In this document: piece by piece, positions 1 through 64,000 of the stretch
Position numbering within the stretch: the first letter of the stretch is position 1
Layout of the letters: each line of letters opens with the position of its first letter
Source: Pirellulaceae bacterium
Lineage (GTDB): Bacteria; Planctomycetota; Planctomycetia; Pirellulales; Pirellulaceae
NCBI GenBank assembly: GCA_020852965.1
Contig: JADYZV010000039.1
Coordinates: 1 to 64,000, forward strand
Direction of reading: 5' to 3'
DNA length: 64,000 nucleotides
Notes under the pieces: generated by a model
Database searches by the model: none
What the model saw: only the letters and a program-made list of their open reading frames with translations
What the model was told of the DNA's origin: nothing
Translations under genes and position numbers: made by a program

Positions 1-109
1 ACAAATTAGATTTCATTTTTTGGTCAAGTAGCAAGAAAAGTAAGAACTGAAGTAGGAATTCCTCCCTACGCGCCTGGCAGTGTCTCCCCCGCTGAAATTG
101 GCAGTCTTT

Positions 110-484
110 TCAGTCTCGGTCACAATCCTTTTCGAATTCGTCGACAGTTTTGAAAGCAGCTTGTTGTACCGCCTTCAAAATGTCGTCATCGCGCGATTCT
201 GCCCACAGAAGAGACACGGATTTCGGGGCTGAAAGCGTGAAATCTGTGCCAACCCGCCTGCCAGCATGCATCCGCTGTGTGAGGCGTTCGCCGGTTGCCG
301 GATGTTCATTATCGACCAGACGGTCGAAAGCCTGTTTGTCGACTTCTCCTTCGAGGCCAAGCAGGTGGGCAGCTTTTCCAAACCAATGCCCTTTGAGCAG
401 CGGATTTGGGTCGTGGCCCAGGTAATCGCTGATCTCAAAGTACCGTTTGGAGGATGTCGCACTGGTGCTGGTGGTGGCTCGCAT
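110..484 (-). pseudogene. MobF-family (TrwC/TraA-like) relaxase, N-terminal remnant
   Basis: The 124-residue product matches the first third of TrwC/TraA-type conjugative relaxases: an N-terminal stretch with YFEISDYLGHDPN, then HWFGKAAHLLGLEGEVDK, a DNEHPATGERLTQR segment and RRVGTDFTLSAPKSVSLLW, all landmarks of that domain. The protein stops right after the helix EFEKDC, before the three-histidine metal motif of the HUH nuclease, so it cannot be an active relaxase. No convincing continuation was found in the other frames down to base 1. Upstream in frame there is a stop with no better start than the ATG at 484. It lies about 280 bp from the 3' end of a tRNA-Pro gene, a common integration site, and is best read as a scar of a conjugative or mobilizable element. 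Confidence 0.75.
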
Positions 485-761
485 GGCAAGCTTGTAGGCG
501 AGTATTGTGACAGTTTGATGACAACTGTAAGCCTACGTATGGCGTACGAAATTGCGAACATGCACTTGTCGGATTAGCGTCTATTCTCCCGAGATTCCCC
601 GATGTGTTCACCAGCCTAGCGAATCGGTAATCAGCGTCGAATATGAGGGACGATTAAGGGCAGTTTCACCAGGTGTCCAGCTGGCAGTAAACTGACAGTA
701 AACCCGGTCTAAACAGGTCCAATCGAGGCACTGAAAACATCAAAAACCCTGCAAAAATCAG

Positions 762-835
762 TCGGGGTGACTGGATTTGAACCAGCGGCCTCTGCGTCCC
801 GAACGCAGCGCTCTACCAGGCTGAGCCACACCCCG
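762..835 (-). tRNA. tRNA-Pro (anticodon CGG)
   Basis: On the minus strand a full cloverleaf can be drawn. The acceptor stem CGGGGTG pairs with CACCCCG, the anticodon stem CTGCG/CGCAG carries the loop TTCGGGA with anticodon CGG, and the T arm contains GGTTCAAATCC. The discriminator base is A. No CCA is encoded. Its length of 74 nt is normal. It stands alone, with no other tRNA nearby. Confidence 0.95.
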
Positions 836-1123
836 AGCAGGAATTGGTCACACGCTACTCTTATCAGTATACCTATGCCCGGGCGACCGAAGCACGGTGC
901 CAGTCAAGCAATTAATCACAACTTGCAACGGTCGGATAGCATCCGCCTTTGTCTACCTTCAAACTGCTCCCTTGTTGTGACTGCCGAGCTGGCTCTTGTT
1001 CCCATTCAAGCGAATGACCACACCAACGTCAAGTCTTGGCCAGCCCTCATGCCCTCTCGTACACCTCGGAAGAATCGATAGGCCAGTCGGCGGCCCGGAA
1101 GGACCGCTGCAGGCAACGGCGAC

Positions 1124-2614
1124 TCAGGGGGGTGGAATCACTTCGGCATCTCTCATCCATTTTTCCAACCGAGATTCCAGCTCGCGCTGCGCGGCGGCAG
1201 CCGTGGGCTTCCCATAGAGGTTGTTTAATTCCCCGGGATCGTTCTTCAAATCGAAAAGCTCGTGGCGGCTTCCTTCATCCAAGGGCTGTTCATTCTTATC
1301 ACGATACAACACCAGCTTCCACCGGTCTGTCCGGATCATGCGCATGTGGGCTCTTCTTCCGTAAAGCATGTCGTAGGTATCGAAGTACGCATCGCGCCAG
1401 TCGGCGTCAGCCTCCTGTTTAAGTAGGGGCACTAAGCTATGGCCATCGACTTTAAGTTCAGCCCCCTCCCGCGCCCCCGCGACCTCGGCGAGAGTCGGCA
1501 GGATATCGATCGTGGAAACCAACGCATCGCTCGTGCTACTCGGCTCGACCACACCTGGCCAACGAACGACAAAGGGAACGACCACGTTATCGTCGAACAT
1601 GTTGGGTCGGCTGCCCAACCCGCGTGTAAAACTACCGTCCTCGTCGTAATGCAGAAAGGTCGCGTTGCCCTTGCCGTGGAGGCCGTGCTGCCCGATACAA
1701 TATCCATTGTCGCCGATAAAAATGACGAGGGTATTGTCGTCAATGCCGAGCTCGTCGAGCGATTGCAGCACGCGCCCAATGTTACGGTCAGCACAGGTGA
1801 CGTTGGCATAGTAGGTACGAGTAGTTTCCTGGACCATTTTTTGGGAGCCAAAGGATTTCCCCGCTGGAGGTTCGGGAACCGTGAGTGGCACTCCGTTGTA
1901 GTGTGCCCTGTCTTCCTCTGGCACTGCATCCCACGGCCGATGAGGAAGGTAGATACTCAAATAAAGAAAAAAAGGTCCCGCCTCGTTCTTTCGGATAAAG
2001 TCGATCGCGCGGTCGGCGAGGATATCGGTGTGCTGGGGATCGTTGCGAAAACCTGCCACCTCCTTCCCGTCGAGCAGAAAGGGAACCTCCTCCATTCGAA
2101 CTCGCGGTCTCCCAGGCGCGACATACCGGTATCCTTCGGCATAATCAAATCCGAACTTCTCTGGATAGAAATCTTCGCCGTACCCAAGGTGCCACTTGCC
2201 GACCAGTCCGGTAGCGTACCCAGCGGACTTGAGCACGCTCGCAATCGTCGGCGTCCCCGCCGGAAGGCCGGTGCCTGGATAACCTGGATTCCCGTAAGGA
2301 ATATAATCGAGAATCCCGACACGATGGCTGTAAAGGCCGGTCAGCAGCATGGCCCGCGATGGCGAACAGACGGGCTTGGTGAATCCTGCGTTGAAGCGCA
2401 TTCCTTCTGCGGCGAGCCGGTCCATGTTCGGCGTGTGAACCTCTTGGTTGCCATACGCGCCAACCGCCCACTGCGCGTGATCGTCAGTATAGATCAGTAG
2501 GATGTTCGGTGCGGCCGCATCGGCCACCGGACCCACGGACAAACATAGGACCATCAAGATGCCGAGGAAAAGGTGCGAAACCCAGTCGGGAGCATGCCTT
2601 TCACCGAAGAGCAT
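1124..2614 (-). CDS. Secreted sulfatase (formylglycine-dependent)
   Basis: Member of the arylsulfatase/alkaline phosphatase superfamily that hydrolyses sulfate esters, probably of marine polysaccharides. The metal-binding start NILLIYTDDH and the activation motif C-S-P-S-R within PVCSPSRAMLLTG are both present. The Cys is the residue that becomes formylglycine. Later conserved parts include GKWHLGYG and VIFIGDNGYCIGQHG. I prefer the ATG at 2614, which has a GAGGGAG ribosome-binding site just upstream and gives a normal signal peptide (LFLGILMVLCLSVG, cut near VADAAA). An in-frame ATG at 2662 would add 16 residues. Length of about 496 residues is usual. The family is certain but the substrate cannot be told from sequence. 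No sulfatase-maturing enzyme is seen in the window. Confidence 0.93.
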   Translation of the reverse strand: MLFGERHAPDWVSHLFLGILMVLCLSVGPVADAAAPNILLIYTDDHAQWAVGAYGNQEVHTPNMDRLAAEGMRFNAGFTKPVCSPSRAMLLTGLYSHRVGILDYIPYGNPGYPGTGLPAGTPTIASVLKSAGYATGLVGKWHLGYGEDFYPEKFGFDYAEGYRYVAPGRPRVRMEEVPFLLDGKEVAGFRNDPQHTDILADRAIDFIRKNEAGPFFLYLSIYLPHRPWDAVPEEDRAHYNGVPLTVPEPPAGKSFGSQKMVQETTRTYYANVTCADRNIGRVLQSLDELGIDDNTLVIFIGDNGYCIGQHGLHGKGNATFLHYDEDGSFTRGLGSRPNMFDDNVVVPFVVRWPGVVEPSSTSDALVSTIDILPTLAEVAGAREGAELKVDGHSLVPLLKQEADADWRDAYFDTYDMLYGRRAHMRMIRTDRWKLVLYRDKNEQPLDEGSRHELFDLKNDPGELNNLYGKPTAAAAQRELESRLEKWMRDAEVIPPP

Positions 2615-2651
2615 GCCTGCTCCCTCTCTGATCTGCGAATCTTCAAACGCG

Positions 2652-3326
2652 TTAGTTTTCATTATTTTCAGCTGAATTTAGACGAGTGGATTTTTTTGAG
2701 ACTTCGATCATGATACCACACTTTTCAGGCATTCCATTTCGCGTCACGTTGAGGCACTGATTTACACGGAGCGAGTCAAAGTAAACGCTACACTCGAATA
2801 GCGTTGTCCATTGATTTGCAAAGTAATGCAGTGCTTGCCGGGATAGAGCGTGAAGGTGGTTGGCGACAGACCGAGTGACATAACGCATTGGATCGGCATG
2901 TAGGACGTTGAGGAGTTCCAGCGGACGGTGGATGCTTGTCGTCAGTCGCACCGACCACGGCAGTCGCGGACGAGTTCCTTCGCTCACCAGTCGCACGACG
3001 AACTCGCCCAGCGGTGCGAAAATAAAATCGCCGAAGTCATCATCCGACTTGCTCGGATCCAGCGGCGGCGGGAGTGCCATGGTGATTTGCTTGGCTGCTA
3101 CCCCGAAATCGTGGTCAAGATGGTTTTCGAGAACGGATGCGATGTGCCCGATCCGCTCTTTCAATTCAAGCTTCGGAAACTTGGATGTCGTGTCGCGTAG
3201 GAAGCGTTTTGCGTCAAAACGATCGTCTGTCGCAACAAACAAATTCGCCAGATACTGGACTCGGTCCCGATTGAAGAGATGGTCTTTCGAACTGAATTTT
3301 TGTGGGGGCTTTGTCGTTGTTGCCAT
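2652..3326 (-). pseudogene. AlkC-like DNA alkylation repair protein, decayed
   Basis: The first ~110 residues look like AlkC-type HEAT-repeat DNA glycosylases (FDAKRFLRDTTSKFPKLE, LKERIGHIASVLENHL, IFAPLGEFV). The sequence then jumps directly to VRLVSEGTRPRLPW, which in the family lies several HEAT helices later, so an internal in-frame deletion of roughly 60-80 codons is inferred near 2991-3003. After YVTRSVANHLHAL the frame no longer matches. In another frame at about 2762-2850 the family's C-terminal strand segment reappears (LYPGKHCITLQINGQ, then SVAFTL) and ends at its own stop at 2762. A second, frame-breaking deletion is therefore likely. The open frame runs on to 2652 only by chance. 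Normal members are clearly longer. A functional protein is unlikely. Confidence 0.75.
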
Positions 3327-3371
3327 GCTGGCCCCTTTCTACCAAAAACGCACCAACTTGCTGACTCAGCA

Positions 3372-3863
3372 TCACTTGGGCTGTGCTGCGTCGCGAGCAT
3401 CCTTGGCGCGTTGCACTCTCTCTTTTTGACTAGCTATTTCCGCATCCAATTCGGCCAGCTTACTTTTCAATTCCTCGGGGTAATCGGCCGTAGATTCTGC
3501 CGATTCGTTCGACAGCCCGAGTCCGTCCAACAGTCCGGATTGTAGCTGCGCTTGCATTTCTGCCGCTGCCACCGCTTTGTCCAGTGCTTGATTGGGATTC
3601 TCAGGCACTCGCTTCGCGTCACCCGTTTTGATGGACTCGACTGCTGCCTCCATAGCATTTCTTTGAAGTTGGCCAACGTAGTCGGCAATCAGGGATTTTC
3701 GTTTTTCCTCCAAGTTATCTAATGTTTCAACCTCCGCGTTGTAGGTCACGACCAAGTCGGCATAGGAAGGCTTCTTGGTAAAATTGAAATCGGCTGGTCC
3801 ACAGCCGGCGTTGGCTATCACAACTGCTGATAGTAGGACTGCAATTAAGTAGGACGATTTCAT
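3372..3863 (-). CDS. Small lipoprotein with coiled coil, unknown function
   Basis: Not recognised as a named family. Residues 1-20 form a lipoprotein signal peptide with lipobox ANAGC (Cys20), so the mature protein is probably lipid-anchored. The remaining ~140 residues are charged and helical, with heptad-like stretches around VETLDNLEEKRKSL and in the C-terminal SKLAELDAEIASQKERVQ, which suggests a coiled coil. No catalytic motif is visible. It is transcribed in the same direction as its neighbours, with 125 bp to the permease gene upstream; whether they share a transcript is unclear. Confidence 0.7.
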   Translation of the reverse strand: MKSSYLIAVLLSAVVIANAGCGPADFNFTKKPSYADLVVTYNAEVETLDNLEEKRKSLIADYVGQLQRNAMEAAVESIKTGDAKRVPENPNQALDKAVAAAEMQAQLQSGLLDGLGLSNESAESTADYPEELKSKLAELDAEIASQKERVQRAKDARDAAQPK

Positions 3864-3988
3864 CGGATCTCCATTCGTTCATTAGAAAAAAGGCACTGGT
3901 GCAACTTGCTCTGCGATTCGCAACAGCATGCGATAGCATACTCTTATTAATTTGCAGCTCGAAGAACCCAAGTGAGAATTCAACGACT

Positions 3989-5206
3989 CTACGTCCCCGA
4001 CTCAACAGCGGCCCCTCGGACGTGTCGGTCGTCTTTGAAGAAGAGTGCGAAGACGAAGAACAACACCGTGCCCATGGCGGCGGGAATAAGCCAAATCGGT
4101 TGCCAGTCGTGCTGGTCGCCCTCGGTGTAGACCTGTGCCACAAGCCCGGCAAACCAGGTCCCGACGAACATGCCAGCCCCCAGGGTAACGATCGCGTGTA
4201 AGCCCTGTGCGGCGCCGCGGATATCCTCGCCCGCACGCTCGTCCACATACATTCGCCCCATAACGAAGATAAAGTCGTAGCAGATGCCGTGCAACAGGAT
4301 GCCGGTGAATAGCATCCACAGGACGGACGGATTCTGATGGAAGAGGGCAAACAGGCCGAAACGCAGAGCCCAAGCGCCAATGCCGAGCATGAGTATTCCT
4401 TTGGCCCCCAGTCGCAACAGCAACGCCGGCAGCAGCAATAGAAAGACCACGTCCGAAACTTGTCCTAGCGTCATTTTGGCTGCCGCATTGGCGATGTTCA
4501 TCTCGTTCATGAAGACGTTCATCCAGCTAAAGTAGAAGCTCAGCGGCACGCAGATCAGAAAGGAGCAAACCATGAAGGTGGCAAAGGAACGATCGCGCAT
4601 CAGCTTCAGGGCATCCAAGCCTAGCAGCGTGCCCAACGAGGCGGGCGAGCCTTGTCCCTTGGGGGGCGTATGTGGTAGGGTCAGCGAGTAGAGCCCCATG
4701 ACTAGCGCCGCCCCGCTGGCCAAATAGAACATACCAGGATTGTCCTCCAGCTTCAACCAACTCACTACCAGCCCGGCCACAATCCAGCCCACGCTGGCCA
4801 TGATCATCACCAGCGGGAATTCTTTTGCCGGATTCTTGGAATGGTGCAAGGTCAGCGTATTGGTCAGGCCATGACCGGCCATGTAGGTGATCGTGTAGCT
4901 CAACAGCACTAGGTAGAAAACGCCAAATTCCTGCAGTGTGGAAAGCGCGTAGAGCAGCCCCGCGCCAAGGATATGCAGAAAGGCCAAGATGCGCTGGGTG
5001 GCAAAGAAGCGGTCGGCAATGACTCCCACGATGAGCGGAGATAGCATCGCCCCGATTGCCAGCGTCCCGTAGGCCAATCCCACCTGACCGCCGGCAAAGC
5101 CGAGCTTGGTCGTGGCGTAGGTACCCATGGTCACATACCAGGCACCCCATACAAAATAATGCAGAAAGACCATTAGCCAAAGACGGACCAGGAGTAGCGG
5201 TTTCAT
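3989..5206 (-). CDS. MFS permease, nucleoside:H+ symporter (NHS) type
   Basis: A 405-residue protein with about 12 hydrophobic segments, the size and layout of the NupG/XapB/YegT group of the major facilitator superfamily. Typical features are the N-terminal segment WLMVFLHYFVWGAWYVTMGTY, the loop GVIADRFFATQRILA after TM2 and the TNTLTLHHSKNP stretch in TM4-5. It should import a nucleoside or related small molecule with protons across the inner membrane. The exact substrate is unknown because planctomycetes have several such paralogs. The ATG at 5206 fits TM1. No catabolic nucleosidase gene sits beside it. Confidence 0.85.
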   Translation of the reverse strand: MKPLLLVRLWLMVFLHYFVWGAWYVTMGTYATTKLGFAGGQVGLAYGTLAIGAMLSPLIVGVIADRFFATQRILAFLHILGAGLLYALSTLQEFGVFYLVLLSYTITYMAGHGLTNTLTLHHSKNPAKEFPLVMIMASVGWIVAGLVVSWLKLEDNPGMFYLASGAALVMGLYSLTLPHTPPKGQGSPASLGTLLGLDALKLMRDRSFATFMVCSFLICVPLSFYFSWMNVFMNEMNIANAAAKMTLGQVSDVVFLLLLPALLLRLGAKGILMLGIGAWALRFGLFALFHQNPSVLWMLFTGILLHGICYDFIFVMGRMYVDERAGEDIRGAAQGLHAIVTLGAGMFVGTWFAGLVAQVYTEGDQHDWQPIWLIPAAMGTVLFFVFALFFKDDRHVRGAAVESGT

Positions 5207-5385
5207 GGATGTAGTAAAGATATTCTGCTCCAGACATTAATACTTAGAAGCGTTTCGACTCATTGCCATCACATGGTACCAGGTTAGTCCGCACCCCGAA
5301 GTCGCACTCATTCACGCGCTACTATTTTCAGTACATCTTCACCTTAGCGGCGGGAACATTACGTTGGACAATTAATCAATTGTCG

Positions 5386-5766
5386 TCATCGCAGTTGCAA
5401 CTCCCGCACTGTCGCCTCAATTTCATCTCTCACACTCATCGGATCCTGCGTCACCCGAAACCCATGAATACGCAACACTTCAAACCCCAATTCTCGCATG
5501 TAAGCATCTCGCCTACTATCACGTTGCCTACCCTCGAGGCTCAGATGATCCTTGCCGTCAATTTCGACATTCAGCTTCAACTCCAAGCATACGAAATCCA
5601 GCGTGTAAGGCCCGACGGGATACTCACGTCGAAACTTTTCGCTCAGAATCTTTCGATTCCGAACCATCTGCCAAACGTCCTGCGCAAATTCGTTCGCTTG
5701 TTGGCGCTGCTCTCTTGCAAACGCGATTTGTTCCGGATCGCGATTGGATGGTTTCAGATTTGGCAT
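5386..5766 (-). CDS. DUF559 endonuclease-domain protein
   Basis: A short protein of the DUF559 group, which shares the PD-(D/E)xK-like fold of Vsr-type nucleases. Visible landmarks are LSEKFRREYPVGPYTLDFVC, the acidic strand NVEIDGKDHL (E-x-D-G) and the C-terminal RELGFEVLRIHGFRVTQD. I choose the ATG at 5766 (MPNLKPSNRDPEQ), which gives about 126 residues. The ATG at 5811 would start inside the adjacent repeat array and looks artificial. The upstream side, only ~50 bp away, is a 54-bp tandem palindromic repeat. Cellular role is unknown; DUF559 genes are often found singly. Confidence 0.8.
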   Translation of the reverse strand: MPNLKPSNRDPEQIAFAREQRQQANEFAQDVWQMVRNRKILSEKFRREYPVGPYTLDFVCLELKLNVEIDGKDHLSLEGRQRDSRRDAYMRELGFEVLRIHGFRVTQDPMSVRDEIEATVRELQLR

Positions 5767-5814
5767 AAACGGAGTTCCGAGTTTGCAGATACTATGGCCC
5801 CTCACCCCCAACCC

Positions 5815-6013
5815 CTCTCCCCTGAGTACAGGGGCGAGGGGAGCCAGGATTCGTTAGGAAGTCGTCAGCTCTCCCCTGAGTACAGGGGCGAGGGGAGCCA
5901 GGATTCGTTAGGAAGTCGTCAGCTCTCCCCTGAGTACAGGGGCGAGGGGAGCCAGGATTCGTTAGGAAGTCGTCAGCTCTCCTCTGAGTACAGGGGCGAG
6001 GGGAGCCAGGATG
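5815..6013. repeat. 54-bp tandem repeat, 3.7 copies, palindromic core
   Basis: Copies start at 5815, 5869, 5923 and 5977, exactly 54 bp apart. The first three are essentially identical; the last has CTCTCCTCTGAG instead of CTCTCCCCTGAG. Each contains the imperfect palindrome CCCCTGAGTACAGGGG inside CTCTCC...GGGGAG. The spacer part is TTCGTTAGGAAGTCGTCAG. There are no variable spacers, so this is not CRISPR. An open frame across it on the plus strand is a by-product of the repeat period being divisible by three. Confidence 0.95.
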
Positions 6014-6041
6014 AAGTGTTTTTCAAAATGAAGCAGTTCAA

Positions 6042-7502
6042 CTAGTTGGTTGGCCAGAGCGAGCCCAGTACCTCAACGGTTTGATCGGTCAGCGCCTGGC
6101 CACCTTCGGGGCCGACATGATTGCTCTCGACGATGGCGCTGTAGCCGCCGCCGCGAGCGGCGCGCTGGCTGGGGATGTAGGTGCCTGGGCCAGCCAACTG
6201 GATGATAAAAGTTTGCAAAGCTGGGCTGCGGGCTTTCATCTCAATTCCGAAATCGGTGAACAGTTCGAATTGGTTGGTGGCTATGGCAATGTCTCCCAAG
6301 CGAATCACATGCAATTCCATTTGAAATGGTCTTAGCTCTTCGGCCTGCTGTCGCTCGAAGCGATCGATGGCCGATTGATGCCAAAACCGCCACGTTTTCT
6401 TTGTAGGATCGTTCGACAGGTCGGCAACTTTGGCACGTAGTGCAAATACCTCGTCCCGAGTCACCATGCGCTCTGGCAGATCGATTGTTTTCACTTTGTG
6501 AACGAGTACTGCATCGGCGTGCCGCTCTTGGCTGGCACCGGCATAAGCTTCTTCCCAGGCCGCAACGATGCGGCGCGATAGCTCTTCCAAGCGGGTCAAT
6601 CCGCGCAGCTTTCGCATTCGCTCCTCCGCGTCTTTGCGAAACATTAGATGTGGCGATTGATCGCCAGCGGCACCGGTCCAGGCGAGTACGAGTAGTTCGT
6701 CTCCGTACTTGGCGCGCAGCGACTGGCGAACCGTGTGCCAGAAGTCCGCATTCACCGCCGAACCTCCTTCGACTTCCTGTGACGGGCAGGCGATGTTAAT
6801 GGCTGTGGCTATCAATTTTCCCTGGCCATCCCAAAAGCAGAGCACTTCGACGCCATGGTCTTCGTACCCCTCGATGCCTCGGAAATCGGCGCGGTTGGTG
6901 GCACCATACATCTGAGCGGTACCGTCGCTATAGGTGCTGCGGCGATTGTGAGCTACCACGGCATGACCGAGGCCCCAGCCCACGCTGCCGGGTTGACGCG
7001 ATTGCCACGCACTCACCGCGATGTCCGCCACGCGATCGGCGAGGAATTCAGCATACTCGCTGGGCTGCATGACGCCTTCGGCGGGCAGGTCGTAGACACC
7101 TTCTCGCATGACCGGCGCAGTATGAGTGTGCGTGGCATTCATTACCAACTTGCTCACATCGAAGCCTGGTAGTCGATCCTGGATTCGCTGGCGTACCATC
7201 TCCAGAATCCCTTCGCGAATCGCCACCAAGTCGCACGAAACCATGATAGCCTGGTCCAGCACCATGTCCCCCTCGCGCGATTCCAAGGCTAGTGCCGTGG
7301 CGGTGACGGGACTATCTACCGAACGGGCGATGCGCGTGTGCATCTGACCTGAAAGTGCAACAGGCCCGTCCGGCGTGATGCTGGTCGTTGCTCCGCCAAG
7401 GTGAAGCTCAGAAGCGGTGAGCCTGTCGGCGGGCAGGACGTTCAACACGGCTATGCATACGAATGCATAGTAGCGATACGATTGAGGTGCAAATGAAACC
7501 AT
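6042..7502 (-). CDS. Neutral/alkaline ceramidase-like secreted hydrolase
   Basis: Matches the N-terminal catalytic region of neutral/alkaline non-lysosomal ceramidases, a set of proteins common in planctomycetes. The zinc-site motif NATHTHTAP and the segment LAWTGAAGDQSPH are seen. The product is about 486 residues from the ATG at 7502, which has GGAG eight bases upstream and gives a signal peptide (YAFVCIAVLNVLPADRLTA). The longer open frame to 7655 adds a basic low-complexity tail and is rejected as start. The family removes acyl chains from N-acyl lipids in eukaryotes and some bacteria. For this planctomycete version the substrate is not known, and the protein is shorter than classical ceramidases (~650 or more). 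Confidence 0.8.
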   Translation of the reverse strand: MVSFAPQSYRYYAFVCIAVLNVLPADRLTASELHLGGATTSITPDGPVALSGQMHTRIARSVDSPVTATALALESREGDMVLDQAIMVSCDLVAIREGILEMVRQRIQDRLPGFDVSKLVMNATHTHTAPVMREGVYDLPAEGVMQPSEYAEFLADRVADIAVSAWQSRQPGSVGWGLGHAVVAHNRRSTYSDGTAQMYGATNRADFRGIEGYEDHGVEVLCFWDGQGKLIATAINIACPSQEVEGGSAVNADFWHTVRQSLRAKYGDELLVLAWTGAAGDQSPHLMFRKDAEERMRKLRGLTRLEELSRRIVAAWEEAYAGASQERHADAVLVHKVKTIDLPERMVTRDEVFALRAKVADLSNDPTKKTWRFWHQSAIDRFERQQAEELRPFQMELHVIRLGDIAIATNQFELFTDFGIEMKARSPALQTFIIQLAGPGTYIPSQRAARGGGYSAIVESNHVGPEGGQALTDQTVEVLGSLWPTN

Positions 7503-7725
7503 CACATTTCTCCAGATTGATTGAAACCTTGGTGACTCGCAGTCACTCGTCCTTGTCCTTGTTGTTGTTCTTGGGCTGATCGTCTTGATCTTCCTGTCTG
7601 TCCTGTTCATTGACCCTCGTCTTCGACAATCGTGTCGCCAAACTTCTTTTTCCATTACTTACCAATGAACTTAGATTAACCTGCACCGTACAATTGTCGC
7701 TCATGTGTTGGGGCCAGCGAGAAAA

Positions 7726-9075
7726 TCAATTGAATATTCTCTGCAAGTGGTCGCTGATCTGCGACAATTCTCTCACGAATGCTACGCTGCATAGATCTGT
7801 TAACTCCAAGCTCTCAGGATACCAGCGCTCGATCGCTACAGCCAGGCGTTCCTCGAGTTGTCGGTCGATTCGGAGTTGTCGGGGTAATTGCGCGATGTCG
7901 TCGTGCGCCAAGGGAATTCGCAGTCGCAGACAGGCTGGGCCGCCGCCACCCGCCATACTCTGCTCGAGCGAGACGTAGTGGACTTCTTCAATGGGATGGT
8001 CGGACGAGGCGACGAGGCGCTCGATCAGGCGACCGGTCGAGGCGATCCGTTGGCATTGTTGTGGACAAATTAGCACCATCTGCGGTGTGTGGTTTGACGA
8101 CGTGTGTGTGTGTGGCGTAATAATCTGACTATTGAAGAAATAGCTTTGCACCGCTTCGTCTATGGGTAAATCGGAGTTCGAGATTTCCATACGAAGAAGT
8201 GGAGCGCCAGTAGTTTGTCGGAAAATTTCCTCCAACCGCTGAAGCTGCTGCTCCGCGTTATAGAAAGCCAACTCATGATGGATGAGCAGGCTTGCGTGGC
8301 TGGTGGCGATGACATCATTATGGAATACCCCCGCTGAGATCCCGGCGGGGTGCTGTTGCAGAAAAAAGGTGCGCGCTGGATCGAGTTGATGACGGCGGGC
8401 AATCGCTTCACAAGCGGCCCGAGTTTGTCTGGGGAGAAATCTACAGTCGTGCGAGGCGAGCTCGGAGTCGTCGCCATAGACAAAAATGTTGAATCCAATT
8501 TTACCCGTCGGATCGCTCAAACGCATGTGATTGGCAGCCCCTTCATCGCGGAGCGGAACGATCGAAGAAAGCGGCGGATGGATAGTGCAGTTGTCCTGCA
8601 AACCTAGCAGCCTTTTCAAATCGATAGCACGCTCGGCGGATTCCGATGCGCGATGCCAACTACTGATCAGATTGGCGGGGGTAATGTGCAAGCGACGATC
8701 GCGGCAATCGCAGGCGGCAGAAACGGTGGCCATGTTAGCAGCCCACATGAACGCACAACTGAAGGCAGCAGAGAATGCTTGAGGGGCAATCTGCAGGGCT
8801 GCGGACAGTTGCTCTGAAGATAAGTGCTCTGTCGAATCGACGCCGAGACCCAACTCGTGTAGCCATTTTAAGCGTGGTCGAGGTGGCGGCAGAAATATGT
8901 ATTGAGGAACGCCCAGGCTGGCGACCAATGCGGCTTTGCGCAAGCCCTCTAAGGCTGCTTCGCGCGGCCGGCTGGTTCGATAGGCATGTTGCTGCGAGGC
9001 CACGTTGCCTACGCCCAATCCTCCGAAGTGATGCGTAGGCCCCACGAGTGCATCGATATTTATTTCAGTGAACAT
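7726..9075 (-). CDS. astB: N-succinylarginine dihydrolase
   Basis: Second step of the AST pathway: N2-succinylarginine is hydrolysed to N2-succinylornithine, CO2 and two ammonia. The protein is 449 residues, the family's normal length. It starts with INIDALVGPTHHFGGLGVGN and carries the C-terminal block QSMAGGGGPACLRLRIPL whose Cys is the catalytic nucleophile of this guanidine-modifying fold. Its start overlaps the end of astD by 11 bp, which points to translational coupling and co-transcription. It is the last gene of the operon. Cytoplasmic. Confidence 0.95.
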   Translation of the reverse strand: MFTEINIDALVGPTHHFGGLGVGNVASQQHAYRTSRPREAALEGLRKAALVASLGVPQYIFLPPPRPRLKWLHELGLGVDSTEHLSSEQLSAALQIAPQAFSAAFSCAFMWAANMATVSAACDCRDRRLHITPANLISSWHRASESAERAIDLKRLLGLQDNCTIHPPLSSIVPLRDEGAANHMRLSDPTGKIGFNIFVYGDDSELASHDCRFLPRQTRAACEAIARRHQLDPARTFFLQQHPAGISAGVFHNDVIATSHASLLIHHELAFYNAEQQLQRLEEIFRQTTGAPLLRMEISNSDLPIDEAVQSYFFNSQIITPHTHTSSNHTPQMVLICPQQCQRIASTGRLIERLVASSDHPIEEVHYVSLEQSMAGGGGPACLRLRIPLAHDDIAQLPRQLRIDRQLEERLAVAIERWYPESLELTDLCSVAFVRELSQISDHLQRIFN

Positions 9076-10561
9076 CGAAATTCAGCCCAGGAACCTCGCC
9101 GCTCGTGTCGCTCAGTGTATGACTTTCCAGCGAAGCGACGGGATAGGAGCAATAGTCGGCCGCGAAATAGCCGCTGGGTTGATGATTGCCGCTGAGCCCC
9201 ACACCTCCAAACGGCAATTTACCACTAGCTCCCGTAGTTTGGCGATTCCAGTTGATGACTCCTGCGCGGACGTGATGCAAGAAATAGTGGAAATCCTCGA
9301 CACGATCGCCAATGAAGCCAGCGGACAAGCCGAACCGAGTATTGTTGGCTAGCCGAATGGCATCGTCCAAGTCTTCGGCGAGCTCTACGATGAGTAGCGG
9401 TCCGAAGTGTTCACAATCCTCAATCGACTTCATCTGCGCGGCGGCGATCAGCCCGGGAGTGAGCAGCGCACGGGATCGCGAACTGCGTTGCATCTCGATC
9501 AGTAGCTCCCCGCCAGCGGCGACGGTCTTGCGCTGGGCTTCGAGCATGTTGTCGGCAGCTTGCACGTGAATCAACGGACCCATGAAAGGCTGCGCTTCGT
9601 CTAAGGGTAAACCGACGACTATCTTTGGAATCCATTCATGCAGTTGTTCGACCAGGCGTTGGTAGGTGGCGGTTCCACTTACGATCAGCCGCCTGGCGCA
9701 CGTGCATCGTTGGCCGGAAGTAATGAACGCCGAGAAGATGGTCGTGATGGCTGCGGCCCGCAAGTTGTCCGTGCCATGTATGACCAACGGATTGTTGCCC
9801 CCCATTTCCAACGCGAGCACTTTTTCCGGCTGACCAGCCAGCAAGTTGTGTAAGCTCACGCCAACGCGGCGGCTACCGGTAAACAGCACCCCGGCTGTGG
9901 AAGCGTGCTGCGCGGCAGCAATGGCAACATCGGCCGCGCCATGCACGAGTTGCAGTACGCCGGCGGGCAAGCCGGCTTGTCGCCAGGCTTGTACGAGCCA
10001 TTGCCCCGTGGCAGGCGCCAATTCGCTCGGTTTAAAGACTACTGTATTACCGGCAAGTAGTGCGGGGACGATGTGTGCGCCAGGCAAATGCGCCGGGAGG
10101 TTAAAGGGCCCCAGCACCAACATGACCCCATGCGGTCGATAGCGTGTGACGGCTAGAAAGTCGCCCGATGGTTCTGTAGTCGTCCAGCGACGTTTGAGGA
10201 TTGCATCGATCGAGTTGGCTACCTTGGCGACAACGGCACTGACTTCCGTGCGCGCTTCCCAAAGTGGTTTACCTGTTTCGATGGCGACCAGAGTAGCCAG
10301 CTCTTCCCTACGCTCGGAGACAATGTGCGAGAAGCCCTTGCAGAGCGAGATGCGTTCTTCGAGCATGGTTTCGGACCAGGAGGCAAAGGCGTGCTGGGCC
10401 GCCCCGATGGCTTGCTCGGTTTGAACTGCTGTGGCCCATTGGCCTTGCCAAACAGGCTGTTCGTCGGCGGGAGATCGTCGCTGCCAATGGGCACCCAGCC
10501 CATCGGTCCACTCGCCATCGACATAGCATTGTCCAATCGATGTCGCGGAAGGTAAGGTCAT
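9065..10561 (-). CDS. astD: N-succinylglutamate 5-semialdehyde dehydrogenase
   Basis: NAD-dependent oxidation of succinylglutamate semialdehyde to succinylglutamate, fourth step of the AST pathway. Aldehyde dehydrogenase landmarks are ALEMGGNNPLVIHG (general-base Glu) and SGQRCTCARRLIV (catalytic Cys). The N-terminus with CYVDGEWTDG and the KPSELAP motif fit AstD. The ATG at 10561 is preferred over the TTG four codons earlier. The gene follows astA after a 260-bp gap and overlaps astB by 11 bp. Size (about 498 residues) is normal. Confidence 0.93.
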   Translation of the reverse strand: MTLPSATSIGQCYVDGEWTDGLGAHWQRRSPADEQPVWQGQWATAVQTEQAIGAAQHAFASWSETMLEERISLCKGFSHIVSERREELATLVAIETGKPLWEARTEVSAVVAKVANSIDAILKRRWTTTEPSGDFLAVTRYRPHGVMLVLGPFNLPAHLPGAHIVPALLAGNTVVFKPSELAPATGQWLVQAWRQAGLPAGVLQLVHGAADVAIAAAQHASTAGVLFTGSRRVGVSLHNLLAGQPEKVLALEMGGNNPLVIHGTDNLRAAAITTIFSAFITSGQRCTCARRLIVSGTATYQRLVEQLHEWIPKIVVGLPLDEAQPFMGPLIHVQAADNMLEAQRKTVAAGGELLIEMQRSSRSRALLTPGLIAAAQMKSIEDCEHFGPLLIVELAEDLDDAIRLANNTRFGLSAGFIGDRVEDFHYFLHHVRAGVINWNRQTTGASGKLPFGGVGLSGNHQPSGYFAADYCSYPVASLESHTLSDTSGEVPGLNFDVH

Positions 10562-10822
10562 GATGGTTCTCAAAGGCTTGAGTGCGAGTGCTAGGAACCT
10601 GGATTTTTGGGTCGGCTAGCTACTATTGTAATCACTTTGTTCATTCATTTGACACCAGGCTGGCGGCTCGAGCTTGTGTTCGTCTTCCGCGCTGGTGCCG
10701 CAGCGTCGCTCTGGTTGGTAGGTCACCTGCGCGGCCGCGCTGCGCGGTTAAACAGACAAGTGTGCTGCCAACCCAAACTCGCTTGTGCGCTCATTGTTCT
10801 TGAGCATCGATGTCTGGTGGAA

Positions 10823-11845
10823 CTAGGCGAGTGTTGGGTAGAGAGAAGTGGTTAGCAATTGGTCGCCGCTGGCTATTTGCAATTGATCGGCGGTTTGTTG
10901 AGAAATGATTAGCCCAGCGTCGTCGTGTTGAACGTTGGCGATGGTGGCGCGAAAGCCATTCTTCAGCGTGGCGACGATCTGTGCTGGCCCGCTGGATTCC
11001 GATTCAATACCCAGCAGCCTGCCAGCCTGCGTGCGACGAACGGCGTCGATTGCGGACGTTGCGCAACGCACCACGGGCCCACCGTCGAAGATGTCGATCA
11101 AGTTGGTCTTTGCAAACCCTTCGGCTTGCAGCATCGCCAGTGCGGGCCGCGTCAGAGGATGTACATCGCCCAAGCTAGCGCGAGCGGAGGCGGGCAGTAG
11201 GCTGGTGTAGATCGGATAACGCGGCATCAAGTCCTCGATGAAGCGTTTGTTGAGAGTCGATAAATTGTCGGCTTGAGGGAAATCCATGTCAAAGAAGTGT
11301 CTGCCGATGGCTTCCCAAAACGGGCAATGTCCATCCTCGTTCATCACGCCTCGCATTTCAGCAATTACCTGATCGGCGAATCGCTTGGGATAGGCTGACA
11401 TGAAGGTGAATCTGGCGAGACTGAGCAATCGTCCGCGCCCCTGGCCGCGATAATCGGGGAGCAAGAAGAGGCTGCCTATCTCAGTCGGCCCATCGTGGAT
11501 CTTTTGCAAATGCAGCGACTCAACCTCTTGTACTTTGTTCAGTAATTCACAGTGGCTAGATTCGGTCACGCGAGCATAACTATAAAACGGTTCATACCCG
11601 CCGGTCTTGCTGAAGATGCAACTGAGGCCGACGAGCTGACCGCTGGGGGTGTCCTGCATGACAAACACATAGGGCTCTCCTGTCGGCTTTTCCGTTTTGC
11701 GAGTGAAGGCAAAGTGCGAATGTTCAACTCGTTCGCTCAACTGATCCTTGTTGATCTGCAATGTGGTCAAGCCGTAAGTTGCATGCTCGAGCAACTCCCA
11801 TAATTGGTCTAAGTCGGCAAGCTGTACCGCGCGAACGATGGTCAA
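10823..11845 (-). CDS. astA: Arginine N-succinyltransferase
   Basis: First step of the AST pathway: succinyl-CoA plus arginine gives N2-succinylarginine. Residues such as IVRAVQLADLDQLWELL at the start, EIGSLFLLPDYRGQGRGRLL (acyl-CoA binding turn) and FWEAIGRHFFDMDF are hallmarks of AstA. Length of 340 residues is right for the single-subunit form. The start is a TTG at 11845 with a weak AGAGAG box ahead; no in-frame ATG fits the conserved N-terminus. It lies 32 bp after the M20 gene, so the two are almost certainly co-transcribed. Confidence 0.95.
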   Translation of the reverse strand: MTIVRAVQLADLDQLWELLEHATYGLTTLQINKDQLSERVEHSHFAFTRKTEKPTGEPYVFVMQDTPSGQLVGLSCIFSKTGGYEPFYSYARVTESSHCELLNKVQEVESLHLQKIHDGPTEIGSLFLLPDYRGQGRGRLLSLARFTFMSAYPKRFADQVIAEMRGVMNEDGHCPFWEAIGRHFFDMDFPQADNLSTLNKRFIEDLMPRYPIYTSLLPASARASLGDVHPLTRPALAMLQAEGFAKTNLIDIFDGGPVVRCATSAIDAVRRTQAGRLLGIESESSGPAQIVATLKNGFRATIANVQHDDAGLIISQQTADQLQIASGDQLLTTSLYPTLA

Positions 11846-11877
11846 GTTGGTTTCTCTCTTGAATAGTGGGTATTGCC

Positions 11878-13134
11878 TTACTCGGTTTCAAAGCGTTGAC
11901 GCTGGAGCATGGAGAGCTCGCCTGCGGAAAAACGGCTAAGTAAATTCACGACCAATTGCGATTTGTCGACAATGGAACTTAGGCTGACCCATTCGGAACG
12001 ACTGTGCAATCCATCACCGATCGGCCCAAGGGTATCGACATTGACCAGACCGGCAGCGGCGAGTTTGTTACCATCGCATACGCCACCGGTTTCCTTCCAG
12101 TGTATGATGCGGCCAGCGGCGTCCAAGCTCGCGTCCTCGACGGCTCGCATCAATTGCTGCATTTCGTCGGTCACCATTTTGGGAGGCGAAGCAAGTTCAC
12201 CCAGGCTGCGACAACGAAATCCATCCATCGTATTGAGCTCGGAGACGAACTGTTTCAATTGTTGTTCGAACCACTTCGCCGACGATGTATCTGCGACACG
12301 AATATTCAACCGTGCGAGGGCTAGATCTGGGACGATGTTGACCGCTTCACCCCCCTGGATATTCCCCACGTTGATGGTCAAGCCAGGCCGCTTTCCGCTG
12401 AGTTCCGCGATGCGGATAAGCATCCGGCAAAGCTCGACCACAGCATTGCGTCCTTGCTCGAAATGTCGGCCTGCATGTGCGCTTCGGCCATGCACGACCA
12501 GTGTGTAATTCCCCGAACCTTTGCGTTGGGCGACCAGCTCACCCGTGGGTAGAGCCGGTTCGAAGAGCAGGGCAAAATCGAAGTCTGGGGCAATCTGTTC
12601 GTAGAGCTGCTTGGAGCTGGGGGATCCCAGTTCCTCGTCGGGAGTCAGCAGAACGGTGCAGCCGATATCTTCCGCCAGCATGAAATGGTTGAGTGCCTGC
12701 AGCGCGGTGCGAATGACCATGATGCCTCCTTTGGCATCCGCTACGCCAGGGCCTTGCAAGCGATCGACGGTTAGCAGTTCACAGGATTGAAATGAATCGG
12801 CAGCTCCAAAAACGGTGTCGTAGTGGATGGCGAGCAAGACCCGTCGCTGCCGCTCGGGTTGAAAGTCCCAACGCAGGGCCGGTCCCGTCTCGACCGCCAA
12901 TTCATTTCCGCAATCGTCGACCGTATGTCGTGGCGGCAGAGCGATGCGATGGAATCCTGCATGGGGCAAGTTCATTCGATCTTCTAACCACTGGGCAACT
13001 TGCAGCAGTCCGGTCAAGTGCTCCGACCCCGAGTTCTGATTGGCTAGTTCAATCAGGTCGGCGGTAATTTGCGATTGCTGCGCAGCGATCCAAGCATAGG
13101 CATGGTTTCGTTTGTCGGTGCTGGAGCTTGGCAC
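11878..13134 (-). CDS. M20-family metallohydrolase in the AST operon (candidate desuccinylase)
   Basis: Zinc amidohydrolase of the M20 family (ArgE/DapE/carboxypeptidase G2 type). The metal ligands can be followed: LLAIHYDTVFG (His-x-Asp), GPGVADAKGGIMV (bridging Asp), TPDEELGS (catalytic Glu and ligand Glu), and the C-terminal GDGLHSRSEWV. The inserted dimerisation domain starts near QRKGSGNYTLVVHGRSAHAG. The start is GTG at 13134. It is first in the operon with astA, astD and astB, while the usual AstE (a zinc carboxypeptidase-like M14 protein) is absent. The simplest inference is that it removes succinate from N-succinylglutamate, chemistry very close to DapE. The family is sure, the specific substrate is inferred from context. 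Confidence 0.85.
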   Translation of the reverse strand: MPSSSTDKRNHAYAWIAAQQSQITADLIELANQNSGSEHLTGLLQVAQWLEDRMNLPHAGFHRIALPPRHTVDDCGNELAVETGPALRWDFQPERQRRVLLAIHYDTVFGAADSFQSCELLTVDRLQGPGVADAKGGIMVIRTALQALNHFMLAEDIGCTVLLTPDEELGSPSSKQLYEQIAPDFDFALLFEPALPTGELVAQRKGSGNYTLVVHGRSAHAGRHFEQGRNAVVELCRMLIRIAELSGKRPGLTINVGNIQGGEAVNIVPDLALARLNIRVADTSSAKWFEQQLKQFVSELNTMDGFRCRSLGELASPPKMVTDEMQQLMRAVEDASLDAAGRIIHWKETGGVCDGNKLAAAGLVNVDTLGPIGDGLHSRSEWVSLSSIVDKSQLVVNLLSRFSAGELSMLQRQRFETE

Positions 13135-13351
13135 AAGCTTTTCCTTTGAGCCGTTCGCGGGTTTAACTTGGATTATTTATGGCTCGCAGCACTAGCCAGT
13201 GCGTTTGGCTGGCGCAGGTGCCGTCGCCTGCGCAGGCCGCAAAAGTGGGTTGGCACGTGTGGTGGTTCATCAAAGATCCACTGGTTGATCAGCTCGCATC
13301 GTGCACCTGCGGCCTGCTCCGGCTCGGCGTTAAACGATTTCATCGAGCGCT

Positions 13352-14878
13352 TTACTTTTGCGCATCCAAGCCGAGTCGTTCATCGGCTAGGTCGAGTCGG
13401 TACATGATTTGGTTGTAATCGTAGCGAGGTGTCTGGTCGGGATTGTTGGTGAATGTATGGGTGTACGTTCCTTCAAAGTAGATGAATCGTCCGCCATCTT
13501 GATCGAAGTAGGGATGCTGCTTGGGATTGTAGAAACTGTAGTTGTCGTGCGTGACGATCTTGACGGCGTCCGACCAGGGACCGACAGGTGTTTCGGCCTC
13601 GGCATACCATATTTCTCCGAGCAGCGTCGTGCCCCATGTTTCGAGCGCGATCATTACCCAACGCTGCCGATACTCGTTCCAGGCCAACGAGCCTCCGTGG
13701 GCACGCAACGCATCGCCACTGTCGTGGTCATGCAGAAGGAAAATCGATTCATCGTCGGTTAGCTTTCCTTGTTCAATTAGTGCCTTAGACAAGGTTTGGT
13801 TGAAGGGGAGGCCTCCTTGACGCCAGGCATACTCGGGGCGACCATCCTCGCCGCGAATCACGTTGGGCGATTTGGGATCGTCGCTGGCTTCGAGGCAGGT
13901 GTAGGCTTCGTATTGAGCTGGGTCGAGGTACGCGTCGATGGTAGCTCGTACGCGCGTGTAAGGAAATGGATGAGCGAAGTAGACATATTCGATGCCGTTA
14001 TCCACCACGCGTACGGGATGCCCTGTGGGATGTAGGCCTTCCAGTTCCAGCAGTTTGACTTGCGTGAACGCTTGGCTCGCCGGATCGAATTCGCAAATCC
14101 CTCGTGCGTGCGTAACCATCGATTGGGTAACTTTGACGTAGTGCGCGAACAGGCGTTCATGACCCGCGTCATCCGTTAAGGCGGTAACGCCATCGATCCA
14201 TGTCGGTCCCTTGCCTTCCATGGCGCAGGTTTTCTTCGCATAGCCCTCAGCGTCGACAAAGTATTCCAGATTGACTCCCTGGGCTGGGTCCAAGCCACCG
14301 TCGCTTGGGAGGGCTGAAGTCGCACCGGGAACATCGAAGATACCCAGTGGATACTTTGGTAGGTTGGTATCGCCCCAGAACCAATGTAGCCGTCCTTGGA
14401 ACACCGCATTGACCACCGAGTCTGACCCTAGCACCCCGGCGTTGAGCAGAGGTTTTTCAATGGGGACCGGTTCGTCGAGCATCACGCTATCGCGATAGAT
14501 GCCACCGCCCGTCATGCGATACACGCGTTCGGCAATGTTGATCCGTTTGAGCTTGAGTGTTGCCTGGCCACCAGCAACGATCTTGATCGTGCGGCCATGA
14601 TATCCGAACTTGTCGGCGGGATACTCATAGCCGTGGCTCTTGACATGAAAGAAGACTGGTTGATCCATCAAAGAGGCGTCGTCGAAGGCGACTAGGCCGG
14701 CCGAGTCGGTAACGAAGCGAACATTGTTCACGGTTGTCAGCTCGACCAGCGGCACGCCACGACCGCTGACGTCGTCGACGACACGGATCTTGAACGGTTC
14801 AACGGCCTGCGACGCTGTGGTGCTCACGATGGAGGCCATCAGCAAAGTGATGGCGCTCGCGGTAAATAGGAAGCGCAT
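13352..14878 (-). CDS. Secreted protein with carboxypeptidase-regulatory-like domain and propeller-like region, unknown function
   Basis: The 508-residue product has a signal peptide (LFTASAITLLMASIVSTTASQA). Residues ~30-110 resemble a carboxypeptidase-regulatory-like (Ig-like) module: FKIRVVDDVSGRGVPLVELTT and FVTDSAGLVAFDD. The rest has repeated aromatic-rich strands (GRLHWFWGDTNLPKYPLG, IEYVYFAHPFPY, GRFIYFEGTYTHTFT) such as found in DUF4185- or GH43/GH32-like beta-propellers, but I cannot place it in a named enzyme family. It is likely exported and may bind or process carbohydrate. It is separate from the AST operon, 217 bp upstream of its first gene. Confidence 0.7.
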   Translation of the reverse strand: MRFLFTASAITLLMASIVSTTASQAVEPFKIRVVDDVSGRGVPLVELTTVNNVRFVTDSAGLVAFDDASLMDQPVFFHVKSHGYEYPADKFGYHGRTIKIVAGGQATLKLKRINIAERVYRMTGGGIYRDSVMLDEPVPIEKPLLNAGVLGSDSVVNAVFQGRLHWFWGDTNLPKYPLGIFDVPGATSALPSDGGLDPAQGVNLEYFVDAEGYAKKTCAMEGKGPTWIDGVTALTDDAGHERLFAHYVKVTQSMVTHARGICEFDPASQAFTQVKLLELEGLHPTGHPVRVVDNGIEYVYFAHPFPYTRVRATIDAYLDPAQYEAYTCLEASDDPKSPNVIRGEDGRPEYAWRQGGLPFNQTLSKALIEQGKLTDDESIFLLHDHDSGDALRAHGGSLAWNEYRQRWVMIALETWGTTLLGEIWYAEAETPVGPWSDAVKIVTHDNYSFYNPKQHPYFDQDGGRFIYFEGTYTHTFTNNPDQTPRYDYNQIMYRLDLADERLGLDAQK

Positions 14879-15271
14879 GGTAACTGTGCCTGACTTGGTA
14901 TATGTTAGAGGGTTGAGTTAGCTCGGATTCTTCAGGTACTTCCCCGAAGAGGAGTTGCGACGGGCAGCGATGGCGTTGGTCGGTGAGCGGAAGGGGCTAC
15001 CCGCAGGCGGCTTGTTGATCCACACATCCGGATCTTGCATCGGCCCCATGCCAGCTTGTCTGGCGTGAGCCAAGTTTTATGAATCGAGCACGACGAAAAC
15101 ACCCCAGCTCTACCACTTTTCCACCCGTTCGCCTCCTCAGGTGGCGAGCGGATAGAAAAGTGTGGGCATTGGCGAGGACCTCGATCTATATTCAAAACTC
15201 GTTCACCGGTGAGACAAGCTCACAGGGGTCCAGAAGACATGTGATTCGACGAGCGTACGCGGGATGATACC
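14879..15271. other. Gene-poor interval with imperfect palindrome
   Basis: No convincing gene. An imperfect inverted repeat lies at about 15109-15170 (CCACTTTTCCACCC against GATAGAAAAGTGTGG). A copy of the short REP-like element (GTTCACCGGTGAGACAAGCT) is at 15201-15231. A 40-50 codon minus-strand frame ending near 14919 (MQDPDVWINKPPAG) has no recognisable relatives and is not called. Confidence 0.6.
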
Positions 15272-17602
15272 ATGCAGCATACCAGAAAACTGTTCATGAA
15301 TTCAATAATAGTAACTACGAGGCGGCTGATAAGCTCTCTATCTTGTGCGCGGTGTGTTCGAAAATTCGCCTGTTCACTCGCGCTGTTCGCTCTCGTTTGG
15401 TGTGTTGGAGCGTGCTCGATGAGCCGCGCTGAAGAAACAGCGGATGGCTCTCCAGATAGCCCGCAGACATCGCAGGTGAAGCGACCATTGTGGACGAGCT
15501 CGCACATTCACGGTACGCCCGATCCGCCCGACCCCTATCGATTGGAAAATGCCTTTCCAAATCTCGCCTTGGATGAACCACTGGCGATTTCCCGAATCGA
15601 GGGTACGAACCTATTTGTCATCGCCCAACGCTATGGAAAAATATTCACGCTCGAAGATACGCCACAGGCGAAACCGCAATTGCTAATGGACTTGGGACGC
15701 GTGGTTTACGGCGTGGCCGCTCATCCTGACTTTCTGCACAATGGACGGTTGTTTGTCACCTCCGTGATGAAAGAGTGGGATCCAGAGGGGACGCGACTAT
15801 CGCGTTTCGAATCGACCGCCGAGGATCGCTTCCGAGTCGATCCGCAAAGCGAAGTGGTGCTGCTGACTTGGCTTGCCGGTGGTCACAACGGCGGCTGCGT
15901 GCGATTTGGTCCCGACGGACTGCTCTACGCCTCGACCGGCGATGCGAGCGGCTGGGCCGACTGGAATCTGACTGGTCAACGCATCGATGATCTGCTGGCT
16001 TCGATCCTGCGTATCGATGTCGATCATGAGGAGAATGGTCGAGCGTATCGCATCCCGCCGGACAATCCGTTTATCAATACGCCAGATGCGCGACCGGAGG
16101 TCTATTCCTACGGACATCGCAACGTTTGGAAGTTCAGTTTTGACGGTGACGGTCGATTGTGGGCTGGGGACGTTGGGCAGGATCTATGGGAGATGATCGA
16201 GATCGTCGAGCGCGGCGGCAATTATAGCTGGAGCATCAATGAGGGGACGCACCCGTTCAAACCCGACCGAAAGCCTGGACCGACCCCAATTCTCAAACCG
16301 CTCGTTGAACATCCACATAGCGAGTCGCGATCGATCACGGGTGGCTATATTTGGACAGCCGCCGAGCCCGCTGAGCTACATGGCTGCTATATCTACGGTG
16401 ACTATGACACGGGGAAAATCTGGAGTGTTCAACTCGTCGATGGCACAGCCACTGAGCCTCGACAGTTGGCCGATACCCAACTGCGGATCGTAGCATTTGC
16501 CCAAAATCACGCTGGCGAAGTTCTAGTGCTCGACCACGTTTCGGGGACGCTCAATCGATTGGTTCCAGCCCCTCCACCACCGGACGATGCATTGCCATTC
16601 CCTCAGCGGCTCAGCGAGACCGGACTTTTTACTTCGACAGCCGAACATATCGTCGACCCAGGACTAATTCCTTACAGTGTCAATGCGGCGCTGTGGTCCG
16701 ATGGTGCCTCCAAGCTGCGGTACATCGCCTTGCCCGGCGATGCGCAGATTGCATTCGACGATGTTACCTATCCCACACCGGCACCCGGCTGGCGTTTTCC
16801 TGACGGGACAGTACTCGTTAAAACTTTCTCGCTAGAAATGGAGGCAGGCAATCCTGCGTCCAGACGCCGACTCGAGACACGGCTGTTGCAACACAAAAAT
16901 ATGCCCGGAGATCGGGAGCATTACGGAGCTCAGTTCTGGATCGGCTACACCTACGTATGGAATGAGGAGCAGACCGATGCGGTGCTGTTGGAGGCTGCGG
17001 GGGCCGACAGAGTTTTAGAGATCCGAGACGCAGATGCTCCCGGCGGGGTGCGTGAACAAGTCTGGCACTTTCCCAGTCGCGCGGAGTGCGCGTTGTGTCA
17101 CACGATGGCAGCTAAATACGCCTTGGGAGTCAACACCATGCAGATGAATCGGCTGCATGACTATGGCCATGGCGCGCCCAGCAATCAACTGGCGCAGTTA
17201 GAAGAGTGGGGTGTTTTCACTGGGCCGCTTCCGATGGCACCGGAGAAGCTCCCGAGTCTGGTCGATTTTACCGACGAGTCTGCCTCGCTGGAGGATCGCG
17301 CACGTGCCTACTTGCACTCGAACTGTTCCCATTGCCACCGTCTGTGGGGCGGGGGCGTGACCGATTTTCAAATACAAGCCGATTTGGCTCTCGACAAGAC
17401 CGGCACCGTCGACGTCAAGCCCGAACGCGGCTCGTATGGACTCGACGACGCACGAATCATCGCCCCCGGCCATCCCGAGCGTTCGCTGATTCCCTATCGC
17501 ATGACACTGCTCGGGCTCGGACGCATGCCACACATCGGCTCCAATGTGGTTGATGAGGAAGCCGTTGCGCTCCTTCAAAAGTGGATAGGCGAGATGAAGT
17601 AG
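15272..17602 (+). CDS. PQQ-type glucose/sorbosone dehydrogenase-like protein with C-terminal cytochrome c region
   Basis: Secreted 776-residue protein. After a signal/lipoprotein-like N-terminus (VGACSMSRAEE) comes a six-bladed propeller of the glucose/sorbosone dehydrogenase family, residues ~70-430, with GVAAHPDFLHNGRLFV, GHNGGCVRFGPDGLLYASTG and YSYGHRNVWKFSFDGDG. The second half holds two haem c motifs, CALCH (about 610) and CSHCH (about 687), suggesting electrons pass from the sugar-oxidising domain to haem. The motif PHIGSNVVDEEAV near the end fits a haem-ligand region. A start at 15296 (M9) is also possible. It stands alone between divergent/convergent neighbours. Confidence 0.85.
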   Translation: MQHTRKLFMNSIIVTTRRLISSLSCARCVRKFACSLALFALVWCVGACSMSRAEETADGSPDSPQTSQVKRPLWTSSHIHGTPDPPDPYRLENAFPNLALDEPLAISRIEGTNLFVIAQRYGKIFTLEDTPQAKPQLLMDLGRVVYGVAAHPDFLHNGRLFVTSVMKEWDPEGTRLSRFESTAEDRFRVDPQSEVVLLTWLAGGHNGGCVRFGPDGLLYASTGDASGWADWNLTGQRIDDLLASILRIDVDHEENGRAYRIPPDNPFINTPDARPEVYSYGHRNVWKFSFDGDGRLWAGDVGQDLWEMIEIVERGGNYSWSINEGTHPFKPDRKPGPTPILKPLVEHPHSESRSITGGYIWTAAEPAELHGCYIYGDYDTGKIWSVQLVDGTATEPRQLADTQLRIVAFAQNHAGEVLVLDHVSGTLNRLVPAPPPPDDALPFPQRLSETGLFTSTAEHIVDPGLIPYSVNAALWSDGASKLRYIALPGDAQIAFDDVTYPTPAPGWRFPDGTVLVKTFSLEMEAGNPASRRRLETRLLQHKNMPGDREHYGAQFWIGYTYVWNEEQTDAVLLEAAGADRVLEIRDADAPGGVREQVWHFPSRAECALCHTMAAKYALGVNTMQMNRLHDYGHGAPSNQLAQLEEWGVFTGPLPMAPEKLPSLVDFTDESASLEDRARAYLHSNCSHCHRLWGGGVTDFQIQADLALDKTGTVDVKPERGSYGLDDARIIAPGHPERSLIPYRMTLLGLGRMPHIGSNVVDEEAVALLQKWIGEMK

Positions 17603-17641
17603 ACGGGAGGGGGGGAGAGCGTCGAGCTAGGTGCAAAACTG

Positions 17642-17740
17642 ATTCACCAGCGAGGCGAGCTCGCGGGGGTCTGCGCAGGTTGATGGCAGGACGGCAAATA
17701 ACAATACCGATACACTGGCGAGGCGAGCTCGCGGGCGGGC
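17642..17740. repeat. Two copies of a REP-like element (GCGAGGCGAGCTCGCGGG)
   Basis: GCGAGGCGAGCTCGCGGG occurs at about 17650-17667 preceded by TTCACCA, and again at 17718-17735 preceded by ACACTG. Related copies lie at 15202-15231, 20111-20143 (reverse) and 37907-37932 (reverse). The core GCGAG..CTCGC is self-complementary. Confidence 0.75.
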
Positions 17741-17748
17741 TGCGAAGA

Positions 17749-19992
17749 CTACTCGTTCAGTGATTCGTCGATGAATGGTTGCACGATTTTGGCCCAGAGC
17801 AACCCGTGAGCCTTGAGTCCCTTGGGGCTGAAGTGGATACCCAGACCGTCGAGGTCGCGATGGTCGCCAGTGAGAGTATCCGTGTCTGGTCCGGCGTGCG
17901 CGATCTTGTCTGCCCAGATCTTTGCTTGGGCAGTGCGCGTCGTGTCGGACGATGGGCGTTCGGGATTGTGGTAGGAGACCTGCGCCACGAACCAGGGGAT
18001 ATCCCAGCCGGCCTTTTCACGCGAGGTGATGATCACTCGCTGGAGTTTCTCGTAGTACTCGTGGGGCGGCATGCCAACATCGGTTTCGCCTTGGTGCCAG
18101 AGGATCGCCCGAAAGCCATGCGGGCCGAGTTGTTGTAGTCGAGTCATCATGTGGGCGAACAGACCCTCGGAGGGTTGCCAAGCGTTGACGCTAGTACCAC
18201 CGAATCCCGTGGAAGCGATTCCAATGGGCACTTGGTAGTGTTCGAAGAGTGCATCACCGAAGGCGGGATAATAGCTTCCACCCTGCGAGTGATCTGCCAC
18301 ACCAATCTGTGGATCATCGGCGATCTGCCAGTGTTCGCCGTCAAACGAAGAGACCATGCCGCTGGTCTGCTTCGTTTGGAACTGTCCGGAGTTGGTAGAG
18401 TTCGATTGCCCCGCCCCGACGAAGACCTCACCCACGCCGAACTTGTCGACCCGCAGCTCGTCGAAAACGCGGCCGGCCTTTTCGAGTTTCAACTTCATTG
18501 AAAACCAGCCGCCAGCGGGAAAGGGGATCTCCTCGTCGAAAGCACCTGTCTTGGGATCGATTGGAATTTCCTGCTCTTGATCGGGGGCTTGGCCTTCAAG
18601 TGCGTTACCTGCGAAACTAACCAGAACCGAATCGGCGTCGGCAGTCGTTGAGCCGCTCACGCGGATGCGGCCGGAGTTGCGAGTCTGGCGCTGGAAGACC
18701 TGCAGTTCCTTGGGAGAGGCAATTGTCGTTTCGTCGGCGGATCGCTGTAATACAAAGTGGTAGGGACGCGGACGCGCGACGAGTCGCTGCAAGGCTACGA
18801 GCTGCTCATTGGCAATGGTAGTCTGTTCGTTAAGTGGAGCGATTAAAGGACTGTCGGGAAGATAGGAGTTGGCAGATCGGTCGGACGTGTTGAGCGCATC
18901 GCGAGCTTCGGTGAGCGATTTGAGCGATAGAGCCTGTGCATCCCAGGGCCCGCCTGGTTGCCATGCGTCTGGGGTCGTCGATGCGATATTGATTCCTTCG
19001 GCCAATCGTTCGGCGCGAAACGTCCCGATCTTTCTGCCCGAGGCGGTCAACGTGTACTCGCCACCGGTTAGATTCTTCACTGCCAGTCGATAGGCGTTCA
19101 GTTCGTTCATCGGTACGAAGCGATATGCCATCGTGGAGAAGATGCCGTTGTTGAAAGGAAGTCCTTCATCGAGTCGCGTGAAGCTTAGCGCGCCGTTGTC
19201 AGTTTTGATATCGGAAATGGTACAACCGGCCGAGCTGACGACTTGGCTGTTGGCCGCGTCGATGGTTGCCGAGGAGACTTCCTCGGGCGCTCCGAGTCCC
19301 TTGAGGATCGCATAGGCCATCGCCAACTGGCCGAGATCGCTGAGGTGGATCGTATCGGCAGCGTGCAAGGTTTCGTGCTTTTCGGGCGGGAGTTTTTCGT
19401 TGGACTTCAAGACGCGGCGTTGGATTTCGCGCATGGCGCGTTGCACGTCGATCGCATGCTCGCCTTCCTCCTTGGCGATGGCCAGCGCATCATCACACAT
19501 CTGCTGTAGGAAGTCGTTCTCGGTCCTATCGGGGTTGCCGCCCGTAGCCGCCGCTGAACAAATGTAGACTCGCACCCCCTTGGCTTTGCAGGCCCGAACG
19601 ATGCCTCGGATCGAGTCGAGGAACAACTGCCGATGCGCGTCATCGGCCTTCATCCCCCAACCGATGTCGTTGATTCCGAAGGCGACGGTCAGCAGGGTGA
19701 CATGGTTGTCGAACACATCCCGCTGCAGTCGCTTCAATCCGCCCGCGGCCGTATCGCCACCGATTCCGACATTGATGAATTGCACCTTGCGGTCGGGGTA
19801 ACGCAGCAGTGTGTAATTCTCGATGTGCTTTCCGTAAACTCGCGCCGCTGTGATGCTATCGCCGAGAAACGCAACCGTATCTCCATCGCGAATCGCGAAA
19901 TCGTCTGCTCGGGAAGTGATCGGGTTTAACAACAATAACAATGGTGCCAGATAGAAAAGTGACGTGTATCGTGGGTTGAGCCAAGCCAACAT
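17749..19992 (-). CDS. Double SGNH hydrolase: GDSL esterase plus sialate O-acetylesterase-like domain
   Basis: A 747-residue exported protein with two esterase domains of the same superfamily. Domain 1 (~30-250) has block I VAFLGDSITAARVYG, block III AFGINDIGWG and the terminal DTIHLSDLG with Asp and His. Domain 2 (~510-745) has VFVGAGQSNSTNSG, a GTSVNAW segment, ILWHQGETDVG and LDGLGIHFSPKGLKAHG. A middle region of ~250 residues is a linker or non-catalytic beta domain. The second domain is of the type that removes acetyl groups from sialic acid or other polysaccharides; the first could act on a different acyl ester. The pair suggests debranching of acylated glycans. N-terminus: signal peptide LFYLAPLLLLLNPITSRA. 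Confidence 0.88.
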   Translation of the reverse strand: MLAWLNPRYTSLFYLAPLLLLLNPITSRADDFAIRDGDTVAFLGDSITAARVYGKHIENYTLLRYPDRKVQFINVGIGGDTAAGGLKRLQRDVFDNHVTLLTVAFGINDIGWGMKADDAHRQLFLDSIRGIVRACKAKGVRVYICSAAATGGNPDRTENDFLQQMCDDALAIAKEEGEHAIDVQRAMREIQRRVLKSNEKLPPEKHETLHAADTIHLSDLGQLAMAYAILKGLGAPEEVSSATIDAANSQVVSSAGCTISDIKTDNGALSFTRLDEGLPFNNGIFSTMAYRFVPMNELNAYRLAVKNLTGGEYTLTASGRKIGTFRAERLAEGINIASTTPDAWQPGGPWDAQALSLKSLTEARDALNTSDRSANSYLPDSPLIAPLNEQTTIANEQLVALQRLVARPRPYHFVLQRSADETTIASPKELQVFQRQTRNSGRIRVSGSTTADADSVLVSFAGNALEGQAPDQEQEIPIDPKTGAFDEEIPFPAGGWFSMKLKLEKAGRVFDELRVDKFGVGEVFVGAGQSNSTNSGQFQTKQTSGMVSSFDGEHWQIADDPQIGVADHSQGGSYYPAFGDALFEHYQVPIGIASTGFGGTSVNAWQPSEGLFAHMMTRLQQLGPHGFRAILWHQGETDVGMPPHEYYEKLQRVIITSREKAGWDIPWFVAQVSYHNPERPSSDTTRTAQAKIWADKIAHAGPDTDTLTGDHRDLDGLGIHFSPKGLKAHGLLWAKIVQPFIDESLNE

Positions 19993-20545
19993 GGAGAAAC
20001 TCCTTGGACGGAATGAACTTTGGATTCGATGAAACGATCCTAGCCGACTGCGATCTCACGATTGTAAACCATCAGCAGTCTGCCGGATTGCCTTCTGTCT
20101 TTTCTGAGAGGCCCCCGCGAGCTTGCCTCGCTCGGTGAGCGAGTTTTGCGATTAGCTCGTTCTCGCAGGCGCAGAACATTCCCGCCCGATCGCCGCCAGC
20201 GGCGGAGCGTCGGGCGGGAAAACGACACGAAGTGGGCGACGCGTTCTACTAACAAAACTTTGCTTCCTGCCAGGCAAGCTGGCAGGGGGCTCAGCTCGTT
20301 AAAAAGCGATATTTCTTGAGAGAGGAAATGTATACCTCCCACTGGAGAATGGGAGCTTTTGCACACCAGAAGGGGCCCAAGGGCTTGTTTTTTCCCCTGG
20401 AGCGCTTAAAATCGCTAACACCTACTTTTTAGCGTATGGCAATTATTTTGGTTGGAATCGACCGCGAATCCAATTTGCGCACATCTTGCGATTTTGCCGC
20501 GTAGCTTCTACACACTCTTCTCTTCTAGTTATTGGAGATCGAACT
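19993..20545. other. Repeat-rich intergenic stretch upstream of the DUF1559 gene
   Basis: No gene. It holds a reverse copy of the REP-like element with the hairpin CTCGCTC-GGT-GAGCGAG (20127-20143), a GC-rich palindrome at 20179-20220 and the ACAAAACTTTGCTTCC element at 20252-20289. The 3' part (20400-20545) should hold the promoter of the DUF1559 gene, but no strong box could be chosen. Confidence 0.65.
20179..20289. repeat. Composite palindromic element, copy A
   Basis: TTCCCGCCCGA at 20179-20189 pairs with TCGGGCGGGAA at 20210-20220, with CGCCGCC/GGCGG inside. A 31-bp spacer follows, then ACAAAACTTTGCTTCCTG and the small hairpin GCCAGGCAAGCTGGC ending near 20283. The same order of parts occurs at 50243-50357 with a different palindrome. 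Confidence 0.8.
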
Positions 20546-21523
20546 ATGCGAACTGCCTTTTCTTCCTCACGTCCCAAAGGATTTACACTAGTTGAGTTGC
20601 TGGTGGTGATTGCGATCATCGGCATCTTGGTTGGTCTGTTATTGCCCGCCGTCCAAGCAGCTCGCGAAGCTGCTCGACGCATGCAATGTACCAACAACCT
20701 CAAGCAACTCGGATTGTCACTGCACAACTATCACGACACCCACCGAATGTTCCCCGCAGGTTTGTATGAACAACTTACTTCGACGGGCGGAAATACTGAT
20801 AACATCCCGCTATTGGGCTGGGGTGTGTCGGTCTTGCCATTCATTGAGCAAGGAAACGTGTTCAATCAACTCAATTCGGGCACCAACTCGCTGCAGGCGA
20901 TGGTCAGCACTCCGTTGTTGCTCAATATTCTGCAGACTCCAATCCCTGCATTCAAATGTCCTTCAGACAGTTCCGACAACTTGAATAGCCATCGCCCCAT
21001 CCTCAATATGTCGGGAACTCCGGTACAAATCGCGACCGCTAACTATGTCGGCTGTAACGGACAAAACGGCGACAATGGAATGATGGTCATGAGTTCGAAA
21101 GGGAAGATAACGTTCGGCAGTTTGACCGACGGATCGAGCAATATTATTGCTGTAGGTGAACGTTGCAAGCAGAATGGAAAGGACAGGGTGACGGGCGTAG
21201 CCGTTCAAAATCTTGCCGCATCATGGGCCGGTGTTGCTCAACGCAATGGTAACCTATCAAATAACATATCGGGAGCGCTCGGCACGAGCTTGTACCAGAT
21301 GCAGACTGGCTACTCAGGTACCCCGACTGAACAACCATACTTTTGCTTTGCCAGTAATCACACAGGTGGCGCGAATTTCGTGTTTGGCGATGGTTCCGTC
21401 CATTTCCTCAGCCAAAATATCGATTGGTCCGATGCTTCTCATGATGGCAATCATAAGAACGAGTGGGGCACCTTCAATCTACTTAACGACATCGCCGATG
21501 GTTATGTAGTCGGCGAGTACTGA
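20546..21523 (+). CDS. DUF1559 pseudopilin-like protein (H-x9-DG)
   Basis: Planctomycete-type surface protein with a type IV pilin/type II secretion pseudopilin N-terminus: [20 protein letters not shown], cleaved between G and F by prepilin peptidase, then a long helix and [20 protein letters not shown]. The DUF1559 signature near the end, [17 protein letters not shown] (His-x9-Asp-Gly), is intact. Length 325 residues from the ATG at 20546, which has GGAG eight bases upstream; the longer frame to 20486 lacks this. Dozens of paralogs per genome are usual in planctomycetes and their function is unknown. A strong hairpin follows the stop. Confidence 0.93.
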
Positions 21524-21598
21524 TCGATCCGAGTAGCGGGCACAGCCTTGTGCCGTCCACGATGACCTGATAAGTGTATGTCTTTAGGCAAGCACGGC

Positions 21599-21621
21599 AA
21601 CGGCACACAATGTGTGCCGTT
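21599..21621 (+). terminator. Hairpin after the DUF1559 gene
   Basis: AACGGCACAC-AAT-GTGTGCCGTT forms a perfect 10-bp stem with a 3-base loop about 75 bp after the stop codon, followed by a moderately T-rich stretch (TGCTATTTAG). The T run is short, so termination efficiency is uncertain. Confidence 0.6.
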
Positions 21622-21941
21622 TGCTATTTAGGGGCTATGCTGGAATGGCCCTACCGAGTGCGGGAAGCGCCCGTGTGAACGTAGTCTGCTCGTGGCCGAT
21701 CTGGAGTGCGTCGAGTTCTCGGAGCTTTGGCCTTGAGAGTGGCCATAGCACACTGGAACTGGGCGGTGGAAACGAAGTTGGTAGTGCGCGGTGACCTTGT
21801 CGTGTGAAGGCGGATCGTGGTGCCAGTGGTTCTTGCTTCCAACCTCACTGGCGACTCGATGTTTCCGGTTGGTGTGGACTTTGGGGGAGGCCAAAGCGGT
21901 GATGAATCCCCGCACTCCAAGGAGCAAACTGTCTGCGCCGA
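21622..21941. other. Non-coding interval with a putative dispersed repeat
   Basis: Several overlapping small frames occur here on both strands, but none looks like a real protein. The minus-strand phrase ECGDSSPLWPPPK resembles a spurious translation I have seen repeatedly in genomes of this phylum, which suggests a dispersed non-coding repeat. This is recollection, not a search result. Confidence 0.4.
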
Positions 21942-24482
21942 CTACTTTTGCTTCAGTAGACTTGAGTGCCGTCGCAATTCTTCTAACAGCCGCTGGGCGA
22001 TCACTTTATGTCCCTTTACGCTAGCGTGATGGATGTCTGCATAAAGCATTACTTCGGCGGTTTCGTAATCATCGGCCCAGTCCGCTAAGTCGAGTATTTG
22101 GAAGCCTGCTTGCTGGGCTAGGCCGCGCGCCATTTCGGGTGTGCCGGGAATCTCGAATTGGCCTGGTATTGGCAAGTCGACCCAGATCGGTACGAGCGAA
22201 TGTGCATTGCAGAACGTAATAATCCGATTGTACGTACAACTTAGGATCTCCAATGCGTGATTCGGCAAGCGATTGCGAATCACACCAGACGGTGTAGTCG
22301 CATCGACTCCAGCCTCTGTCAAAATATTGAGCAAGCAAGGATCGTCATCGATTAGTCCAAGGTCCGCGAACTTGGCCATATCGAAGACGGCGCTGTAGAT
22401 TTCGTCTTGGTGTGCGATGTAGAGAACCACATCCGGATCAAACTCGAGAACTTTCTTCTCCAGCAGCGCGCGTCGACGAAGAGGGGAATATTTGCCCACG
22501 CCGAAGTTCAGGACTTCGTACCTAGGATTCAAGTCCGTGAAATATTTGTCGGAATTGAGCTGCTTTTCCAATTGCACCGCGAACGTTTCTTCATCTCCTA
22601 CGCCATAGCCCATGACAACACTCGATCCGAGCAAGGCAATTCGCAGGGTTCCCGGCTGCTTCGTTTTCTCAATGTCGTGATTGCGCATGTTCCAGCGGTT
22701 GATTGAAATCATGGCACCGTGGTATTCCGCCTTGAAATTGGGGATCAATTCGATTTGTAAGATATCGCGGCGACTACGGGTGAAGTCCATGAAGTGGCGC
22801 CGCTCGGTGTCGTCGCGAAGGGCAGCTCCATGTCCCGAGAATAGCCCAGCTTGAATGCTCCCTTCGTTCAGCTCCTCGTAGTAGCCTTGTACCATTTGAC
22901 TGGCTTCCGTTTGGCTGAAGTGATCCGATTGCATGGCCAGCATCAAATGCGCCCACTCGATGGGCACGTTCTGTACTAGTGTTGGCTGGGCGAATAAGAA
23001 GAGAGCCCCAAGCCAAGCGATGTTCAACCCGCTTCGATTGCGCAGGACCGGCCCGGTCTTTGACTGAGGGCCTCGCGATCGTTGGAATAGATAGAAGTGC
23101 AGAGCCAAGCCAGCGGCAAAGACTCCGGCCAGCAGGGCCAGGCACAGTGTCCACTGCTTCGCGTCCAAAAAATACGCAAGCCCGATTTCTTTTTGTAGGT
23201 TTACTAACAAGTCTGGATTGGTCCACCTGGCCCAAAAGAAACTGACTAGTAGAAAGGTGCCCATGGTTCGTAGGACTCGATACGCTCCAGCGCTAAGGGA
23301 ATAGGCCTTCGAACCGCGATCTGGGTGTCGAGCATGGCGATAGTCGAGCAGTGCATTGGCGGCCACAAACACTCCCGCACCGAGCCAGAGTTGGGCGTCC
23401 ATCAGGCTCAGCGGAAATTCTCCGAGCAACCAGAATACCTGCCAGGAGTGGGCGATCCATGTTCCGAAAAAGACCCACATGACGGCCAGGCAAACGGCGA
23501 TAGGATCTCCGCAATAGCGTCGCAATCTAAAAAATGCTGGCATGAAAAACATCTTGGACATGAAGTCCTTCCAGTAGATGTTGATGCGTCGCCAAATATC
23601 CGTAAAGCCCGATGCGAAAAAGAACCAATCGTGCGTGCGTGGCAAACGATAACCGTAGAGGTGAAGGACGCCGATGGCCAAATGGAATTGGCCAGCGACG
23701 CGCAGGTAGAGTCCGTAATTGGTGACTAGAAATAACAGCAGAGTATTGATGTTCTCGATGGACCCTGGGGGCGGCAGAATCCAATAGCGAATCGCACGGT
23801 AGACCAACAGGTGCGTGATCCCCAGCACGATCCAGTTGACCCCTTGTTGACAATCTTCAGTGGATAGTTTTGCCTGGCGCGTTTGCTGGTATGTGGAGAA
23901 ATCGACGACAGGAAATAGCACAAAGCAAACGTTGGGAATCAGGAAGAAATAGGGGAGTGACTCCTGCAGAGGCGGCATCTTTGGCTGGCTGCGAGTATCG
24001 CTGACAAATAGAATCAAGCGGAACATGAACATCGACCCAACGACGGGCCAGAAAAGACTGGACGATCCGCTACGCAGTATCGCCAACAGCACACCCGCTG
24101 CTAGTAGTAAGCCAATCCGCCACCAGTAAGCGAGCGGAAGATAGCATAGGCCTACCAATGAACTCCCCACAGCGAATGCAAGGGCGGTTTGCGCCCAGCC
24201 GAGAATCAGTCCCGAAGTCAGGCCAGTCAGGAAAACGAAGAACCACGATCGCCACTGGTAGGGCAATTGGAAATATATGGGAAATCCAGCGATGGCGATG
24301 GCCAACATGGTGAACAACTGCCGGCGCTCTTCGATTTCGAACATGCGAACGATCAGCACCGCCAAGAGCAGTTGCAGTGCAACCATCATCCATCGTGAGC
24401 TGGCCGAAGGAGTGGCCAGAGATTGACCCGCCGCGTGTCCGAGTGCCGCTGGAGGATCGACTCCAGGTGTCGCGAGTGTCAT
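21942..24482 (-). CDS. MBOAT O-acyltransferase fused to SGNH hydrolase domain
   Basis: Integral membrane protein of about 846 residues. The N-terminal ~550 residues have about a dozen hydrophobic segments and MBOAT landmarks in the AlgI/DltB style: FTDIWRRINIYWKDFMSK (the conserved WRR-x-x-I-x-W) and later WVFFGTWIAHSWQVFW carrying the His of the active site. The C-terminal ~250 residues are an extracytoplasmic SGNH domain with ALLGSSVVMGYGVGDEETF (Ser) and YADIHHASVKGH (Asp-x-x-His). It probably moves an acyl chain from a carrier to a surface polymer or lipid. The start at 24482 (MTLATPGVD) is preferred because the 50 upstream codons are mostly an inverted repeat. It is last in a unit with the ACP and fatty-acyl-AMP ligase. 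Confidence 0.85.
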   Translation of the reverse strand: MTLATPGVDPPAALGHAAGQSLATPSASSRWMMVALQLLLAVLIVRMFEIEERRQLFTMLAIAIAGFPIYFQLPYQWRSWFFVFLTGLTSGLILGWAQTALAFAVGSSLVGLCYLPLAYWWRIGLLLAAGVLLAILRSGSSSLFWPVVGSMFMFRLILFVSDTRSQPKMPPLQESLPYFFLIPNVCFVLFPVVDFSTYQQTRQAKLSTEDCQQGVNWIVLGITHLLVYRAIRYWILPPPGSIENINTLLLFLVTNYGLYLRVAGQFHLAIGVLHLYGYRLPRTHDWFFFASGFTDIWRRINIYWKDFMSKMFFMPAFFRLRRYCGDPIAVCLAVMWVFFGTWIAHSWQVFWLLGEFPLSLMDAQLWLGAGVFVAANALLDYRHARHPDRGSKAYSLSAGAYRVLRTMGTFLLVSFFWARWTNPDLLVNLQKEIGLAYFLDAKQWTLCLALLAGVFAAGLALHFYLFQRSRGPQSKTGPVLRNRSGLNIAWLGALFLFAQPTLVQNVPIEWAHLMLAMQSDHFSQTEASQMVQGYYEELNEGSIQAGLFSGHGAALRDDTERRHFMDFTRSRRDILQIELIPNFKAEYHGAMISINRWNMRNHDIEKTKQPGTLRIALLGSSVVMGYGVGDEETFAVQLEKQLNSDKYFTDLNPRYEVLNFGVGKYSPLRRRALLEKKVLEFDPDVVLYIAHQDEIYSAVFDMAKFADLGLIDDDPCLLNILTEAGVDATTPSGVIRNRLPNHALEILSCTYNRIITFCNAHSLVPIWVDLPIPGQFEIPGTPEMARGLAQQAGFQILDLADWADDYETAEVMLYADIHHASVKGHKVIAQRLLEELRRHSSLLKQK

Positions 24483-24518
24483 GTGTGAGCCTTGGGGTAA
24501 AACCCAGATTATACATGT

Positions 24519-24601
24519 ACTCCCCTGCGGGGGAGTCGCGAGTAATGCGAGCGGAGGGGGAAGTATGGCGACGATAGCCCTCCCCGCTCGCATTACTCGC
24601 G
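24519..24601. repeat. Palindromes between the ACP and MBOAT genes
   Basis: CGCGAGTAATGCGAGCGG at 24537-24554 is exactly repeated in reverse at 24584-24601, an 18-bp stem extended by GGGG/CCCC-rich bases. A smaller hairpin, ACTCCC-CTGCGG-GGGAGT, is directly next to it at 24519-24536. The structure fills most of the gap and ends about 37 bp before the MBOAT start codon. Confidence 0.85.
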
Positions 24602-24662
24602 AACCTCCCGCATACGCGAGGGTACGACACACCTCGTTTTAGTCACTCATGAGTAATCTGGA

Positions 24663-24962
24663 TTAAACGTCATGATTGGGGTTGAGTTGGGTACGTCCGG
24701 CCGCGAGCTCGCGAGCGATCCATGCCGCCAGATCGTCGACGGTTGGATATCGAGCAAGCGGGTTGGATAGAATGCGACAGCCCAGCCACTCCTCCAGTTC
24801 ACCGATCATGCCAATAAACTGCATCGAATCGATTCCGAACGACATCAATGGCTGGTCAGCGCGCACCGTGTCGGGACTGAGCTTCAGCTCTTGCGCGATT
24901 GCCGCTAGCAAGTGGTGTCGAATCTCGTCGACCGAAATCGACGACGGGGGTGTCTGGTTCAT
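24663..24962 (-). CDS. Acyl carrier protein
   Basis: A 99-residue carrier with the phosphopantetheine attachment motif in SFGIDSMQFIGMIGELEEWL (Ser of DSM). The helix before it, IRHHLLAAIAQELKLSPDTV, and the C-terminal YPTVDDLAAWIARELA fit a free-standing ACP of the type that partners with AMP-ligases rather than the FabF/AcpP housekeeping form. It lies between the acyl-AMP ligase and the MBOAT gene in the same direction, as DltC does in the dlt operon. Start ATG at 24962. Confidence 0.9.
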   Translation of the reverse strand: MNQTPPSSISVDEIRHHLLAAIAQELKLSPDTVRADQPLMSFGIDSMQFIGMIGELEEWLGCRILSNPLARYPTVDDLAAWIARELAAGRTQLNPNHDV

Positions 24963-25105
24963 CGTATCCGTATAGGGGTAAAATTGTTGTAGTCGTTAAC
25001 GAATTTTGCAATCGCTTGCACCATGCGCTTGACAGTTTATGAAAGCATGGAAGCGAGTAAGCTCGACTTCGGTCCCTGCCACCCCGTGACCCCTTTAGCC
25101 CTTCA

Positions 25106-25181
25106 TCCGTGCTCCGGCCTTGCCATCCGTGCGAGGATTCGTGTCATTCGGCTAGTGCGGATGGCGAGGCCGGAGCACGGA
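25106..25181. repeat. 24-bp inverted repeat after the acyl-AMP ligase gene
   Basis: TCCGTGCTCCGGCCTTGCCA plus TCCG (25106-25129) pairs with 25158-25181 with a single G-T position out of 24, and a 28-base loop. It abuts the ligase stop codon at 25182 and has no T run, so it may stabilise mRNA ends or be a dispersed palindrome rather than a simple terminator. Confidence 0.85.
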
Positions 25182-26858
25182 TCACTCATTCTCGGGCTCG
25201 GTCCATTCCAGCAATTGTCCGGTCGCATAAAGTTCGCGAGAGGCAAACCGCTGCACCTTGCCGCTGGTAGTTTTCGGCAATGCGCCTCGGCGTAGGAGCC
25301 GAATGTCGTGAGCATGTAGCTGGTGTTCCTCTGCGATCGTTTGACGAATTAGTATAGTCAGTTGACGCTTGTCCAAGCGACGATTTCCGCGATCGATCTC
25401 TTGCAGGATCACCAATCGTTCCTCACCATCCGTCTCGCAACCCAGCGCCACGGTGGAACCGGCCGCAAACGCCTCATGCAATTTCCGTACAGTGCATTCG
25501 ATGTCATCGGGATAATAATTGCGGCCACGGATGATGATCAAGTCCTTGAGGCGGCCAGAGATGAATAGTTCACCATCGTCAAAGAAGCCAAGATCACCTG
25601 TCCGGAGAAAGGGTCCACGCCGGTCGGGCTCCAGGAAGGCTTTGAAGGTAAGGGCCGTCTCCTCGGGGCGATTCCAGTATCCTTTGGCCACGCAGGGGCC
25701 GCTTATCCAAATCTCTCCCACGCGCCCAGGTGGGCACTCTCGAGCGGAGTCGGGATCGACAATGACAACTTCCTGGTACAACCATGGTCGGCCACTGCTC
25801 ACCAATTGCCGGCCTGGTCGCTCGCTTGCCGTTGGCGTCATGCGCCCAAGGCGTTCGACGAAGTTACGGATCACGGGAGGCTCGAAGTGCCTTCCACCGG
25901 TGACCAGCAGCGTCGCCTCAGCCAATCCATAGGAAGGAAAGAAGGCAGTTGGATTGAAGCCGCACGGTGCAAACGCTTTGGTAAACCGCTCCAGAGTGCC
26001 TGGCGATACTGTCTCGGCACCTACACAGGCGATTTCCCAACTGCTCAGATCGAGCGTAGCCTTATGCTCCTCTTTCACTTTCCGCACGCACAATTCGAAG
26101 GCGAAATTCGGACCTCCACTGGCGTAAGCTGTCAGGGGTGCCAGGTGACTAATCGCTTGCAACCAACGCACCGGCTTGCGTAGAAACTGCAGGGGAGACA
26201 TGAAATAGCATGGGCCATCCACGAAGACGGACTGCAAGACGCATCCCATGAGCCCCATATCGTGATGGAAAGGGAGCCAACACACACCGACTCCAGGCCG
26301 TCGGTGTGTCATGTGATTGAACGCTAGTTGAATAATATACTCGTTCTTCATTATGTTGTCGTGGGATACCATGACACCACGTGGAGAGCCGGTCGAGCCG
26401 CTGGTGTATTGCAGTAGCGCAATGGACTGTGGATCGATTTTGGGGCGCTGCCAATGTTCGTCTGTCGGAACATCCATCGCGTTGGTATTGAGCCATTGGA
26501 TCGAAGCGAAATTGGGTTCGTCCGCGCAAAGCTGTTGCACCTCAGCGGCAATATCGCCACCTGTTAGAAACACACGCGGGTCGCAGTCCTTGACGATTCG
26601 GCGAACCGATGTCAGTGGATCGAGTTCCAAGCCACGTACGGGTGGATAGGTGGGTACCGGTATCATGCCTGCGTACAAGCAGCCGAAGAATGCCGGCATG
26701 AACTCTAAACCAGGACCGAACAGAAGTAGTACTCGGTCGCCCATGCGGCCGATACTTTGGAGCCGCGCTGCAATCGAGCGGGCAAGTTTGTCCAGTTGCC
26801 CGTAGCTCAGCGACGGACCGTTGACGATACCACTATCAAAGAAGTCGTCGTCAAGCAA
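25182..26858 (-). CDS. Fatty-acyl-AMP ligase (FAAL-type)
   Basis: Adenylate-forming enzyme that activates a fatty acid and hands it to an ACP. Motifs are the P-loop YTSGSTGSPRGVMVSH, FPSYGLAEATLLVTGG (typical FAAL wording), GEIWISGPCVAKGYWNRPEET, LRTGDLGFFDDGELFISGR and the C-terminal Lys region LPKTTSGKVQRFASRE. The length, about 558 residues from TTG 26858, is close to normal, but family-like sequence continues upstream (AAEAPDRKIYTLLDDD) to about 26918. The only ATG in this frame, at 26981, is followed at once by TAA, so the start is uncertain: TTG 26858, CTG near 26915, or an unusual codon. First gene of the FAAL-ACP-MBOAT unit. Cytoplasmic. Confidence 0.88.
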   Translation of the reverse strand: MLDDDFFDSGIVNGPSLSYGQLDKLARSIAARLQSIGRMGDRVLLLFGPGLEFMPAFFGCLYAGMIPVPTYPPVRGLELDPLTSVRRIVKDCDPRVFLTGGDIAAEVQQLCADEPNFASIQWLNTNAMDVPTDEHWQRPKIDPQSIALLQYTSGSTGSPRGVMVSHDNIMKNEYIIQLAFNHMTHRRPGVGVCWLPFHHDMGLMGCVLQSVFVDGPCYFMSPLQFLRKPVRWLQAISHLAPLTAYASGGPNFAFELCVRKVKEEHKATLDLSSWEIACVGAETVSPGTLERFTKAFAPCGFNPTAFFPSYGLAEATLLVTGGRHFEPPVIRNFVERLGRMTPTASERPGRQLVSSGRPWLYQEVVIVDPDSARECPPGRVGEIWISGPCVAKGYWNRPEETALTFKAFLEPDRRGPFLRTGDLGFFDDGELFISGRLKDLIIIRGRNYYPDDIECTVRKLHEAFAAGSTVALGCETDGEERLVILQEIDRGNRRLDKRQLTILIRQTIAEEHQLHAHDIRLLRRGALPKTTSGKVQRFASRELYATGQLLEWTEPENE

Positions 26859-27091
26859 TGTGTAGATTTTTCGGTCGGGAGCCTCCGCCGCGCGGCGGCA
26901 GAGCAGGTCGACCAGAGTCGCATCTGCTGGCGGTGGGGGCCACTCGTCGGAAGTGAAGTGCTGCTCGATAGGTATTTACATCGCTGTTGAAAGTGCCACG
27001 GCGGTCCCCGCCGTGATGGATGGTGATTCGACCGTGATCTATCACCGATAACTCATGGAACTACTACGTTAATCGGCGATTTGGAACAATT

Positions 27092-27153
27092 CTCGGTGGA
27101 GACCACCGAGCTACTTTTTAATTCTCGGTGGCGACCACCGAGCTACTTTTTCT
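27092..27153. repeat. Duplicated hairpin with T runs
   Basis: CTCGGTGG-AGA-CCACCGAG followed by CTACTTTTT (27092-27119) is repeated 32 bp later as CTCGGTGG-CGA-CCACCGAG plus CTACTTTTT (27124-27151). In plus orientation each looks like an intrinsic terminator. The second T run is also the end of the neighbouring minus-strand gene (Lys codons and stop), so the duplication has copied the last codons of that gene. Confidence 0.85.
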
Positions 27154-27532
27154 TTTTGACAACGACCACTTTATGATTGGCTTCGTCGTACTGAAGCTGA
27201 AAACCACCAGGCAAATTGCTGGGGAATTGAATATTGTTTGGCTCGATAATGCCAGACTTGAACTCGGCGTAGTCGGCTGGGTAATGGCCGTTGGCCTTGT
27301 TGTAGGCTTCGATTTCCTCCGTGTGTTCGACCTGTTTAAACATTACTTGGATATCAGTGGGGAACTTTTTTATGTCGATTTGCGGGCCCGACGCTTCAAT
27401 ATATATCGGAAGATCGGTTGAATCGCCGCGAACGATGGGCGCTGTCACCTCGCCGACAGGTGCCTGGGGCTTGGTACAGCCGTGGCATGACAGGAGTACG
27501 AATGCTACCAATATCAAATTGCGCAACTGCAT
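27143..27532 (-). CDS. Small lipoprotein, unknown function
   Basis: Not recognised. A 129-residue protein with a lipoprotein signal peptide (LILVAFVLLSCHGC, Cys at ~19). The mature part is mostly polar with EAYNKANGHYPADYAEFKSG, a phrase seen in pseudopilin-related and planctomycete lipoproteins, and ends in a lysine tail (VVVVKKKK). No catalytic residues can be proposed. The stop codon lies within a duplicated hairpin repeat. Confidence 0.7.
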   Translation of the reverse strand: MQLRNLILVAFVLLSCHGCTKPQAPVGEVTAPIVRGDSTDLPIYIEASGPQIDIKKFPTDIQVMFKQVEHTEEIEAYNKANGHYPADYAEFKSGIIEPNNIQFPSNLPGGFQLQYDEANHKVVVVKKKK

Positions 27533-27719
27533 TATTGAACCTCGTTGAACGTTTGAATGGAGAAGTAGAAGTTAAGCAAGAGTAGTCGTAGTAAGCACCC
27601 GCACTAAGTCGCCAGCCTGCTATCGCCCAAACGGCCAATCGCGTGGAGGAACGATGCTATGGGTGCTCTAAGAGAATTATAAACGATATCGCCTGGCAGT
27701 GTGAATTGGCACTCCCTGG

Positions 27720-29171
27720 TCAGGCGATGATATCGTGCACGACGTTGCCGTAAATATCGGTTAGGCGGAAGTCCCTGCCTGCGTAGTTGAAAGTCAACTG
27801 TTTGTGATCGAGTCCCAGCAGGTGCAGGATCGTGGCGTGCCAGTCGTGAATGTGAACCGGTTTTTCGACTGCTTGATAGCCCAGGTCGTCGGTGGCTCCG
27901 TGGCTAGTGCCTCCTTTGATGCCTCCGCCGGCCATCCACAGCGTATACCCCTTGTTGTTATGATCGCGTCCCGTGCCGCTTTGAGCGTAGGGGGTTCGAC
28001 CGAATTCTCCGGCCCACACCACCAGCGTTTCGTCTAGCATTCCGCGTTCTTTGAGATCTGCCAGCAGTGCCGCTACCGGTTGGTCCGTGGCTAGGCAAGC
28101 CTCCGGCAACTCGGTTTGGAGTAGGAAGTGGTGATCCCAACTGTCGGGGGCCGTCAACTCGATAAATCGCACACCGGCCTCGGCGAGCCGACGAGCGAGC
28201 AGGCACTGTTTGCCGAAGAGATCTGTTGCCAGGCCAGCTCCGACGCCGTAGGCATCGAGTGTCGTTTGCGATTCGGTCGAAACGTCGAGCAGTTCGGGGA
28301 CTTCGTCTTGCATGCGGAAAGCGAGTTCGAACGACTCGATCGCTCCCTCAATCTCCGGATGGTACCCGTCGCGCTCTAACTTACTCGCGTTGAGGTCGCG
28401 GATTAGATCGAGCTGTTGACGCTGCATTCTCGGTGTGAGCCTCGAGTTTTCGATATTTTTCAGCGGTGGGCCAGGCTCCTTGTCGATGCCCATCAGAGAG
28501 GCATAGAAACCGGGAATCTGATTTGTGCCGATCTTTGTTGCTTGATAAACGGCCGGCAAAAATGCGCTACCAAAGTTTTGAGAACCACCGTTCTCCGCCG
28601 GCGGGTTGAGCGTGATAAAGCCAGGTAGATTTACGTTTTCACTTCCCAATCCGTACAACGACCAGGCCCCCAACGAGGGCCGCGTAAATTGGAAACTGCC
28701 CGTGTGCATTTGAATAAACGCTTGCGAATGATTCGGCAGATCCGTGTGCATGCTTTTAATGAAGCATATATCATCGGCATGTTTGGCTACGTGTGGACAG
28801 AGCTCCGATAGCCACTGACCCGACTGGCCATGTTGTGAGAATTGAAAGGGAGAGCCCATCAAGCCTGCATTGCCGGCGAGCGCGCTGACTGGTGCTTGGC
28901 CGCCATCGTGCGCCCCGAGCAACGGCTTGTAATCGAACAGATCGACATGCGAGGGTCCACCATTCATACAAAGAAAGATGACGCGTTTCGCCTTGGCGGG
29001 AAAGTGAGTCGCTTTGCGTGCGAGCGGGTCGGCCTTTGGCGCAGCATCGCGCGCGGCCGCCTCCTGAGCGAGGCTGGCGAAGGCCAAGTAGCCGAATCCG
29101 GATGCAAGCGACTTCAAGGCAGTACGGCGTGGCAACGAAGGTGACGGGAAGTGCGTGGGCATATCGTTCAT
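27720..29171 (-). CDS. DUF1501 protein, Tat-type signal
   Basis: Typical planctomycete DUF1501 protein of the sulfatase/phosphatase-like fold, 483 residues. The N-terminal SLPRRTALKSLASGFG has a twin-arginine signal. Conserved phrases are VIFLCMNGGPSHVDLFDYKP, TLVVWAGEFGRTPYAQ, GRDHNNKGYTLWMAGGGIKGG and the DWHATILHLLGLDH end. The second start (M4) is possible. It lies downstream of the PSCyt1/DUF1549/DUF1553 gene in the same direction. Such pairs are widespread in the phylum and are thought to act in the periplasm, but the reaction is unknown. Confidence 0.93.
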   Translation of the reverse strand: MNDMPTHFPSPSLPRRTALKSLASGFGYLAFASLAQEAAARDAAPKADPLARKATHFPAKAKRVIFLCMNGGPSHVDLFDYKPLLGAHDGGQAPVSALAGNAGLMGSPFQFSQHGQSGQWLSELCPHVAKHADDICFIKSMHTDLPNHSQAFIQMHTGSFQFTRPSLGAWSLYGLGSENVNLPGFITLNPPAENGGSQNFGSAFLPAVYQATKIGTNQIPGFYASLMGIDKEPGPPLKNIENSRLTPRMQRQQLDLIRDLNASKLERDGYHPEIEGAIESFELAFRMQDEVPELLDVSTESQTTLDAYGVGAGLATDLFGKQCLLARRLAEAGVRFIELTAPDSWDHHFLLQTELPEACLATDQPVAALLADLKERGMLDETLVVWAGEFGRTPYAQSGTGRDHNNKGYTLWMAGGGIKGGTSHGATDDLGYQAVEKPVHIHDWHATILHLLGLDHKQLTFNYAGRDFRLTDIYGNVVHDIIA

Positions 29172-29295
29172 GTTATTTCTCTCTTAAGTCTGGGCGTTGA
29201 GCCCAGATTATTGATGAGTTTGCGCGAAAACAAAGCAAGCGATGATTGCGTATAGGTTTACGACATAGGAACAAAAACAGCCCGCAACAAAATCC

Positions 29296-29416
29296 TAACC
29301 CGCAGCGTCAGCAAGGACGTTTGACGCGACTGCAAAGTGGATTACGAAAAACCAAGGTAATTCACGCTTTTATCATTTGATTCAGGCTCAAACGTCCTTG
29401 CTGACGCTGCGGGTTA
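29296..29416. repeat. 29-bp perfect inverted repeat with 63-bp spacer
   Basis: The arms 29296-29324 and 29388-29416 are exact reverse complements with core GCGTCAGCAAGGACGTTT. The right end abuts the stop of the DUF1553 gene by 14 bp. A diverged copy of the whole element, arms and spacer, can be seen at 48250-48417. Confidence 0.9.
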
Positions 29417-29429
29417 TGAAAATTTCGTA

Positions 29430-31958
29430 TCAGTCGAGATTACGGAATTCGGCTGTCGAAAGCAACGCTTGGCAGAAACTTGCCAACGCGTTGCTCTCGG
29501 TGACTTGTCCTTCGACGGCAACATGTTTCTGAGCAACGTGTGTCTGAGTTAGGAAGGTGAGCGAGCGTTCCATTTCTTCCGGCCGCGGTAGACGAGCGAA
29601 GCAGAGTTGGAAGGCAATCGCAATACGTTCTTCATTTGAATTCGCCAGTTGATTCAGTTTGGATGCCAGTCCGTCAGCGCGTGCTTGCACGAAAGGGCTA
29701 TTCATCAGATAGAGCGCTTGGACGGGAACATTCGTTTGATCGCGATTGCCGGTCACCAAGCTCGGTTCGGCGAAGTCAAACAGTTCGAGCACATCTGGCA
29801 ATCGGTCGCGGATGACGGGCAGATAAACGGAACGATGCAATGAGCCGTCGAGGTCTTTGGGGAGCCGTTTGTCCAGTCCGATCAACGAGATGGGGCGCTC
29901 GCCGATGACCGCCGCTACCAGCGAGCCCTTGGCAGGTGAAACGTCGAGTTCGTCGGTCACCGCCAGCATCGCATCGCGAATCGCTTCGGCTTCGAGTCGT
30001 TGTTTGGGCATGCGCCACAATAGACGATTCTCGGGGTCTTTTAGGAACGAGGCCTGATCGTAAGTGGATGCTTGTCGCCAAGTGCGGGACAAAACGAGTC
30101 GCCGGACGAGTCGTTTGAGCGACCATCCGTCCTCCACGAATTCGATTGCCAAGGTATCGAGTAGCTCGGGGTGGCTGGGAGTTTCACCGGTGGTGCCAAA
30201 GTTATCGACTGTGGCGACTAGGCCGGCTCCAAATAGGTGATGCCACGCGCGGTTCACAAACACTCGGCTGGTCAGCGGATGGCGAGAATCGGTCAACCAG
30301 TGTGCCAACTCGAGGCGGCCACTCTGGTCTTCGGGAATAACAGGCGAGGTGCTAACAGCCAGCGCCTGCGGGAAAGCGCGAGGCACGATGGCGCCAGGGC
30401 GCCCGATTTCGCCTCGGGCTAGCAACGCAACGTCATGGATTTCAGTCTGGTCCAAGACGCCCATCGTCAAGGGTAGAGCTTGTCCTTGATCATCGAGCGT
30501 TTCCAGCTTGCCTTCGACGGGGCCGCGACGCCAAAGGTTGGAAAGCACCTCAGTGAGCGTAAATTGCTTTTCGGGCTTCTTACCTGCGAAAACAGCTCGG
30601 GTGGCGGCTTCTATCTCCAGATGTTCCGCGTGGAGTTGAGCGGCTGTTTGCTTGAGCTCGGCAAACTTTTCCGCTGACAGCGATTGGTGAAAGATCGTCT
30701 CACCGGCCACATGCGGAATTGGCAGTGGATGGCCACCACGATTGTTGGCAGGCGAGGTAAATGTGCCGAAGAAGGTCTTCGTGCTCGCGAAGATTCCAGC
30801 CATCCCATAGTAATCCTCCATGGTGAACGGATCGAATTTGTGGTGATGGCAGCGGGCGCAGGCAACCGAGCTCGCCAGCAGGCTGCGTGTCAACGAGTCG
30901 ATTTGTTCGTCGACCAGATCCGCCTCGAACTTCTTGTCATCGTTTTCTCCAAGGTTCTTTGTTCCCACAGCCAAAAACCCAGTAGCTATCAGCAATCGAG
31001 CGCGCTCTGCATTGTTTTCCGCTGGCAGCAGATCACCAGCGATCTGTTCCGTTAAGAATTGGTCGTAGGGGATATCCGCATTGACGCTTTGGATCACATA
31101 GTCGCGATAGCGCCAGGCGTAGGGAAAAGAGATATTCGACTCTCCGCCACTCGATTCGCCAAAGCGGGCGATGTCTAACCAGTGCCGTCCCCAGCGTTCG
31201 CCGAATTGCTTCGAATTCAACAGCTCATCGACGACGCACTCAAGTGCTGCATCGACACCGTCCGCTTCACAGGCTGTCAAAAACTCGCTGAGCTTCTCAG
31301 GTGAAGGAGGCAAACCGATAATCGCAAAGGTCGCTCGTCGCAGGAGTACGTTGGGAGAGGCGTCGGAGGAAGGTTTCAGGCCGCTTTGTTCCAGCTTGGC
31401 GAGAATGAACTGATCTAGCTCACCGCGTCCCCAATCGGTTTGGTCGACGTCGGGAGGTGTGGCCGTCTGCGGCGCTTGATAGGCCCAATGTTCACGAGCC
31501 GCATCTCCGCCCGGCCAAGCATCCTCGGTAGCTGGCGAATCGCTCGTTCTCGGATCGGGGGCCCCCATTTCGATCCACTTTCGCAAATCCGCAATAATTT
31601 CTGCCGAGAGCGGTGCTTCTTTGGGGGGCATTTTCAAATCGTCATGTTGATGCATGACCGCTGACAGCAGGAGACTTGCCTCAGGGTGATGTGGCACCAC
31701 CGCTGGGCCACGCTCGCCTCCCTGGCGAATTGCCGTGCGCGAGTCGACTAGTAGTTCGCCTTCCGCCGACCCAGATTCGGCTGAGTGGCAGTCGTAACAA
31801 CGCTCGGCAAGTACGGGACGCACCTTGGCTTCGAAAAATGCGACCCCCGCCGAGCCAGGTGATTCGTCCGTCACCGGCTCCTCAGCGAGTCCCTGTAATT
31901 GCGAAACGGAAAGTGAGAAAGCGATGCACAGCCAAAGAGAGTACCGAAATAACGTCAT
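29430..31958 (-). CDS. PSCyt1-DUF1549-DUF1553 protein
   Basis: A planctomycete cytochrome c-like (PSCyt1) domain with CYDCH near residue 54 is followed by DUF1549 (FGERWGRHWLDIARFGESSG, with CARCHHHKFDPF) and DUF1553 (LAHWLTDSRHPLTSRVFVNR, HLFGAGLVATVDNFGTTGE). The ATG at 31958 gives a signal peptide LFRYSLWLCIAFSLSVS; the longer frame to 32021 is rejected. Length about 842 residues. It forms a unit with the DUF1501 gene, separated by 258 bp containing a long palindrome. Proposed to be periplasmic and redox-linked because of the haem motifs; function is not established. Confidence 0.93.
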   Translation of the reverse strand: MTLFRYSLWLCIAFSLSVSQLQGLAEEPVTDESPGSAGVAFFEAKVRPVLAERCYDCHSAESGSAEGELLVDSRTAIRQGGERGPAVVPHHPEASLLLSAVMHQHDDLKMPPKEAPLSAEIIADLRKWIEMGAPDPRTSDSPATEDAWPGGDAAREHWAYQAPQTATPPDVDQTDWGRGELDQFILAKLEQSGLKPSSDASPNVLLRRATFAIIGLPPSPEKLSEFLTACEADGVDAALECVVDELLNSKQFGERWGRHWLDIARFGESSGGESNISFPYAWRYRDYVIQSVNADIPYDQFLTEQIAGDLLPAENNAERARLLIATGFLAVGTKNLGENDDKKFEADLVDEQIDSLTRSLLASSVACARCHHHKFDPFTMEDYYGMAGIFASTKTFFGTFTSPANNRGGHPLPIPHVAGETIFHQSLSAEKFAELKQTAAQLHAEHLEIEAATRAVFAGKKPEKQFTLTEVLSNLWRRGPVEGKLETLDDQGQALPLTMGVLDQTEIHDVALLARGEIGRPGAIVPRAFPQALAVSTSPVIPEDQSGRLELAHWLTDSRHPLTSRVFVNRAWHHLFGAGLVATVDNFGTTGETPSHPELLDTLAIEFVEDGWSLKRLVRRLVLSRTWRQASTYDQASFLKDPENRLLWRMPKQRLEAEAIRDAMLAVTDELDVSPAKGSLVAAVIGERPISLIGLDKRLPKDLDGSLHRSVYLPVIRDRLPDVLELFDFAEPSLVTGNRDQTNVPVQALYLMNSPFVQARADGLASKLNQLANSNEERIAIAFQLCFARLPRPEEMERSLTFLTQTHVAQKHVAVEGQVTESNALASFCQALLSTAEFRNLD

Positions 31959-32553
31959 GGGGTCGTCCGTATCGCGCACTAGTGTTGGGTGGGAGCCGAA
32001 TTCGCCAATTCGACTAGTCAACGGGAAGTTGTTCGGTCTGCCGCTCTAAGTTCTATTGTAGCCTGCTTGCGGGGGCAATGGGCGCCGTAGTCGTCGTTCA
32101 GTCAAAAAGAATTCGAGTACAATACCTCGTGGATCACGCCAATGCCCCCGTAACAGAAAGTGTCTTTGGAGGATTCGTCGTAACCGTTCACGAGCTAGTT
32201 CGGTTGTTGACCACGAAAAACACGAACGACACGAAAAGCTGGCCCTGTTGTTCATTCGCTGCTTTGTACACTTGCGATTTCATTCTCAAAGTATTTTCGT
32301 TGACAATTCGCTGATATTGCCCTTTGTAAACCTCGAACATAGCTCCCATGCTTCTGCAACTTTTTTAATCTTTGAAAAGTATTGTTAGCATTGCTCATTA
32401 CCTCATTGACGGACCACCAAAAACACCAGCAGAGATTTTTTTCGTGTCTTGCGTGTGCTCGTTATTAATACAACTCGCAAACCTCCAAGTTCGTAGCCGG
32501 TTACGGATCGGCTACACTCATCGTCCAACTGTGACTCACTATCGGAGACTGTC
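31959..32553. other. Intergenic region with ACACGAAA-type elements
   Basis: No gene. Contains TAACCGTTCACG at 32181-32192, a direct series ACCACGAAAAACACGAACG... at 32210-32238, and its reversed relative TTTCGTGTCTTGCGTGTGCT at about 32440-32459. The two ends face each other with ~200 AT-rich bases between them, which could be a miniature element. The last 30 bp hold the start region of the esterase gene with GGAG ahead of the ATG. Confidence 0.55.
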
Positions 32554-34455
32554 ATGCGACCGCATTCCCTCACATATTATTGTTCCACAATTATCGGCGC
32601 CCTAATTATCGGCATTGTGGTGTTGGGGGGGGATTCGGCAGCCGATGAGCTGCGATTCGCGTCGGCTTTCACATCCAGCATGGTACTGCAACGCGACGCG
32701 CCGCTCGTGGTCACTGGACGCGGTCCCGCCAATTGCGAAGTCGAGGTTACGCTGGGAGCTCAGCAAGTCAATTCGCAAGTCGATGCAAATGGCGGATGGC
32801 GAGTCGAATTCGCACCGCTGCCCGCTGGAGGCCCCGTGACGATGACCGCGAGCGATGGATCCGACAACTCGGTGATACTCGAAGACATCCTGATCGGCGA
32901 CGTTTGGGTGTTTTCGGGTCAGTCCAATATGCAGATGGGGTTGCAGGAAGCGGATGGTGGTGCCGAGGCGATCGCCGCTGCCACGTCCGATATGCCCATT
33001 CGAGTACTATCGGTGCCCAAGGCTACCGCTAAAACACCACAGTCGGAGATAGGTGCCGAGTGGAAACACTGCACTCCGCAGTCGCTCCCCAAGTTGTCCG
33101 CCGTCGCTTGGTTTTTTGCTCATCATCTGCGACAGGCTCCCGAACTCCAAGCTGTACCGCTGGGCCTAGTTGACTCCAGCTTTGGCGGTACTGCCATTGA
33201 AGGCTGGACTCCTGAGGGGACTTTGCCGAACATCGACAAATCGCAACTCAGTGGATCTTTGTTTGGCATCCAAGCCGCACATCTGTACAACCGCATGATC
33301 GTACCGTTGACGGTCTACAAGGTCAAAGGAGTGGTCTGGTATCAGGGTGAGTCCAACGCCGGCTCGCCAACCGTCTATGCAAAGCTGTTGCAAAACATGA
33401 TCGCTCAATGGCGGCGCGTATGGCAGCAGCCCGAGTTGCCGTTTTTGATCGTTGAGCTGCCGGCTTTCGAAGGACGGATGAAGGGGCTCGACTTCAGTTG
33501 GTTGCGAGAGGCTCAGGCCGAGGCTTGTCGCCAAACAGTGAATGCATGGCTGGCGGTGACCTTCGACACGACAAATGGTTTTGATCTTCATCCACGTGAA
33601 AAGGATGAGATCGGGCGGCGCCTTGCATTGCTCGCGCGTGGCGAAGTTTACGGCGAAGACATCGTCGCCCAGGGGCCGAAGTTTGAAACGGCAATGGCGG
33701 TCAACGACCAAATCGTTGTCACCTTTGACCAAACGCTTGAGACCTCCGACGCAGCAGTGCGCGGCTTTGCCATCGCGGGCACCGACGGGGAGTACCGATA
33801 CGCAGACGCAACGATCGAAGGACGCCAAGCAACGCTTTCCGCCAGCGGAGTTCCCAGTCCGGTTTCGGTTCGCTACGCCTGGGGTGCTATGCCTGTCGCC
33901 AACTTGATTGGCGTTTGTGGGCTTCCCGCCGCACCATTTCGAACCGACGATCAACCGCCACAGTCACATGCCTTCGAACCGCTGCCGACGTTCTATCGAA
34001 TCGAGATGCAAACCTACGCGCTCGAGACAGGCCGAGGTGGATCGGTCGCAAGCCTCATTGTTGGCGGCAAGCAGTTTCTTTCCAACGAGTCGGATGGTGG
34101 CACGTCGATTCCCAGCATGTTCGGAGCTCGCAATCTAGCCTATTCTCACCTGATTGGTCCGCGACGTTTCTCGCTTGCCGATAGCAGTGCAAGTCTTGAG
34201 CTCGCCTGCGATGACTCGGCCATGACGTGGATAGTGACCAACGGTGGAAATGATCCAATTGAATTGCACATCTCACTCGCAGCGGCAGTTGAGGTGGAAG
34301 TTCGCGGTGATCAAACGTCGGCTGAGCTTTCTCGTGACGGAACCAAATTGACTATTGATGGCATCGCTCGCGTCGACGGTGACCGAAAACTCGTGGCCAA
34401 TATTCCGCCACATGACACTGCTCAACTTCATTGGACTTTTTCCGAGCCGAAGTAG
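32554..34455 (+). CDS. Sialate O-acetylesterase-like SGNH hydrolase
   Basis: Secreted 633-residue protein. Signal peptide IIGALIIGIVVLGGDSAA. An N-terminal beta domain (FTSSMVLQRDAPLVVTGRG) is followed by the catalytic domain with VFSGQSNMQMGL (Ser), SSFGGTAIEGWTP, VVWYQGESNAG and FDLHPREKDEIGRR (Asp/His). A C-terminal beta domain ends the protein. The family removes 9-O-acetyl groups from sialic acids, and in environmental bacteria acetyl groups from plant or algal polysaccharides. GGAG lies six bases ahead of the ATG. It precedes the glycosidase-S15 fusion gene in the same direction by 131 bp, so they may be one unit. Confidence 0.92.
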   Translation: MRPHSLTYYCSTIIGALIIGIVVLGGDSAADELRFASAFTSSMVLQRDAPLVVTGRGPANCEVEVTLGAQQVNSQVDANGGWRVEFAPLPAGGPVTMTASDGSDNSVILEDILIGDVWVFSGQSNMQMGLQEADGGAEAIAAATSDMPIRVLSVPKATAKTPQSEIGAEWKHCTPQSLPKLSAVAWFFAHHLRQAPELQAVPLGLVDSSFGGTAIEGWTPEGTLPNIDKSQLSGSLFGIQAAHLYNRMIVPLTVYKVKGVVWYQGESNAGSPTVYAKLLQNMIAQWRRVWQQPELPFLIVELPAFEGRMKGLDFSWLREAQAEACRQTVNAWLAVTFDTTNGFDLHPREKDEIGRRLALLARGEVYGEDIVAQGPKFETAMAVNDQIVVTFDQTLETSDAAVRGFAIAGTDGEYRYADATIEGRQATLSASGVPSPVSVRYAWGAMPVANLIGVCGLPAAPFRTDDQPPQSHAFEPLPTFYRIEMQTYALETGRGGSVASLIVGGKQFLSNESDGGTSIPSMFGARNLAYSHLIGPRRFSLADSSASLELACDDSAMTWIVTNGGNDPIELHISLAAAVEVEVRGDQTSAELSRDGTKLTIDGIARVDGDRKLVANIPPHDTAQLHWTFSEPK

Positions 34456-34484
34456 AAGGCTTGCTAGTGCTGCTTCATCCCAAT

Positions 34485-34554
34485 CGTAGTGGACGAGGCC
34501 CGCGAGTCCGTTTGATTCGTTAGATCTCAGGGACTCGTAAGCTCGTCCACTACG
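34485..34554. repeat. Inverted repeat (GTAGTGGACGAG / CTCGTCCACTAC)
   Basis: CGTAGTGGACGAG at 34485-34497 pairs with CTCGTCCACTACG at 34542-34554; an inner pair CGAGTCC/GGACTCG is also present. A half-copy GGACTCGTTGCCTCGTCCAC is at 44497-44516, just ahead of the MscS-like gene. Confidence 0.8.
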
Positions 34555-34586
34555 GCGACCCCATCAACACAGAAGAGCGATAATCC

Positions 34587-37500
34587 ATGAAACCAAAACA
34601 CCAATCCAACTCACTTCTTCGCATTGCATCCTTGGGTGCGATCTTATTTTCGATGTTCGTTGTAGAAGTGCTTTGCCCAGTGCGTTTGGCAATTGGGCAA
34701 GATCGGCCGGCGCAGATGCTCAAGGTGCGAATCTCCGATGATGGTCACTCGTTTGTCCTGGGAGATTCAGGCCAGGCTTTCGTTCCCTGGGGCTTCAATT
34801 ATCTTGGAGAGTACGGCAAGCTGATCGAGGAATCGTGGGACAGCGACTGGGAACGCGTCGAGCGAGATTTTCGCGCCATGCGAAAGCTCGGTGCCAATGT
34901 GGCGCGCATTCACTTGCAGTTTGGAACGTACATGTCGGGGCCCGATGAGTTCGACCAGGCACAACTCGACCGACTGAAAAAGATGCTCGACCTAGGCAGC
35001 CAAGTCGGGTTGTATCTCGATATCACTGGGCTGAGCTGCTATCGCCTGGACGGCATCCCTGCCTGGTACGACGCGATGGATGAGTCTGAACGGTGGGCTG
35101 CCCAGGAGCGCTGGTGGAAGATGATCGCTAAAACCTGTGCGGGTCACCCCGCCGTCTTTTGCTACGACTTGATGAACGAACCGGTCGTCGGCGGGCCGCC
35201 CAAGGAAGGCGAACCGCGATGGGTCGGCGGCGAAATTGACGATCTCTACTTCGTGCAGAGAATTTCACAGGAACCAGGCAAACGAAAAGGCAGCGAAATC
35301 GCCGAAGCGTGGGTCGCGATGTTGACGTCGGCGATTCGCGAGCAAGATGCGCAGACGCCGATTACCGTCGGTGTCATTCCCTGGGCTTTGGTGTGGCCCA
35401 CCGCCAAGCCGTTTTTCTATTCGCCTGAAATCGCCAAGCACTTTGACTTCGTGAGCATTCATGCCTACCCTGACCATGACAAGCTCGATGAAAACATCGC
35501 CGCGCTGGCCGTGTACGACATCGGCAAGCCGCTGGTGGTCGAAGAGACCTTTCCGCTGAGTTGCACGCTCGATGACATGGATCGCTTCATCGACGGGGGC
35601 AAGGATCGAGTCGATGGCTGGATTAGCCATTACTTCGGCTATTCGATCGAGGAACATGAGGCAGGTGCTGAGCCGCATGGCATTGCGCCCGATGCTCCGT
35701 TTGGTGCTACCGTAGCCGACTTCCTCAAGTTTTGGAGTGAAAAGGGCGAGTCGATTAAGGAATCACAGGCGGGGGGAACCGACGGCGGAGCGTCGGGCCA
35801 CATTAAAGCGAAGGCTGAAGACGGTGCTTCCGGCGCGTCGGGGGGAACCGACGGCGGAGCGTCGGGCCACATTAAAGCGAAAACTGAAGACGGTACTTCC
35901 AGTGCGTCGGGGGGAACCGACGGCGGAGCGTCGGGCCACATTGGGTTGCGGGTTCGAGGCAGTGTCGAGCAGATTCACATCGTTCACGCCGAGCCGAACT
36001 CTCATGTCACCGTCGATGGGCCGAGTGGCTTTCACCGAGCGGCGTCCACCGACGATCGAGGTGGATTAATCGTGCGTGACGCTCCAGTGGGCAGCGGCTA
36101 TCGCGTCGTGGTGGAAGGTCAGGGTGACACTCCGCAAGTGGTTCGAGTGCTCGGCCCACAGGAGCATCCCGACGCGCAGTTCTACTCGGCCCAGCAGCTC
36201 GAGCCGACTCACGGTTTTATAGAGACCCGCGATGGAACGTTGCTTGCCTATCGGGTTGTTCTGCCCGACCGGAAGGTTTATGGGCCCGGCCCGTATGATT
36301 TGATAGTCACTTACTCGGGATATCAGCCGAGCCTCGAAACCAACAATTCCTATCAGAACAAGCCGTTCGAGCAATTCTCCGAGCTGGGTTATGCAGTCGC
36401 CGGCGTCAACATGCGTGGCAGCAGTTGCTCAGGAGGGGCCTTCGACTTCATGGAGCCACTCACTTGGCTGGACGGCTACGATTTTGTCGAGGCTTTTTCG
36501 GCGCAAGCCTGGGTCGACGACGTGGCCCTAGGGGATCAATCATGGCCGGGGCTAACCCAGTTGTACGTAGCGTCCACGCAACCTCCCTCGCTCGATGCCA
36601 TTGTGGCTGGGTCGGTCGTGGGCGACCTCTACCGAGATGTGTTTTACCCGGGCGGTATTCAGAACATCGGTTTCGGTCATATTTGGGCGGCTGGTCGCGA
36701 TATGGAAAACGCCTTCCCGAGCAGTCGTCCACAAATCAACGCGCATGTTGAAGCAGATCCCATGTGCGCGGCCAATCAAGCCTTGCGGGGACAGAATATA
36801 AACCTGCGCGAGACCATCGAGCAGCATCCATTCGACGGTGACTATTGGCAGAGCCGATCCGCAGAGTCATTGGTGGGCAGGATCAAAGTGCCAGTCTTAC
36901 AAGTCGTTTCGTGGCAAGATCCACAAGTGAGTAGCCACGCAGCGAATCTCGTCGAACGCTACGCCAGCGACACGCCTGTGCGATTGGTTGGGGTAAATGG
37001 ATTTCACCAATACTGGTCCGGTGCTGTTTGGGACGAAGTGACCCAGTTCTTAGATGTCTATTTAGACGACAGCAGCGAGGCGAAAGCCAAAGTCGCGAGC
37101 TACGAAACGCAAAATGACTTCGTGGCACTGTTGGAATCCAACGCTGCGGGTGAAGTGCGCGGCCGCTTTACACTACCGGATTTTACTGCCGCAGGCGATG
37201 GACAACGCATGGCTCTGGGGAGCGACTTGTTGCCCGACGCGCCTGCCCGCGCAGACGCAACGGGTCAAGGCGCAACCGGCCAAGGCTCAGCGAGTCGATT
37301 TACCTATATCCCCAAAATCAATGGGGGCTGGAGCGAAGCGGCTCACAACCAAGTGTCGTTCACTTCGGCTAACTTGACGACAGAGACGGTCATGGCCGGT
37401 ACGGGCTCGGTAGATCTGTGGATTGCTGTTGACGCCGAAGATGTCGATTTACAAGTGACGCTTTCTGAGGTCCGTCCCGATGGACAAGAGATGTTAGTTC

Positions 37501-37889
37501 AGAGTGGTTGGTTGCGGGCGAGTCACCGCGCGCTGGACGAACGAGCATCAACGACGCTCCTTCCACGGCAATTGCACACCGCCGAGGCTCAGGAAAACCT
37601 CGTGCCTGGAGAGTGGACGAAAGTGCGGATTGAGTTGTTCCCGTTTGCGCATGTATTTCGAAAGGACTCCCGCATTCGCTTGGCGGTATCTGGTCCGGGC
37701 GGCGCAGTCAATGCTTGGCCATGGGCCTTTGAATCGATCCCTGGCGAGTTTGACGTGCATATCGCTCACGGCGGCCAGCATTCGAGTTCGATGGTGCTCC
37801 CCGTCGTACATCCCACCGACCTGAGCCTACCAGCCTCGTTACCCGCCTGTGACAGCGTGGCGCTTCAACCCTGCCGCTCGGCCGACTGA
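34587..37889 (+). CDS. Fusion of a clan-A glycosidase domain with an S15/CocE-type serine hydrolase
   Basis: A very large secreted protein of 1100 residues. Residues ~45-390 are a GH5-like TIM barrel: GFNYLGEYGKLIEE, RIHLQFGTYMSG, YDLMNEPVVGG (acid/base Glu198) and KPLVVEETFPLS (nucleophile Glu319/320). Residues ~395-452 are three 23-residue repeats made of 69-bp DNA units. From ~540 comes an X-Pro dipeptidyl peptidase/CocE-type alpha/beta hydrolase: RDGTLLAYRVVLP, VAGVNMRGSSCSGGAFDFMEP, GDQSWPGLTQLYVAST (Ser652), SWQDPQVSSHA (Asp778), VNGFHQYW (His807), then a jelly-roll C-terminal domain ending LAVSGPGGAVN. I know of no named family with this combination. The glycosidase may open a glycan and the S15 part an ester or peptide on the same substrate. 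Confidence 0.85.
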   Translation: MKPKHQSNSLLRIASLGAILFSMFVVEVLCPVRLAIGQDRPAQMLKVRISDDGHSFVLGDSGQAFVPWGFNYLGEYGKLIEESWDSDWERVERDFRAMRKLGANVARIHLQFGTYMSGPDEFDQAQLDRLKKMLDLGSQVGLYLDITGLSCYRLDGIPAWYDAMDESERWAAQERWWKMIAKTCAGHPAVFCYDLMNEPVVGGPPKEGEPRWVGGEIDDLYFVQRISQEPGKRKGSEIAEAWVAMLTSAIREQDAQTPITVGVIPWALVWPTAKPFFYSPEIAKHFDFVSIHAYPDHDKLDENIAALAVYDIGKPLVVEETFPLSCTLDDMDRFIDGGKDRVDGWISHYFGYSIEEHEAGAEPHGIAPDAPFGATVADFLKFWSEKGESIKESQAGGTDGGASGHIKAKAEDGASGASGGTDGGASGHIKAKTEDGTSSASGGTDGGASGHIGLRVRGSVEQIHIVHAEPNSHVTVDGPSGFHRAASTDDRGGLIVRDAPVGSGYRVVVEGQGDTPQVVRVLGPQEHPDAQFYSAQQLEPTHGFIETRDGTLLAYRVVLPDRKVYGPGPYDLIVTYSGYQPSLETNNSYQNKPFEQFSELGYAVAGVNMRGSSCSGGAFDFMEPLTWLDGYDFVEAFSAQAWVDDVALGDQSWPGLTQLYVASTQPPSLDAIVAGSVVGDLYRDVFYPGGIQNIGFGHIWAAGRDMENAFPSSRPQINAHVEADPMCAANQALRGQNINLRETIEQHPFDGDYWQSRSAESLVGRIKVPVLQVVSWQDPQVSSHAANLVERYASDTPVRLVGVNGFHQYWSGAVWDEVTQFLDVYLDDSSEAKAKVASYETQNDFVALLESNAAGEVRGRFTLPDFTAAGDGQRMALGSDLLPDAPARADATGQGATGQGSASRFTYIPKINGGWSEAAHNQVSFTSANLTTETVMAGTGSVDLWIAVDAEDVDLQVTLSEVRPDGQEMLVQSGWLRASHRALDERASTTLLPRQLHTAEAQENLVPGEWTKVRIELFPFAHVFRKDSRIRLAVSGPGGAVNAWPWAFESIPGEFDVHIAHGGQHSSSMVLPVVHPTDLSLPASLPACDSVALQPCRSAD
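35771..35945 (+). repeat. 69-bp in-frame repeats forming an interdomain linker
   Basis: Copies start at 35771, 35840 and 35909 (the third is partial). They encode GGTDGGASGHIKAKAEDGAS-like units of 23 residues. The DNA core GACGGCGGAGCGTCGGG resembles the stem of the intergenic palindrome at 20198-20214 (GCGGCGGAGCGTCGGG), hinting that an extragenic element invaded the gene and was multiplied. Confidence 0.9.
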
Positions 37890-37906
37890 AAACGCTAGCG
37901 TTTAGT

Positions 37907-37932
37907 CCCCAGCGAGCTTGCTCGCAGGTGAA
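37907..37932. repeat. REP-like element, reverse copy
   Basis: CCCCAGCGAGCTTGCTCGCA followed by GGTGAA. Read in reverse it is TTCACC-TGCGAGCAAGCTCG, the same pattern as the elements at 15202, 17642, 17712 and 20111. It lies just after the fusion gene. Confidence 0.7.
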
Positions 37933-38164
37933 GGAGTTTCGTTGTTGGATGGGGAGGTCTCGCACGCGCTGCGGGAACCTATGCTATTGAACAAACTTGC
38001 GCTTCAGCCCGACAGCCCGAAAGCGGGCAGTGGGGGCGTCGGGAATTGAGAAGAAGATTTCTTTTGTCCCCCGTCTTGTGTAAACTGGAGCTGTTGATCG
38101 CATTTGGAGCGTGTGGTTGAAATTCAACCTCAGCCAATCCCATCCGCAGCTAGGTTTCGCCAAG

Positions 38165-41100
38165 ATGAACGTGAAAATTGCCTTATTGGTAGCTTGCTTT
38201 GCATGGGTGGCTTTCGCGTCCCATCGAGCGATCAGCCAGGATGCCGTGGAGGCAGCACAAGCCGCTGAAGCGTCGCCAGCCGCAACTCCTGCGTCGTCCG
38301 GACGGGAAAAAAAGAAGGTCAAGATGCCGGACGGTACGGTTGTCGAGATAGCGCTCCCGCCGGGTGGCAAATTGCCACCCGGTGCGGAGCTCGTCGAAGA
38401 ATCGGGCAAGGATGGCGAAAAAGAAAAGGGCAGCGATGGCGAAGCTGCCGGGGCGGATGGCAAGCCGGCCGAGCCATCGTCCGATACGGTGAAGCGTGGT
38501 AAGGAGCCACCCTCTCCGCCAGACCCCAAGGAGTTGGAGGTTAAGCCCGATCAGAATGGGCTCGTCTCATTTCAATTCAAGCATCAATCTTGGCCCGATC
38601 TGCTCAGGTGGTTAGCCGAGATCTCGCACATGTCGCTCGATTGGCAAGAGCTACCCGGTGACTACGTCAATCTGACCACGCAGCGCAAGTATGGAATCGA
38701 AGAAACTCGAAATCTCTTCAACGGGCATCTGCTGGCTCGTGGCTATACCATGCTCGAGAAAGACGGCATGCTGCAAGTGGTCAAGACCGAGAAAATTAAT
38801 TTAGCTCTAGTCCCCGTTGTCGACTCGGCCGACCTTCAAGCATTGATGGGAAATCGATTTGTACGCACATCGTTCAAACTCGACACGTTGATGGTGGATC
38901 AGATCGTCGAGGAATTACAGCCGCTAAAAAGCCCCAATGGACAATTGATTGGTTTGACCGCCACCAATCGGCTCGAAGCCATCGACTCGGTGTCAAACCT
39001 ATTGGCCATCCAGCGAATCCTCGACGACGAACAGTCGGAAGAGGCCATCGACATGTTGGCGCGTGAATTCACCCTCGAGCATGTTCGCGCCGAGGATGCC
39101 AAGCAGCAGTTGGAGGTCTTCCTTGGGCTAAAGAAAGATTCGTCCGTTGGGGGCGATATGAGTTCCCAACAGATACAGCAAATGCAACAGCAGATGCAAC
39201 AACAGATGCAGCAGCAAATGCAACAGATGCAACAACGTGCCGGGAAAGGGGACGCGGGCAAAGCACCTCCCGGCGAGGAGAAGGTCTACTTGGTCGCCAA
39301 CACGCGCGCGAACAGTATCATCGCTCATGCGCCGCCAGATAAATTGGCATTGATCGCGGCTTTTGTGCGTCGCATCGATGTGCCTGGCGATGCCGCCATG
39401 AGTCTCGATATGTTGCAGAATCGCATGCGCACCTACCGTTTGTCGTCGTTGGATCCCGAACGGTTGGCCGTGTCATTGCAGAATATGGACGCTTTGGAAC
39501 CCAAGACGCGAATTGAAGTCGACAGCAAGAACAAGGCAATCTTGGTTTTCGCATCGCTGGCAGACCACTTGCTTATTGAACAAGTGGTCGAGCGTCTCGA
39601 TGGCAGCGCCAGAGAATTCGACGTGATCCAATTGCGTCGACTGTTTGCAGAAGATGTGGCTGGAACGATCAAGATGATGATGGGAGGCGAGGAGGAGGAA
39701 TCACAGCAGCAGAATCGCTACTCGTACTATTCCAGCTACTACCGCCGCGACTCGGAAGAAGACAAGAATACGGATAAATTTCGGATCGCAGCCAATGTCA
39801 ACGACAATCAGGTACTCATCTGGGCCAATCCGCAAGAGCGCGAGGAGATCAACAAACTGCTGGTTAAGCTAGGTGAGCTTCCACCTGAAGGGGGCTCGCG
39901 CAGTCCCTTTCGCACGATCGACGCGGCGCGCTTGCCGGAGACCTATGAGTACTTAGACCGCATTCGAAAACAGTGGGCGCTGATGTCCGATGTCCCGCTG
40001 GAGTTGCCAGCCAAGGAACTGTTCGACACGAATGAGGCTTCCGACAAGAAAGAAGCGTCGGGCAAGAAAGAAGCTTCAGCCGAACAAGGGGAGGCAGCCA
40101 CCGAAGATGTGGCTCCCGAAGGAGATTCGAAAGAGCCGCCAAAGAGCGATGCGACACCCGCAAGCGACAAAGTTACGGGGCTTGTGCCATTGGGGAAACT
40201 TTCGCAAACCCGGGCAGCAAATCCCTTCACTGCGGCCGAGTCGCCAACTGCCGATGTCCATCCCGACGAAAGCGCCGACAAGGCGAATCGCTCCAAGTCG
40301 CCGATTCGGATTGCGCTCGATCCGCAAGGCAATCTCATCTTGTACTCGGAAGATTTGGAAGCACTCAATGCCTTAGAAACATTGATGTCTGACATCGCAC
40401 CGCCGGCTCGGCCCTATCACGTGGTCAAAGTCGAGCACCAAACGGCAACTTGGATCACCTTCGACTTGGAGGATTACTTCAAAGACTTGGCAGCGGACGA
40501 GGAGAAAGAGCAGGACCCTCGCGCAGCTTACTACAGCTACATATTTGGAATGGAGACAGGGCAGACCAAAAAGAAGACTCCCGCTCAACTCGGTCGCAAG
40601 CGGCCCTTGCGTTTCATTCCCAATAACGACACTCAGACTATCTTGGTCATTGGTGCCGACGCGGCAACGATCGAAACCGTTGAGCGACTGGTCGAATTGT
40701 GGGACGTGCCCGACAAAGTAGATGATAGTCGTGTGCGCTACACACAGATCGTTCCCATCAAGTATTCGAAGGCCGAATTGCTGGTGGAGACAATGAAGGA
40801 AACATTTCGCGATCTGCTGAGCTCCAATGACAAGGCCTTTCAAAAGAAGAATAGCGACGAAAAAGGGGGTGGAACTGAGAGTTCCGTCAATTCCTCGTCG
40901 GTCACTTCCGAAGGAGGCTTGGACTTCAGCTTTTCTGGCAAGTTGTCGTTTGGGGTCGATACGGTGACCAACTCGGTCCTCGTTTCATCCGAGAAGCAAT
41001 TGCTCGAGCTAATTGTCAAGACGATTCAAGACTTGGATGAAGCGGCCAAGCCGAGCTCCAATATTGAAGTCCACAAGATCGATCTAGCTGGCCAGGAGTC

Positions 41101-41278
41101 CTTTAGGAAGGCGCTCCAATCGATTCTTGGTCAGGACAAAAAACTAAAGCAGCAACAACAGCAGGAACAGCAGAACGCACAGCAACAGGAAAACAATCCA
41201 AACGGCCGGCAGCCCTTCAATGCCGATGGGGGGACTGGCAAGTCGAGCAATGGTGGTAGGCGGAACCGGAAGGAATAG
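38165..41278 (+). CDS. Secretin N-domain (GspD-like) protein without visible secretin barrel
   Basis: Exported protein of about 1037 residues. From the ATG at 38165 there is a signal peptide (KIALLVACFAWVAFASH). It contains repeated modules of the GspD N0/N1 type: SFQFKHQSWPDLLRWLAEIS, REFTLEHVRAEDAKQQLEVF, FDVIQLRRLFAEDVAGTIK, VPIKYSKAELLVETMKETF. Regions rich in Gln-Met (39170-39240) and a Gln-rich tail separate and close these. The C-terminal secretin beta-barrel motifs expected of a GspD/PilQ pore (such as the VPLLGDIP-like turn) are missing; instead the protein ends in a basic low-complexity tail. It may be a periplasmic partner of a secretin encoded elsewhere. The longer start at 38111 has no signal peptide. 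Confidence 0.75.
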   Translation: MNVKIALLVACFAWVAFASHRAISQDAVEAAQAAEASPAATPASSGREKKKVKMPDGTVVEIALPPGGKLPPGAELVEESGKDGEKEKGSDGEAAGADGKPAEPSSDTVKRGKEPPSPPDPKELEVKPDQNGLVSFQFKHQSWPDLLRWLAEISHMSLDWQELPGDYVNLTTQRKYGIEETRNLFNGHLLARGYTMLEKDGMLQVVKTEKINLALVPVVDSADLQALMGNRFVRTSFKLDTLMVDQIVEELQPLKSPNGQLIGLTATNRLEAIDSVSNLLAIQRILDDEQSEEAIDMLAREFTLEHVRAEDAKQQLEVFLGLKKDSSVGGDMSSQQIQQMQQQMQQQMQQQMQQMQQRAGKGDAGKAPPGEEKVYLVANTRANSIIAHAPPDKLALIAAFVRRIDVPGDAAMSLDMLQNRMRTYRLSSLDPERLAVSLQNMDALEPKTRIEVDSKNKAILVFASLADHLLIEQVVERLDGSAREFDVIQLRRLFAEDVAGTIKMMMGGEEEESQQQNRYSYYSSYYRRDSEEDKNTDKFRIAANVNDNQVLIWANPQEREEINKLLVKLGELPPEGGSRSPFRTIDAARLPETYEYLDRIRKQWALMSDVPLELPAKELFDTNEASDKKEASGKKEASAEQGEAATEDVAPEGDSKEPPKSDATPASDKVTGLVPLGKLSQTRAANPFTAAESPTADVHPDESADKANRSKSPIRIALDPQGNLILYSEDLEALNALETLMSDIAPPARPYHVVKVEHQTATWITFDLEDYFKDLAADEEKEQDPRAAYYSYIFGMETGQTKKKTPAQLGRKRPLRFIPNNDTQTILVIGADAATIETVERLVELWDVPDKVDDSRVRYTQIVPIKYSKAELLVETMKETFRDLLSSNDKAFQKKNSDEKGGGTESSVNSSSVTSEGGLDFSFSGKLSFGVDTVTNSVLVSSEKQLLELIVKTIQDLDEAAKPSSNIEVHKIDLAGQESFRKALQSILGQDKKLKQQQQQEQQNAQQQENNPNGRQPFNADGGTGKSSNGGRRNRKE

Positions 41279-41618
41279 TCGTGGATCGCTCCGCCGATGC
41301 TTGTTTTATCGCGACATGCCAATCGGTGTAATCGTTCACTAAATTGGAGGATTGGGAGTTGCATTAATCACGAAACATACGAAACACACGAAAGAAATCG
41401 GTAACCGTTCACGGTAAACGTGGGATTTGAGGCATTGTAGAACCATTGTCTCAAGGGTTCAGGGCTTCAGATTTCTTAACCCAGTCAAAATCCCAAACGA
41501 TTGGGGACAATCGTTCTACTCTTCAATCAAGCGTGAACGGCTACAGAAATCGCTGCTGGTGTTCTTGGTGGACAACAAACGAGCTAAGTCGTGAACGTTT
41601 GCAATTTGGTAACCTCAG
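41279..41618. other. Intergenic region with ACACGAAA element and GTAACCGTTCACG
   Basis: No gene on the plus strand until 41619. ATCACGAAACATACGAAACA... lies at 41367-41398, followed at once by GTAACCGTTCACGG (41401-41414). The same two motifs occur together at 32181-32238, so a dispersed element is likely. An open frame on the minus strand (41541-42089) is antisense to the next gene and not believed. Confidence 0.5.
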
Positions 41619-42161
41619 ATGATAGGTGACGAGAGAGAGCAACTGATCGCCCAGCTCCGGCCGCAGTGGATCGATGCGGTCAATGCAGCATGGTACAACT
41701 GGCGATTCGTCGTAGCGATTGTCATCCCTTGGTTGTTGTTCGTTGCATTCACGCGTTTCCGATGGGGCGGATGTGCAGTATTCCCATTCGCTTTGCTTGG
41801 CTGCTGGTTCTTCATTTCTTGGGGAATCTACAATGTGTCCGATGTCATGGCCTACAATGCTGTCACAGACGACGAGTTTGGCCTTGCCACGAGTGACACG
41901 GAAAGAACGTTTGCACCGTTTCTGAGCGTACCACCTGTAGCTCTGATTTACACGTTGCTTGTCTTCGGAATTGTCGCATTTTTGCGGATGGCATTTCGAA
42001 TTCGGGAAGAGCCTAGACTGAAAGATTGCCCCCAATGCGCACGTGTTGTCGGTAGCTCGACAACGATTTGTCCTCGCTGTGCCAGCCATTTAAATGCAGG
42101 TACTATTGATGACGGTACCGACAATGGAAATCCATACCGCCCACCTCGATCGGACGAGTAG
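41619..42161 (+). CDS. Membrane protein with C-terminal zinc ribbon, unknown function
   Basis: A 180-residue protein not assigned to a named family. Three hydrophobic segments (FVVAIVIPWLLFVAF, AVFPFALLGCWFFISWGI, ALIYTLLVFGIVAFLRM) are followed by a cytoplasmic-looking zinc ribbon CPQCARVVG...CPRCASH, and a hydrophilic end NPYRPPRSDE, a tail often seen in planctomycete small membrane proteins. The ATG at 41619 is taken because it begins right before a plausible amphipathic helix. No operon partner. Confidence 0.7.
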   Translation: MIGDEREQLIAQLRPQWIDAVNAAWYNWRFVVAIVIPWLLFVAFTRFRWGGCAVFPFALLGCWFFISWGIYNVSDVMAYNAVTDDEFGLATSDTERTFAPFLSVPPVALIYTLLVFGIVAFLRMAFRIREEPRLKDCPQCARVVGSSTTICPRCASHLNAGTIDDGTDNGNPYRPPRSDE

Positions 42162-42228
42162 ATGTGTGAGTATAGAGGGTCGGCGTCAGGTGTCTGCGCG
42201 ATACATGCACAGCGCCGACTGAAAAAGG

Positions 42229-42483
42229 TCAGGCGGATTGCGGCATCGCGGTTGCCTCAATATTCACTTGCTCGACCTCGTGTCCGGCGTCGCGTACGTT
42301 TTGAATTGCAGAGTTGATTGCTGCTTCCAATGACGGTGCCTCGCGGTGAAAGTCGATAGAGAAAACACCATTGCAAGTGCCAGGCGATCCGTCGTCACAG
42401 CCGCACTCAAATAGTGAGTTTGCGATCTCTTCGGTCAACTCCAATGGTTCTTTCAGCACCAGGCTGAATTCGTATTTGTTCAT
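42229..42483 (-). CDS. Putative antitoxin-like partner of a HicA-like protein
   Basis: An 84-residue acidic protein beginning MNKYEFSLVLKEPLEL. The segment LFECGCDDGSPGTCNGVFSI and the following SIDFHREAPSLEAAINSAIQ resemble a small family encoded directly after HicA-like dsRNA-binding-fold proteins; I recall this arrangement, but it is unverified here. The start codon overlaps the preceding gene's stop in the reading frame restored below (ATGA), typical of toxin-antitoxin pairs. The DNA-binding tail found in some relatives is not evident, so its action may be by protein contact only. Confidence 0.6.
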   Translation of the reverse strand: MNKYEFSLVLKEPLELTEEIANSLFECGCDDGSPGTCNGVFSIDFHREAPSLEAAINSAIQNVRDAGHEVEQVNIEATAMPQSA

Positions 42484-42730
42484 TGGGGCTCGCTCATGCA
42501 TGCTTGTTGGCCATGTGGACACCGATTTACGGCGCGGCGAATATCCTTCGCGTGGTCTTCAGGACAACGTGGTGTTGAATAGACCGCCTTCGCGCACCCT
42601 TCTCGATTAGGAAGCGGGCAGTAGATGCGACCCAAACGTGAGCTCGCGCACTTGCCTTAACTACTCGCCATCCGTACAGTTTCGCATACTCGATTGCTTC
42701 TCGAATGTGCTTGTTTGGGTGCGTAGGCAA
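42480..42730 (-). pseudogene. HicA-like toxin gene with single-base frameshift
   Basis: Frame 1 from a TTG at 42730 (AAGGAG box just upstream) reads PTHPNKHIREAIEYAKLYGW and RVVKASARAHVW. At the GGG run 42631-42633 the homology moves to the next frame, which reads GRIYCPLPNREGCAKAVYST, then PRCPEDHAKDIRRAVNRCPH and stops at 42480, overlapping the next start as ATGA. Adding one G to the run restores a continuous 83-residue protein of the type that I recall in other genomes (KHIREA..GWR, AHxWG, REGC, STPRxPExHA, RRxVxRCPH). The open frame in the other reading (to 42527) is an artefact. Either a real mutation, slippage, or an assembly error. Confidence 0.75.
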
Positions 42731-42907
42731 ATTCTCTCCTTCACCTATGGATTTCCGCTGTAGTCTATTATAGTACGAGCATTCGCGATTGACCAGCACG
42801 TTGGGACGTGGTTATGTGCTGCAGACTCGCCGGCTTCGGTCTGCCGTAACAGCGTGGTGCTCGCCCGCGAGCTAGCAAATTGTTGGTAGAATACGGTTTT
42901 GCAACCG

Positions 42908-44380
42908 ATGACTTCTTATGCGATAGCGAGCTTTGTGAACCGGCGGCGCGATGTGGATGAATCGATCGACTGGCCTGCCGTGTTGGGACCAGTTCTGAGT
43001 AGCTCATCTACTGGAAGTTCTACGGCGGTGCGGGCTGATGAGCTGGCCGAATTGCAGCGGGCGACGTTCGCGCATGTGCGGCGCGCGGTGCGTCCGAGAC
43101 CCAGCCTGGCCACGGACGAGCTTCCGTTTCCGAGTGAACCGGTCGCCTGGTTTCCGCAGGGACGGTTCTTAATCGAAGCAGCGGGCTCGACGGTGGCGCG
43201 TCCCGGCGCATTTGTGCAATACGCGGCGGGCGACTACTACATTCAGGATGCAGGTTCGATGCTTGCGCTGGCTCTGTGCAGCGCGCGGCCTGGAGAATGG
43301 GTGTGCGATACCTGTGCGGCACCGGGAGGCAAGTCGACAGGGTTGCTCGAACAGCTCGGCGGCGCAGGCGTGCTGGTGGCCAATGAAGTAATCCGCTCGC
43401 GGCTGAGCTTGCTGAGTGTGTCGCTGGAACGGACCGGCTATGGCAATCAACTGCTGACGAACTTGGAGGTTGAACAGCTCGCACAGTTATGCGGTCCGGT
43501 TTTCGATTGCGTACTGGTCGATGCACCCTGTACTGGACAGACGATGGTCGCGCGTGGGAAACAGTCGATGGCTGCGTTCGGTGCGGCGCAGATCGCACAT
43601 AGTAGCGCACGGCAGCAACGCATCTTGCGCGCGGCGGCTGGCTTGGTCAAATTGGGCGGTCGATTGGTCTATTCGACTTGCGCCTATTCGTACGCGGAGA
43701 ACGAAGCGATGGTGATGCAATTCGCAAGCGAGCATGCTGGTTGGCAGTTGACTGCCCAAGCGGGACTCGATGATTGGTCGAGTCCCCTGGCGGAGGGTTG
43801 TTATCGAGTGTGGCCACATCGGCATGGCTGTAGCGGAGCCTTTGCCGCTTTGCTCGTAAATCAAGCAGGGGCCAACTTTGACGCGGGCGGGCTAGCATCA
43901 CCCCGACCTCGACCACGCATTGCATGGAAAGAGCTTGAGCGACTGCCCGCCGAATTGGGCGAGCTATTGTCGGCCGAGCTGGGCGTGTGGAGGCTCGCTG
44001 GTGATCAGCTACATTGCTTTGAATCGTCGCTGCCTATCGAGTGGACGCATAGTGCGGTGGCTGGGACTGAGATAGCACGGCGCATAGTGGAATCGCGCGG
44101 CGAGCGTTGGACGCCGAGCTTCGGTGCGTCGCAGTTGCATCGTGTCGTGGGGCCTGCTGGGCGGGTGGAACTGGTCGATGCTGAGGCGATTCGCTATGTG
44201 GCGGGTGAGAGTCTGCGCAGTGTTGTTAGCGGTGTGAGTCAAGAACAACAGGGGGGGGCGGGGAGCGGTTGGCGTATGGTCGTTTGGCGCGATCGTGTGT
44301 TGGGCTGGGGTAAGCTGACGCAAGGAGTCTTGAAGAACCACTTCCCCAAAATCCTTCGGCAGCCGAATTCTATGTTTTGA
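42908..44380 (+). CDS. RsmF/NSUN-type RNA (cytosine-C5) methyltransferase
   Basis: About 490 residues. The SAM-dependent RNA m5C methyltransferase core is clear: motif I DTCAAPGGKSTGLLEQL, motif IV LVDAPCTGQTMVARG and motif VI LVYSTCAYSYAENEAM, with the two cysteines needed for catalysis (PC and TC). The C-terminal ~140 residues fit the PUA-like/RNA-binding tail of RsmF (YebU). In E. coli RsmF makes m5C1407 in 16S rRNA. Cytoplasmic. The ATG at 42908 is preferred to 42899, since the next residues (SYAIASFVNRRRDVDE) already read like an N-terminus. It ends 171 bp before the proposed start of the mscS-like gene. Confidence 0.9.
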   Translation: MTSYAIASFVNRRRDVDESIDWPAVLGPVLSSSSTGSSTAVRADELAELQRATFAHVRRAVRPRPSLATDELPFPSEPVAWFPQGRFLIEAAGSTVARPGAFVQYAAGDYYIQDAGSMLALALCSARPGEWVCDTCAAPGGKSTGLLEQLGGAGVLVANEVIRSRLSLLSVSLERTGYGNQLLTNLEVEQLAQLCGPVFDCVLVDAPCTGQTMVARGKQSMAAFGAAQIAHSSARQQRILRAAAGLVKLGGRLVYSTCAYSYAENEAMVMQFASEHAGWQLTAQAGLDDWSSPLAEGCYRVWPHRHGCSGAFAALLVNQAGANFDAGGLASPRPRPRIAWKELERLPAELGELLSAELGVWRLAGDQLHCFESSLPIEWTHSAVAGTEIARRIVESRGERWTPSFGASQLHRVVGPAGRVELVDAEAIRYVAGESLRSVVSGVSQEQQGGAGSGWRMVVWRDRVLGWGKLTQGVLKNHFPKILRQPNSMF

Positions 44381-44477
44381 GATGGGCTATGGTCGGCAGA
44401 TGGAGGTTGACCGTCAGGCGACGGTGGCTACGGGGAAGCGTCGCAACCTGCCCGATAACAAAAACTGGCAGATTGCA

Positions 44478-44483
44478 TATAAT
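44478..44483 (+). promoter_or_regulatory. Possible -10 box for the mscS-like gene
   Basis: TATAAT in GCATATAATGTTT, 68 bp upstream of the proposed ATG at 44551. The -35 region is poor (ATAACA at a fitting distance). The half-copy of the GGACTCG...CGTCCACTACG element lies between it and the gene. Confidence 0.3.
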
Positions 44484-44550
44484 GTTTAGCTACTACGGAC
44501 TCGTTGCCTCGTCCACTACGAAATTGAATGGAAAATTGAAACAGCGCACT

Positions 44551-47500
44551 ATGTTTGTCTTAGGAGGAGTGACGATTCGCAGCCGGTGTCTGGTTTCGGC
44601 GGCATTGTGTTTAGCTAGCATTTTTGGTCCGACGACCTTTGCGCAAGTTCGCCCGATACCATTGGCTCCCTCGGTAGCTGAGGAGCCATCGACAACGACT
44701 CCGCCGAGCGAGAGGGAGCCGTTGGCAGTTTCGCCCACGCCTCCGGCTTCTTCGACTTCAGCGCCTTCGACTTCAGCGTCTTCTAGTTCAACGCCGCGGG
44801 CTGACAACGGAACGCGTGAAACGGACCCCAGCGAGGCCTGGCTGCAGCAGGTGGCTCAACGGCAGCAAGCGCTTCTGACCGATACAGAACGAACTCCGGA
44901 AGTTAAGGAGCAGTTGACCAAAATCTACGAGCAACTGCGACTCGATTGGGAGGCGACACTCAAAGCGCAAAGTCGGATCAAGGAGTACTCTGAAGCGGCG
45001 GCGGCGGCTCCTGGATTGCTCGAGACGGCCAAGGCGCGCAAAGCGGAATTGGAGACGAATAAAGCCTACTCGGCTGCTGTGCAAGACCCGTCCTGGTTGA
45101 GCTATGAAGAGCTCGAGCAAAAGCGTTTGGCTTTGGAAGCCGAATTGGCCACGCACAGTTCGGAGCGGACGACGCTGACGGAGGCGATGGCCAAACGTGA
45201 CAAACGGCGTAAGGAATTGCCCCAGCTCATTTCCGATGCAAAGAGCAAGCTCGACCAAATGGGCAAAGAGCCTCCGACTGCTGGAGCGAGTGATGATCCG
45301 CTGTTGAGGGAGGCGAACGCCTGGAGTTTCGATGTATCGCGAAAACTACTTAGTGCGCAGCAACAGAGCAATGAAGCCGAGCAGCGTTTGTACGAAGCCG
45401 AGGCCTCGCTGTTACCGCTTCAGTTGGAATTGGTGCAAGCGACTGAAAAACGCAAGCAAGAGCATTTGCGGCTGATCAATGAACAGCTTGACAAGATTCG
45501 CACCAATCGCATTTTGAACACCTCTCGCGAAGCGCGTAGTTTGATCGAGGCGGCGCCCGAAGAGTTCAAGCCGGTGGGCGAACAATTGCTCATTCAAATC
45601 GAAGCTTGGAAGAAGTTAGCCGCTGAACAGGCGTCGGTCAAAACGGAATTGGAAGAGGCGCAGCGCCAGTTCGAACGCTGGAGTGAGCGCCGCACCAAGA
45701 TGGAAACTCGCGTCGAGCCCAAAGCGGGATCGGAAGGCGTTTCCAACGTTATCACAGGTTTCAATAGCTGGGTCGGGTTAATGCTGCGTAAGCAGCGTAG
45801 TGAGCTTCCTGACCCACAACAGCTCGAGGCTAAACTGCGCGAATACCAAGAAGAAATGCAGTTGACCGAATCTTTGCTATTTGGCATCGAGGATGCTCGC
45901 CAAGACATCGAGCAGAAGCAAGAGCAGCTTGAGGCTCGCGAGTCACAGCTTGACTCGGCCAGTCACGGCGCTGGGCCTGAGCTCACTGGGCCTGAGCTCA
46001 CTGGGCCTGTGCGAGAGGGGCCGGCGATCGCAATAGCTGATGAATTCCGGGCTGCCAGCGAACTACTCAAGTTCAGCGTCAGTACGCTGAATACGATGAA
46101 GTTGGATGTGAACGCCTACCAGGATGACTTGTATACCCTGGCCGACGTGCGTGAACGAACCATTCGCTCTACCAGCGAATATCGCGACTTTATCGACAAG
46201 CATGTGTTATGGATCCGCAGCACAGATCGGCTTTCGTCCGCAGATTGGAAGGCCGGAACGGAAGCGTTTGCGTGGTTGGTCGACTATCAGAATTGGCTAA
46301 CTGTGGGGGTTTTGTTTGGTCGCGACGTGGTCGATCAGCCGGTCTGGACGATCTTATTGTTGCTGTTGCTACTGGTATTGATTTGGAATCAATCCCGTTT
46401 GCGGCATCGCCTGGCGGGGCTGTCGGCCAAAGCAGAAAAGAAGAATTGTACGAACTACCACTTTACCGTGCGTAGTTTGATTTTGACGTTATTGATTTCA
46501 ATGCCTTTACCCTTGCTGATGTACTTCTTTCAGTTGCGGCTTGGCAGTGCGGCGGCGGGTGTTGGCGCGCAGTTAACGGGGGCAGACTTTTCCGTCTCGC
46601 TGGCGGCAGGCTTGCGATTGGCGGCGATCGTTTTTTTCCCGCTGGAATTTGTCCGGCAATTGTGCCGAGCTGACGGGTTGGGGATCAAGCATTTTGAGTG
46701 GAATGAGAAAGTTGTTCTCCGGCTCCGCGCCAATCTGCGTTGGTTAATCAATTTTTGCGTGCCGCTGGCTGGCATCATCGGAATGTTTCATAATCATGTC
46801 GCTCAGCGCTGGGAATCGTCGCTTGGTCGCGTGGCCTTTATCGTTTTGATGCCGTTGCTGAGCCTTTTTCTCGCGCGAGTGTTGGCACCGCGTAGCGGTA
46901 TTGTCAGCGGGTTTCTATCGAGCCATCGCGGTGGCTGGTTGGATCGTTTGAGTTGGCTGTGGTATCCCGTGTTGTGTATCCTCCCGCTGGGCTTAGCGGC
47001 GGTGAGCTATGTTGGCTATCACTACACTTCCCAGCGTCTTGCCGCGCACGTGGTGTCCACGCAGTGGATGATCGTGCTGGTTGCGATTAGCTATTTCATG
47101 TTGCTGCGTTGGTTGGTGCTCAATCGTCGACGGTTGATGTTGGCGCAAGCGCGACAACGTTTGGAGGATGCGGCCAAGCGCGACCCCAGTGGAGAAGTCC
47201 CTGCTCCATCGGAGGTGCCGCGTATCGATTTGGTGGCGATCAATGAACAGACGAAGCGATTAGTGACCAGCTTTATGGTCACGTTTGGTCTGGTCACGCT
47301 GTTTGTTATTTGGTCCGATGTGTTTCCCGCCGTGACTATGCTGGAAGAGATTCGGTTGTGGCCACTGCAGGGAGAGGTCACGAAAGAAGATTTCAGCATC
47401 ACGCTTGCTAGCGTACTGGTGGTCATTCCGATCGGTGTACTATTTGTCATATCCGGGCGCAATGTACCTGGACTATTGGAGATCGCCTTCCTTCAACACT

Positions 47501-48225
47501 TGCCGCTAACCAATGCGGCTCGATATGCCATCACGACGCTCAGCCGGTATGCGATCTTTTCACTTGGAATTATCGTCGTCGCCTCGATCATCGGGCTGAA
47601 GTGGCAGAGTATCCAGTGGCTTGTGGCTGCGCTTGGAGTCGGCTTGGGGTTTGGACTTCAAGAAATTTTTGCCAATTTCGTGTCGGGGATCATCCTGTTG
47701 TTTGAGCAGCCCATTCGCGTGGGCGATATCATCTCGATCGATGGCACGACCGGCAGTGTTAGCAAGATTCGCATGCGGGCCACCACCATCATCAACTGGG
47801 ATCGCCAGGAGTTGATCGTTCCCAATAAGGATTTGATTACAGGTAAGTTGCTCAATTGGACGCTCACGGATTCCACCAATCGTATCTACATCAATGTGGG
47901 AGTGGCCTATGGCAGCGACACGCGTAAAGCTTGCTCGCTCATGATGCAGATTTGTCAGGAGTTTCCTAACGTGTTGCAGGACCCCGCTCCGTCGGTCACC
48001 TTTGAAGGCTTTGGCGACAATACGCTCAATCTAGTCTTGCGAGCTTTCCTACAATCGCTAGACAATCGCTTGGCTACGATTCATGAACTACACCAGCAGA
48101 TCTACCAGGCTTTCAACGCAGCGGGAATTGAGATTGCCTTCCCGCAACGCGATTTGCACTTGCGTTCGCTACCCGAAACGCTGAATCGTTGGTTGGACAA
48201 ACGGACAACGAGCGAGCGTTCATAA
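44551..48225 (+). CDS. Large mechanosensitive channel of the MscK/MscM type
   Basis: A 1224-residue protein. Signal peptide (SAALCLASIFGPTTFAQ), then ~550 residues of helical coiled-coil in the periplasm (EQLTKIYEQLRLDWEATLKA, EARSLIEAAPEEF). About ten membrane segments follow, and the C-terminal MscS core has IQWLVAALGVGLGFGLQEIF, NFVSGIILLFEQPIRVGDII, STTTIINWDR-like MRATTIINWDRQELIVPNKD and NVGVAYGSD. The pore-lining TM3 glycine/alanine pattern (LGVGLGFG) is intact. It should open on membrane tension to release solutes. The ATG at 44551 gives the correct signal peptide; the frame starting 44377 is rejected. A microrepeat GPELTGPELTGP at ~45970 is seen in the linker. Confidence 0.93.
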   Translation: MFVLGGVTIRSRCLVSAALCLASIFGPTTFAQVRPIPLAPSVAEEPSTTTPPSEREPLAVSPTPPASSTSAPSTSASSSSTPRADNGTRETDPSEAWLQQVAQRQQALLTDTERTPEVKEQLTKIYEQLRLDWEATLKAQSRIKEYSEAAAAAPGLLETAKARKAELETNKAYSAAVQDPSWLSYEELEQKRLALEAELATHSSERTTLTEAMAKRDKRRKELPQLISDAKSKLDQMGKEPPTAGASDDPLLREANAWSFDVSRKLLSAQQQSNEAEQRLYEAEASLLPLQLELVQATEKRKQEHLRLINEQLDKIRTNRILNTSREARSLIEAAPEEFKPVGEQLLIQIEAWKKLAAEQASVKTELEEAQRQFERWSERRTKMETRVEPKAGSEGVSNVITGFNSWVGLMLRKQRSELPDPQQLEAKLREYQEEMQLTESLLFGIEDARQDIEQKQEQLEARESQLDSASHGAGPELTGPELTGPVREGPAIAIADEFRAASELLKFSVSTLNTMKLDVNAYQDDLYTLADVRERTIRSTSEYRDFIDKHVLWIRSTDRLSSADWKAGTEAFAWLVDYQNWLTVGVLFGRDVVDQPVWTILLLLLLLVLIWNQSRLRHRLAGLSAKAEKKNCTNYHFTVRSLILTLLISMPLPLLMYFFQLRLGSAAAGVGAQLTGADFSVSLAAGLRLAAIVFFPLEFVRQLCRADGLGIKHFEWNEKVVLRLRANLRWLINFCVPLAGIIGMFHNHVAQRWESSLGRVAFIVLMPLLSLFLARVLAPRSGIVSGFLSSHRGGWLDRLSWLWYPVLCILPLGLAAVSYVGYHYTSQRLAAHVVSTQWMIVLVAISYFMLLRWLVLNRRRLMLAQARQRLEDAAKRDPSGEVPAPSEVPRIDLVAINEQTKRLVTSFMVTFGLVTLFVIWSDVFPAVTMLEEIRLWPLQGEVTKEDFSITLASVLVVIPIGVLFVISGRNVPGLLEIAFLQHLPLTNAARYAITTLSRYAIFSLGIIVVASIIGLKWQSIQWLVAALGVGLGFGLQEIFANFVSGIILLFEQPIRVGDIISIDGTTGSVSKIRMRATTIINWDRQELIVPNKDLITGKLLNWTLTDSTNRIYINVGVAYGSDTRKACSLMMQICQEFPNVLQDPAPSVTFEGFGDNTLNLVLRAFLQSLDNRLATIHELHQQIYQAFNAAGIEIAFPQRDLHLRSLPETLNRWLDKRTTSERS

Positions 48226-48249
48226 CAAACCGTCTGCTATGCAATTGCG

Positions 48250-48417
48250 AGCTCCCAGCATCAGCAAGGACGTTGGACTCGACTGCCGTAACCCGCAGCG
48301 CCAGCGGGGATGTTCAAGGATGTTGGACTCGACGGCAATTGGGTTGCGTAGAACGAATGTAATTCATGTTTTGGAGATTCGTCCCGACTCAAATGCCCTT
48401 GCTTAAGCTGCGGGCCC
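48250..48417. repeat. Diverged copy of the CAGCAAGGACGTT inverted element
   Basis: CAGCATCAGCAAGGACGTTG at 48257-48276 and AACCCGCAGCGCCAGCGGGG at 48290-48309 are followed by a spacer sharing TAATTCA with the copy at 29296-29416, and then ACTCAAATGCCCTTGCTTAA...GCTGCGGG. The left arm is partly duplicated. Confidence 0.7.
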
Positions 48418-48458
48418 GCGAATAATTTGGGTTGCATTTACCTACGAGAGAGTTCAAT

Positions 48459-50132
48459 ATGCCAGAGAGTGGCCAACCAGAAGAGAATAGCAAACTGAGA
48501 ATCGTTGTGGTCGGCGGCGTGGCCGGGGGCGCTTCGGCGGCCGCTCGCGCGAGACGCTGCAATGCACAAGCCGAGATCACCATCTTAGAGAAGGGCCCTG
48601 TGGTTTCCTTCGCGAACTGCGGCTTGCCGTATCATATTGGTGGGGAAATCGTTGAACGCAGCAAGCTGCTGGTGGCGACACCTGAATTATTTTGGGATCG
48701 CTTTCGCGTGCGAGTGCGCACGGGTCATGAGGTCACCACGATCAACCGTTCGGCCAAGACCGTCAGCGGCGTAACCAGCGCAGGGGAGGAATTTAAGGTC
48801 CCCTACGACCGATTGATATTGGCTACCGGGTCAGAGCCGATTCGTCCAGCTTTCTGCGATGTGTCGGCCGACAATGTGTTTCCGTTGTGGACGCTCGATG
48901 ACATGGACCGCATCTTGGGAACGATGAAGAAGCATCCCTGCAAGCGTGCTACTGTCATCGGAGGAGGTTACGTCGGTTTGGAAGTAGTCGAACAGCTCAA
49001 GCATCGCGGCATTGACGTCACATTGATCGAACGCTTGGAGCAAGTCCTTACACCACTCGATCCTGAGATGGCCAAGTTAATCGAGCTGGAAATGCGGCAG
49101 GCGGGTGTCAAAGTGATGCTTGGCGCAGAAGTTGAGAGCTTGCTCACGGGACGCAATCGAGTTGTTACTGCTGTCAAGTTGACCGACAATCAAACCGTCC
49201 CAACCGATCTGGTGATTGTTTCGGTCGGAGTCAGGCCTCGTACCGCTCTAGCACAAGCCGCTGGTTTGGAAATCGGAGCTAGTGGCGGAGTCAAGATAAA
49301 CGCCTATTGTCAGACCAGTGACCCGGGCATTTTTGCTGCGGGAGATATCGTCGAATACCATCATGGGATGTTGGATCGTCCCTTGCGAGTTCCGCTGGCT
49401 GGCCCCGCCAATCGTTCGGGGAGAATTGCAGGAGCCTCTGCTGCTGTCGGGGCATCGAAACCGCTCGCTTCGGTTCAAGGAACTTCGGTCGTTCGAGTGT
49501 TTGGGCTTTCGGCTGGCGGGACGGGACTCAACTCGCGCATGGCCCGCGAAGCGCAGATCGATTTTCGTAGTGCGATTGTTCAAGCCCCTCATCACGCCAG
49601 CTATTTCCCAGGGGCGAAGAACTTAACCCTGAAAATACTCTACCGACCTGACAATGGCCAACTGCTCGGAGCGCAGGCCGTGGGTGGCGAAGGCGTTGAC
49701 AAGCGACTCGACGTGGCCGCCACCGTATTGCATTTTTCGGGAACTGTCCACGATTTAGCAGGGCTGGACTTAGCCTATGCGCCACCGTTTGGATCGGCCA
49801 AAGATCCTATTCACATGGCAGCCTTCGTAGCAGAGAATGACATAGCGAGACTCCCCGAGTTGGTTGGCTACGACGCCGAGCTCGAGGGGCTCCAGGTCGT
49901 CGATGTACGCAGCGCGGGTGAGCTCGAAAAGTTGCCTCTGCTCGGAGCGATTCACATCCCTGTCGATGAATTGTCAGAGCGCTGGAGCGAGCTCGATTCG
50001 TCGCTGCCTACGGTGACGGTCTGTCACTCCGGCAAACGCGCGCACATCGCCGCGTGTTTACTGCGTGGTCATGGTTTTGAGCAAGTGCGGAATCTCAACG
50101 GCGGTATGTCCATCCGGCGGTTAAAAGAATAG
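48459..50132 (+). CDS. CoA-disulfide reductase-like FAD enzyme with C-terminal rhodanese
   Basis: A 557-residue protein. The FAD/NAD(P)H disulfide reductase part starts with IVVVGGVAGGASAAARARR, has the redox Cys in VSFANCGLPYHIGG (Cys54) and NAD-binding VIGGGYVGLEVVEQL. FAD end: FAAGDIVEY. The last ~100 residues form a rhodanese with active site VTVCHSGKRAHIAACLL (Cys522). Fusions of this type (CoADR-Rhd) reduce CoA disulfides or persulfides and polysulfides. The ATG at 48459 has a GAGAGAG box. Cytoplasmic. Alone in its unit. Confidence 0.93.
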   Translation: MPESGQPEENSKLRIVVVGGVAGGASAAARARRCNAQAEITILEKGPVVSFANCGLPYHIGGEIVERSKLLVATPELFWDRFRVRVRTGHEVTTINRSAKTVSGVTSAGEEFKVPYDRLILATGSEPIRPAFCDVSADNVFPLWTLDDMDRILGTMKKHPCKRATVIGGGYVGLEVVEQLKHRGIDVTLIERLEQVLTPLDPEMAKLIELEMRQAGVKVMLGAEVESLLTGRNRVVTAVKLTDNQTVPTDLVIVSVGVRPRTALAQAAGLEIGASGGVKINAYCQTSDPGIFAAGDIVEYHHGMLDRPLRVPLAGPANRSGRIAGASAAVGASKPLASVQGTSVVRVFGLSAGGTGLNSRMAREAQIDFRSAIVQAPHHASYFPGAKNLTLKILYRPDNGQLLGAQAVGGEGVDKRLDVAATVLHFSGTVHDLAGLDLAYAPPFGSAKDPIHMAAFVAENDIARLPELVGYDAELEGLQVVDVRSAGELEKLPLLGAIHIPVDELSERWSELDSSLPTVTVCHSGKRAHIAACLLRGHGFEQVRNLNGGMSIRRLKE

Positions 50133-50242
50133 GAAGAGGGGGAGTTGGAAGAGGGGGAGTTGGGAGAGGGGGAGTTGGGAGATCGCTATGAGCCCGCCTC
50201 GTTGGTGAATCAGTTTCGTGGGAGATGATGTTAGTGGATCAC

Positions 50243-50357
50243 GCGTTTTCCCTCCGCATCGCCGCCCGCAGACGGCGATACGGAGGGAAAACGCCCAACG
50301 CGGGACGGGCCAGTCTATTGACAAAACTTTGCTTCCAGCCAGGCAAGCTGGCAGGGG
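50243..50357. repeat. Composite palindromic element, copy B
   Basis: GCGTTTTCCCTCCG at 50243-50256 pairs exactly with 50281-50294, and ATCGCCG/CGGCGAT pair inside. After a ~27-bp spacer come ACAAAACTTTGCTTCC (50321-50336) and the hairpin GCCAGGCAAGCTGGC. Same order and near equal spacing as copy A at 20179-20289. Confidence 0.85.
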
Positions 50358-50490
50358 AGCGGAGGGAGAACGAGGATCTATTAACAAAACTTTGCTTCCG
50401 GCCAGGCAAGCTGGCGGGGGAGCGGAGGGAGAACGAGGATCTGTTAACAAAACTTTGCTTCCGGCCAGGCAAGCTGGCGGGGGAGCGGAA
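50321..50490. repeat. 63-bp tandem repeat with ACAAAACTTTGCTTCC
   Basis: ACAAAACTTTGCTTCC begins at 50321, 50384 and 50447, exactly 63 bp apart, each followed by the hairpin GCCAGGCAAGCTGGC and GGGGAGCGGA. Copy 1 has CCAGCC, copies 2 and 3 have CCGGCC. Not CRISPR because spacers do not vary. Confidence 0.95.
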
Positions 50491-50532
50491 CCAAGAACCA
50501 AGAACCAAGAACCAAGAACTAAGAACCAAGCA

Positions 50533-51078
50533 ATGCCAATCTACGAATTCTATTGTGAAAGTTGTCATACGCTGTATAGCTTCTTTGCGCGTCGCGTGGA
50601 TCCGGAAGCGGTACCGGCTTGCCCCAAGTCCAAGCAGCACCCACTACGACGTCAGATGTCGCGTTTCGCCATCTCCAGCGGGCGGCAGGAACCAAGTCGT
50701 CTTGATTCGGAGAGCGATGCGCAGGAGGCACAGATGGAACAAGCGATGATGCAGATGGCTAGCGAGATGGAGAACGTCAACGAAGACGACCCCAAGGCGA
50801 TGGCGCGGATGATGCGCAAGTTGATGGAGACATCTGGCATGAACATGGGTGAGGGGATGGAGGAGGCCGTTCGCCGCTTGGAGGCAGGCGAAGATCCTGA
50901 CCAGGTGGACGAGGAACTTGGTGAAGTGATTGATAGCGCCATAGAAGGGACGGATTTTGGTGATGGTGGTCTTGGGAGTGACCAAATCACCGGTGCCTCG
51001 CGTGGGGCTAAGCTCCGGCGCATGAATCAGCGAATGCGCGGAGCGCCGAAGGTTGATCCTGAGTTGTACGATATGTGA
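50533..51078 (+). CDS. FmdB-like zinc-ribbon protein with acidic tail
   Basis: 181 residues. The start MPIYEFYCESCHTLYSFFAR is the FmdB-type regulatory zinc-ribbon beginning, with C8-x-x-C11. The second pair is incomplete: ACPKSKQHPLRRQMS has a single Cys, so zinc binding may be altered. The remaining ~130 residues are acidic and rich in Met, Glu and Asp (MMQMASEMENVNEDDPKAMA), a tail seen in planctomycete versions. Function unknown. Its stop codon touches that of nadE on the opposite strand (no gap). Confidence 0.8.
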   Translation: MPIYEFYCESCHTLYSFFARRVDPEAVPACPKSKQHPLRRQMSRFAISSGRQEPSRLDSESDAQEAQMEQAMMQMASEMENVNEDDPKAMARMMRKLMETSGMNMGEGMEEAVRRLEAGEDPDQVDEELGEVIDSAIEGTDFGDGGLGSDQITGASRGAKLRRMNQRMRGAPKVDPELYDM

Positions 51079-53082
51079 TCAGCGGCCATGCGACAGTTCG
51101 TTGAGCCACAGCGAGACCTCGGCATCGCTGGGCATACGCCAATCGCCGCGTGGAGAAAGGCTGACGCTACCCACTTTCGGACCATCGGGAACGCAGGAAC
51201 GTTTGAATTGATTTTGGAAGAATCGCGTCAAGAACACTTGCAGCGTACTGCGTATTTCATCCGGTTTATAATCTCGCGAAAACTTGGCCAGTGCGGCCAG
51301 TTCCAGTAGCTTGCGTGGGGACATGCCGAACCGAAGCAGGTGATACAAGAAAAAGTCGTGCAGCTCGTAGGCTCCGACCGTGCTTTCGGTCAACTGCGCA
51401 ATACCACCATCTTGGGTCGGCGGAAGAAGTTCGGGAGAGATGGGCGTTGCGACGACTCCCAATAGACACTCGCGTGCGGGTCCACTGAACTCGTTTTCGG
51501 CTAGGTACTGGACCAGGAATTTGACCAGTGTTTTGGGGATCGAAGTATTGACGTTATACATTGACATGTGATCCCCGTTGTAGGTGCTCCAGCCGAGGGC
51601 TTGCTCCGATAGGTCGCCGGTCCCCAATACGAAACCGCGACTCATGAGCAACATCGTGCGCACGCGTGCCTGCACGTTTTCGAAGACCAAATCGTGTCGT
51701 TTGTCTGAAGCCACGTTGTGTATGGCTTCGGTAAACGCGTCGATCGTCAGTCCGTTTGGATCGATGCCAAACGGTTGATGCCCCAAACCGGCAAACATGT
51801 CGAGGCACAGTTGCCGAATATCGATTTCATCGGAGATGATGCCCAGGTGTTGCATCAATTCGCGAGCAGCGCTGAGCGTGCGACTGGTGGTTCCGAAGCC
51901 GGGCATGGTGATGCCGGCAATGCGATCGGCTGGAAGACTTTGCTGGCCACACATCTTAACTGCGACCAGTAGGGCTAGCGTACTGTCGAGTCCCCCGGAG
52001 ACGCCGATGTTGAGTTTGGCGTGTGGGGGCAGACGGCTGACGCGTTTGGCCAACGCAGCGCATTGAATCCCAAAGATCTCGCCGCAGCGCTCGTGTAGTT
52101 CTCTGCCCGGCTTGGGTACGAAAGGAGTTGCGGGAATGTCGCGCCGCGCACCATCGGCGTATGAAATGTTTTGAAGAGCGACGCGACGGAAGTTGGTCGC
52201 CGAGCGTTTGGCTGACTGTTGCCAGCTTCCGGTGATTTGGCGGTCGTGGGCGAGTCGCTGCAGGTCGATGTCGGCGGTAGCCGACGAGTGTTTGATCCAG
52301 CCGCAGCCCTCCAGGCCGACGCGTTGGGACTCGGCCAACAACGCACCATTTTCGGCGATCAGGCAATGGCCACCGAAGACGACGTCGGTGGTCGATTCGC
52401 TCGGCCCGGCACTGGCGTAGGCGTAGGCCGCAAGGCACCTGCCCGATTGGCTGCGAACTAGAGTCTCGCGCCATGCGGCTTTGCCGACAAGCTCGTTGCT
52501 GGCAGAAAGATTGAGAAGCAGGTTGGCACCCGCAGTAGCCTGGATGCTGCTGGGAGGCACGGGCATCCACAGGTCTTCGCAAATCTCGATGCCGACCGTC
52601 AGGTCGCTCGACTCGAGCAGCAGATCGACGCCAAACGGGACTTGGCCCAGCGTTCCCAAATCGACCATGGGAGGTTCGTTCCCGTCGGCGGCGATGAACC
52701 AGCGAGCTTCGTAGAACTCTTGGTAGTTGGGGAGATATTGTTTGGGGATGAGTGCCAATATCTTGCCGGATTCGATGGCTGCCGCCACATTGTAAAGTTT
52801 GCCTGCCACGCGCAGCGGCAAGCCTACTACGACCAATTGCGGCTGATTGTCGGTTGCTTTGGCTACGATTCGCAGGGCATCGACGGCTCCCTGGAGCAAT
52901 AGGTCTTGCGAGAAGAGGTCGGCGCAGGTGTAGCCGGTCAGCGACAATTCGCCGAACACGACCACTTGGCTGTCACGATAGTTCTCCAAGGCTCTGCAGG
53001 CTTCGTGCGCATTGGCATGCGGGTCGGCTACGTGCGTCCGGTGGCTGGCCGCAGTGACTCGCACTAATCCCATTGAATTCAT
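51079..53082 (-). CDS. nadE: Glutamine-hydrolysing NAD+ synthase
   Basis: Makes NAD+ from deamido-NAD+, ATP and glutamine, the last step of NAD biosynthesis. The 667-residue protein has an N-terminal nitrilase-type glutaminase domain with Glu (VVFGELSLTGYTCADL), Lys (LIPKQYLPNYQEFYEARWF) and Cys (VGIEICEDLWMP), and a C-terminal synthetase domain with the ATP loop NIGVSGGLDSTLALLV and FENVQARVRTMLLM. Size and domain order fit the long, Mycobacterium-type enzymes. The ATG at 53082 or 53073 can serve as start. Divergent to the PhyH gene. Cytoplasmic. Confidence 0.95.
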   Translation of the reverse strand: MNSMGLVRVTAASHRTHVADPHANAHEACRALENYRDSQVVVFGELSLTGYTCADLFSQDLLLQGAVDALRIVAKATDNQPQLVVVGLPLRVAGKLYNVAAAIESGKILALIPKQYLPNYQEFYEARWFIAADGNEPPMVDLGTLGQVPFGVDLLLESSDLTVGIEICEDLWMPVPPSSIQATAGANLLLNLSASNELVGKAAWRETLVRSQSGRCLAAYAYASAGPSESTTDVVFGGHCLIAENGALLAESQRVGLEGCGWIKHSSATADIDLQRLAHDRQITGSWQQSAKRSATNFRRVALQNISYADGARRDIPATPFVPKPGRELHERCGEIFGIQCAALAKRVSRLPPHAKLNIGVSGGLDSTLALLVAVKMCGQQSLPADRIAGITMPGFGTTSRTLSAARELMQHLGIISDEIDIRQLCLDMFAGLGHQPFGIDPNGLTIDAFTEAIHNVASDKRHDLVFENVQARVRTMLLMSRGFVLGTGDLSEQALGWSTYNGDHMSMYNVNTSIPKTLVKFLVQYLAENEFSGPARECLLGVVATPISPELLPPTQDGGIAQLTESTVGAYELHDFFLYHLLRFGMSPRKLLELAALAKFSRDYKPDEIRSTLQVFLTRFFQNQFKRSCVPDGPKVGSVSLSPRGDWRMPSDAEVSLWLNELSHGR

Positions 53083-53233
53083 AGACTAATTCTCCAAACC
53101 TCTATCATCGTCCAAACTCGTGTGCTGTACCAGTGTAACTGTCCGCTTCAATTTGTCGTCGGCTTGGCTAAGATTAGATGTGCCCAACTCTGGGCAGCTT
53201 GCCAAGCGAATTACCCTATTTCGAGTCCAAAAC

Positions 53234-54064
53234 ATGATCAAAGTCGACGAGATTGCCAATCCTAACCCGAGTCAATTGGCCGAGCTTCCGCGAGTGATGG
53301 GCTTTGTCCCCGCCACCAACAATGCTCCTCGCGTGCTCACCAAACAGCAGATCGACGACTACAACAGTCAAGGCTACCTGATGCCTTTCGACGGTTTGCA
53401 GGAGGGCGAGGCTCGCGAGTTGCGAGCGTTCTTCGATGGGGTGTTGGCGGCGTTTATCGAATTGGGCCGGACCAGCTATTCCATCAGTACGGCTCATTTG
53501 CGATTCAAGCGTATCTACGAACTGGTCCAGCACCCGGCCATCGTCTCAGCCGTTAGTGATCTACTGGGGCCGAACGTGGTTTGCTGGGGCTCACACTTTT
53601 TCTGCAAGATGCCTAAGGATGGCAAACGTGTGCCATGGCATCAGGATAGTACCTACTGGCCGTTGAGCCCTACCAAGACGGTGACGGTCTGGTTGGCGAT
53701 TGACGATGCCGATCCCGAGAATGCCAACATGAAATTTATTCCCCGTTCGCACTTGCACGGCCTGATCGACTACGACGAGTCGCAAGATGCTGACACGGTG
53801 CTGGACTTGGCCGTTAAGAATCCTCAGAGCTACGGCGATGCGGAGGTGGACGTGGCGCTCAAGGCAGGTCAGTTCTCGATGCACTCGGATTTGCTGTTGC
53901 ACGGTTCGGAAGCCAATCAGTCGGATCGCCGGCGTAGTGGCCTCACGATTCGTTTCGCTGCCGCCGACGTGACGACTTGGTACGGCTGGCACCAAAAGGG
54001 AGTCATCGTGCGCGGTGCCGATCCTAATCAGCACTGGCTCAATCCACCCTCGCCTGCGGTTTAG
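53234..54064 (+). CDS. Phytanoyl-CoA dioxygenase (PhyH) family protein
   Basis: Fe(II)/2-oxoglutarate-dependent oxygenase of 276 residues. The metal triad is visible: VPWHQDSTYWPL (His-x-Asp) and SDLLLHGSEAN (His), followed by RRSGLTIRFAAAD with the Arg for 2-oxoglutarate. The motif GYLMPFDGLQEGEARELRAF is the usual start. PhyH proteins hydroxylate diverse small molecules; the substrate cannot be inferred here. The ATG at 53234 is chosen because the preceding 38 codons lack family character. Confidence 0.9.
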   Translation: MIKVDEIANPNPSQLAELPRVMGFVPATNNAPRVLTKQQIDDYNSQGYLMPFDGLQEGEARELRAFFDGVLAAFIELGRTSYSISTAHLRFKRIYELVQHPAIVSAVSDLLGPNVVCWGSHFFCKMPKDGKRVPWHQDSTYWPLSPTKTVTVWLAIDDADPENANMKFIPRSHLHGLIDYDESQDADTVLDLAVKNPQSYGDAEVDVALKAGQFSMHSDLLLHGSEANQSDRRRSGLTIRFAAADVTTWYGWHQKGVIVRGADPNQHWLNPPSPAV

Positions 54065-54107
54065 CAGATCTGTGCCTGGAGTTAACCGCGTAGACCGATA
54101 AACAAAG

Positions 54108-55031
54108 TTACTTCTTCAAACCGACCGCGTGACCATCGAGCTCCCAGTCGGGTGAAAGCTTAGCGTCCAAATGGGTCAGTGCAGTTGGCACCACATCGAC
54201 TTGCCAAGTCGGCTTATCCGACGTGCCCTGCTTCGCGGCAGGGCCACTGACAATTAAAAAGGTCGTGCGGATTTCGGGGACCTCGTGGCCACCACCATGA
54301 CCAGTACCTTTGCCTCCATGGTCGGTGCAGACGATAGTCAACCAGTCCTCTTGGTCAAACTTGGGGCGGGCCTTGATGGCACTGACTAACTCTCCGATGT
54401 TGGCGTCCACGGTTTCAATTGCGGTGATGTACTCCGGAACCGTAGGGTGAAAGCCGTGTGCGTGTCCCGTCCCGTCCACTTCACCCTGGTAGCAAACGAC
54501 CAAATCTGGGTCTTGCGTCCGCAAGTACTCCGCACATGCCTCGGCGGCCTCGCGATCCCAGCGAACGTAGTCCTTTGGCTCATCGGAAAAATTGCGTGAC
54601 ACGTCCGCCGCCGAAACAATTTCGCCCTCAATGGGCGGCCAGGTCGAGAAGGAAGCCGTCACCGTTTCGGGGCGAACCTCTTTCAGACGTGCAAACATGT
54701 GCGGGTAGCGCTCATAGTTTGGCTCAGTGAAATTGTTATCCAGGACGTTGTGTTTGTCTGGCCAGACGCCAGTGAGCAGATTCGACCAACCGGGGCCGCT
54801 AATCGTGTCGGCCTTGTCGGTGCCATCGGGCTCGCGAATATCGGTCCCTTCGAACAATGTCCCCGCTTGTATCAACGCGTCCAGATTCGGTGTCATGGCG
54901 GCAGTTAGTGCATCGGGCCGGCAGCCGTCGACTCCAATAATCAATACCTTGGGCACCGGTTCAGCGGCCCACCCTGAATTGATCAACAGTGCCAATAGAA
55001 AAACGTGAAGTATAAAGGCTCGGTAGGACAT
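54108..55031 (-). CDS. Type I phosphodiesterase/nucleotide pyrophosphatase-like protein
   Basis: Secreted 307-residue member of the alkaline phosphatase superfamily. Signal peptide ILHVFLLALLINSGWA. Metal-binding and nucleophile regions: KVLIIGVDGCRPDAL, TISGPGWSNLLTG (nucleophile Ser/Thr area), QGEVDGTGHAHGFHP and IVCTDHGGKGTGHGGGHE. It is shorter than many family members but includes all metal-site blocks. It could cleave phosphodiester bonds of nucleotides or lipids outside the cytoplasm. Confidence 0.88.
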   Translation of the reverse strand: MSYRAFILHVFLLALLINSGWAAEPVPKVLIIGVDGCRPDALTAAMTPNLDALIQAGTLFEGTDIREPDGTDKADTISGPGWSNLLTGVWPDKHNVLDNNFTEPNYERYPHMFARLKEVRPETVTASFSTWPPIEGEIVSAADVSRNFSDEPKDYVRWDREAAEACAEYLRTQDPDLVVCYQGEVDGTGHAHGFHPTVPEYITAIETVDANIGELVSAIKARPKFDQEDWLTIVCTDHGGKGTGHGGGHEVPEIRTTFLIVSGPAAKQGTSDKPTWQVDVVPTALTHLDAKLSPDWELDGHAVGLKK

Positions 55032-55449
55032 GGCGTGCTCGCAGAATTGAGGTAGTCAGAGTTGTGGAAGCTCCAATGCAATGGCGAGCCATTGTAGCAG
55101 ATTCCGATCGGGATTGAGTCACAGTTCGTCTCAACCTGCTGCGTCTCGGCGCTAAACGAATTCAGCCAGTCGCCGCCAATTGTTTGACGCCTAGCCGGAG
55201 TAGTCGGTGGATCGTGAGTGACGTCTACTATGGAGTATTGATACGAAGCAGAAGTAGTTGAACCAGCGCGCGAGTACCGGCTACGTAGGCGCAGGCAGAA
55301 GCGGAGTCGATTGCACCCTGGCGCGTGACCGTCGCATGAGGAGGTAAGAGGTGGATAGCCGGCACGTGTGGGGGTAAACGGTGGCTGACGCAGTACAGGT
55401 GTGGCTATAATGTCTCCATTGAAGGTAACCCTTTTCGTGCAGGTAAACT
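55032..55449. other. Intergenic region between divergent genes
   Basis: Between the phosphodiesterase (minus) and the second sulfatase (plus). Nothing gene-like; the minus-strand 55281-55592 frame overlaps the sulfatase start and is rejected. The last 70 bp carry a good -10 box. Confidence 0.6.
55406..55411 (+). promoter_or_regulatory. Possible -10 box for the sulfatase gene
   Basis: TATAAT in TGTGGCTATAATGTCTCC, 38 bp ahead of the ATG. A weak -35 (GCTGAC near 55384) lies 16-17 bp upstream. Suggests a short leader. Confidence 0.4.
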
Positions 55450-57114
55450 ATGAAATCTATGATCGCATTCGATCTTTCGAAACCTTTCGACTCGTCCAGA
55501 TCGTGCGCGTTACTCGGGCTGATGCTCGGGTTGTCGTTGTCGCTGAGTCCTGCTGGACGTGCGGATGAAACCGCGCGTTGCGAACGGCCCAATATTGTAA
55601 TTATATTGGTTGACGATATGGGCTTTTCCGATGTGGGTTGTTATGGCGGCGAAGTTGAGACGCCGAACATCGATCGCTTGGCTGCGGGTGGGCTGCGGTT
55701 TACGCAGTTCTATAATTCGGGACGCTGTTGTCCGACTCGCGCGAGCTTGATGACTGGACTGCATCCGCATCAGGCAGGGATTGGTCATATGACCGAGCCG
55801 CCCAATCAGCCGCTCGGAATTAGCGGTCCCTATCAAGGGTTTCTCAATCACAACTGCACGACGCTAGCGGAGGTTCTGAAATCGGCGGGCTACCATACGA
55901 TGATGACCGGCAAGTGGCATTTGGGGATCCAGTCGCAAGAGAACTGGCCGCTCCAGCGCGGCTTTGATCGTTATTTCGGCGGTTTGTCGGGCGCGTTCAA
56001 CTACTTCAAGCCGCGTGGCGACCGAAGTCTAGTTGAGGGGAACGATCCGGTCGATCCGGGCGACGACTTCTACGCGACCGACGCATTCACCGACAAGGCC
56101 TGCGAGTACATCTCGGAGGCGGTCGCGGCGGATGACCAGCCCTTCTTTCTCTACTTGGCGTACAACGCGCCCCATTGGCCACTCAATTCGAAGTGGGAGG
56201 AATTCCAGAAGTATCAAGGCAAGTATCGCGATGGCTGGACCGCACTAATGCAAATGCGACTGGCCAAGCAACGGCAACTCGGATTGTGGACGCAGGATAT
56301 TGTTCCGGCTCCGCATGTCGGACCGGAGTGGGATTCGCTGTCCGACAAGCAGCGTGTGGATCTGGACGCGAACATGGCAGCCTACGCGGGCTGCATCGAT
56401 TCGATCGATCAGAACGTTGGCAAGTTGACTCGCCACCTCGAGCAACTCGGCAAGCTCGACAACACATTAATTCTATTCTTGTCGGACAATGGCGCGTGTC
56501 AGGAGGGTGGGCAGCTTGGTGTGGGCGATGCGGAAATGGTCGAGCATCCACCGGCGGGAGTCGACGGAGTTCGTTTGGGATTGGCCTGGGCCAATGCCTG
56601 CAACACTCCGTTTCGCTTGTACAAACATTTTCTGCACGAAGGAGGGGCTTGTACGCCATTGATCGCCCACTGGCCAGCCAGCATTCCGCAGGAGCAGAAC
56701 GGGAAATTCACTCGGCAGTTCGCGTATCTACCCGACTTCATGGCCACTTGCGTCGAATTGTCGGGAGCCAGCTATCCGTCCAGTATTCCAGCATGTGTTG
56801 GGAATTCGCTAGCACCCTTGCTGCGTGGCGCCGATCAACCGGTGCATGACGATCCCATCTACTGGGAACACGAGGGGAATGCCGCCATGCGCTGGGGCAA
56901 GTGGAAGTTGGTTCGTGAGTATGAGAAACCGTGGGAGCTGTACGACATCGATCGAGATCGCACCGAGATGAATGATCTAGCGACGTCGCACAGTGCGCAG
57001 CGCGATGACATGGTCGCCATGTGGGAGCAATGGGCGACCGAGCACGAAGTCGCTTTTCCTAAAAGGTTTAATATGTACCAGTGGCTCAATCGCCACAAAG
57101 ACAAACAACCTTGA
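55450..57114 (+). CDS. Arylsulfatase, secreted
   Basis: 554 residues with signal peptide (ALLGLMLGLSLSLSPAGRA). Arylsulfatase A type: NIVIILVDDMGFSDVGCYGG (metal Asp pair), GRCCPTRASLMTGL with C93-x-P-x-R97 as formylglycine site, GKWHLG, ILFLSDNGACQEGG and the C-terminal WGKWKLVREYEKPWELYDID. Cleaves sulfate esters, probably of sulfated polysaccharides. Separate from the first sulfatase at 1.1-2.6 kb, and of a different subfamily (shares little beyond the motifs). The ATG at 55450 has AGGT just upstream. Confidence 0.95.
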   Translation: MKSMIAFDLSKPFDSSRSCALLGLMLGLSLSLSPAGRADETARCERPNIVIILVDDMGFSDVGCYGGEVETPNIDRLAAGGLRFTQFYNSGRCCPTRASLMTGLHPHQAGIGHMTEPPNQPLGISGPYQGFLNHNCTTLAEVLKSAGYHTMMTGKWHLGIQSQENWPLQRGFDRYFGGLSGAFNYFKPRGDRSLVEGNDPVDPGDDFYATDAFTDKACEYISEAVAADDQPFFLYLAYNAPHWPLNSKWEEFQKYQGKYRDGWTALMQMRLAKQRQLGLWTQDIVPAPHVGPEWDSLSDKQRVDLDANMAAYAGCIDSIDQNVGKLTRHLEQLGKLDNTLILFLSDNGACQEGGQLGVGDAEMVEHPPAGVDGVRLGLAWANACNTPFRLYKHFLHEGGACTPLIAHWPASIPQEQNGKFTRQFAYLPDFMATCVELSGASYPSSIPACVGNSLAPLLRGADQPVHDDPIYWEHEGNAAMRWGKWKLVREYEKPWELYDIDRDRTEMNDLATSHSAQRDDMVAMWEQWATEHEVAFPKRFNMYQWLNRHKDKQP

Positions 57115-57550
57115 GTGCGCTTTGGGGTCAGAGCCGTTTTACAGAGCAGTCTGCTTCTGCATTAATACGCACTTTCGCAATTACTTTCGTTCACGAACTG
57201 AACGCGATGATAAATTCGTTAAGCTTCTGCCGAATACATTCCAAGTAACCGGCCGCGTTACTTTCGCTTCTTTTTTTGAAAAGTTCTTGAAATGGATCTT
57301 GTTGTTCCAAAGGTTACGGACTTCCAGTCGCCGCGCGGGCCATATTCTTCATGCGTAATGGGGCCGTATTCGCGATTGCCTCCTTGCGACTAATTCTGCG
57401 AACGACGAGAAACCAAGGTGTCCCTAGCTATTGTTGGATTTATAACATTCCAGGCTATCCGAAAGCCTTGAGCGTACCACATAGGGATAGTTTCTCGCTA
57501 AAGAGTAGGTTTCACAATTGGCTTTCAAATTTGAGTACATGATTGCGGAG
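57115..57550. other. Interval without recognisable features
   Basis: Low in GC and free of convincing coding frames on both strands. Small frames (such as 57351-57542) look random. No strong palindrome was found. Confidence 0.5.
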
Positions 57551-57841
57551 TTAAAGTTCGATTGTTTCGGCGCCACCAGGAATGACGCGCAGGATTTCGA
57601 GTCGTCCCCCAGCGTAGCGATGGAAAATCACATACCGTCCGAGCATGCTCGCCCGTACATTCTGCCCTAGATTCGGCATTTGATCGCCAATATCAGGAGC
57701 CGCTGCAATTAGTAAGCATTTCGCTTCGATTTTTTCAACCCAATTGAGCGATGCGCCTGGCTTGTCCTTAGCGATAAATGTCAGGATTTCTTCAAGATCC
57801 TCGATGGCGGCGGCAGTATAGTAAGGTTTGAGCATGGTCAC
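57551..57841 (-). CDS. parE: ParE/RelE-superfamily toxin
   Basis: 96 residues. The typical opening KPYYTAAAIEDLEEILTFIA and the ending strands GRYVIFHRYAGGRLEILRVI fit ParE toxins, which inhibit DNA gyrase. The start may be GTG at 57841 or the in-frame ATG two codons later. It overlaps the stop of the antitoxin gene (GTGA), as usual for parDE. Whether gyrase is really the target cannot be told from sequence. Confidence 0.88.
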   Translation of the reverse strand: MTMLKPYYTAAAIEDLEEILTFIAKDKPGASLNWVEKIEAKCLLIAAAPDIGDQMPNLGQNVRASMLGRYVIFHRYAGGRLEILRVIPGGAETIEL

Positions 57842-58074
57842 TTGCTATCATGCGATGCAGCGAGCAACCGTAGCTTTGAGAATGCCGCGTCGTGAGCGAC
57901 GACTTCACCACGATCTGCCTGGTCGATCCCAACTTGAAGTTTTGTACGAAGTTGCTCACTGTTAAACAATTGGCGAATGCCTTCTGATACAACGTCTTCA
58001 ACAGACGGGAATCTACCCGTAGCTACAAGTGCCTCTGCAGCGTATTGATCTTCTGGCGACAACTGGATACTCAT
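57838..58074 (-). CDS. parD: ParD-like antitoxin
   Basis: 78 residues with the ribbon-helix-helix style start MSIQLSPEDQYAAEALVATG, RFPSVEDVVSEGIRQLF, and a C-terminal tail expected to wrap the toxin. Gene order is antitoxin then toxin with a small overlap. It should bind its own promoter upstream of 58074. Confidence 0.88.
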   Translation of the reverse strand: MSIQLSPEDQYAAEALVATGRFPSVEDVVSEGIRQLFNSEQLRTKLQVGIDQADRGEVVAHDAAFSKLRLLAASHDSK

Positions 58075-58395
58075 TAATTCTCTCCTTTGTTCGTTGCGAG
58101 GTCGGCCTCCCAGTCTAGTTTTGCTGCGGAAGCTACGGCAACAGGTTGGTCACCAATCTTAATTCTAACTCAAACGCTTCGTCTAGGTCCACTCTCAAAA
58201 AGGCGTACCTCACGCAAAGGCGCAAAGCTCGCAAAGAAAATGCCTGGAAACACTTTGTGAGTTGGCAAATTGACTTGGCCGTCGATTCGGAAAATATTCA
58301 GGATATGGGGATTGGCATTCAAACTATGGGGAAGCTGTCCAGGAGCTATCGAATTATTTGACAACGATCGATGGCAACTCTATGTTGAACGCATG
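58075..58395. other. Intergenic region with CGCAAAG repeat
   Basis: Between parD (minus) and the pentapeptide gene (plus). CTCACGCAAAGGCGCAAAGC followed by TCGCAAAGAAAA at 58209-58240 is a direct-repeat phrase of a type found dispersed in many genomes. The rest includes the presumed promoters of both units. Confidence 0.5.
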
Positions 58396-60225
58396 GCCAC
58401 CATTGGTTTTACTTCCATTGCTCCACGTGTCGTCGATGAAAATCACGGCGGTTCTATTCCGCTGGTGGATCGAATCCAAGCACTAATGCAGGTGGAGCGG
58501 CCGTCGATTGTTGGTTTGTCGGGAGACGGGAAGTCAACTGCGCTGCGTTTTGTGGCTGAGTATTTTGCAGATGGCATCGCGAGTGGTTGTCTGCCTCTCG
58601 CTATTGCCGACGAAGAGTTCTTGGTGGGGAAGTTCACGCATCGCTCGCTGTATTTGACATCGAATCCAAGGGGTAAGCCGCAGCGGGCGCTTGCCTTGGC
58701 ACCATGGGGGATGGACGAGTTCATACAGTATTTGCTCGCTAATCATCCTGAGCAATGTACGTCGGTCATGCAGCGGCTCGGTCGAGGGGTTCTGAGTTTT
58801 GCTGGCGGGTCGCCGTCGGTTTGGCGACACGTGTTAGACGCCATGGCCGGCGATACGAACTTGGTTGATCCGCGTGAGGTAGTAGCACTGCAACTTCAGC
58901 GTATGCTTGTCGAGTATGTACCCGCGTGGTCCCGTGAATCGCTAGCCGATTTGCTGATCGAACCGGGGCCGAGCGGCGGCTTGCGAGTGGCAGTCGAGCG
59001 TGGCTTACCACGCGATCTAGCGCGATGGCTTAGTTTGGCAGATGTGCGCGACGACTTCGTGATTGACCGTATCGCACAGCGGTTGCGGGAGCGCGACATA
59101 GACTTCCTGGAAATGTGGCGAGGGGAACGCGAGCAGCTTGATGCACTGGCGGAGCGATTACGAGAGGACGAGCCAACTCTCGAATGGCTCAAGGATTGCA
59201 TCGTTCCCGAGCGCCGAGCGGGCATGATCGCTTCGCTACTCGTCAGGGCGCGGCCCTACTGGCAATTGCCGTTGACTTGTAATTTGAGTCTGTCCGAAGC
59301 GCAGCTACAGTTTGCCAAGTGGTCGGGGAGCAATCTTGTGGCTGCACGCATGATGTATACCGATGCAAGCGATGCGGATCTATCGAGTTGCAATTTGGCG
59401 CAAGCCGGACTGTTGCAAGCTAAGTTCGAACGCGCGAACTTGACGCACGCGGTCATGGATGGTGTCGGTGCGCGGCGAGCCGACTTTTCGGAAGCGAATC
59501 TTCGGCATTTGCTCGCGCGCCGGTGTTGTATGGTCCATGCCGACTTGCATGGCGTTGATGCGACGGGTGCAGACTTTACGGGCTCCGACATGAACAAAGC
59601 AGACTTGTCGGAGGCTAATTTAACCGATGCGACCCTTGACGATTGTCACTTGGGACAAGCCGTATTGGATGGGACTCAATTGGCCATGACTCGACTTCGG
59701 GGAGCCGATCTAATGCGAGCCGATCTGCGAACGGTTCAATTGCAAGCGACGGACTTCAGTCGCGCGCGGCTATGGAGCGTCAATCTGGAGGACGTTGACT
59801 TGGGCAATAGTTGTTTTGCCGATGCGCAGGTGGTAGAAGCATTGCTAACGGGTTCGAAGGCCTTGGGAGCTTCGTTCATGAATGCCGATTTGAGTTATAC
59901 CGGTCTGGCGGAAATCGAGTGGGAGCATTGCGACTTGCGGGATGCTGATCTGCGCGGCGCGGCTTTTCAAATGGGTTCGACGCGCTGCGGGTTGGTGGGG
60001 AGTCCCTACCCGTCGCACGGCACGCGGACGGGATTTTACACCGACACGCATGAGGATCTGTATCACAAGCAACCCGAATTAATTCGAAAAGCGAGTTTGG
60101 TGGGCTGTGATCTGCGAGGCGCGAAAATTGATGGGGTTGATTTTTATCTGGTCGACTTGCGCGGGGCCAAATTCGATGCTAGGCATGCAAGGCATCTCAG
60201 GCATAGCGGTGCAATACTAGAGTAG
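58396..60225 (+). CDS. P-loop protein with C-terminal pentapeptide repeats
   Basis: About 609 residues from the ATG at 58396 (a longer frame starts at TTG 58270). A P-loop IVGLSGDGKSTALRFVAEYF (Walker A GLSGDGKST) lies near residue 40. The central ~200 residues are helical without a clear family. From ~330 a long row of pentapeptide repeats with A(D/N)LxX pattern runs to near the end (ADLSSCNLAQAGLLQAKFER, ANLTDATLDDCHLGQAVLDG, ADLMRADLRT), forming a right-handed beta-helix. Proteins joining an NTPase with pentapeptides are described in signalling and in defence-like settings, but I cannot assign one here. It follows parDE and is convergent with DUF4261 (1 bp apart). Confidence 0.75.
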   Translation, partial: ATIGFTSIAPRVVDENHGGSIPLVDRIQALMQVERPSIVGLSGDGKSTALRFVAEYFADGIASGCLPLAIADEEFLVGKFTHRSLYLTSNPRGKPQRALALAPWGMDEFIQYLLANHPEQCTSVMQRLGRGVLSFAGGSPSVWRHVLDAMAGDTNLVDPREVVALQLQRMLVEYVPAWSRESLADLLIEPGPSGGLRVAVERGLPRDLARWLSLADVRDDFVIDRIAQRLRERDIDFLEMWRGEREQLDALAERLREDEPTLEWLKDCIVPERRAGMIASLLVRARPYWQLPLTCNLSLSEAQLQFAKWSGSNLVAARMMYTDASDADLSSCNLAQAGLLQAKFERANLTHAVMDGVGARRADFSEANLRHLLARRCCMVHADLHGVDATGADFTGSDMNKADLSEANLTDATLDDCHLGQAVLDGTQLAMTRLRGADLMRADLRTVQLQATDFSRARLWSVNLEDVDLGNSCFADAQVVEALLTGSKALGASFMNADLSYTGLAEIEWEHCDLRDADLRGAAFQMGSTRCGLVGSPYPSHGTRTGFYTDTHEDLYHKQPELIRKASLVGCDLRGAKIDGVDFYLVDLRGAKFDARHARHLRHSGAILE

Positions 60226-60226
60226 C

Positions 60227-60964
60227 TTAGTTTTGTTCGGCAATCGAGCGATAGCTGACTAGTTTTAGGCGTCCGAAGGGATTGTGCATGGGGCTGTCGG
60301 AATTGAATTGATCGGCGGGAGCGGTGCGGATTTGGTAGCGAGGTCCATGTTCGTCGGCTAGTATGTGGCCATCGTCGATCGGTTTTTCGCCCGCACAAAC
60401 GTAGCGCAGCGTTTCAATAATAGCTTCTTGATCGGCATCCGCGTCGGCGCGTGGCATGACCAAGTCGGGCTTGCCGAGTATGTGCATACCCATCGTCCAG
60501 ACTTCCATGCGTCCGCGAATGATTCCCACGAAGGCATAGCTCAGTGCGTCAGCGTCGCCAACTTCCGACATCTCCAGCCAGGCACTCGCACCATGGGACA
60601 ATCCGCTGTTATCGATGAACACGCCGCCGCCACCCGCCTGCAGGATGGCCCCACCGGCCGACATCATTGCATGTGCGGCGTCGAGCGAACCGCCTGGGCC
60701 GGAGAGGCAGACATTGACACTGTAGTCGTCCACAATTGCCAACTCCTGCGGAGTGGCGGGGCGGCGGCACGATCCGCGAAATACTTTTGCGAATTGATCG
60801 TCTCTGGGCATAGGGCTACATTCGAACTCGACGCCGTCAGGCAACACCAAGTTTCGCCCCTCGATGCGAACGCCGTCGGGTAAGCGTGAAATCAATTCTT
60901 CGGGGCCGCTCCACTTGCCAGGAATTCGTAAAATCGTCTCGATCGCTGGTTGCTGTTGGCTCAT
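60227..60964 (-). CDS. DUF4261 protein
   Basis: About 245 residues from ATG 60964. It looks like the DUF4261 family: GGVFIDNSGLSHGASAWLEM, FVGIIRGRMEVWTMGMHILG, and GEKPIDDGHILADEHGPRYQ. No enzyme motif is known in this family. The stop is separated by 1 bp from that of the P-loop-pentapeptide gene on the other strand. Confidence 0.75.
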   Translation of the reverse strand: MSQQQPAIETILRIPGKWSGPEELISRLPDGVRIEGRNLVLPDGVEFECSPMPRDDQFAKVFRGSCRRPATPQELAIVDDYSVNVCLSGPGGSLDAAHAMMSAGGAILQAGGGGVFIDNSGLSHGASAWLEMSEVGDADALSYAFVGIIRGRMEVWTMGMHILGKPDLVMPRADADADQEAIIETLRYVCAGEKPIDDGHILADEHGPRYQIRTAPADQFNSDSPMHNPFGRLKLVSYRSIAEQN

Positions 60965-61238
60965 CGTGTTGCCCTCGCCAATCATTTCGGTGTTAATATC
61001 GCAGCGCAAGGAGTCGCTACAGTTTTCGACACTTCTCGGTCAACGCCACCTCGATATAGCAAGGGAGCTCGACGGTCCGTCTACAAAGTCTCACGCATGG
61101 GCGTGGAGCTCGTAAAGCATTTCCAAGGTAATAGGCTATACTGAATTGTAGCCGAAGTCGCCAAAGCATTGGTGCGACAAGAAGTTTTCAAAATATCTTG
61201 GCAGGTTCGGCTTCGCCCGTACCGTAATAGTTCTTTAA

Positions 61239-61493
61239 TTGTCGCTTGCGACGCCGAGGCCCCGTATTTTGCAACCGATAAACGATAAATTGGTGAGTGT
61301 GTTTGCTTGTGTCGATGCGGGCACTGCGCACGTGCTGCGCAATATTTTGGAGGACAACGGCATTCCGGCACGAGTTACCGGAGAATCGCTTGCGCACGCT
61401 GGCTTGGCCAATATCGCTAACGTGGAGGTGGTTGTGTTTGAATCTCAAGAAGCTGAAGCGCGGAAATTGATTGACCAATCATGGAGCGAATAA
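61239..61493 (+). CDS. DUF2007-type small protein
   Basis: 84 residues or fewer. VSVFACVDAGTAHVLRNILE and DNGIPARVTGESL fit DUF2007, small proteins of the ACT-like fold proposed to act in signalling. The start is unclear: TTG at 61239 or 61290, or GTG at 61293, of which the latter two would begin right before the conserved part. Its 3' end overlaps the end of the pectate lyase gene on the opposite strand by 15 bp. Confidence 0.65.
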   Translation: MSLATPRPRILQPINDKLVSVFACVDAGTAHVLRNILEDNGIPARVTGESLAHAGLANIANVEVVVFESQEAEARKLIDQSWSE

Positions 61494-62672
61494 AGACAGT
61501 GGCCATTGCCCATACCAGGGAGTGCCCGTGCGTCGCTCGCGTTCGATGTCGGCCAAAGCGTATTTCTTGACGCCATCCCTGCCTGCGAAAATGGGGCGAT
61601 TGGTTCCAATCTCGTAGTGTCGTGCCCACAGCGGACGGGCTGCGGAATCCTCGACGAGTACCACGTCGAAGTCGGTCGTGTGCCGTTCGAATTCAGCTCG
61701 ATCGCTGGCGATGCGTTCCACCCGCACCCCGTCGAGTTGTGCGTTTTTTAGCCAGTCGCGGGCGTCGGCGATGGCTTGATCCATTTCGGGGCTTCGGTTG
61801 GGTTGTTGCTGCAAGAATTGCACGATGGCCGTTGTTTCTTGGGGGCAGATAGAAGCCAATTCGAAGGTTCTCGCCGGCGCAGCGGCATAGCTCACTTCAT
61901 CGTGTTGCTGGCACCAACCGGTCTTATGGCCGTCTACTTCGATCTGGCATTTTAGAATGCAATCGATACCGCGCGCGACGGCAGCGGTCGCTTTTCGCGT
62001 TCTCCGTTCGTCGAGCCAGTCGAAGTAGGGTTGCTGCGTGCTGGCGTCGGACAGAACTTGTAGGATGCCGATCATCACGCCATCGTTGAACGTGATGTGT
62101 GCATGGTAGCTTTTGGGATTGGGGAACCGCTGAGGAAATCCGCCGTTGGAGTATTGCGAGCGGAGCATAAAATCGAAGCCGCGCTCGCAGGCCGCACGCC
62201 ACTGAGGGTTGCCCGTTTGCGCGACTGCCTGAGCCAAGTATTTGACCTGCGAATGCAAGTTGTTGTTGTCGTACGAGCTGTCGCGCGCATCGCGAGTAGT
62301 CTCCACAGCAGCTCGCTGATCCTCGGTCAGTATGGCGAGCATGTCGTAGTCCTTTGGCCAGCCACCATCGGAGCGTTGATAGAGCAAGATGTTCGCGACG
62401 ATTTCCGCCACCTGTTCAGGTTGATACGAAGCCTGTTCGGGCTTGGGCTGAATGAAGCGGTTAGTGTCTCGCAATTTGCGCCAGTGGTGAATGCTGCTGT
62501 AGAATCCTGACACGTCGATCGGAGTCAACGGTTCGTTTTGAATCGAAGTGTTTTGTTGAGTCGCATTGCCGAGAGCATCTTGCGCATCGGCTAAATTCGC
62601 GCTCGCCAGCCACAGGCAACTCGTTAAACAGCAGCCGAGCCAATAGGTGTCAGTGCGTTGAAGAACTAGCAT
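61479..62672 (-). CDS. Secreted pectate lyase, PL10 family
   Basis: 397 residues with signal peptide (YWLGCCLTSCLWLASANLADA). PL10 landmarks are LYQRSDGGWPKDYDM, DNNNLHSQVKYLAQ, YSNGGFPQRFPNPKSYHAHI, TFNDGVMIGIL, KCQIEVDGHKTGWCQQHDE and RPLWARHYEIGTNRPIFAGRD. It cleaves polygalacturonate by beta-elimination with calcium. The product points to use of pectin-like algal or plant material. It is isolated, with no uronate catabolic genes near. Confidence 0.93.
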   Translation of the reverse strand: MLVLQRTDTYWLGCCLTSCLWLASANLADAQDALGNATQQNTSIQNEPLTPIDVSGFYSSIHHWRKLRDTNRFIQPKPEQASYQPEQVAEIVANILLYQRSDGGWPKDYDMLAILTEDQRAAVETTRDARDSSYDNNNLHSQVKYLAQAVAQTGNPQWRAACERGFDFMLRSQYSNGGFPQRFPNPKSYHAHITFNDGVMIGILQVLSDASTQQPYFDWLDERRTRKATAAVARGIDCILKCQIEVDGHKTGWCQQHDEVSYAAAPARTFELASICPQETTAIVQFLQQQPNRSPEMDQAIADARDWLKNAQLDGVRVERIASDRAEFERHTTDFDVVLVEDSAARPLWARHYEIGTNRPIFAGRDGVKKYALADIERERRTGTPWYGQWPLSLFAP

Positions 62673-63148
62673 GGGTGACTCAAATCCTCATTAGCGTTTT
62701 AGGGGATCGACAGGTTCGGCAAGAATGGTTTCGCAAAAGATGGCATTGCCCACGAATCACGCGAATGAGCGCGAATACTGCGAGTCTAAGCAGCCATCCA
62801 TAAGTTTCTGCGCATAATTGGCCGTTTGGGCGTTCGCCACGGTTGCTCGATATGACAGGATATTTATGCGTGGGTGCTTACTAGCAGCAAAGTGTTGCAA
62901 CATCGTTAATCGACTCAATGATTCAATATACCATGCGACCAGGCGATAACGCTGATCGCTCGGTCGATCAATGGCTGAAACCCTCTTGGAATGTCGGAAA
63001 GGCTATGCGTTCCGTCGTGGCAGGAGTTGCCAAGTTGTGGGGGGAGCCATTACGATGGTCGCCAATGGGCTGTTTCAGTGGCTAGCGAAACTCGACACAG
63101 TTCCGCCAGGTTTCTCCAATCTATCCGACTCCAATAAAATACTACAGT
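62673..63148. other. Intergenic region ahead of gatA
   Basis: No gene. CCACGAATCACGCGAATGAG followed by CGCGAATA at about 62750-62778 resembles the ACACGAAA-type elements seen at 32210 and 41367. The remaining sequence is unremarkable; a small plus-strand frame (62971-63345) runs out of frame into gatA and is rejected. Confidence 0.55.
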
Positions 63149-64000
63149 ATGTCCATCGAACAGCTAACTGCCTTGGAAATCGGTCGACGCATTGCGGCGG
63201 GCGAAGTTTCGAGCCGCGAAGTGACCGCTCATTTTTTGCAACGGATCGAGGGAGGCAATGCACGGATCAACGCGTTTGTACACGTCGACCCCGAGCGCTC
63301 GCTGCAATTGGCAGAAGACGCGGATCGGCGGTTGGCGGCTGGTGAATTGACGTCTCCGTTGGCTGGTGTGCCGATCGCGATTAAAGATATTTTGTGCGAA
63401 GAGGGGGTTCCGACGAGCTGTGGCTCGCGAATGCTCGAAGGCTTCGCACCTCCCTATACGGCCACGGCGGTACAGCGACTGTTGGATGCGGGGATGGTGC
63501 CGCTGGGCAAGACGAACATGGACGAGTTCGCCATGGGTGGGAGCACGGAAACGAGTGTGTATGGTGTGAGTCGCAATCCATGGGATCTCGAGCGCACACC
63601 GGGAGGCTCGAGCGGCGGGGCGGCGGCCGTGCTGGCAGCGGGATTGGCACCGTTGTCGATCGGTTCGGACACGGGAGGGTCGGTCAGGCAACCGGCAGCG
63701 TTTTGTGGTGTCTGCGGACTCAAGCCCACTTATGGTCGGATCAGCCGCTATGGCTTGGTCGCTTTTGCCAGCAGCCTGGATCAAGTTGGCCCGCTGGCGC
63801 ACACGATTGAAGACATCGCCGCCTGTTTGCAGGTGCTGGCTGGGCACGATCCGCGTGATAGTACTTCGCTAGCCGCCGAAGTGCCGCAATATGCAGCCCA
63901 GCTCGGTAGGCCATTGAAGGGGTTGAAAGTTGGGGTGATCCGCGAGCATGTCGAACACGCTGCATTGGATGGGGCGATTCGATTGGCGGTCGAGCGCGGG
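63149..64000 (+). CDS. gatA: Glutamyl-tRNA(Gln)/aspartyl-tRNA(Asn) amidotransferase subunit A, 5' part
   Basis: Partial: 284 codons, then the window ends. The amidase-signature enzyme releases ammonia from glutamine to convert Glu-tRNA(Gln) to Gln-tRNA(Gln), together with GatB and GatC. Catalytic triad positions match the family numbering exactly: Lys79 (VPIAIKDILC), Ser154 (TPGGSSGGAAAV) and Ser178 (GSDTGGSVRQP). Start MSIEQLTALEIGRRIAAGEV is typical. The ATG at 63149 has no obvious ribosome-binding box. gatC is not directly upstream. Confidence 0.96.
   Translation, partial: MSIEQLTALEIGRRIAAGEVSSREVTAHFLQRIEGGNARINAFVHVDPERSLQLAEDADRRLAAGELTSPLAGVPIAIKDILCEEGVPTSCGSRMLEGFAPPYTATAVQRLLDAGMVPLGKTNMDEFAMGGSTETSVYGVSRNPWDLERTPGGSSGGAAAVLAAGLAPLSIGSDTGGSVRQPAAFCGVCGLKPTYGRISRYGLVAFASSLDQVGPLAHTIEDIAACLQVLAGHDPRDSTSLAAEVPQYAAQLGRPLKGLKVGVIREHVEHAALDGAIRLAVERG

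Follow-up and report, generated by a model that had tools for sequence, protein, structure and literature searches.

We describe a three-gene cassette of a Pirellulaceae bacterium that encodes a fatty-acyl-AMP ligase (FAAL), a free-standing acyl carrier protein (ACP) and a fusion of a predicted membrane-bound O-acyltransferase (MBOAT) with an SGNH domain. In our reading, to which we assign a probability of about 0.62, the cassette carries out carrier-fed acylation of something outside the cytoplasmic membrane. It represents a real Dlt/Pat-like system that apparently has not been described before, built around a fusion protein that is found in several phyla and is not limited to planctomycetes.

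Results

Organization of the cassette

The window, i.e. the whole stretch of 64,000 nucleotides that was analysed (contig JADYZV010000039.1, positions 1 to 64,000), contains the following features:

25182-26975, minus strand: FAAL frame, a 597-residue open frame with Pfam, NCBIfam and PDB matches
25105-25182, no strand: dispersed palindrome with 25-nt arms (96%), between the FAAL and ACP genes
24663-24962, minus strand: free-standing ACP of 99 aa (PF00550, E=5.1e-13)
24526-24612, no strand: dispersed palindrome with 35-nt arms, between the ACP and fusion genes
21942-24482, minus strand: predicted MBOAT-SGNH fusion, 846 aa from the ATG at 24482 (phmmer, conservation and AlphaFold2 model)
20486-21523, plus strand: DUF1559 (PF07596) prepilin-like gene identified with Pfam, convergent with the fusion gene

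The three cassette genes lie on the minus strand where the first-pass annotation had placed them, and the Dlt-like logic it had read in them (FAAL, carrier and fused MBOAT-SGNH) is upheld by the family identity of the parts. The intergenic gaps measure 219 bp (FAAL-ACP) and 180 bp (ACP-MBOAT) and, since both hold dispersed palindromes, a single transcript for the three genes is only putative. An upstream GTG at 24632, if taken as the start of the fusion, would read through the dispersed palindrome; the DUF1559 gene likely starts at an ATG near 20543. A second copy of the cassette is present in the same genome (locus L031; fusion loci are numbered with an L). Only 4 of 241 genomes of the family, this one included, give a match at E<=1e-30, which counts against our best explanation. 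At the gathering threshold Rfam has no match between 20000 and 28000, and the plasmid collection gave no near match and a single distant protein match, to a Microvirga plasmid.

The ligase and the carrier

The ligase matches the Pfam AMP-binding family (E=6.3e-62), and in both NCBIfam and the PDB it comes closest to FAALs, not to acyl-CoA ligases, with NCBIfam FAAL models from E=4.6e-134 on (every NCBIfam match being below its curated cut-off) and 7r7e as the best PDB match (E=8.5e-134). The top NCBIfam model is of NRPS/PKS type and the PDB ranking is headed by FAALs of polyketide synthases; fatty-acyl ligases come next. In the alignment the C-terminal Lys motif is visible, and about 18 residues are extra relative to the A-domain ligase of L086, at the place where most other FAAL rows carry their insertion. 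Together, the database rankings and this insertion bear out the earlier assignment to FAALs. The ATG at 26981 proposed as the start of the gene does not hold, as an in-frame TAA (26978-26976) comes directly after it. Upstream of the TTG at 26858, which itself lies inside the domain, the frame contains no ATG, GTG or TTG; with no standard start before the domain, the FAAL gene either uses an unusual start codon or is misassembled at this point. The attachment Ser of the ACP, read as intact in the first pass, lies in a GIDSM motif and is kept in 15/15 aligned carriers.

The fusion protein

No Pfam family matches the MBOAT half, and no Pfam or NCBIfam model reaches its cut-off on it. At E<=0.001, PF03062 detects 0 of 49 fusion members and nothing in the window's own genome. 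The match to DltB is weak with phmmer (E=0.11), and the NCBIfam DltB model gives E=0.015 for the window and E<=0.001 for 2 of 49 members. A Foldseek search with the AlphaFold2 model of the fusion (pLDDT 86.4, pTM 0.85) returned DltB first (8jem, E=1.7e-6, target TM 0.63), with HHAT and PORCN next. Given the silence of PF03062 in this genome, the predicted MBOAT identity of the N-terminal half rests on the modelled fold, on conservation and on the weak DltB match. For the SGNH half, Lipase_GDSL_2 gives a weak match that stays under the cut-off (E=4.4e-4); this family is detected at E<=0.001 in 33/49 fusion members. Foldseek relates the SGNH half to SGNH enzymes such as TesA, with carbohydrate esterases among others. 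A profile of the fusion alignment searched against PDB sequences at E<=0.01 found four SGNH-type proteins and no MBOAT.

Conservation was counted over 81 full-length copies from several phyla, the window included (single frames of >780 aa and >300 bits, after removal of 11 partial, broken or short fusion matches), a set that includes close relatives and several copies per genome; L129, L131-L136, L186 and L187 were fetched later and stand outside this count. The residues of interest, all on the minus strand, are:

23580-23582: Asn301, at what we take to be the place of DltB His289, a pairing drawn from the phmmer alignment; 81/81
23448-23450: His345, the invariant MBOAT His; 81/81
22878-22883: Tyr534-Tyr535, in the linker motif GYYExL between the last TM helix and the SGNH domain; candidate acyl-shuttle tyrosine
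22620-22622: Ser621, SGNH nucleophile; 81/81
22026-22028: His819, SGNH catalytic His; 81/81

The six residues N301, H345, Y534, Y535, S621 and H819 are invariant in all 81 rows, and also in 49/49 rows of a second alignment that holds L129, L131 and L133. Retention of the MBOAT catalytic His on alignment had been set as a test beforehand, and His345 is kept throughout; the claim of an intact His stands for this residue, but the presumed DltB His289 place holds Asn in every copy. Of the SGNH active site read as intact, Ser621, His819 and the literal DxxH (D816 to H819) are confirmed, but the usual Asp of column 817, present in 73/81 copies, is Ile817 in the window, with Asp at the neighbouring 816. 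Column 601 is Asp in 80/81 copies and Asn601 in the window. Both departures, at 601 and at 817, count against our best explanation. Within the linker (residues 425-580) nine columns reach 80% conservation, and the two Tyr are the only invariant ones. Their motif, GYYExL, is not identical to the published acyl-shuttle motif FXYXXF, and their segment has low confidence in the AlphaFold2 model. The Tyr534/Tyr535 pair is, by analogy, a candidate for a built-in "acyl shuttle".

Relatives of the cassette

The window fusion falls in a clade of Planctomycetia in which FAAL and ACP are the partners. Neighbourhood in relatives was the other test set in advance, and it supports the grouping of the genes: an ACP lies near the fusion in 11/13 clade loci and a FAAL in 7/13; of the six loci without a FAAL, four are on short or truncated contigs. 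In L042 and L131 no FAAL is present in the roughly 6.6 to 8 kb that flank the fusion on each side, and L042 and L129 have no ACP match. The FAAL is on the opposite strand to the fusion in L031 and L129, as is the ACP in L038 and L131. In L036, L186 and, by likeness, L187 the ACP and fusion genes are separated by a gene of the sulfotransferase family. The first-pass annotation knew of no pathway of this exact composition in planctomycetes; the FAAL/ACP set is indeed found in the Planctomycetia clade, but the fusion itself is cross-phylum.

Clade fusion proteins that share these neighbours are only about 36-38% identical to that of the window. In a FAAL tree of 20 rows, the cassette FAALs of the window, L038, L129, L036, L186 and L187 form one clade (97/97), and the FAAL and fusion trees recover the same groups, (window,(L038,L129)) with 86/89 and 100/99, and (L036,(L186,L187)) with 99/98 and 98/97. 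The second own-genome cassette (L031) has a FAAL that falls outside the cassette FAAL clade. L130, a copy of L034, was excluded from the tree.

A DUF1559 gene lies at <=0.9 kb from the fusion in 11/13 clade loci and is convergent with it in 10 of these 11. The window's own genome has 49 DUF1559 matches, that of the window included. The closest paralog of the window DUF1559 adjoins the second cassette (55% identity, 300 bits versus 168.5 for the next). No DUF1559 match was found in the loci searched outside the clade, including the planctomycete loci L132-L134. The AlphaFold2 model of the DUF1559 protein has a pLDDT of 37.9 and was left out of our readings. Furthermore, 10/13 clade loci contain a small lipoprotein gene, which tblastn did not recover from the window (best E 2.1).

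Outside the clade we counted 75 loci, excluding L135, which is identical to L102. The fusion is most often accompanied there by three genes, encoding an A-domain ligase of prolyl type, a carrier and a dehydrogenase of the prolyl-carrier type; all three occur with it in 40/75 loci, and a carrier gene is near it in 55/75. In the PDB, the L086 ligase matches a prolyl-carrier ligase, the L086 dehydrogenase a prolyl-ACP dehydrogenase and the L049 carrier PCP/PltL. We infer that these loci hold prolyl/pyrrolyl donor modules following pyrrole-2-carboxyl logic. Because this prolyl-type set is the commonest, the window looks like a donor-swapped branch, with a putative direction of the swap. NF052616 ("ACP_for_OlsHI") matches two of the carriers, those of L086 and L049, with scores short of its cut-off. 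OlsH/OlsI are a GH3-like enzyme and an alpha/beta hydrolase according to the accessible part of PMC12493201, which contains neither MBOAT nor "acyl carrier", and an ornithine-lipid reading was dropped. Prolyl specificity deduced from A-domain code strings was also dropped, the strings not being found in a literature search.

Discussion

The cassette shares with Dlt (DltA, DltC, DltB, DltX and DltD, for teichoic acid D-alanylation) an AMP-forming ligase, a dedicated carrier, an MBOAT and an SGNH protein. It differs in that its ligase is a FAAL whereas that of Dlt is an amino-acid (D-alanine) ligase, in that MBOAT and SGNH form a single chain instead of the separate proteins DltB and DltD, in that no separate DltX was noticed, and in that Asn301 occupies the presumed His289 place in an MBOAT half outside PF03062 detection. 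With the PatA/PatB and AlgI/AlgJ pairs it would share an MBOAT followed by further TM helices (judged from model helices), a Tyr motif and an SGNH partner. FAAL-ACP starter modules of lipopeptides and polyketides have in common with it a FAAL expected to load a free ACP, but in the window the downstream partner is a membrane acyltransferase and not an NRPS or PKS. Pyrrole-2-carboxyl-carrier modules (PltF/PltL/PltE and their prodigiosin and anatoxin counterparts) resemble the L086 ligase and dehydrogenase and the L049 carrier; in these related loci they adjoin the membrane fusion enzyme, whereas the window has FAAL and ACP instead. Finally, AT3-SGNH fusions (OatA, OafA/OafB) also join a membrane acyltransferase to an SGNH domain. 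AT3/TmAT proteins are described as unrelated to MBOAT in the accessible text of PMC12423673, in whose main text "carrier protein" is absent. An acyl-Tyr relay is reported for Dlt and PatA/PatB, and a Tyr relay for OatA, in the available part of PMC12148441.

In the mechanism that we propose, the FAAL would adenylate a (probably long-chain) fatty acid and load it on the ACP, as expected from its family. At the cytoplasmic face, the MBOAT half would accept the acyl group of acyl-ACP with the help of His345 and Asn301; on the outer side it would transfer this group to one of the tyrosines Y534 and Y535 in the GYYExL linker, a relay proposed on the model of DltX and PatA. The linker may then swing to the SGNH half, where Ser621 would receive the acyl group and pass it to the acceptor, for which the DUF1559 pilin-like protein, the small lipoprotein of relatives and a glycan are candidates. 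The fusion enzyme would thus be a chassis used in several phyla, with donor modules mostly of prolyl/pyrrolyl type where a donor is seen and FAAL with ACP in the window's Planctomycetia clade. The presence of FAAL in only 7/13 clade loci, the start codon problem and the palindromes in the gaps count against this proposal.

That the three genes are chance neighbours is highly improbable: the palindromes, the gaps and the abundance of FAAL genes in the class (52/148 genomes at E<=1e-90) would allow it, but the neighbours are kept beside strongly diverged fusion proteins, and the FAAL and fusion trees match for six loci. FAAL-type ligases accept varied acids, and the substrate might be another carboxylic acid (e.g. 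hydroxylated or polyketide-like) rather than an ordinary fatty acid. The NRPS/PKS character of the top matches and the differing ligases and carriers among branches of the fusion family agree with such a substrate, but fatty-acyl ligases follow directly in the rankings and the FAAL-typical insertion is present, and we consider it unlikely.

The same machine could serve different acceptors. One serious candidate, though at somewhat less than even odds, is a polysaccharide of the cell wall or the extracellular space, following the example of AlgI/AlgJ, PatA/PatB and Dlt. A Pfam tally of 77 neighbour ORFs drawn from 19 related loci, all but one of prolyl type (33 of 110 ORFs from 20 loci having been left out by eye, mostly as spurious-looking frames), contains seven glycosyltransferases, two polysaccharide biosynthesis proteins (flippase-type) and two polysaccharide pyruvyl transferases; an ORF near L045 matches O-antigen ligase, and the likeness of the SGNH half to carbohydrate esterases points the same way. 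Against it, no polysaccharide locus was recognised among the ORFs near the window cassette and clade loci, a minority of which were scanned against families, and a sulfotransferase-family gene intervenes between ACP and fusion in two loci and, by likeness, in a third. Acylation or lipidation of a protein outside the membrane we hold to be doubtful, whether the target is the pilin-like DUF1559 protein or, in relatives, the small lipoprotein. The convergent DUF1559 neighbour, its kinship with the one at the second cassette and the recurrent lipoprotein gene argue for it, as does the dependence of F-pilin acetylation on a TmAT-type protein (available text of PMC12423673). However, gene linkage does not amount to acylation, this genome has many DUF1559 genes, none was matched in the outside-clade loci searched, and the lipoprotein gene was not recovered from the window.

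Two arrangements are described for envelope acylation (PMC12148441, 2025, accessible portion): either an MBOAT works with a stand-alone SGNH protein, or AT3 and SGNH are fused. According to that paper, Dlt is the one MBOAT/SGNH pathway with a carrier protein of this kind. In the literature collection searched, no paper combined FAAL with "membrane-bound O-acyltransferase"; in the available text of a 2025 FAAL review (PMC11837247), MBOAT, O-acyltransferase, planctomycet, polysaccharide and operon do not occur. Among the matches listed, in a coverage mostly outside subscription journals, fatty-acyl, pyrrolyl and halopyrrolyl donors for envelope acylation were not found.

As a distinctly speculative extension, the single-chain MBOAT-SGNH family might be a common "acyl exporter" with a built-in Tyr shuttle and swappable donors, pyrrole-2-carboxyl (in places halogenated) in many bacteria and fatty acyl in Planctomycetia, where the acyl group would go to the dedicated DUF1559 protein and yield a lipidated surface fibre or anchor. 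At the level of our preferred reading, carrier-fed acylation outside the cytoplasmic membrane, the fusion family would stand as a third arrangement, in which MBOAT and SGNH share one chain and a dedicated carrier is encoded close by. The donor chemistries of envelope acylation would be extended by fatty acyl groups and, by inference, by pyrrolyl and halopyrrolyl groups. The family also makes the tyrosine shuttle testable within a single protein chain and gives a clue to what one group of DUF1559 proteins may do.

Results

Organisation of the cassette

The features of the window considered here are the following.

26975-25182, minus strand: FAAL frame, with AMP-binding and FAAL-type matches
24962-24663, minus strand: ACP, with a PP-binding match
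24482-21942, minus strand: MBOAT-SGNH fusion protein of 846 residues
24526-24612 and 25105-25182: dispersed palindromes of two families, in both cassette gaps
27088-27151: tandem 32-bp pair, each copy with a CTCGGTGG/CCACCGAG hairpin
27143-27532: small lipoprotein-like ORF of 129 aa, upstream of FAAL
20486-21523, plus strand: DUF1559 prepilin-like gene, separated by 0.4 kb from the end of the fusion gene
17749-19992: GDSL plus SASA-domain protein of 747 aa

The FAAL frame matches the AMP-binding family (E=6.3e-62); its top-ranking models and structures are of FAAL type, all NCBIfam matches lying below the curated cut-off. The ACP matches PP-binding (E=5.1e-13). The FAAL lacks a standard start: the ATG at 26981, at which the first-pass annotation had started it, runs directly into a TAA, and the first standard start in frame, a TTG at 26858, lies too late. 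The two palindrome families have 30 and 75 matches in the genome, both strands counted, and their presence in both gaps leaves co-transcription of the cassette putative only. The tandem 32-bp pair separates the FAAL from the small lipoprotein-like ORF.

Fold and conserved residues of the fusion protein

Pfam returned only a weak GDSL match for the fusion protein (E=4.4e-4) and no PF03062 match; among the 49 aligned members, 33 match Lipase_GDSL_2 and none matches PF03062 at E<=0.001. The structure model built from this 49-row alignment has a pLDDT of 86.4 and a pTM of 0.85, and Foldseek ranks DltB first (E=1.7e-6) and HHAT next, with PORCN and SGNH enzymes lower. Thus the MBOAT-SGNH assignment made from the sequence holds on structural grounds, with no library model reaching its cut-off.

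An alignment of 81 full-length copies, window included, was examined; some loci contribute two copies, some rows are near relatives, and 11 other matches were left out. Asn301 and His345 of the MBOAT half, Tyr534 and Tyr535 of the linker, and Ser621 and His819 of the SGNH half are invariant. Between residues 425 and 580, nine columns are at least 80% conserved and invariance is limited to the two tyrosines; model confidence is low there, near 54 for residues 521-540 and below 50 for residues 541-559. In its SGNH half the window has Asn601 where 80 of the 81 copies have Asp, and Ile817 where 73 have Asp, which counts against it; the adjacent Asp816 could stand in for the usual Asp817.

Distribution of the fusion

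A GTDB scan that used the window protein together with its paralog from the same genome as queries gave 257 pattern matches; the best 80 of 180 confirmed relatives were kept, yielding 79 loci, and these fall in Planctomycetota, Pseudomonadota, Acidobacteriota, Gemmatimonadota, Rhodothermota, Hydrogenedentota, Verrucomicrobiota and others. The fusion is rare, with matches at E<=1e-30 in 4/241 family genomes, own included, one of which is prolyl-type by its neighbours (L132). In the phylum sample 12/392 genomes match, own included; the match runs beyond residue 690 in 7, and the best alignment covers the MBOAT half only in 5. A same-genus genome (L002) has a fragment of an SGNH half containing one stop, which suggests that such genes can decay. 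Five loci (L061, L077, L098, L040 and L052) carry more than one fusion gene copy in a row, some partial, with neither a ligase nor a carrier seen in the stretch examined, and L040 has a very weak dehydrogenase-like match.

Gene neighbours in the clade of the window

In an 88-row tree, eleven Planctomycetia copies including that of the window form one group (SH-aLRT 100), and the group nearest to it, with support 85, is a pair of Acidobacteriota copies whose neighbours are prolyl-type. Because this tree is midpoint rooted, which way the donor was swapped is a matter of inference only. Adding two further genomes (L186 and L187) gave 13 distinct clade loci. The ACP is present in 11 of them and was not seen in L042 and L129; it lies on the opposite strand in L038 and L131. 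In five of the seven loci with a FAAL (the window, L036, L038, L186 and L187) it lies on the fusion strand; in the other two, L129 and L031 (the second cassette of the window's genome), it does not. Of the six loci lacking it, L033, L034 and L037 are contigs of less than 6.3 kb, L035 stops 1.25 kb after the fusion ends, and neither L042 nor L131 has a FAAL within about 6.6 to 8 kb on each side. Six cassette FAALs form one clade (97/97) among 20 ligases compared, split into the two groups also seen in the fusion tree, and the FAAL of L031 falls outside it. For comparison, 52/148 class genomes hold FAALs at E<=1e-90, many inside longer frames.

The DUF1559 gene is missing from the first-pass annotation. 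Such a gene is found no more than 0.9 kb from the fusion gene in 11 of the 13 loci and is convergent with it in 10 of these 11 (the exception being L131); in the remaining two, the fusion gene is followed by only 13 bp and 1.25 kb of contig. The window DUF1559 has 49 matches in its genome, counting itself; the copy next to the second cassette stands well ahead of the others (55%, 300 bits, against 168.5 bits for the next best). A small lipoprotein-like ORF accompanies 10/13 loci, the window not among them, and is LRR-like only through a below-cut-off match in L031; the window ORF at 27143-27532 has no Pfam match. In L036, L186 and, by likeness, L187, a gene of the sulfotransferase family stands between the ACP and fusion genes. 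In L187 a GDSL protein (5369-6709) directly upstream of FAAL resembles the window 17749-19992 protein at its N-terminus.

Probable donor modules outside the clade

With scores above 45 bits required for a carrier, above 400 bits for an A-domain ligase and above 200 bits for an acyl-CoA-dehydrogenase-like protein, all three occur together within 8 kb in 40/75 loci outside the clade, and in 28 of the 37 having 5 kb on both sides; 6 of these 37 show no donor gene of any kind. A single example of each was set against PDB sequences. For the ligase of L086 the match is an L-proline--[L-prolyl-carrier protein] ligase (6o6e, E=1.2e-109), outscored only by linear gramicidin synthetase chains; for its dehydrogenase it is prolyl-ACP dehydrogenase (4irn, E=7e-105); and the carrier of L049 matches peptidyl carrier proteins, including PltL. 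The dehydrogenases of L086 and L049 also match PigA and RedW models below cut-offs. For the carriers L049:10499-10759 and L086:10506-10766, the best NCBIfam model, below cut-off, is ACP_for_OlsHI. A different FAAL-like ligase is found in L083, L096 and L106, with a carrier still of prolyl-type wording in L083 and L096.

Flavin-halogenase-like genes lie near three fusion loci.

L091:2974-4293: one gene
L134:1041-2333: one gene
L084:4998-6377 and 6446-7864: two genes

The L134 protein is nearest to PltA (5dbj, E=9.4e-118), the halogenase of pyrrolyl-PltL.

Discussion

In the described systems set out in PMC12148441, an MBOAT works with a separate SGNH protein, or an AT3 is fused to SGNH, and in the MBOAT/SGNH systems the acyl group is carried to the SGNH protein by an invariant Tyr in FXYXXF, on DltX or the PatA C-terminus. 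The Tyr pair of the fusion fits this motif in place, although its wording is GYYExL, and we infer that it would act as the shuttle. A fused, carrier-fed MBOAT-SGNH enzyme is described in none of the literature matches listed, as judged from a listing with subscription papers mostly outside its scope. The window system appears to resemble the Dlt and Pat systems in its way of working, but falls outside the strict Dlt definition of separate DltB, DltD and DltX with a D-Ala ligase; we file it as a variant of Dlt/Pat-like systems beyond that definition. Counting against this reading, besides SGNH positions 601 and 817, are the palindromes in both gaps, the FAAL start, the opposite-strand ACP of L038 and L131 and the fragment in L002. 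As to the acceptor, the DUF1559, small lipoprotein and sulfotransferase-family genes are the best clues, and only hints.

Taken together, the prolyl-type ligase, dehydrogenase and carrier and the halogenase matches indicate that pyrrole-2-carboxyl, sometimes halogenated, probably feeds many members of the fusion family. Moreover, the likeness of the L134 protein to PltA suggests that halogenated pyrroles may serve as donors for a membrane acyltransferase.
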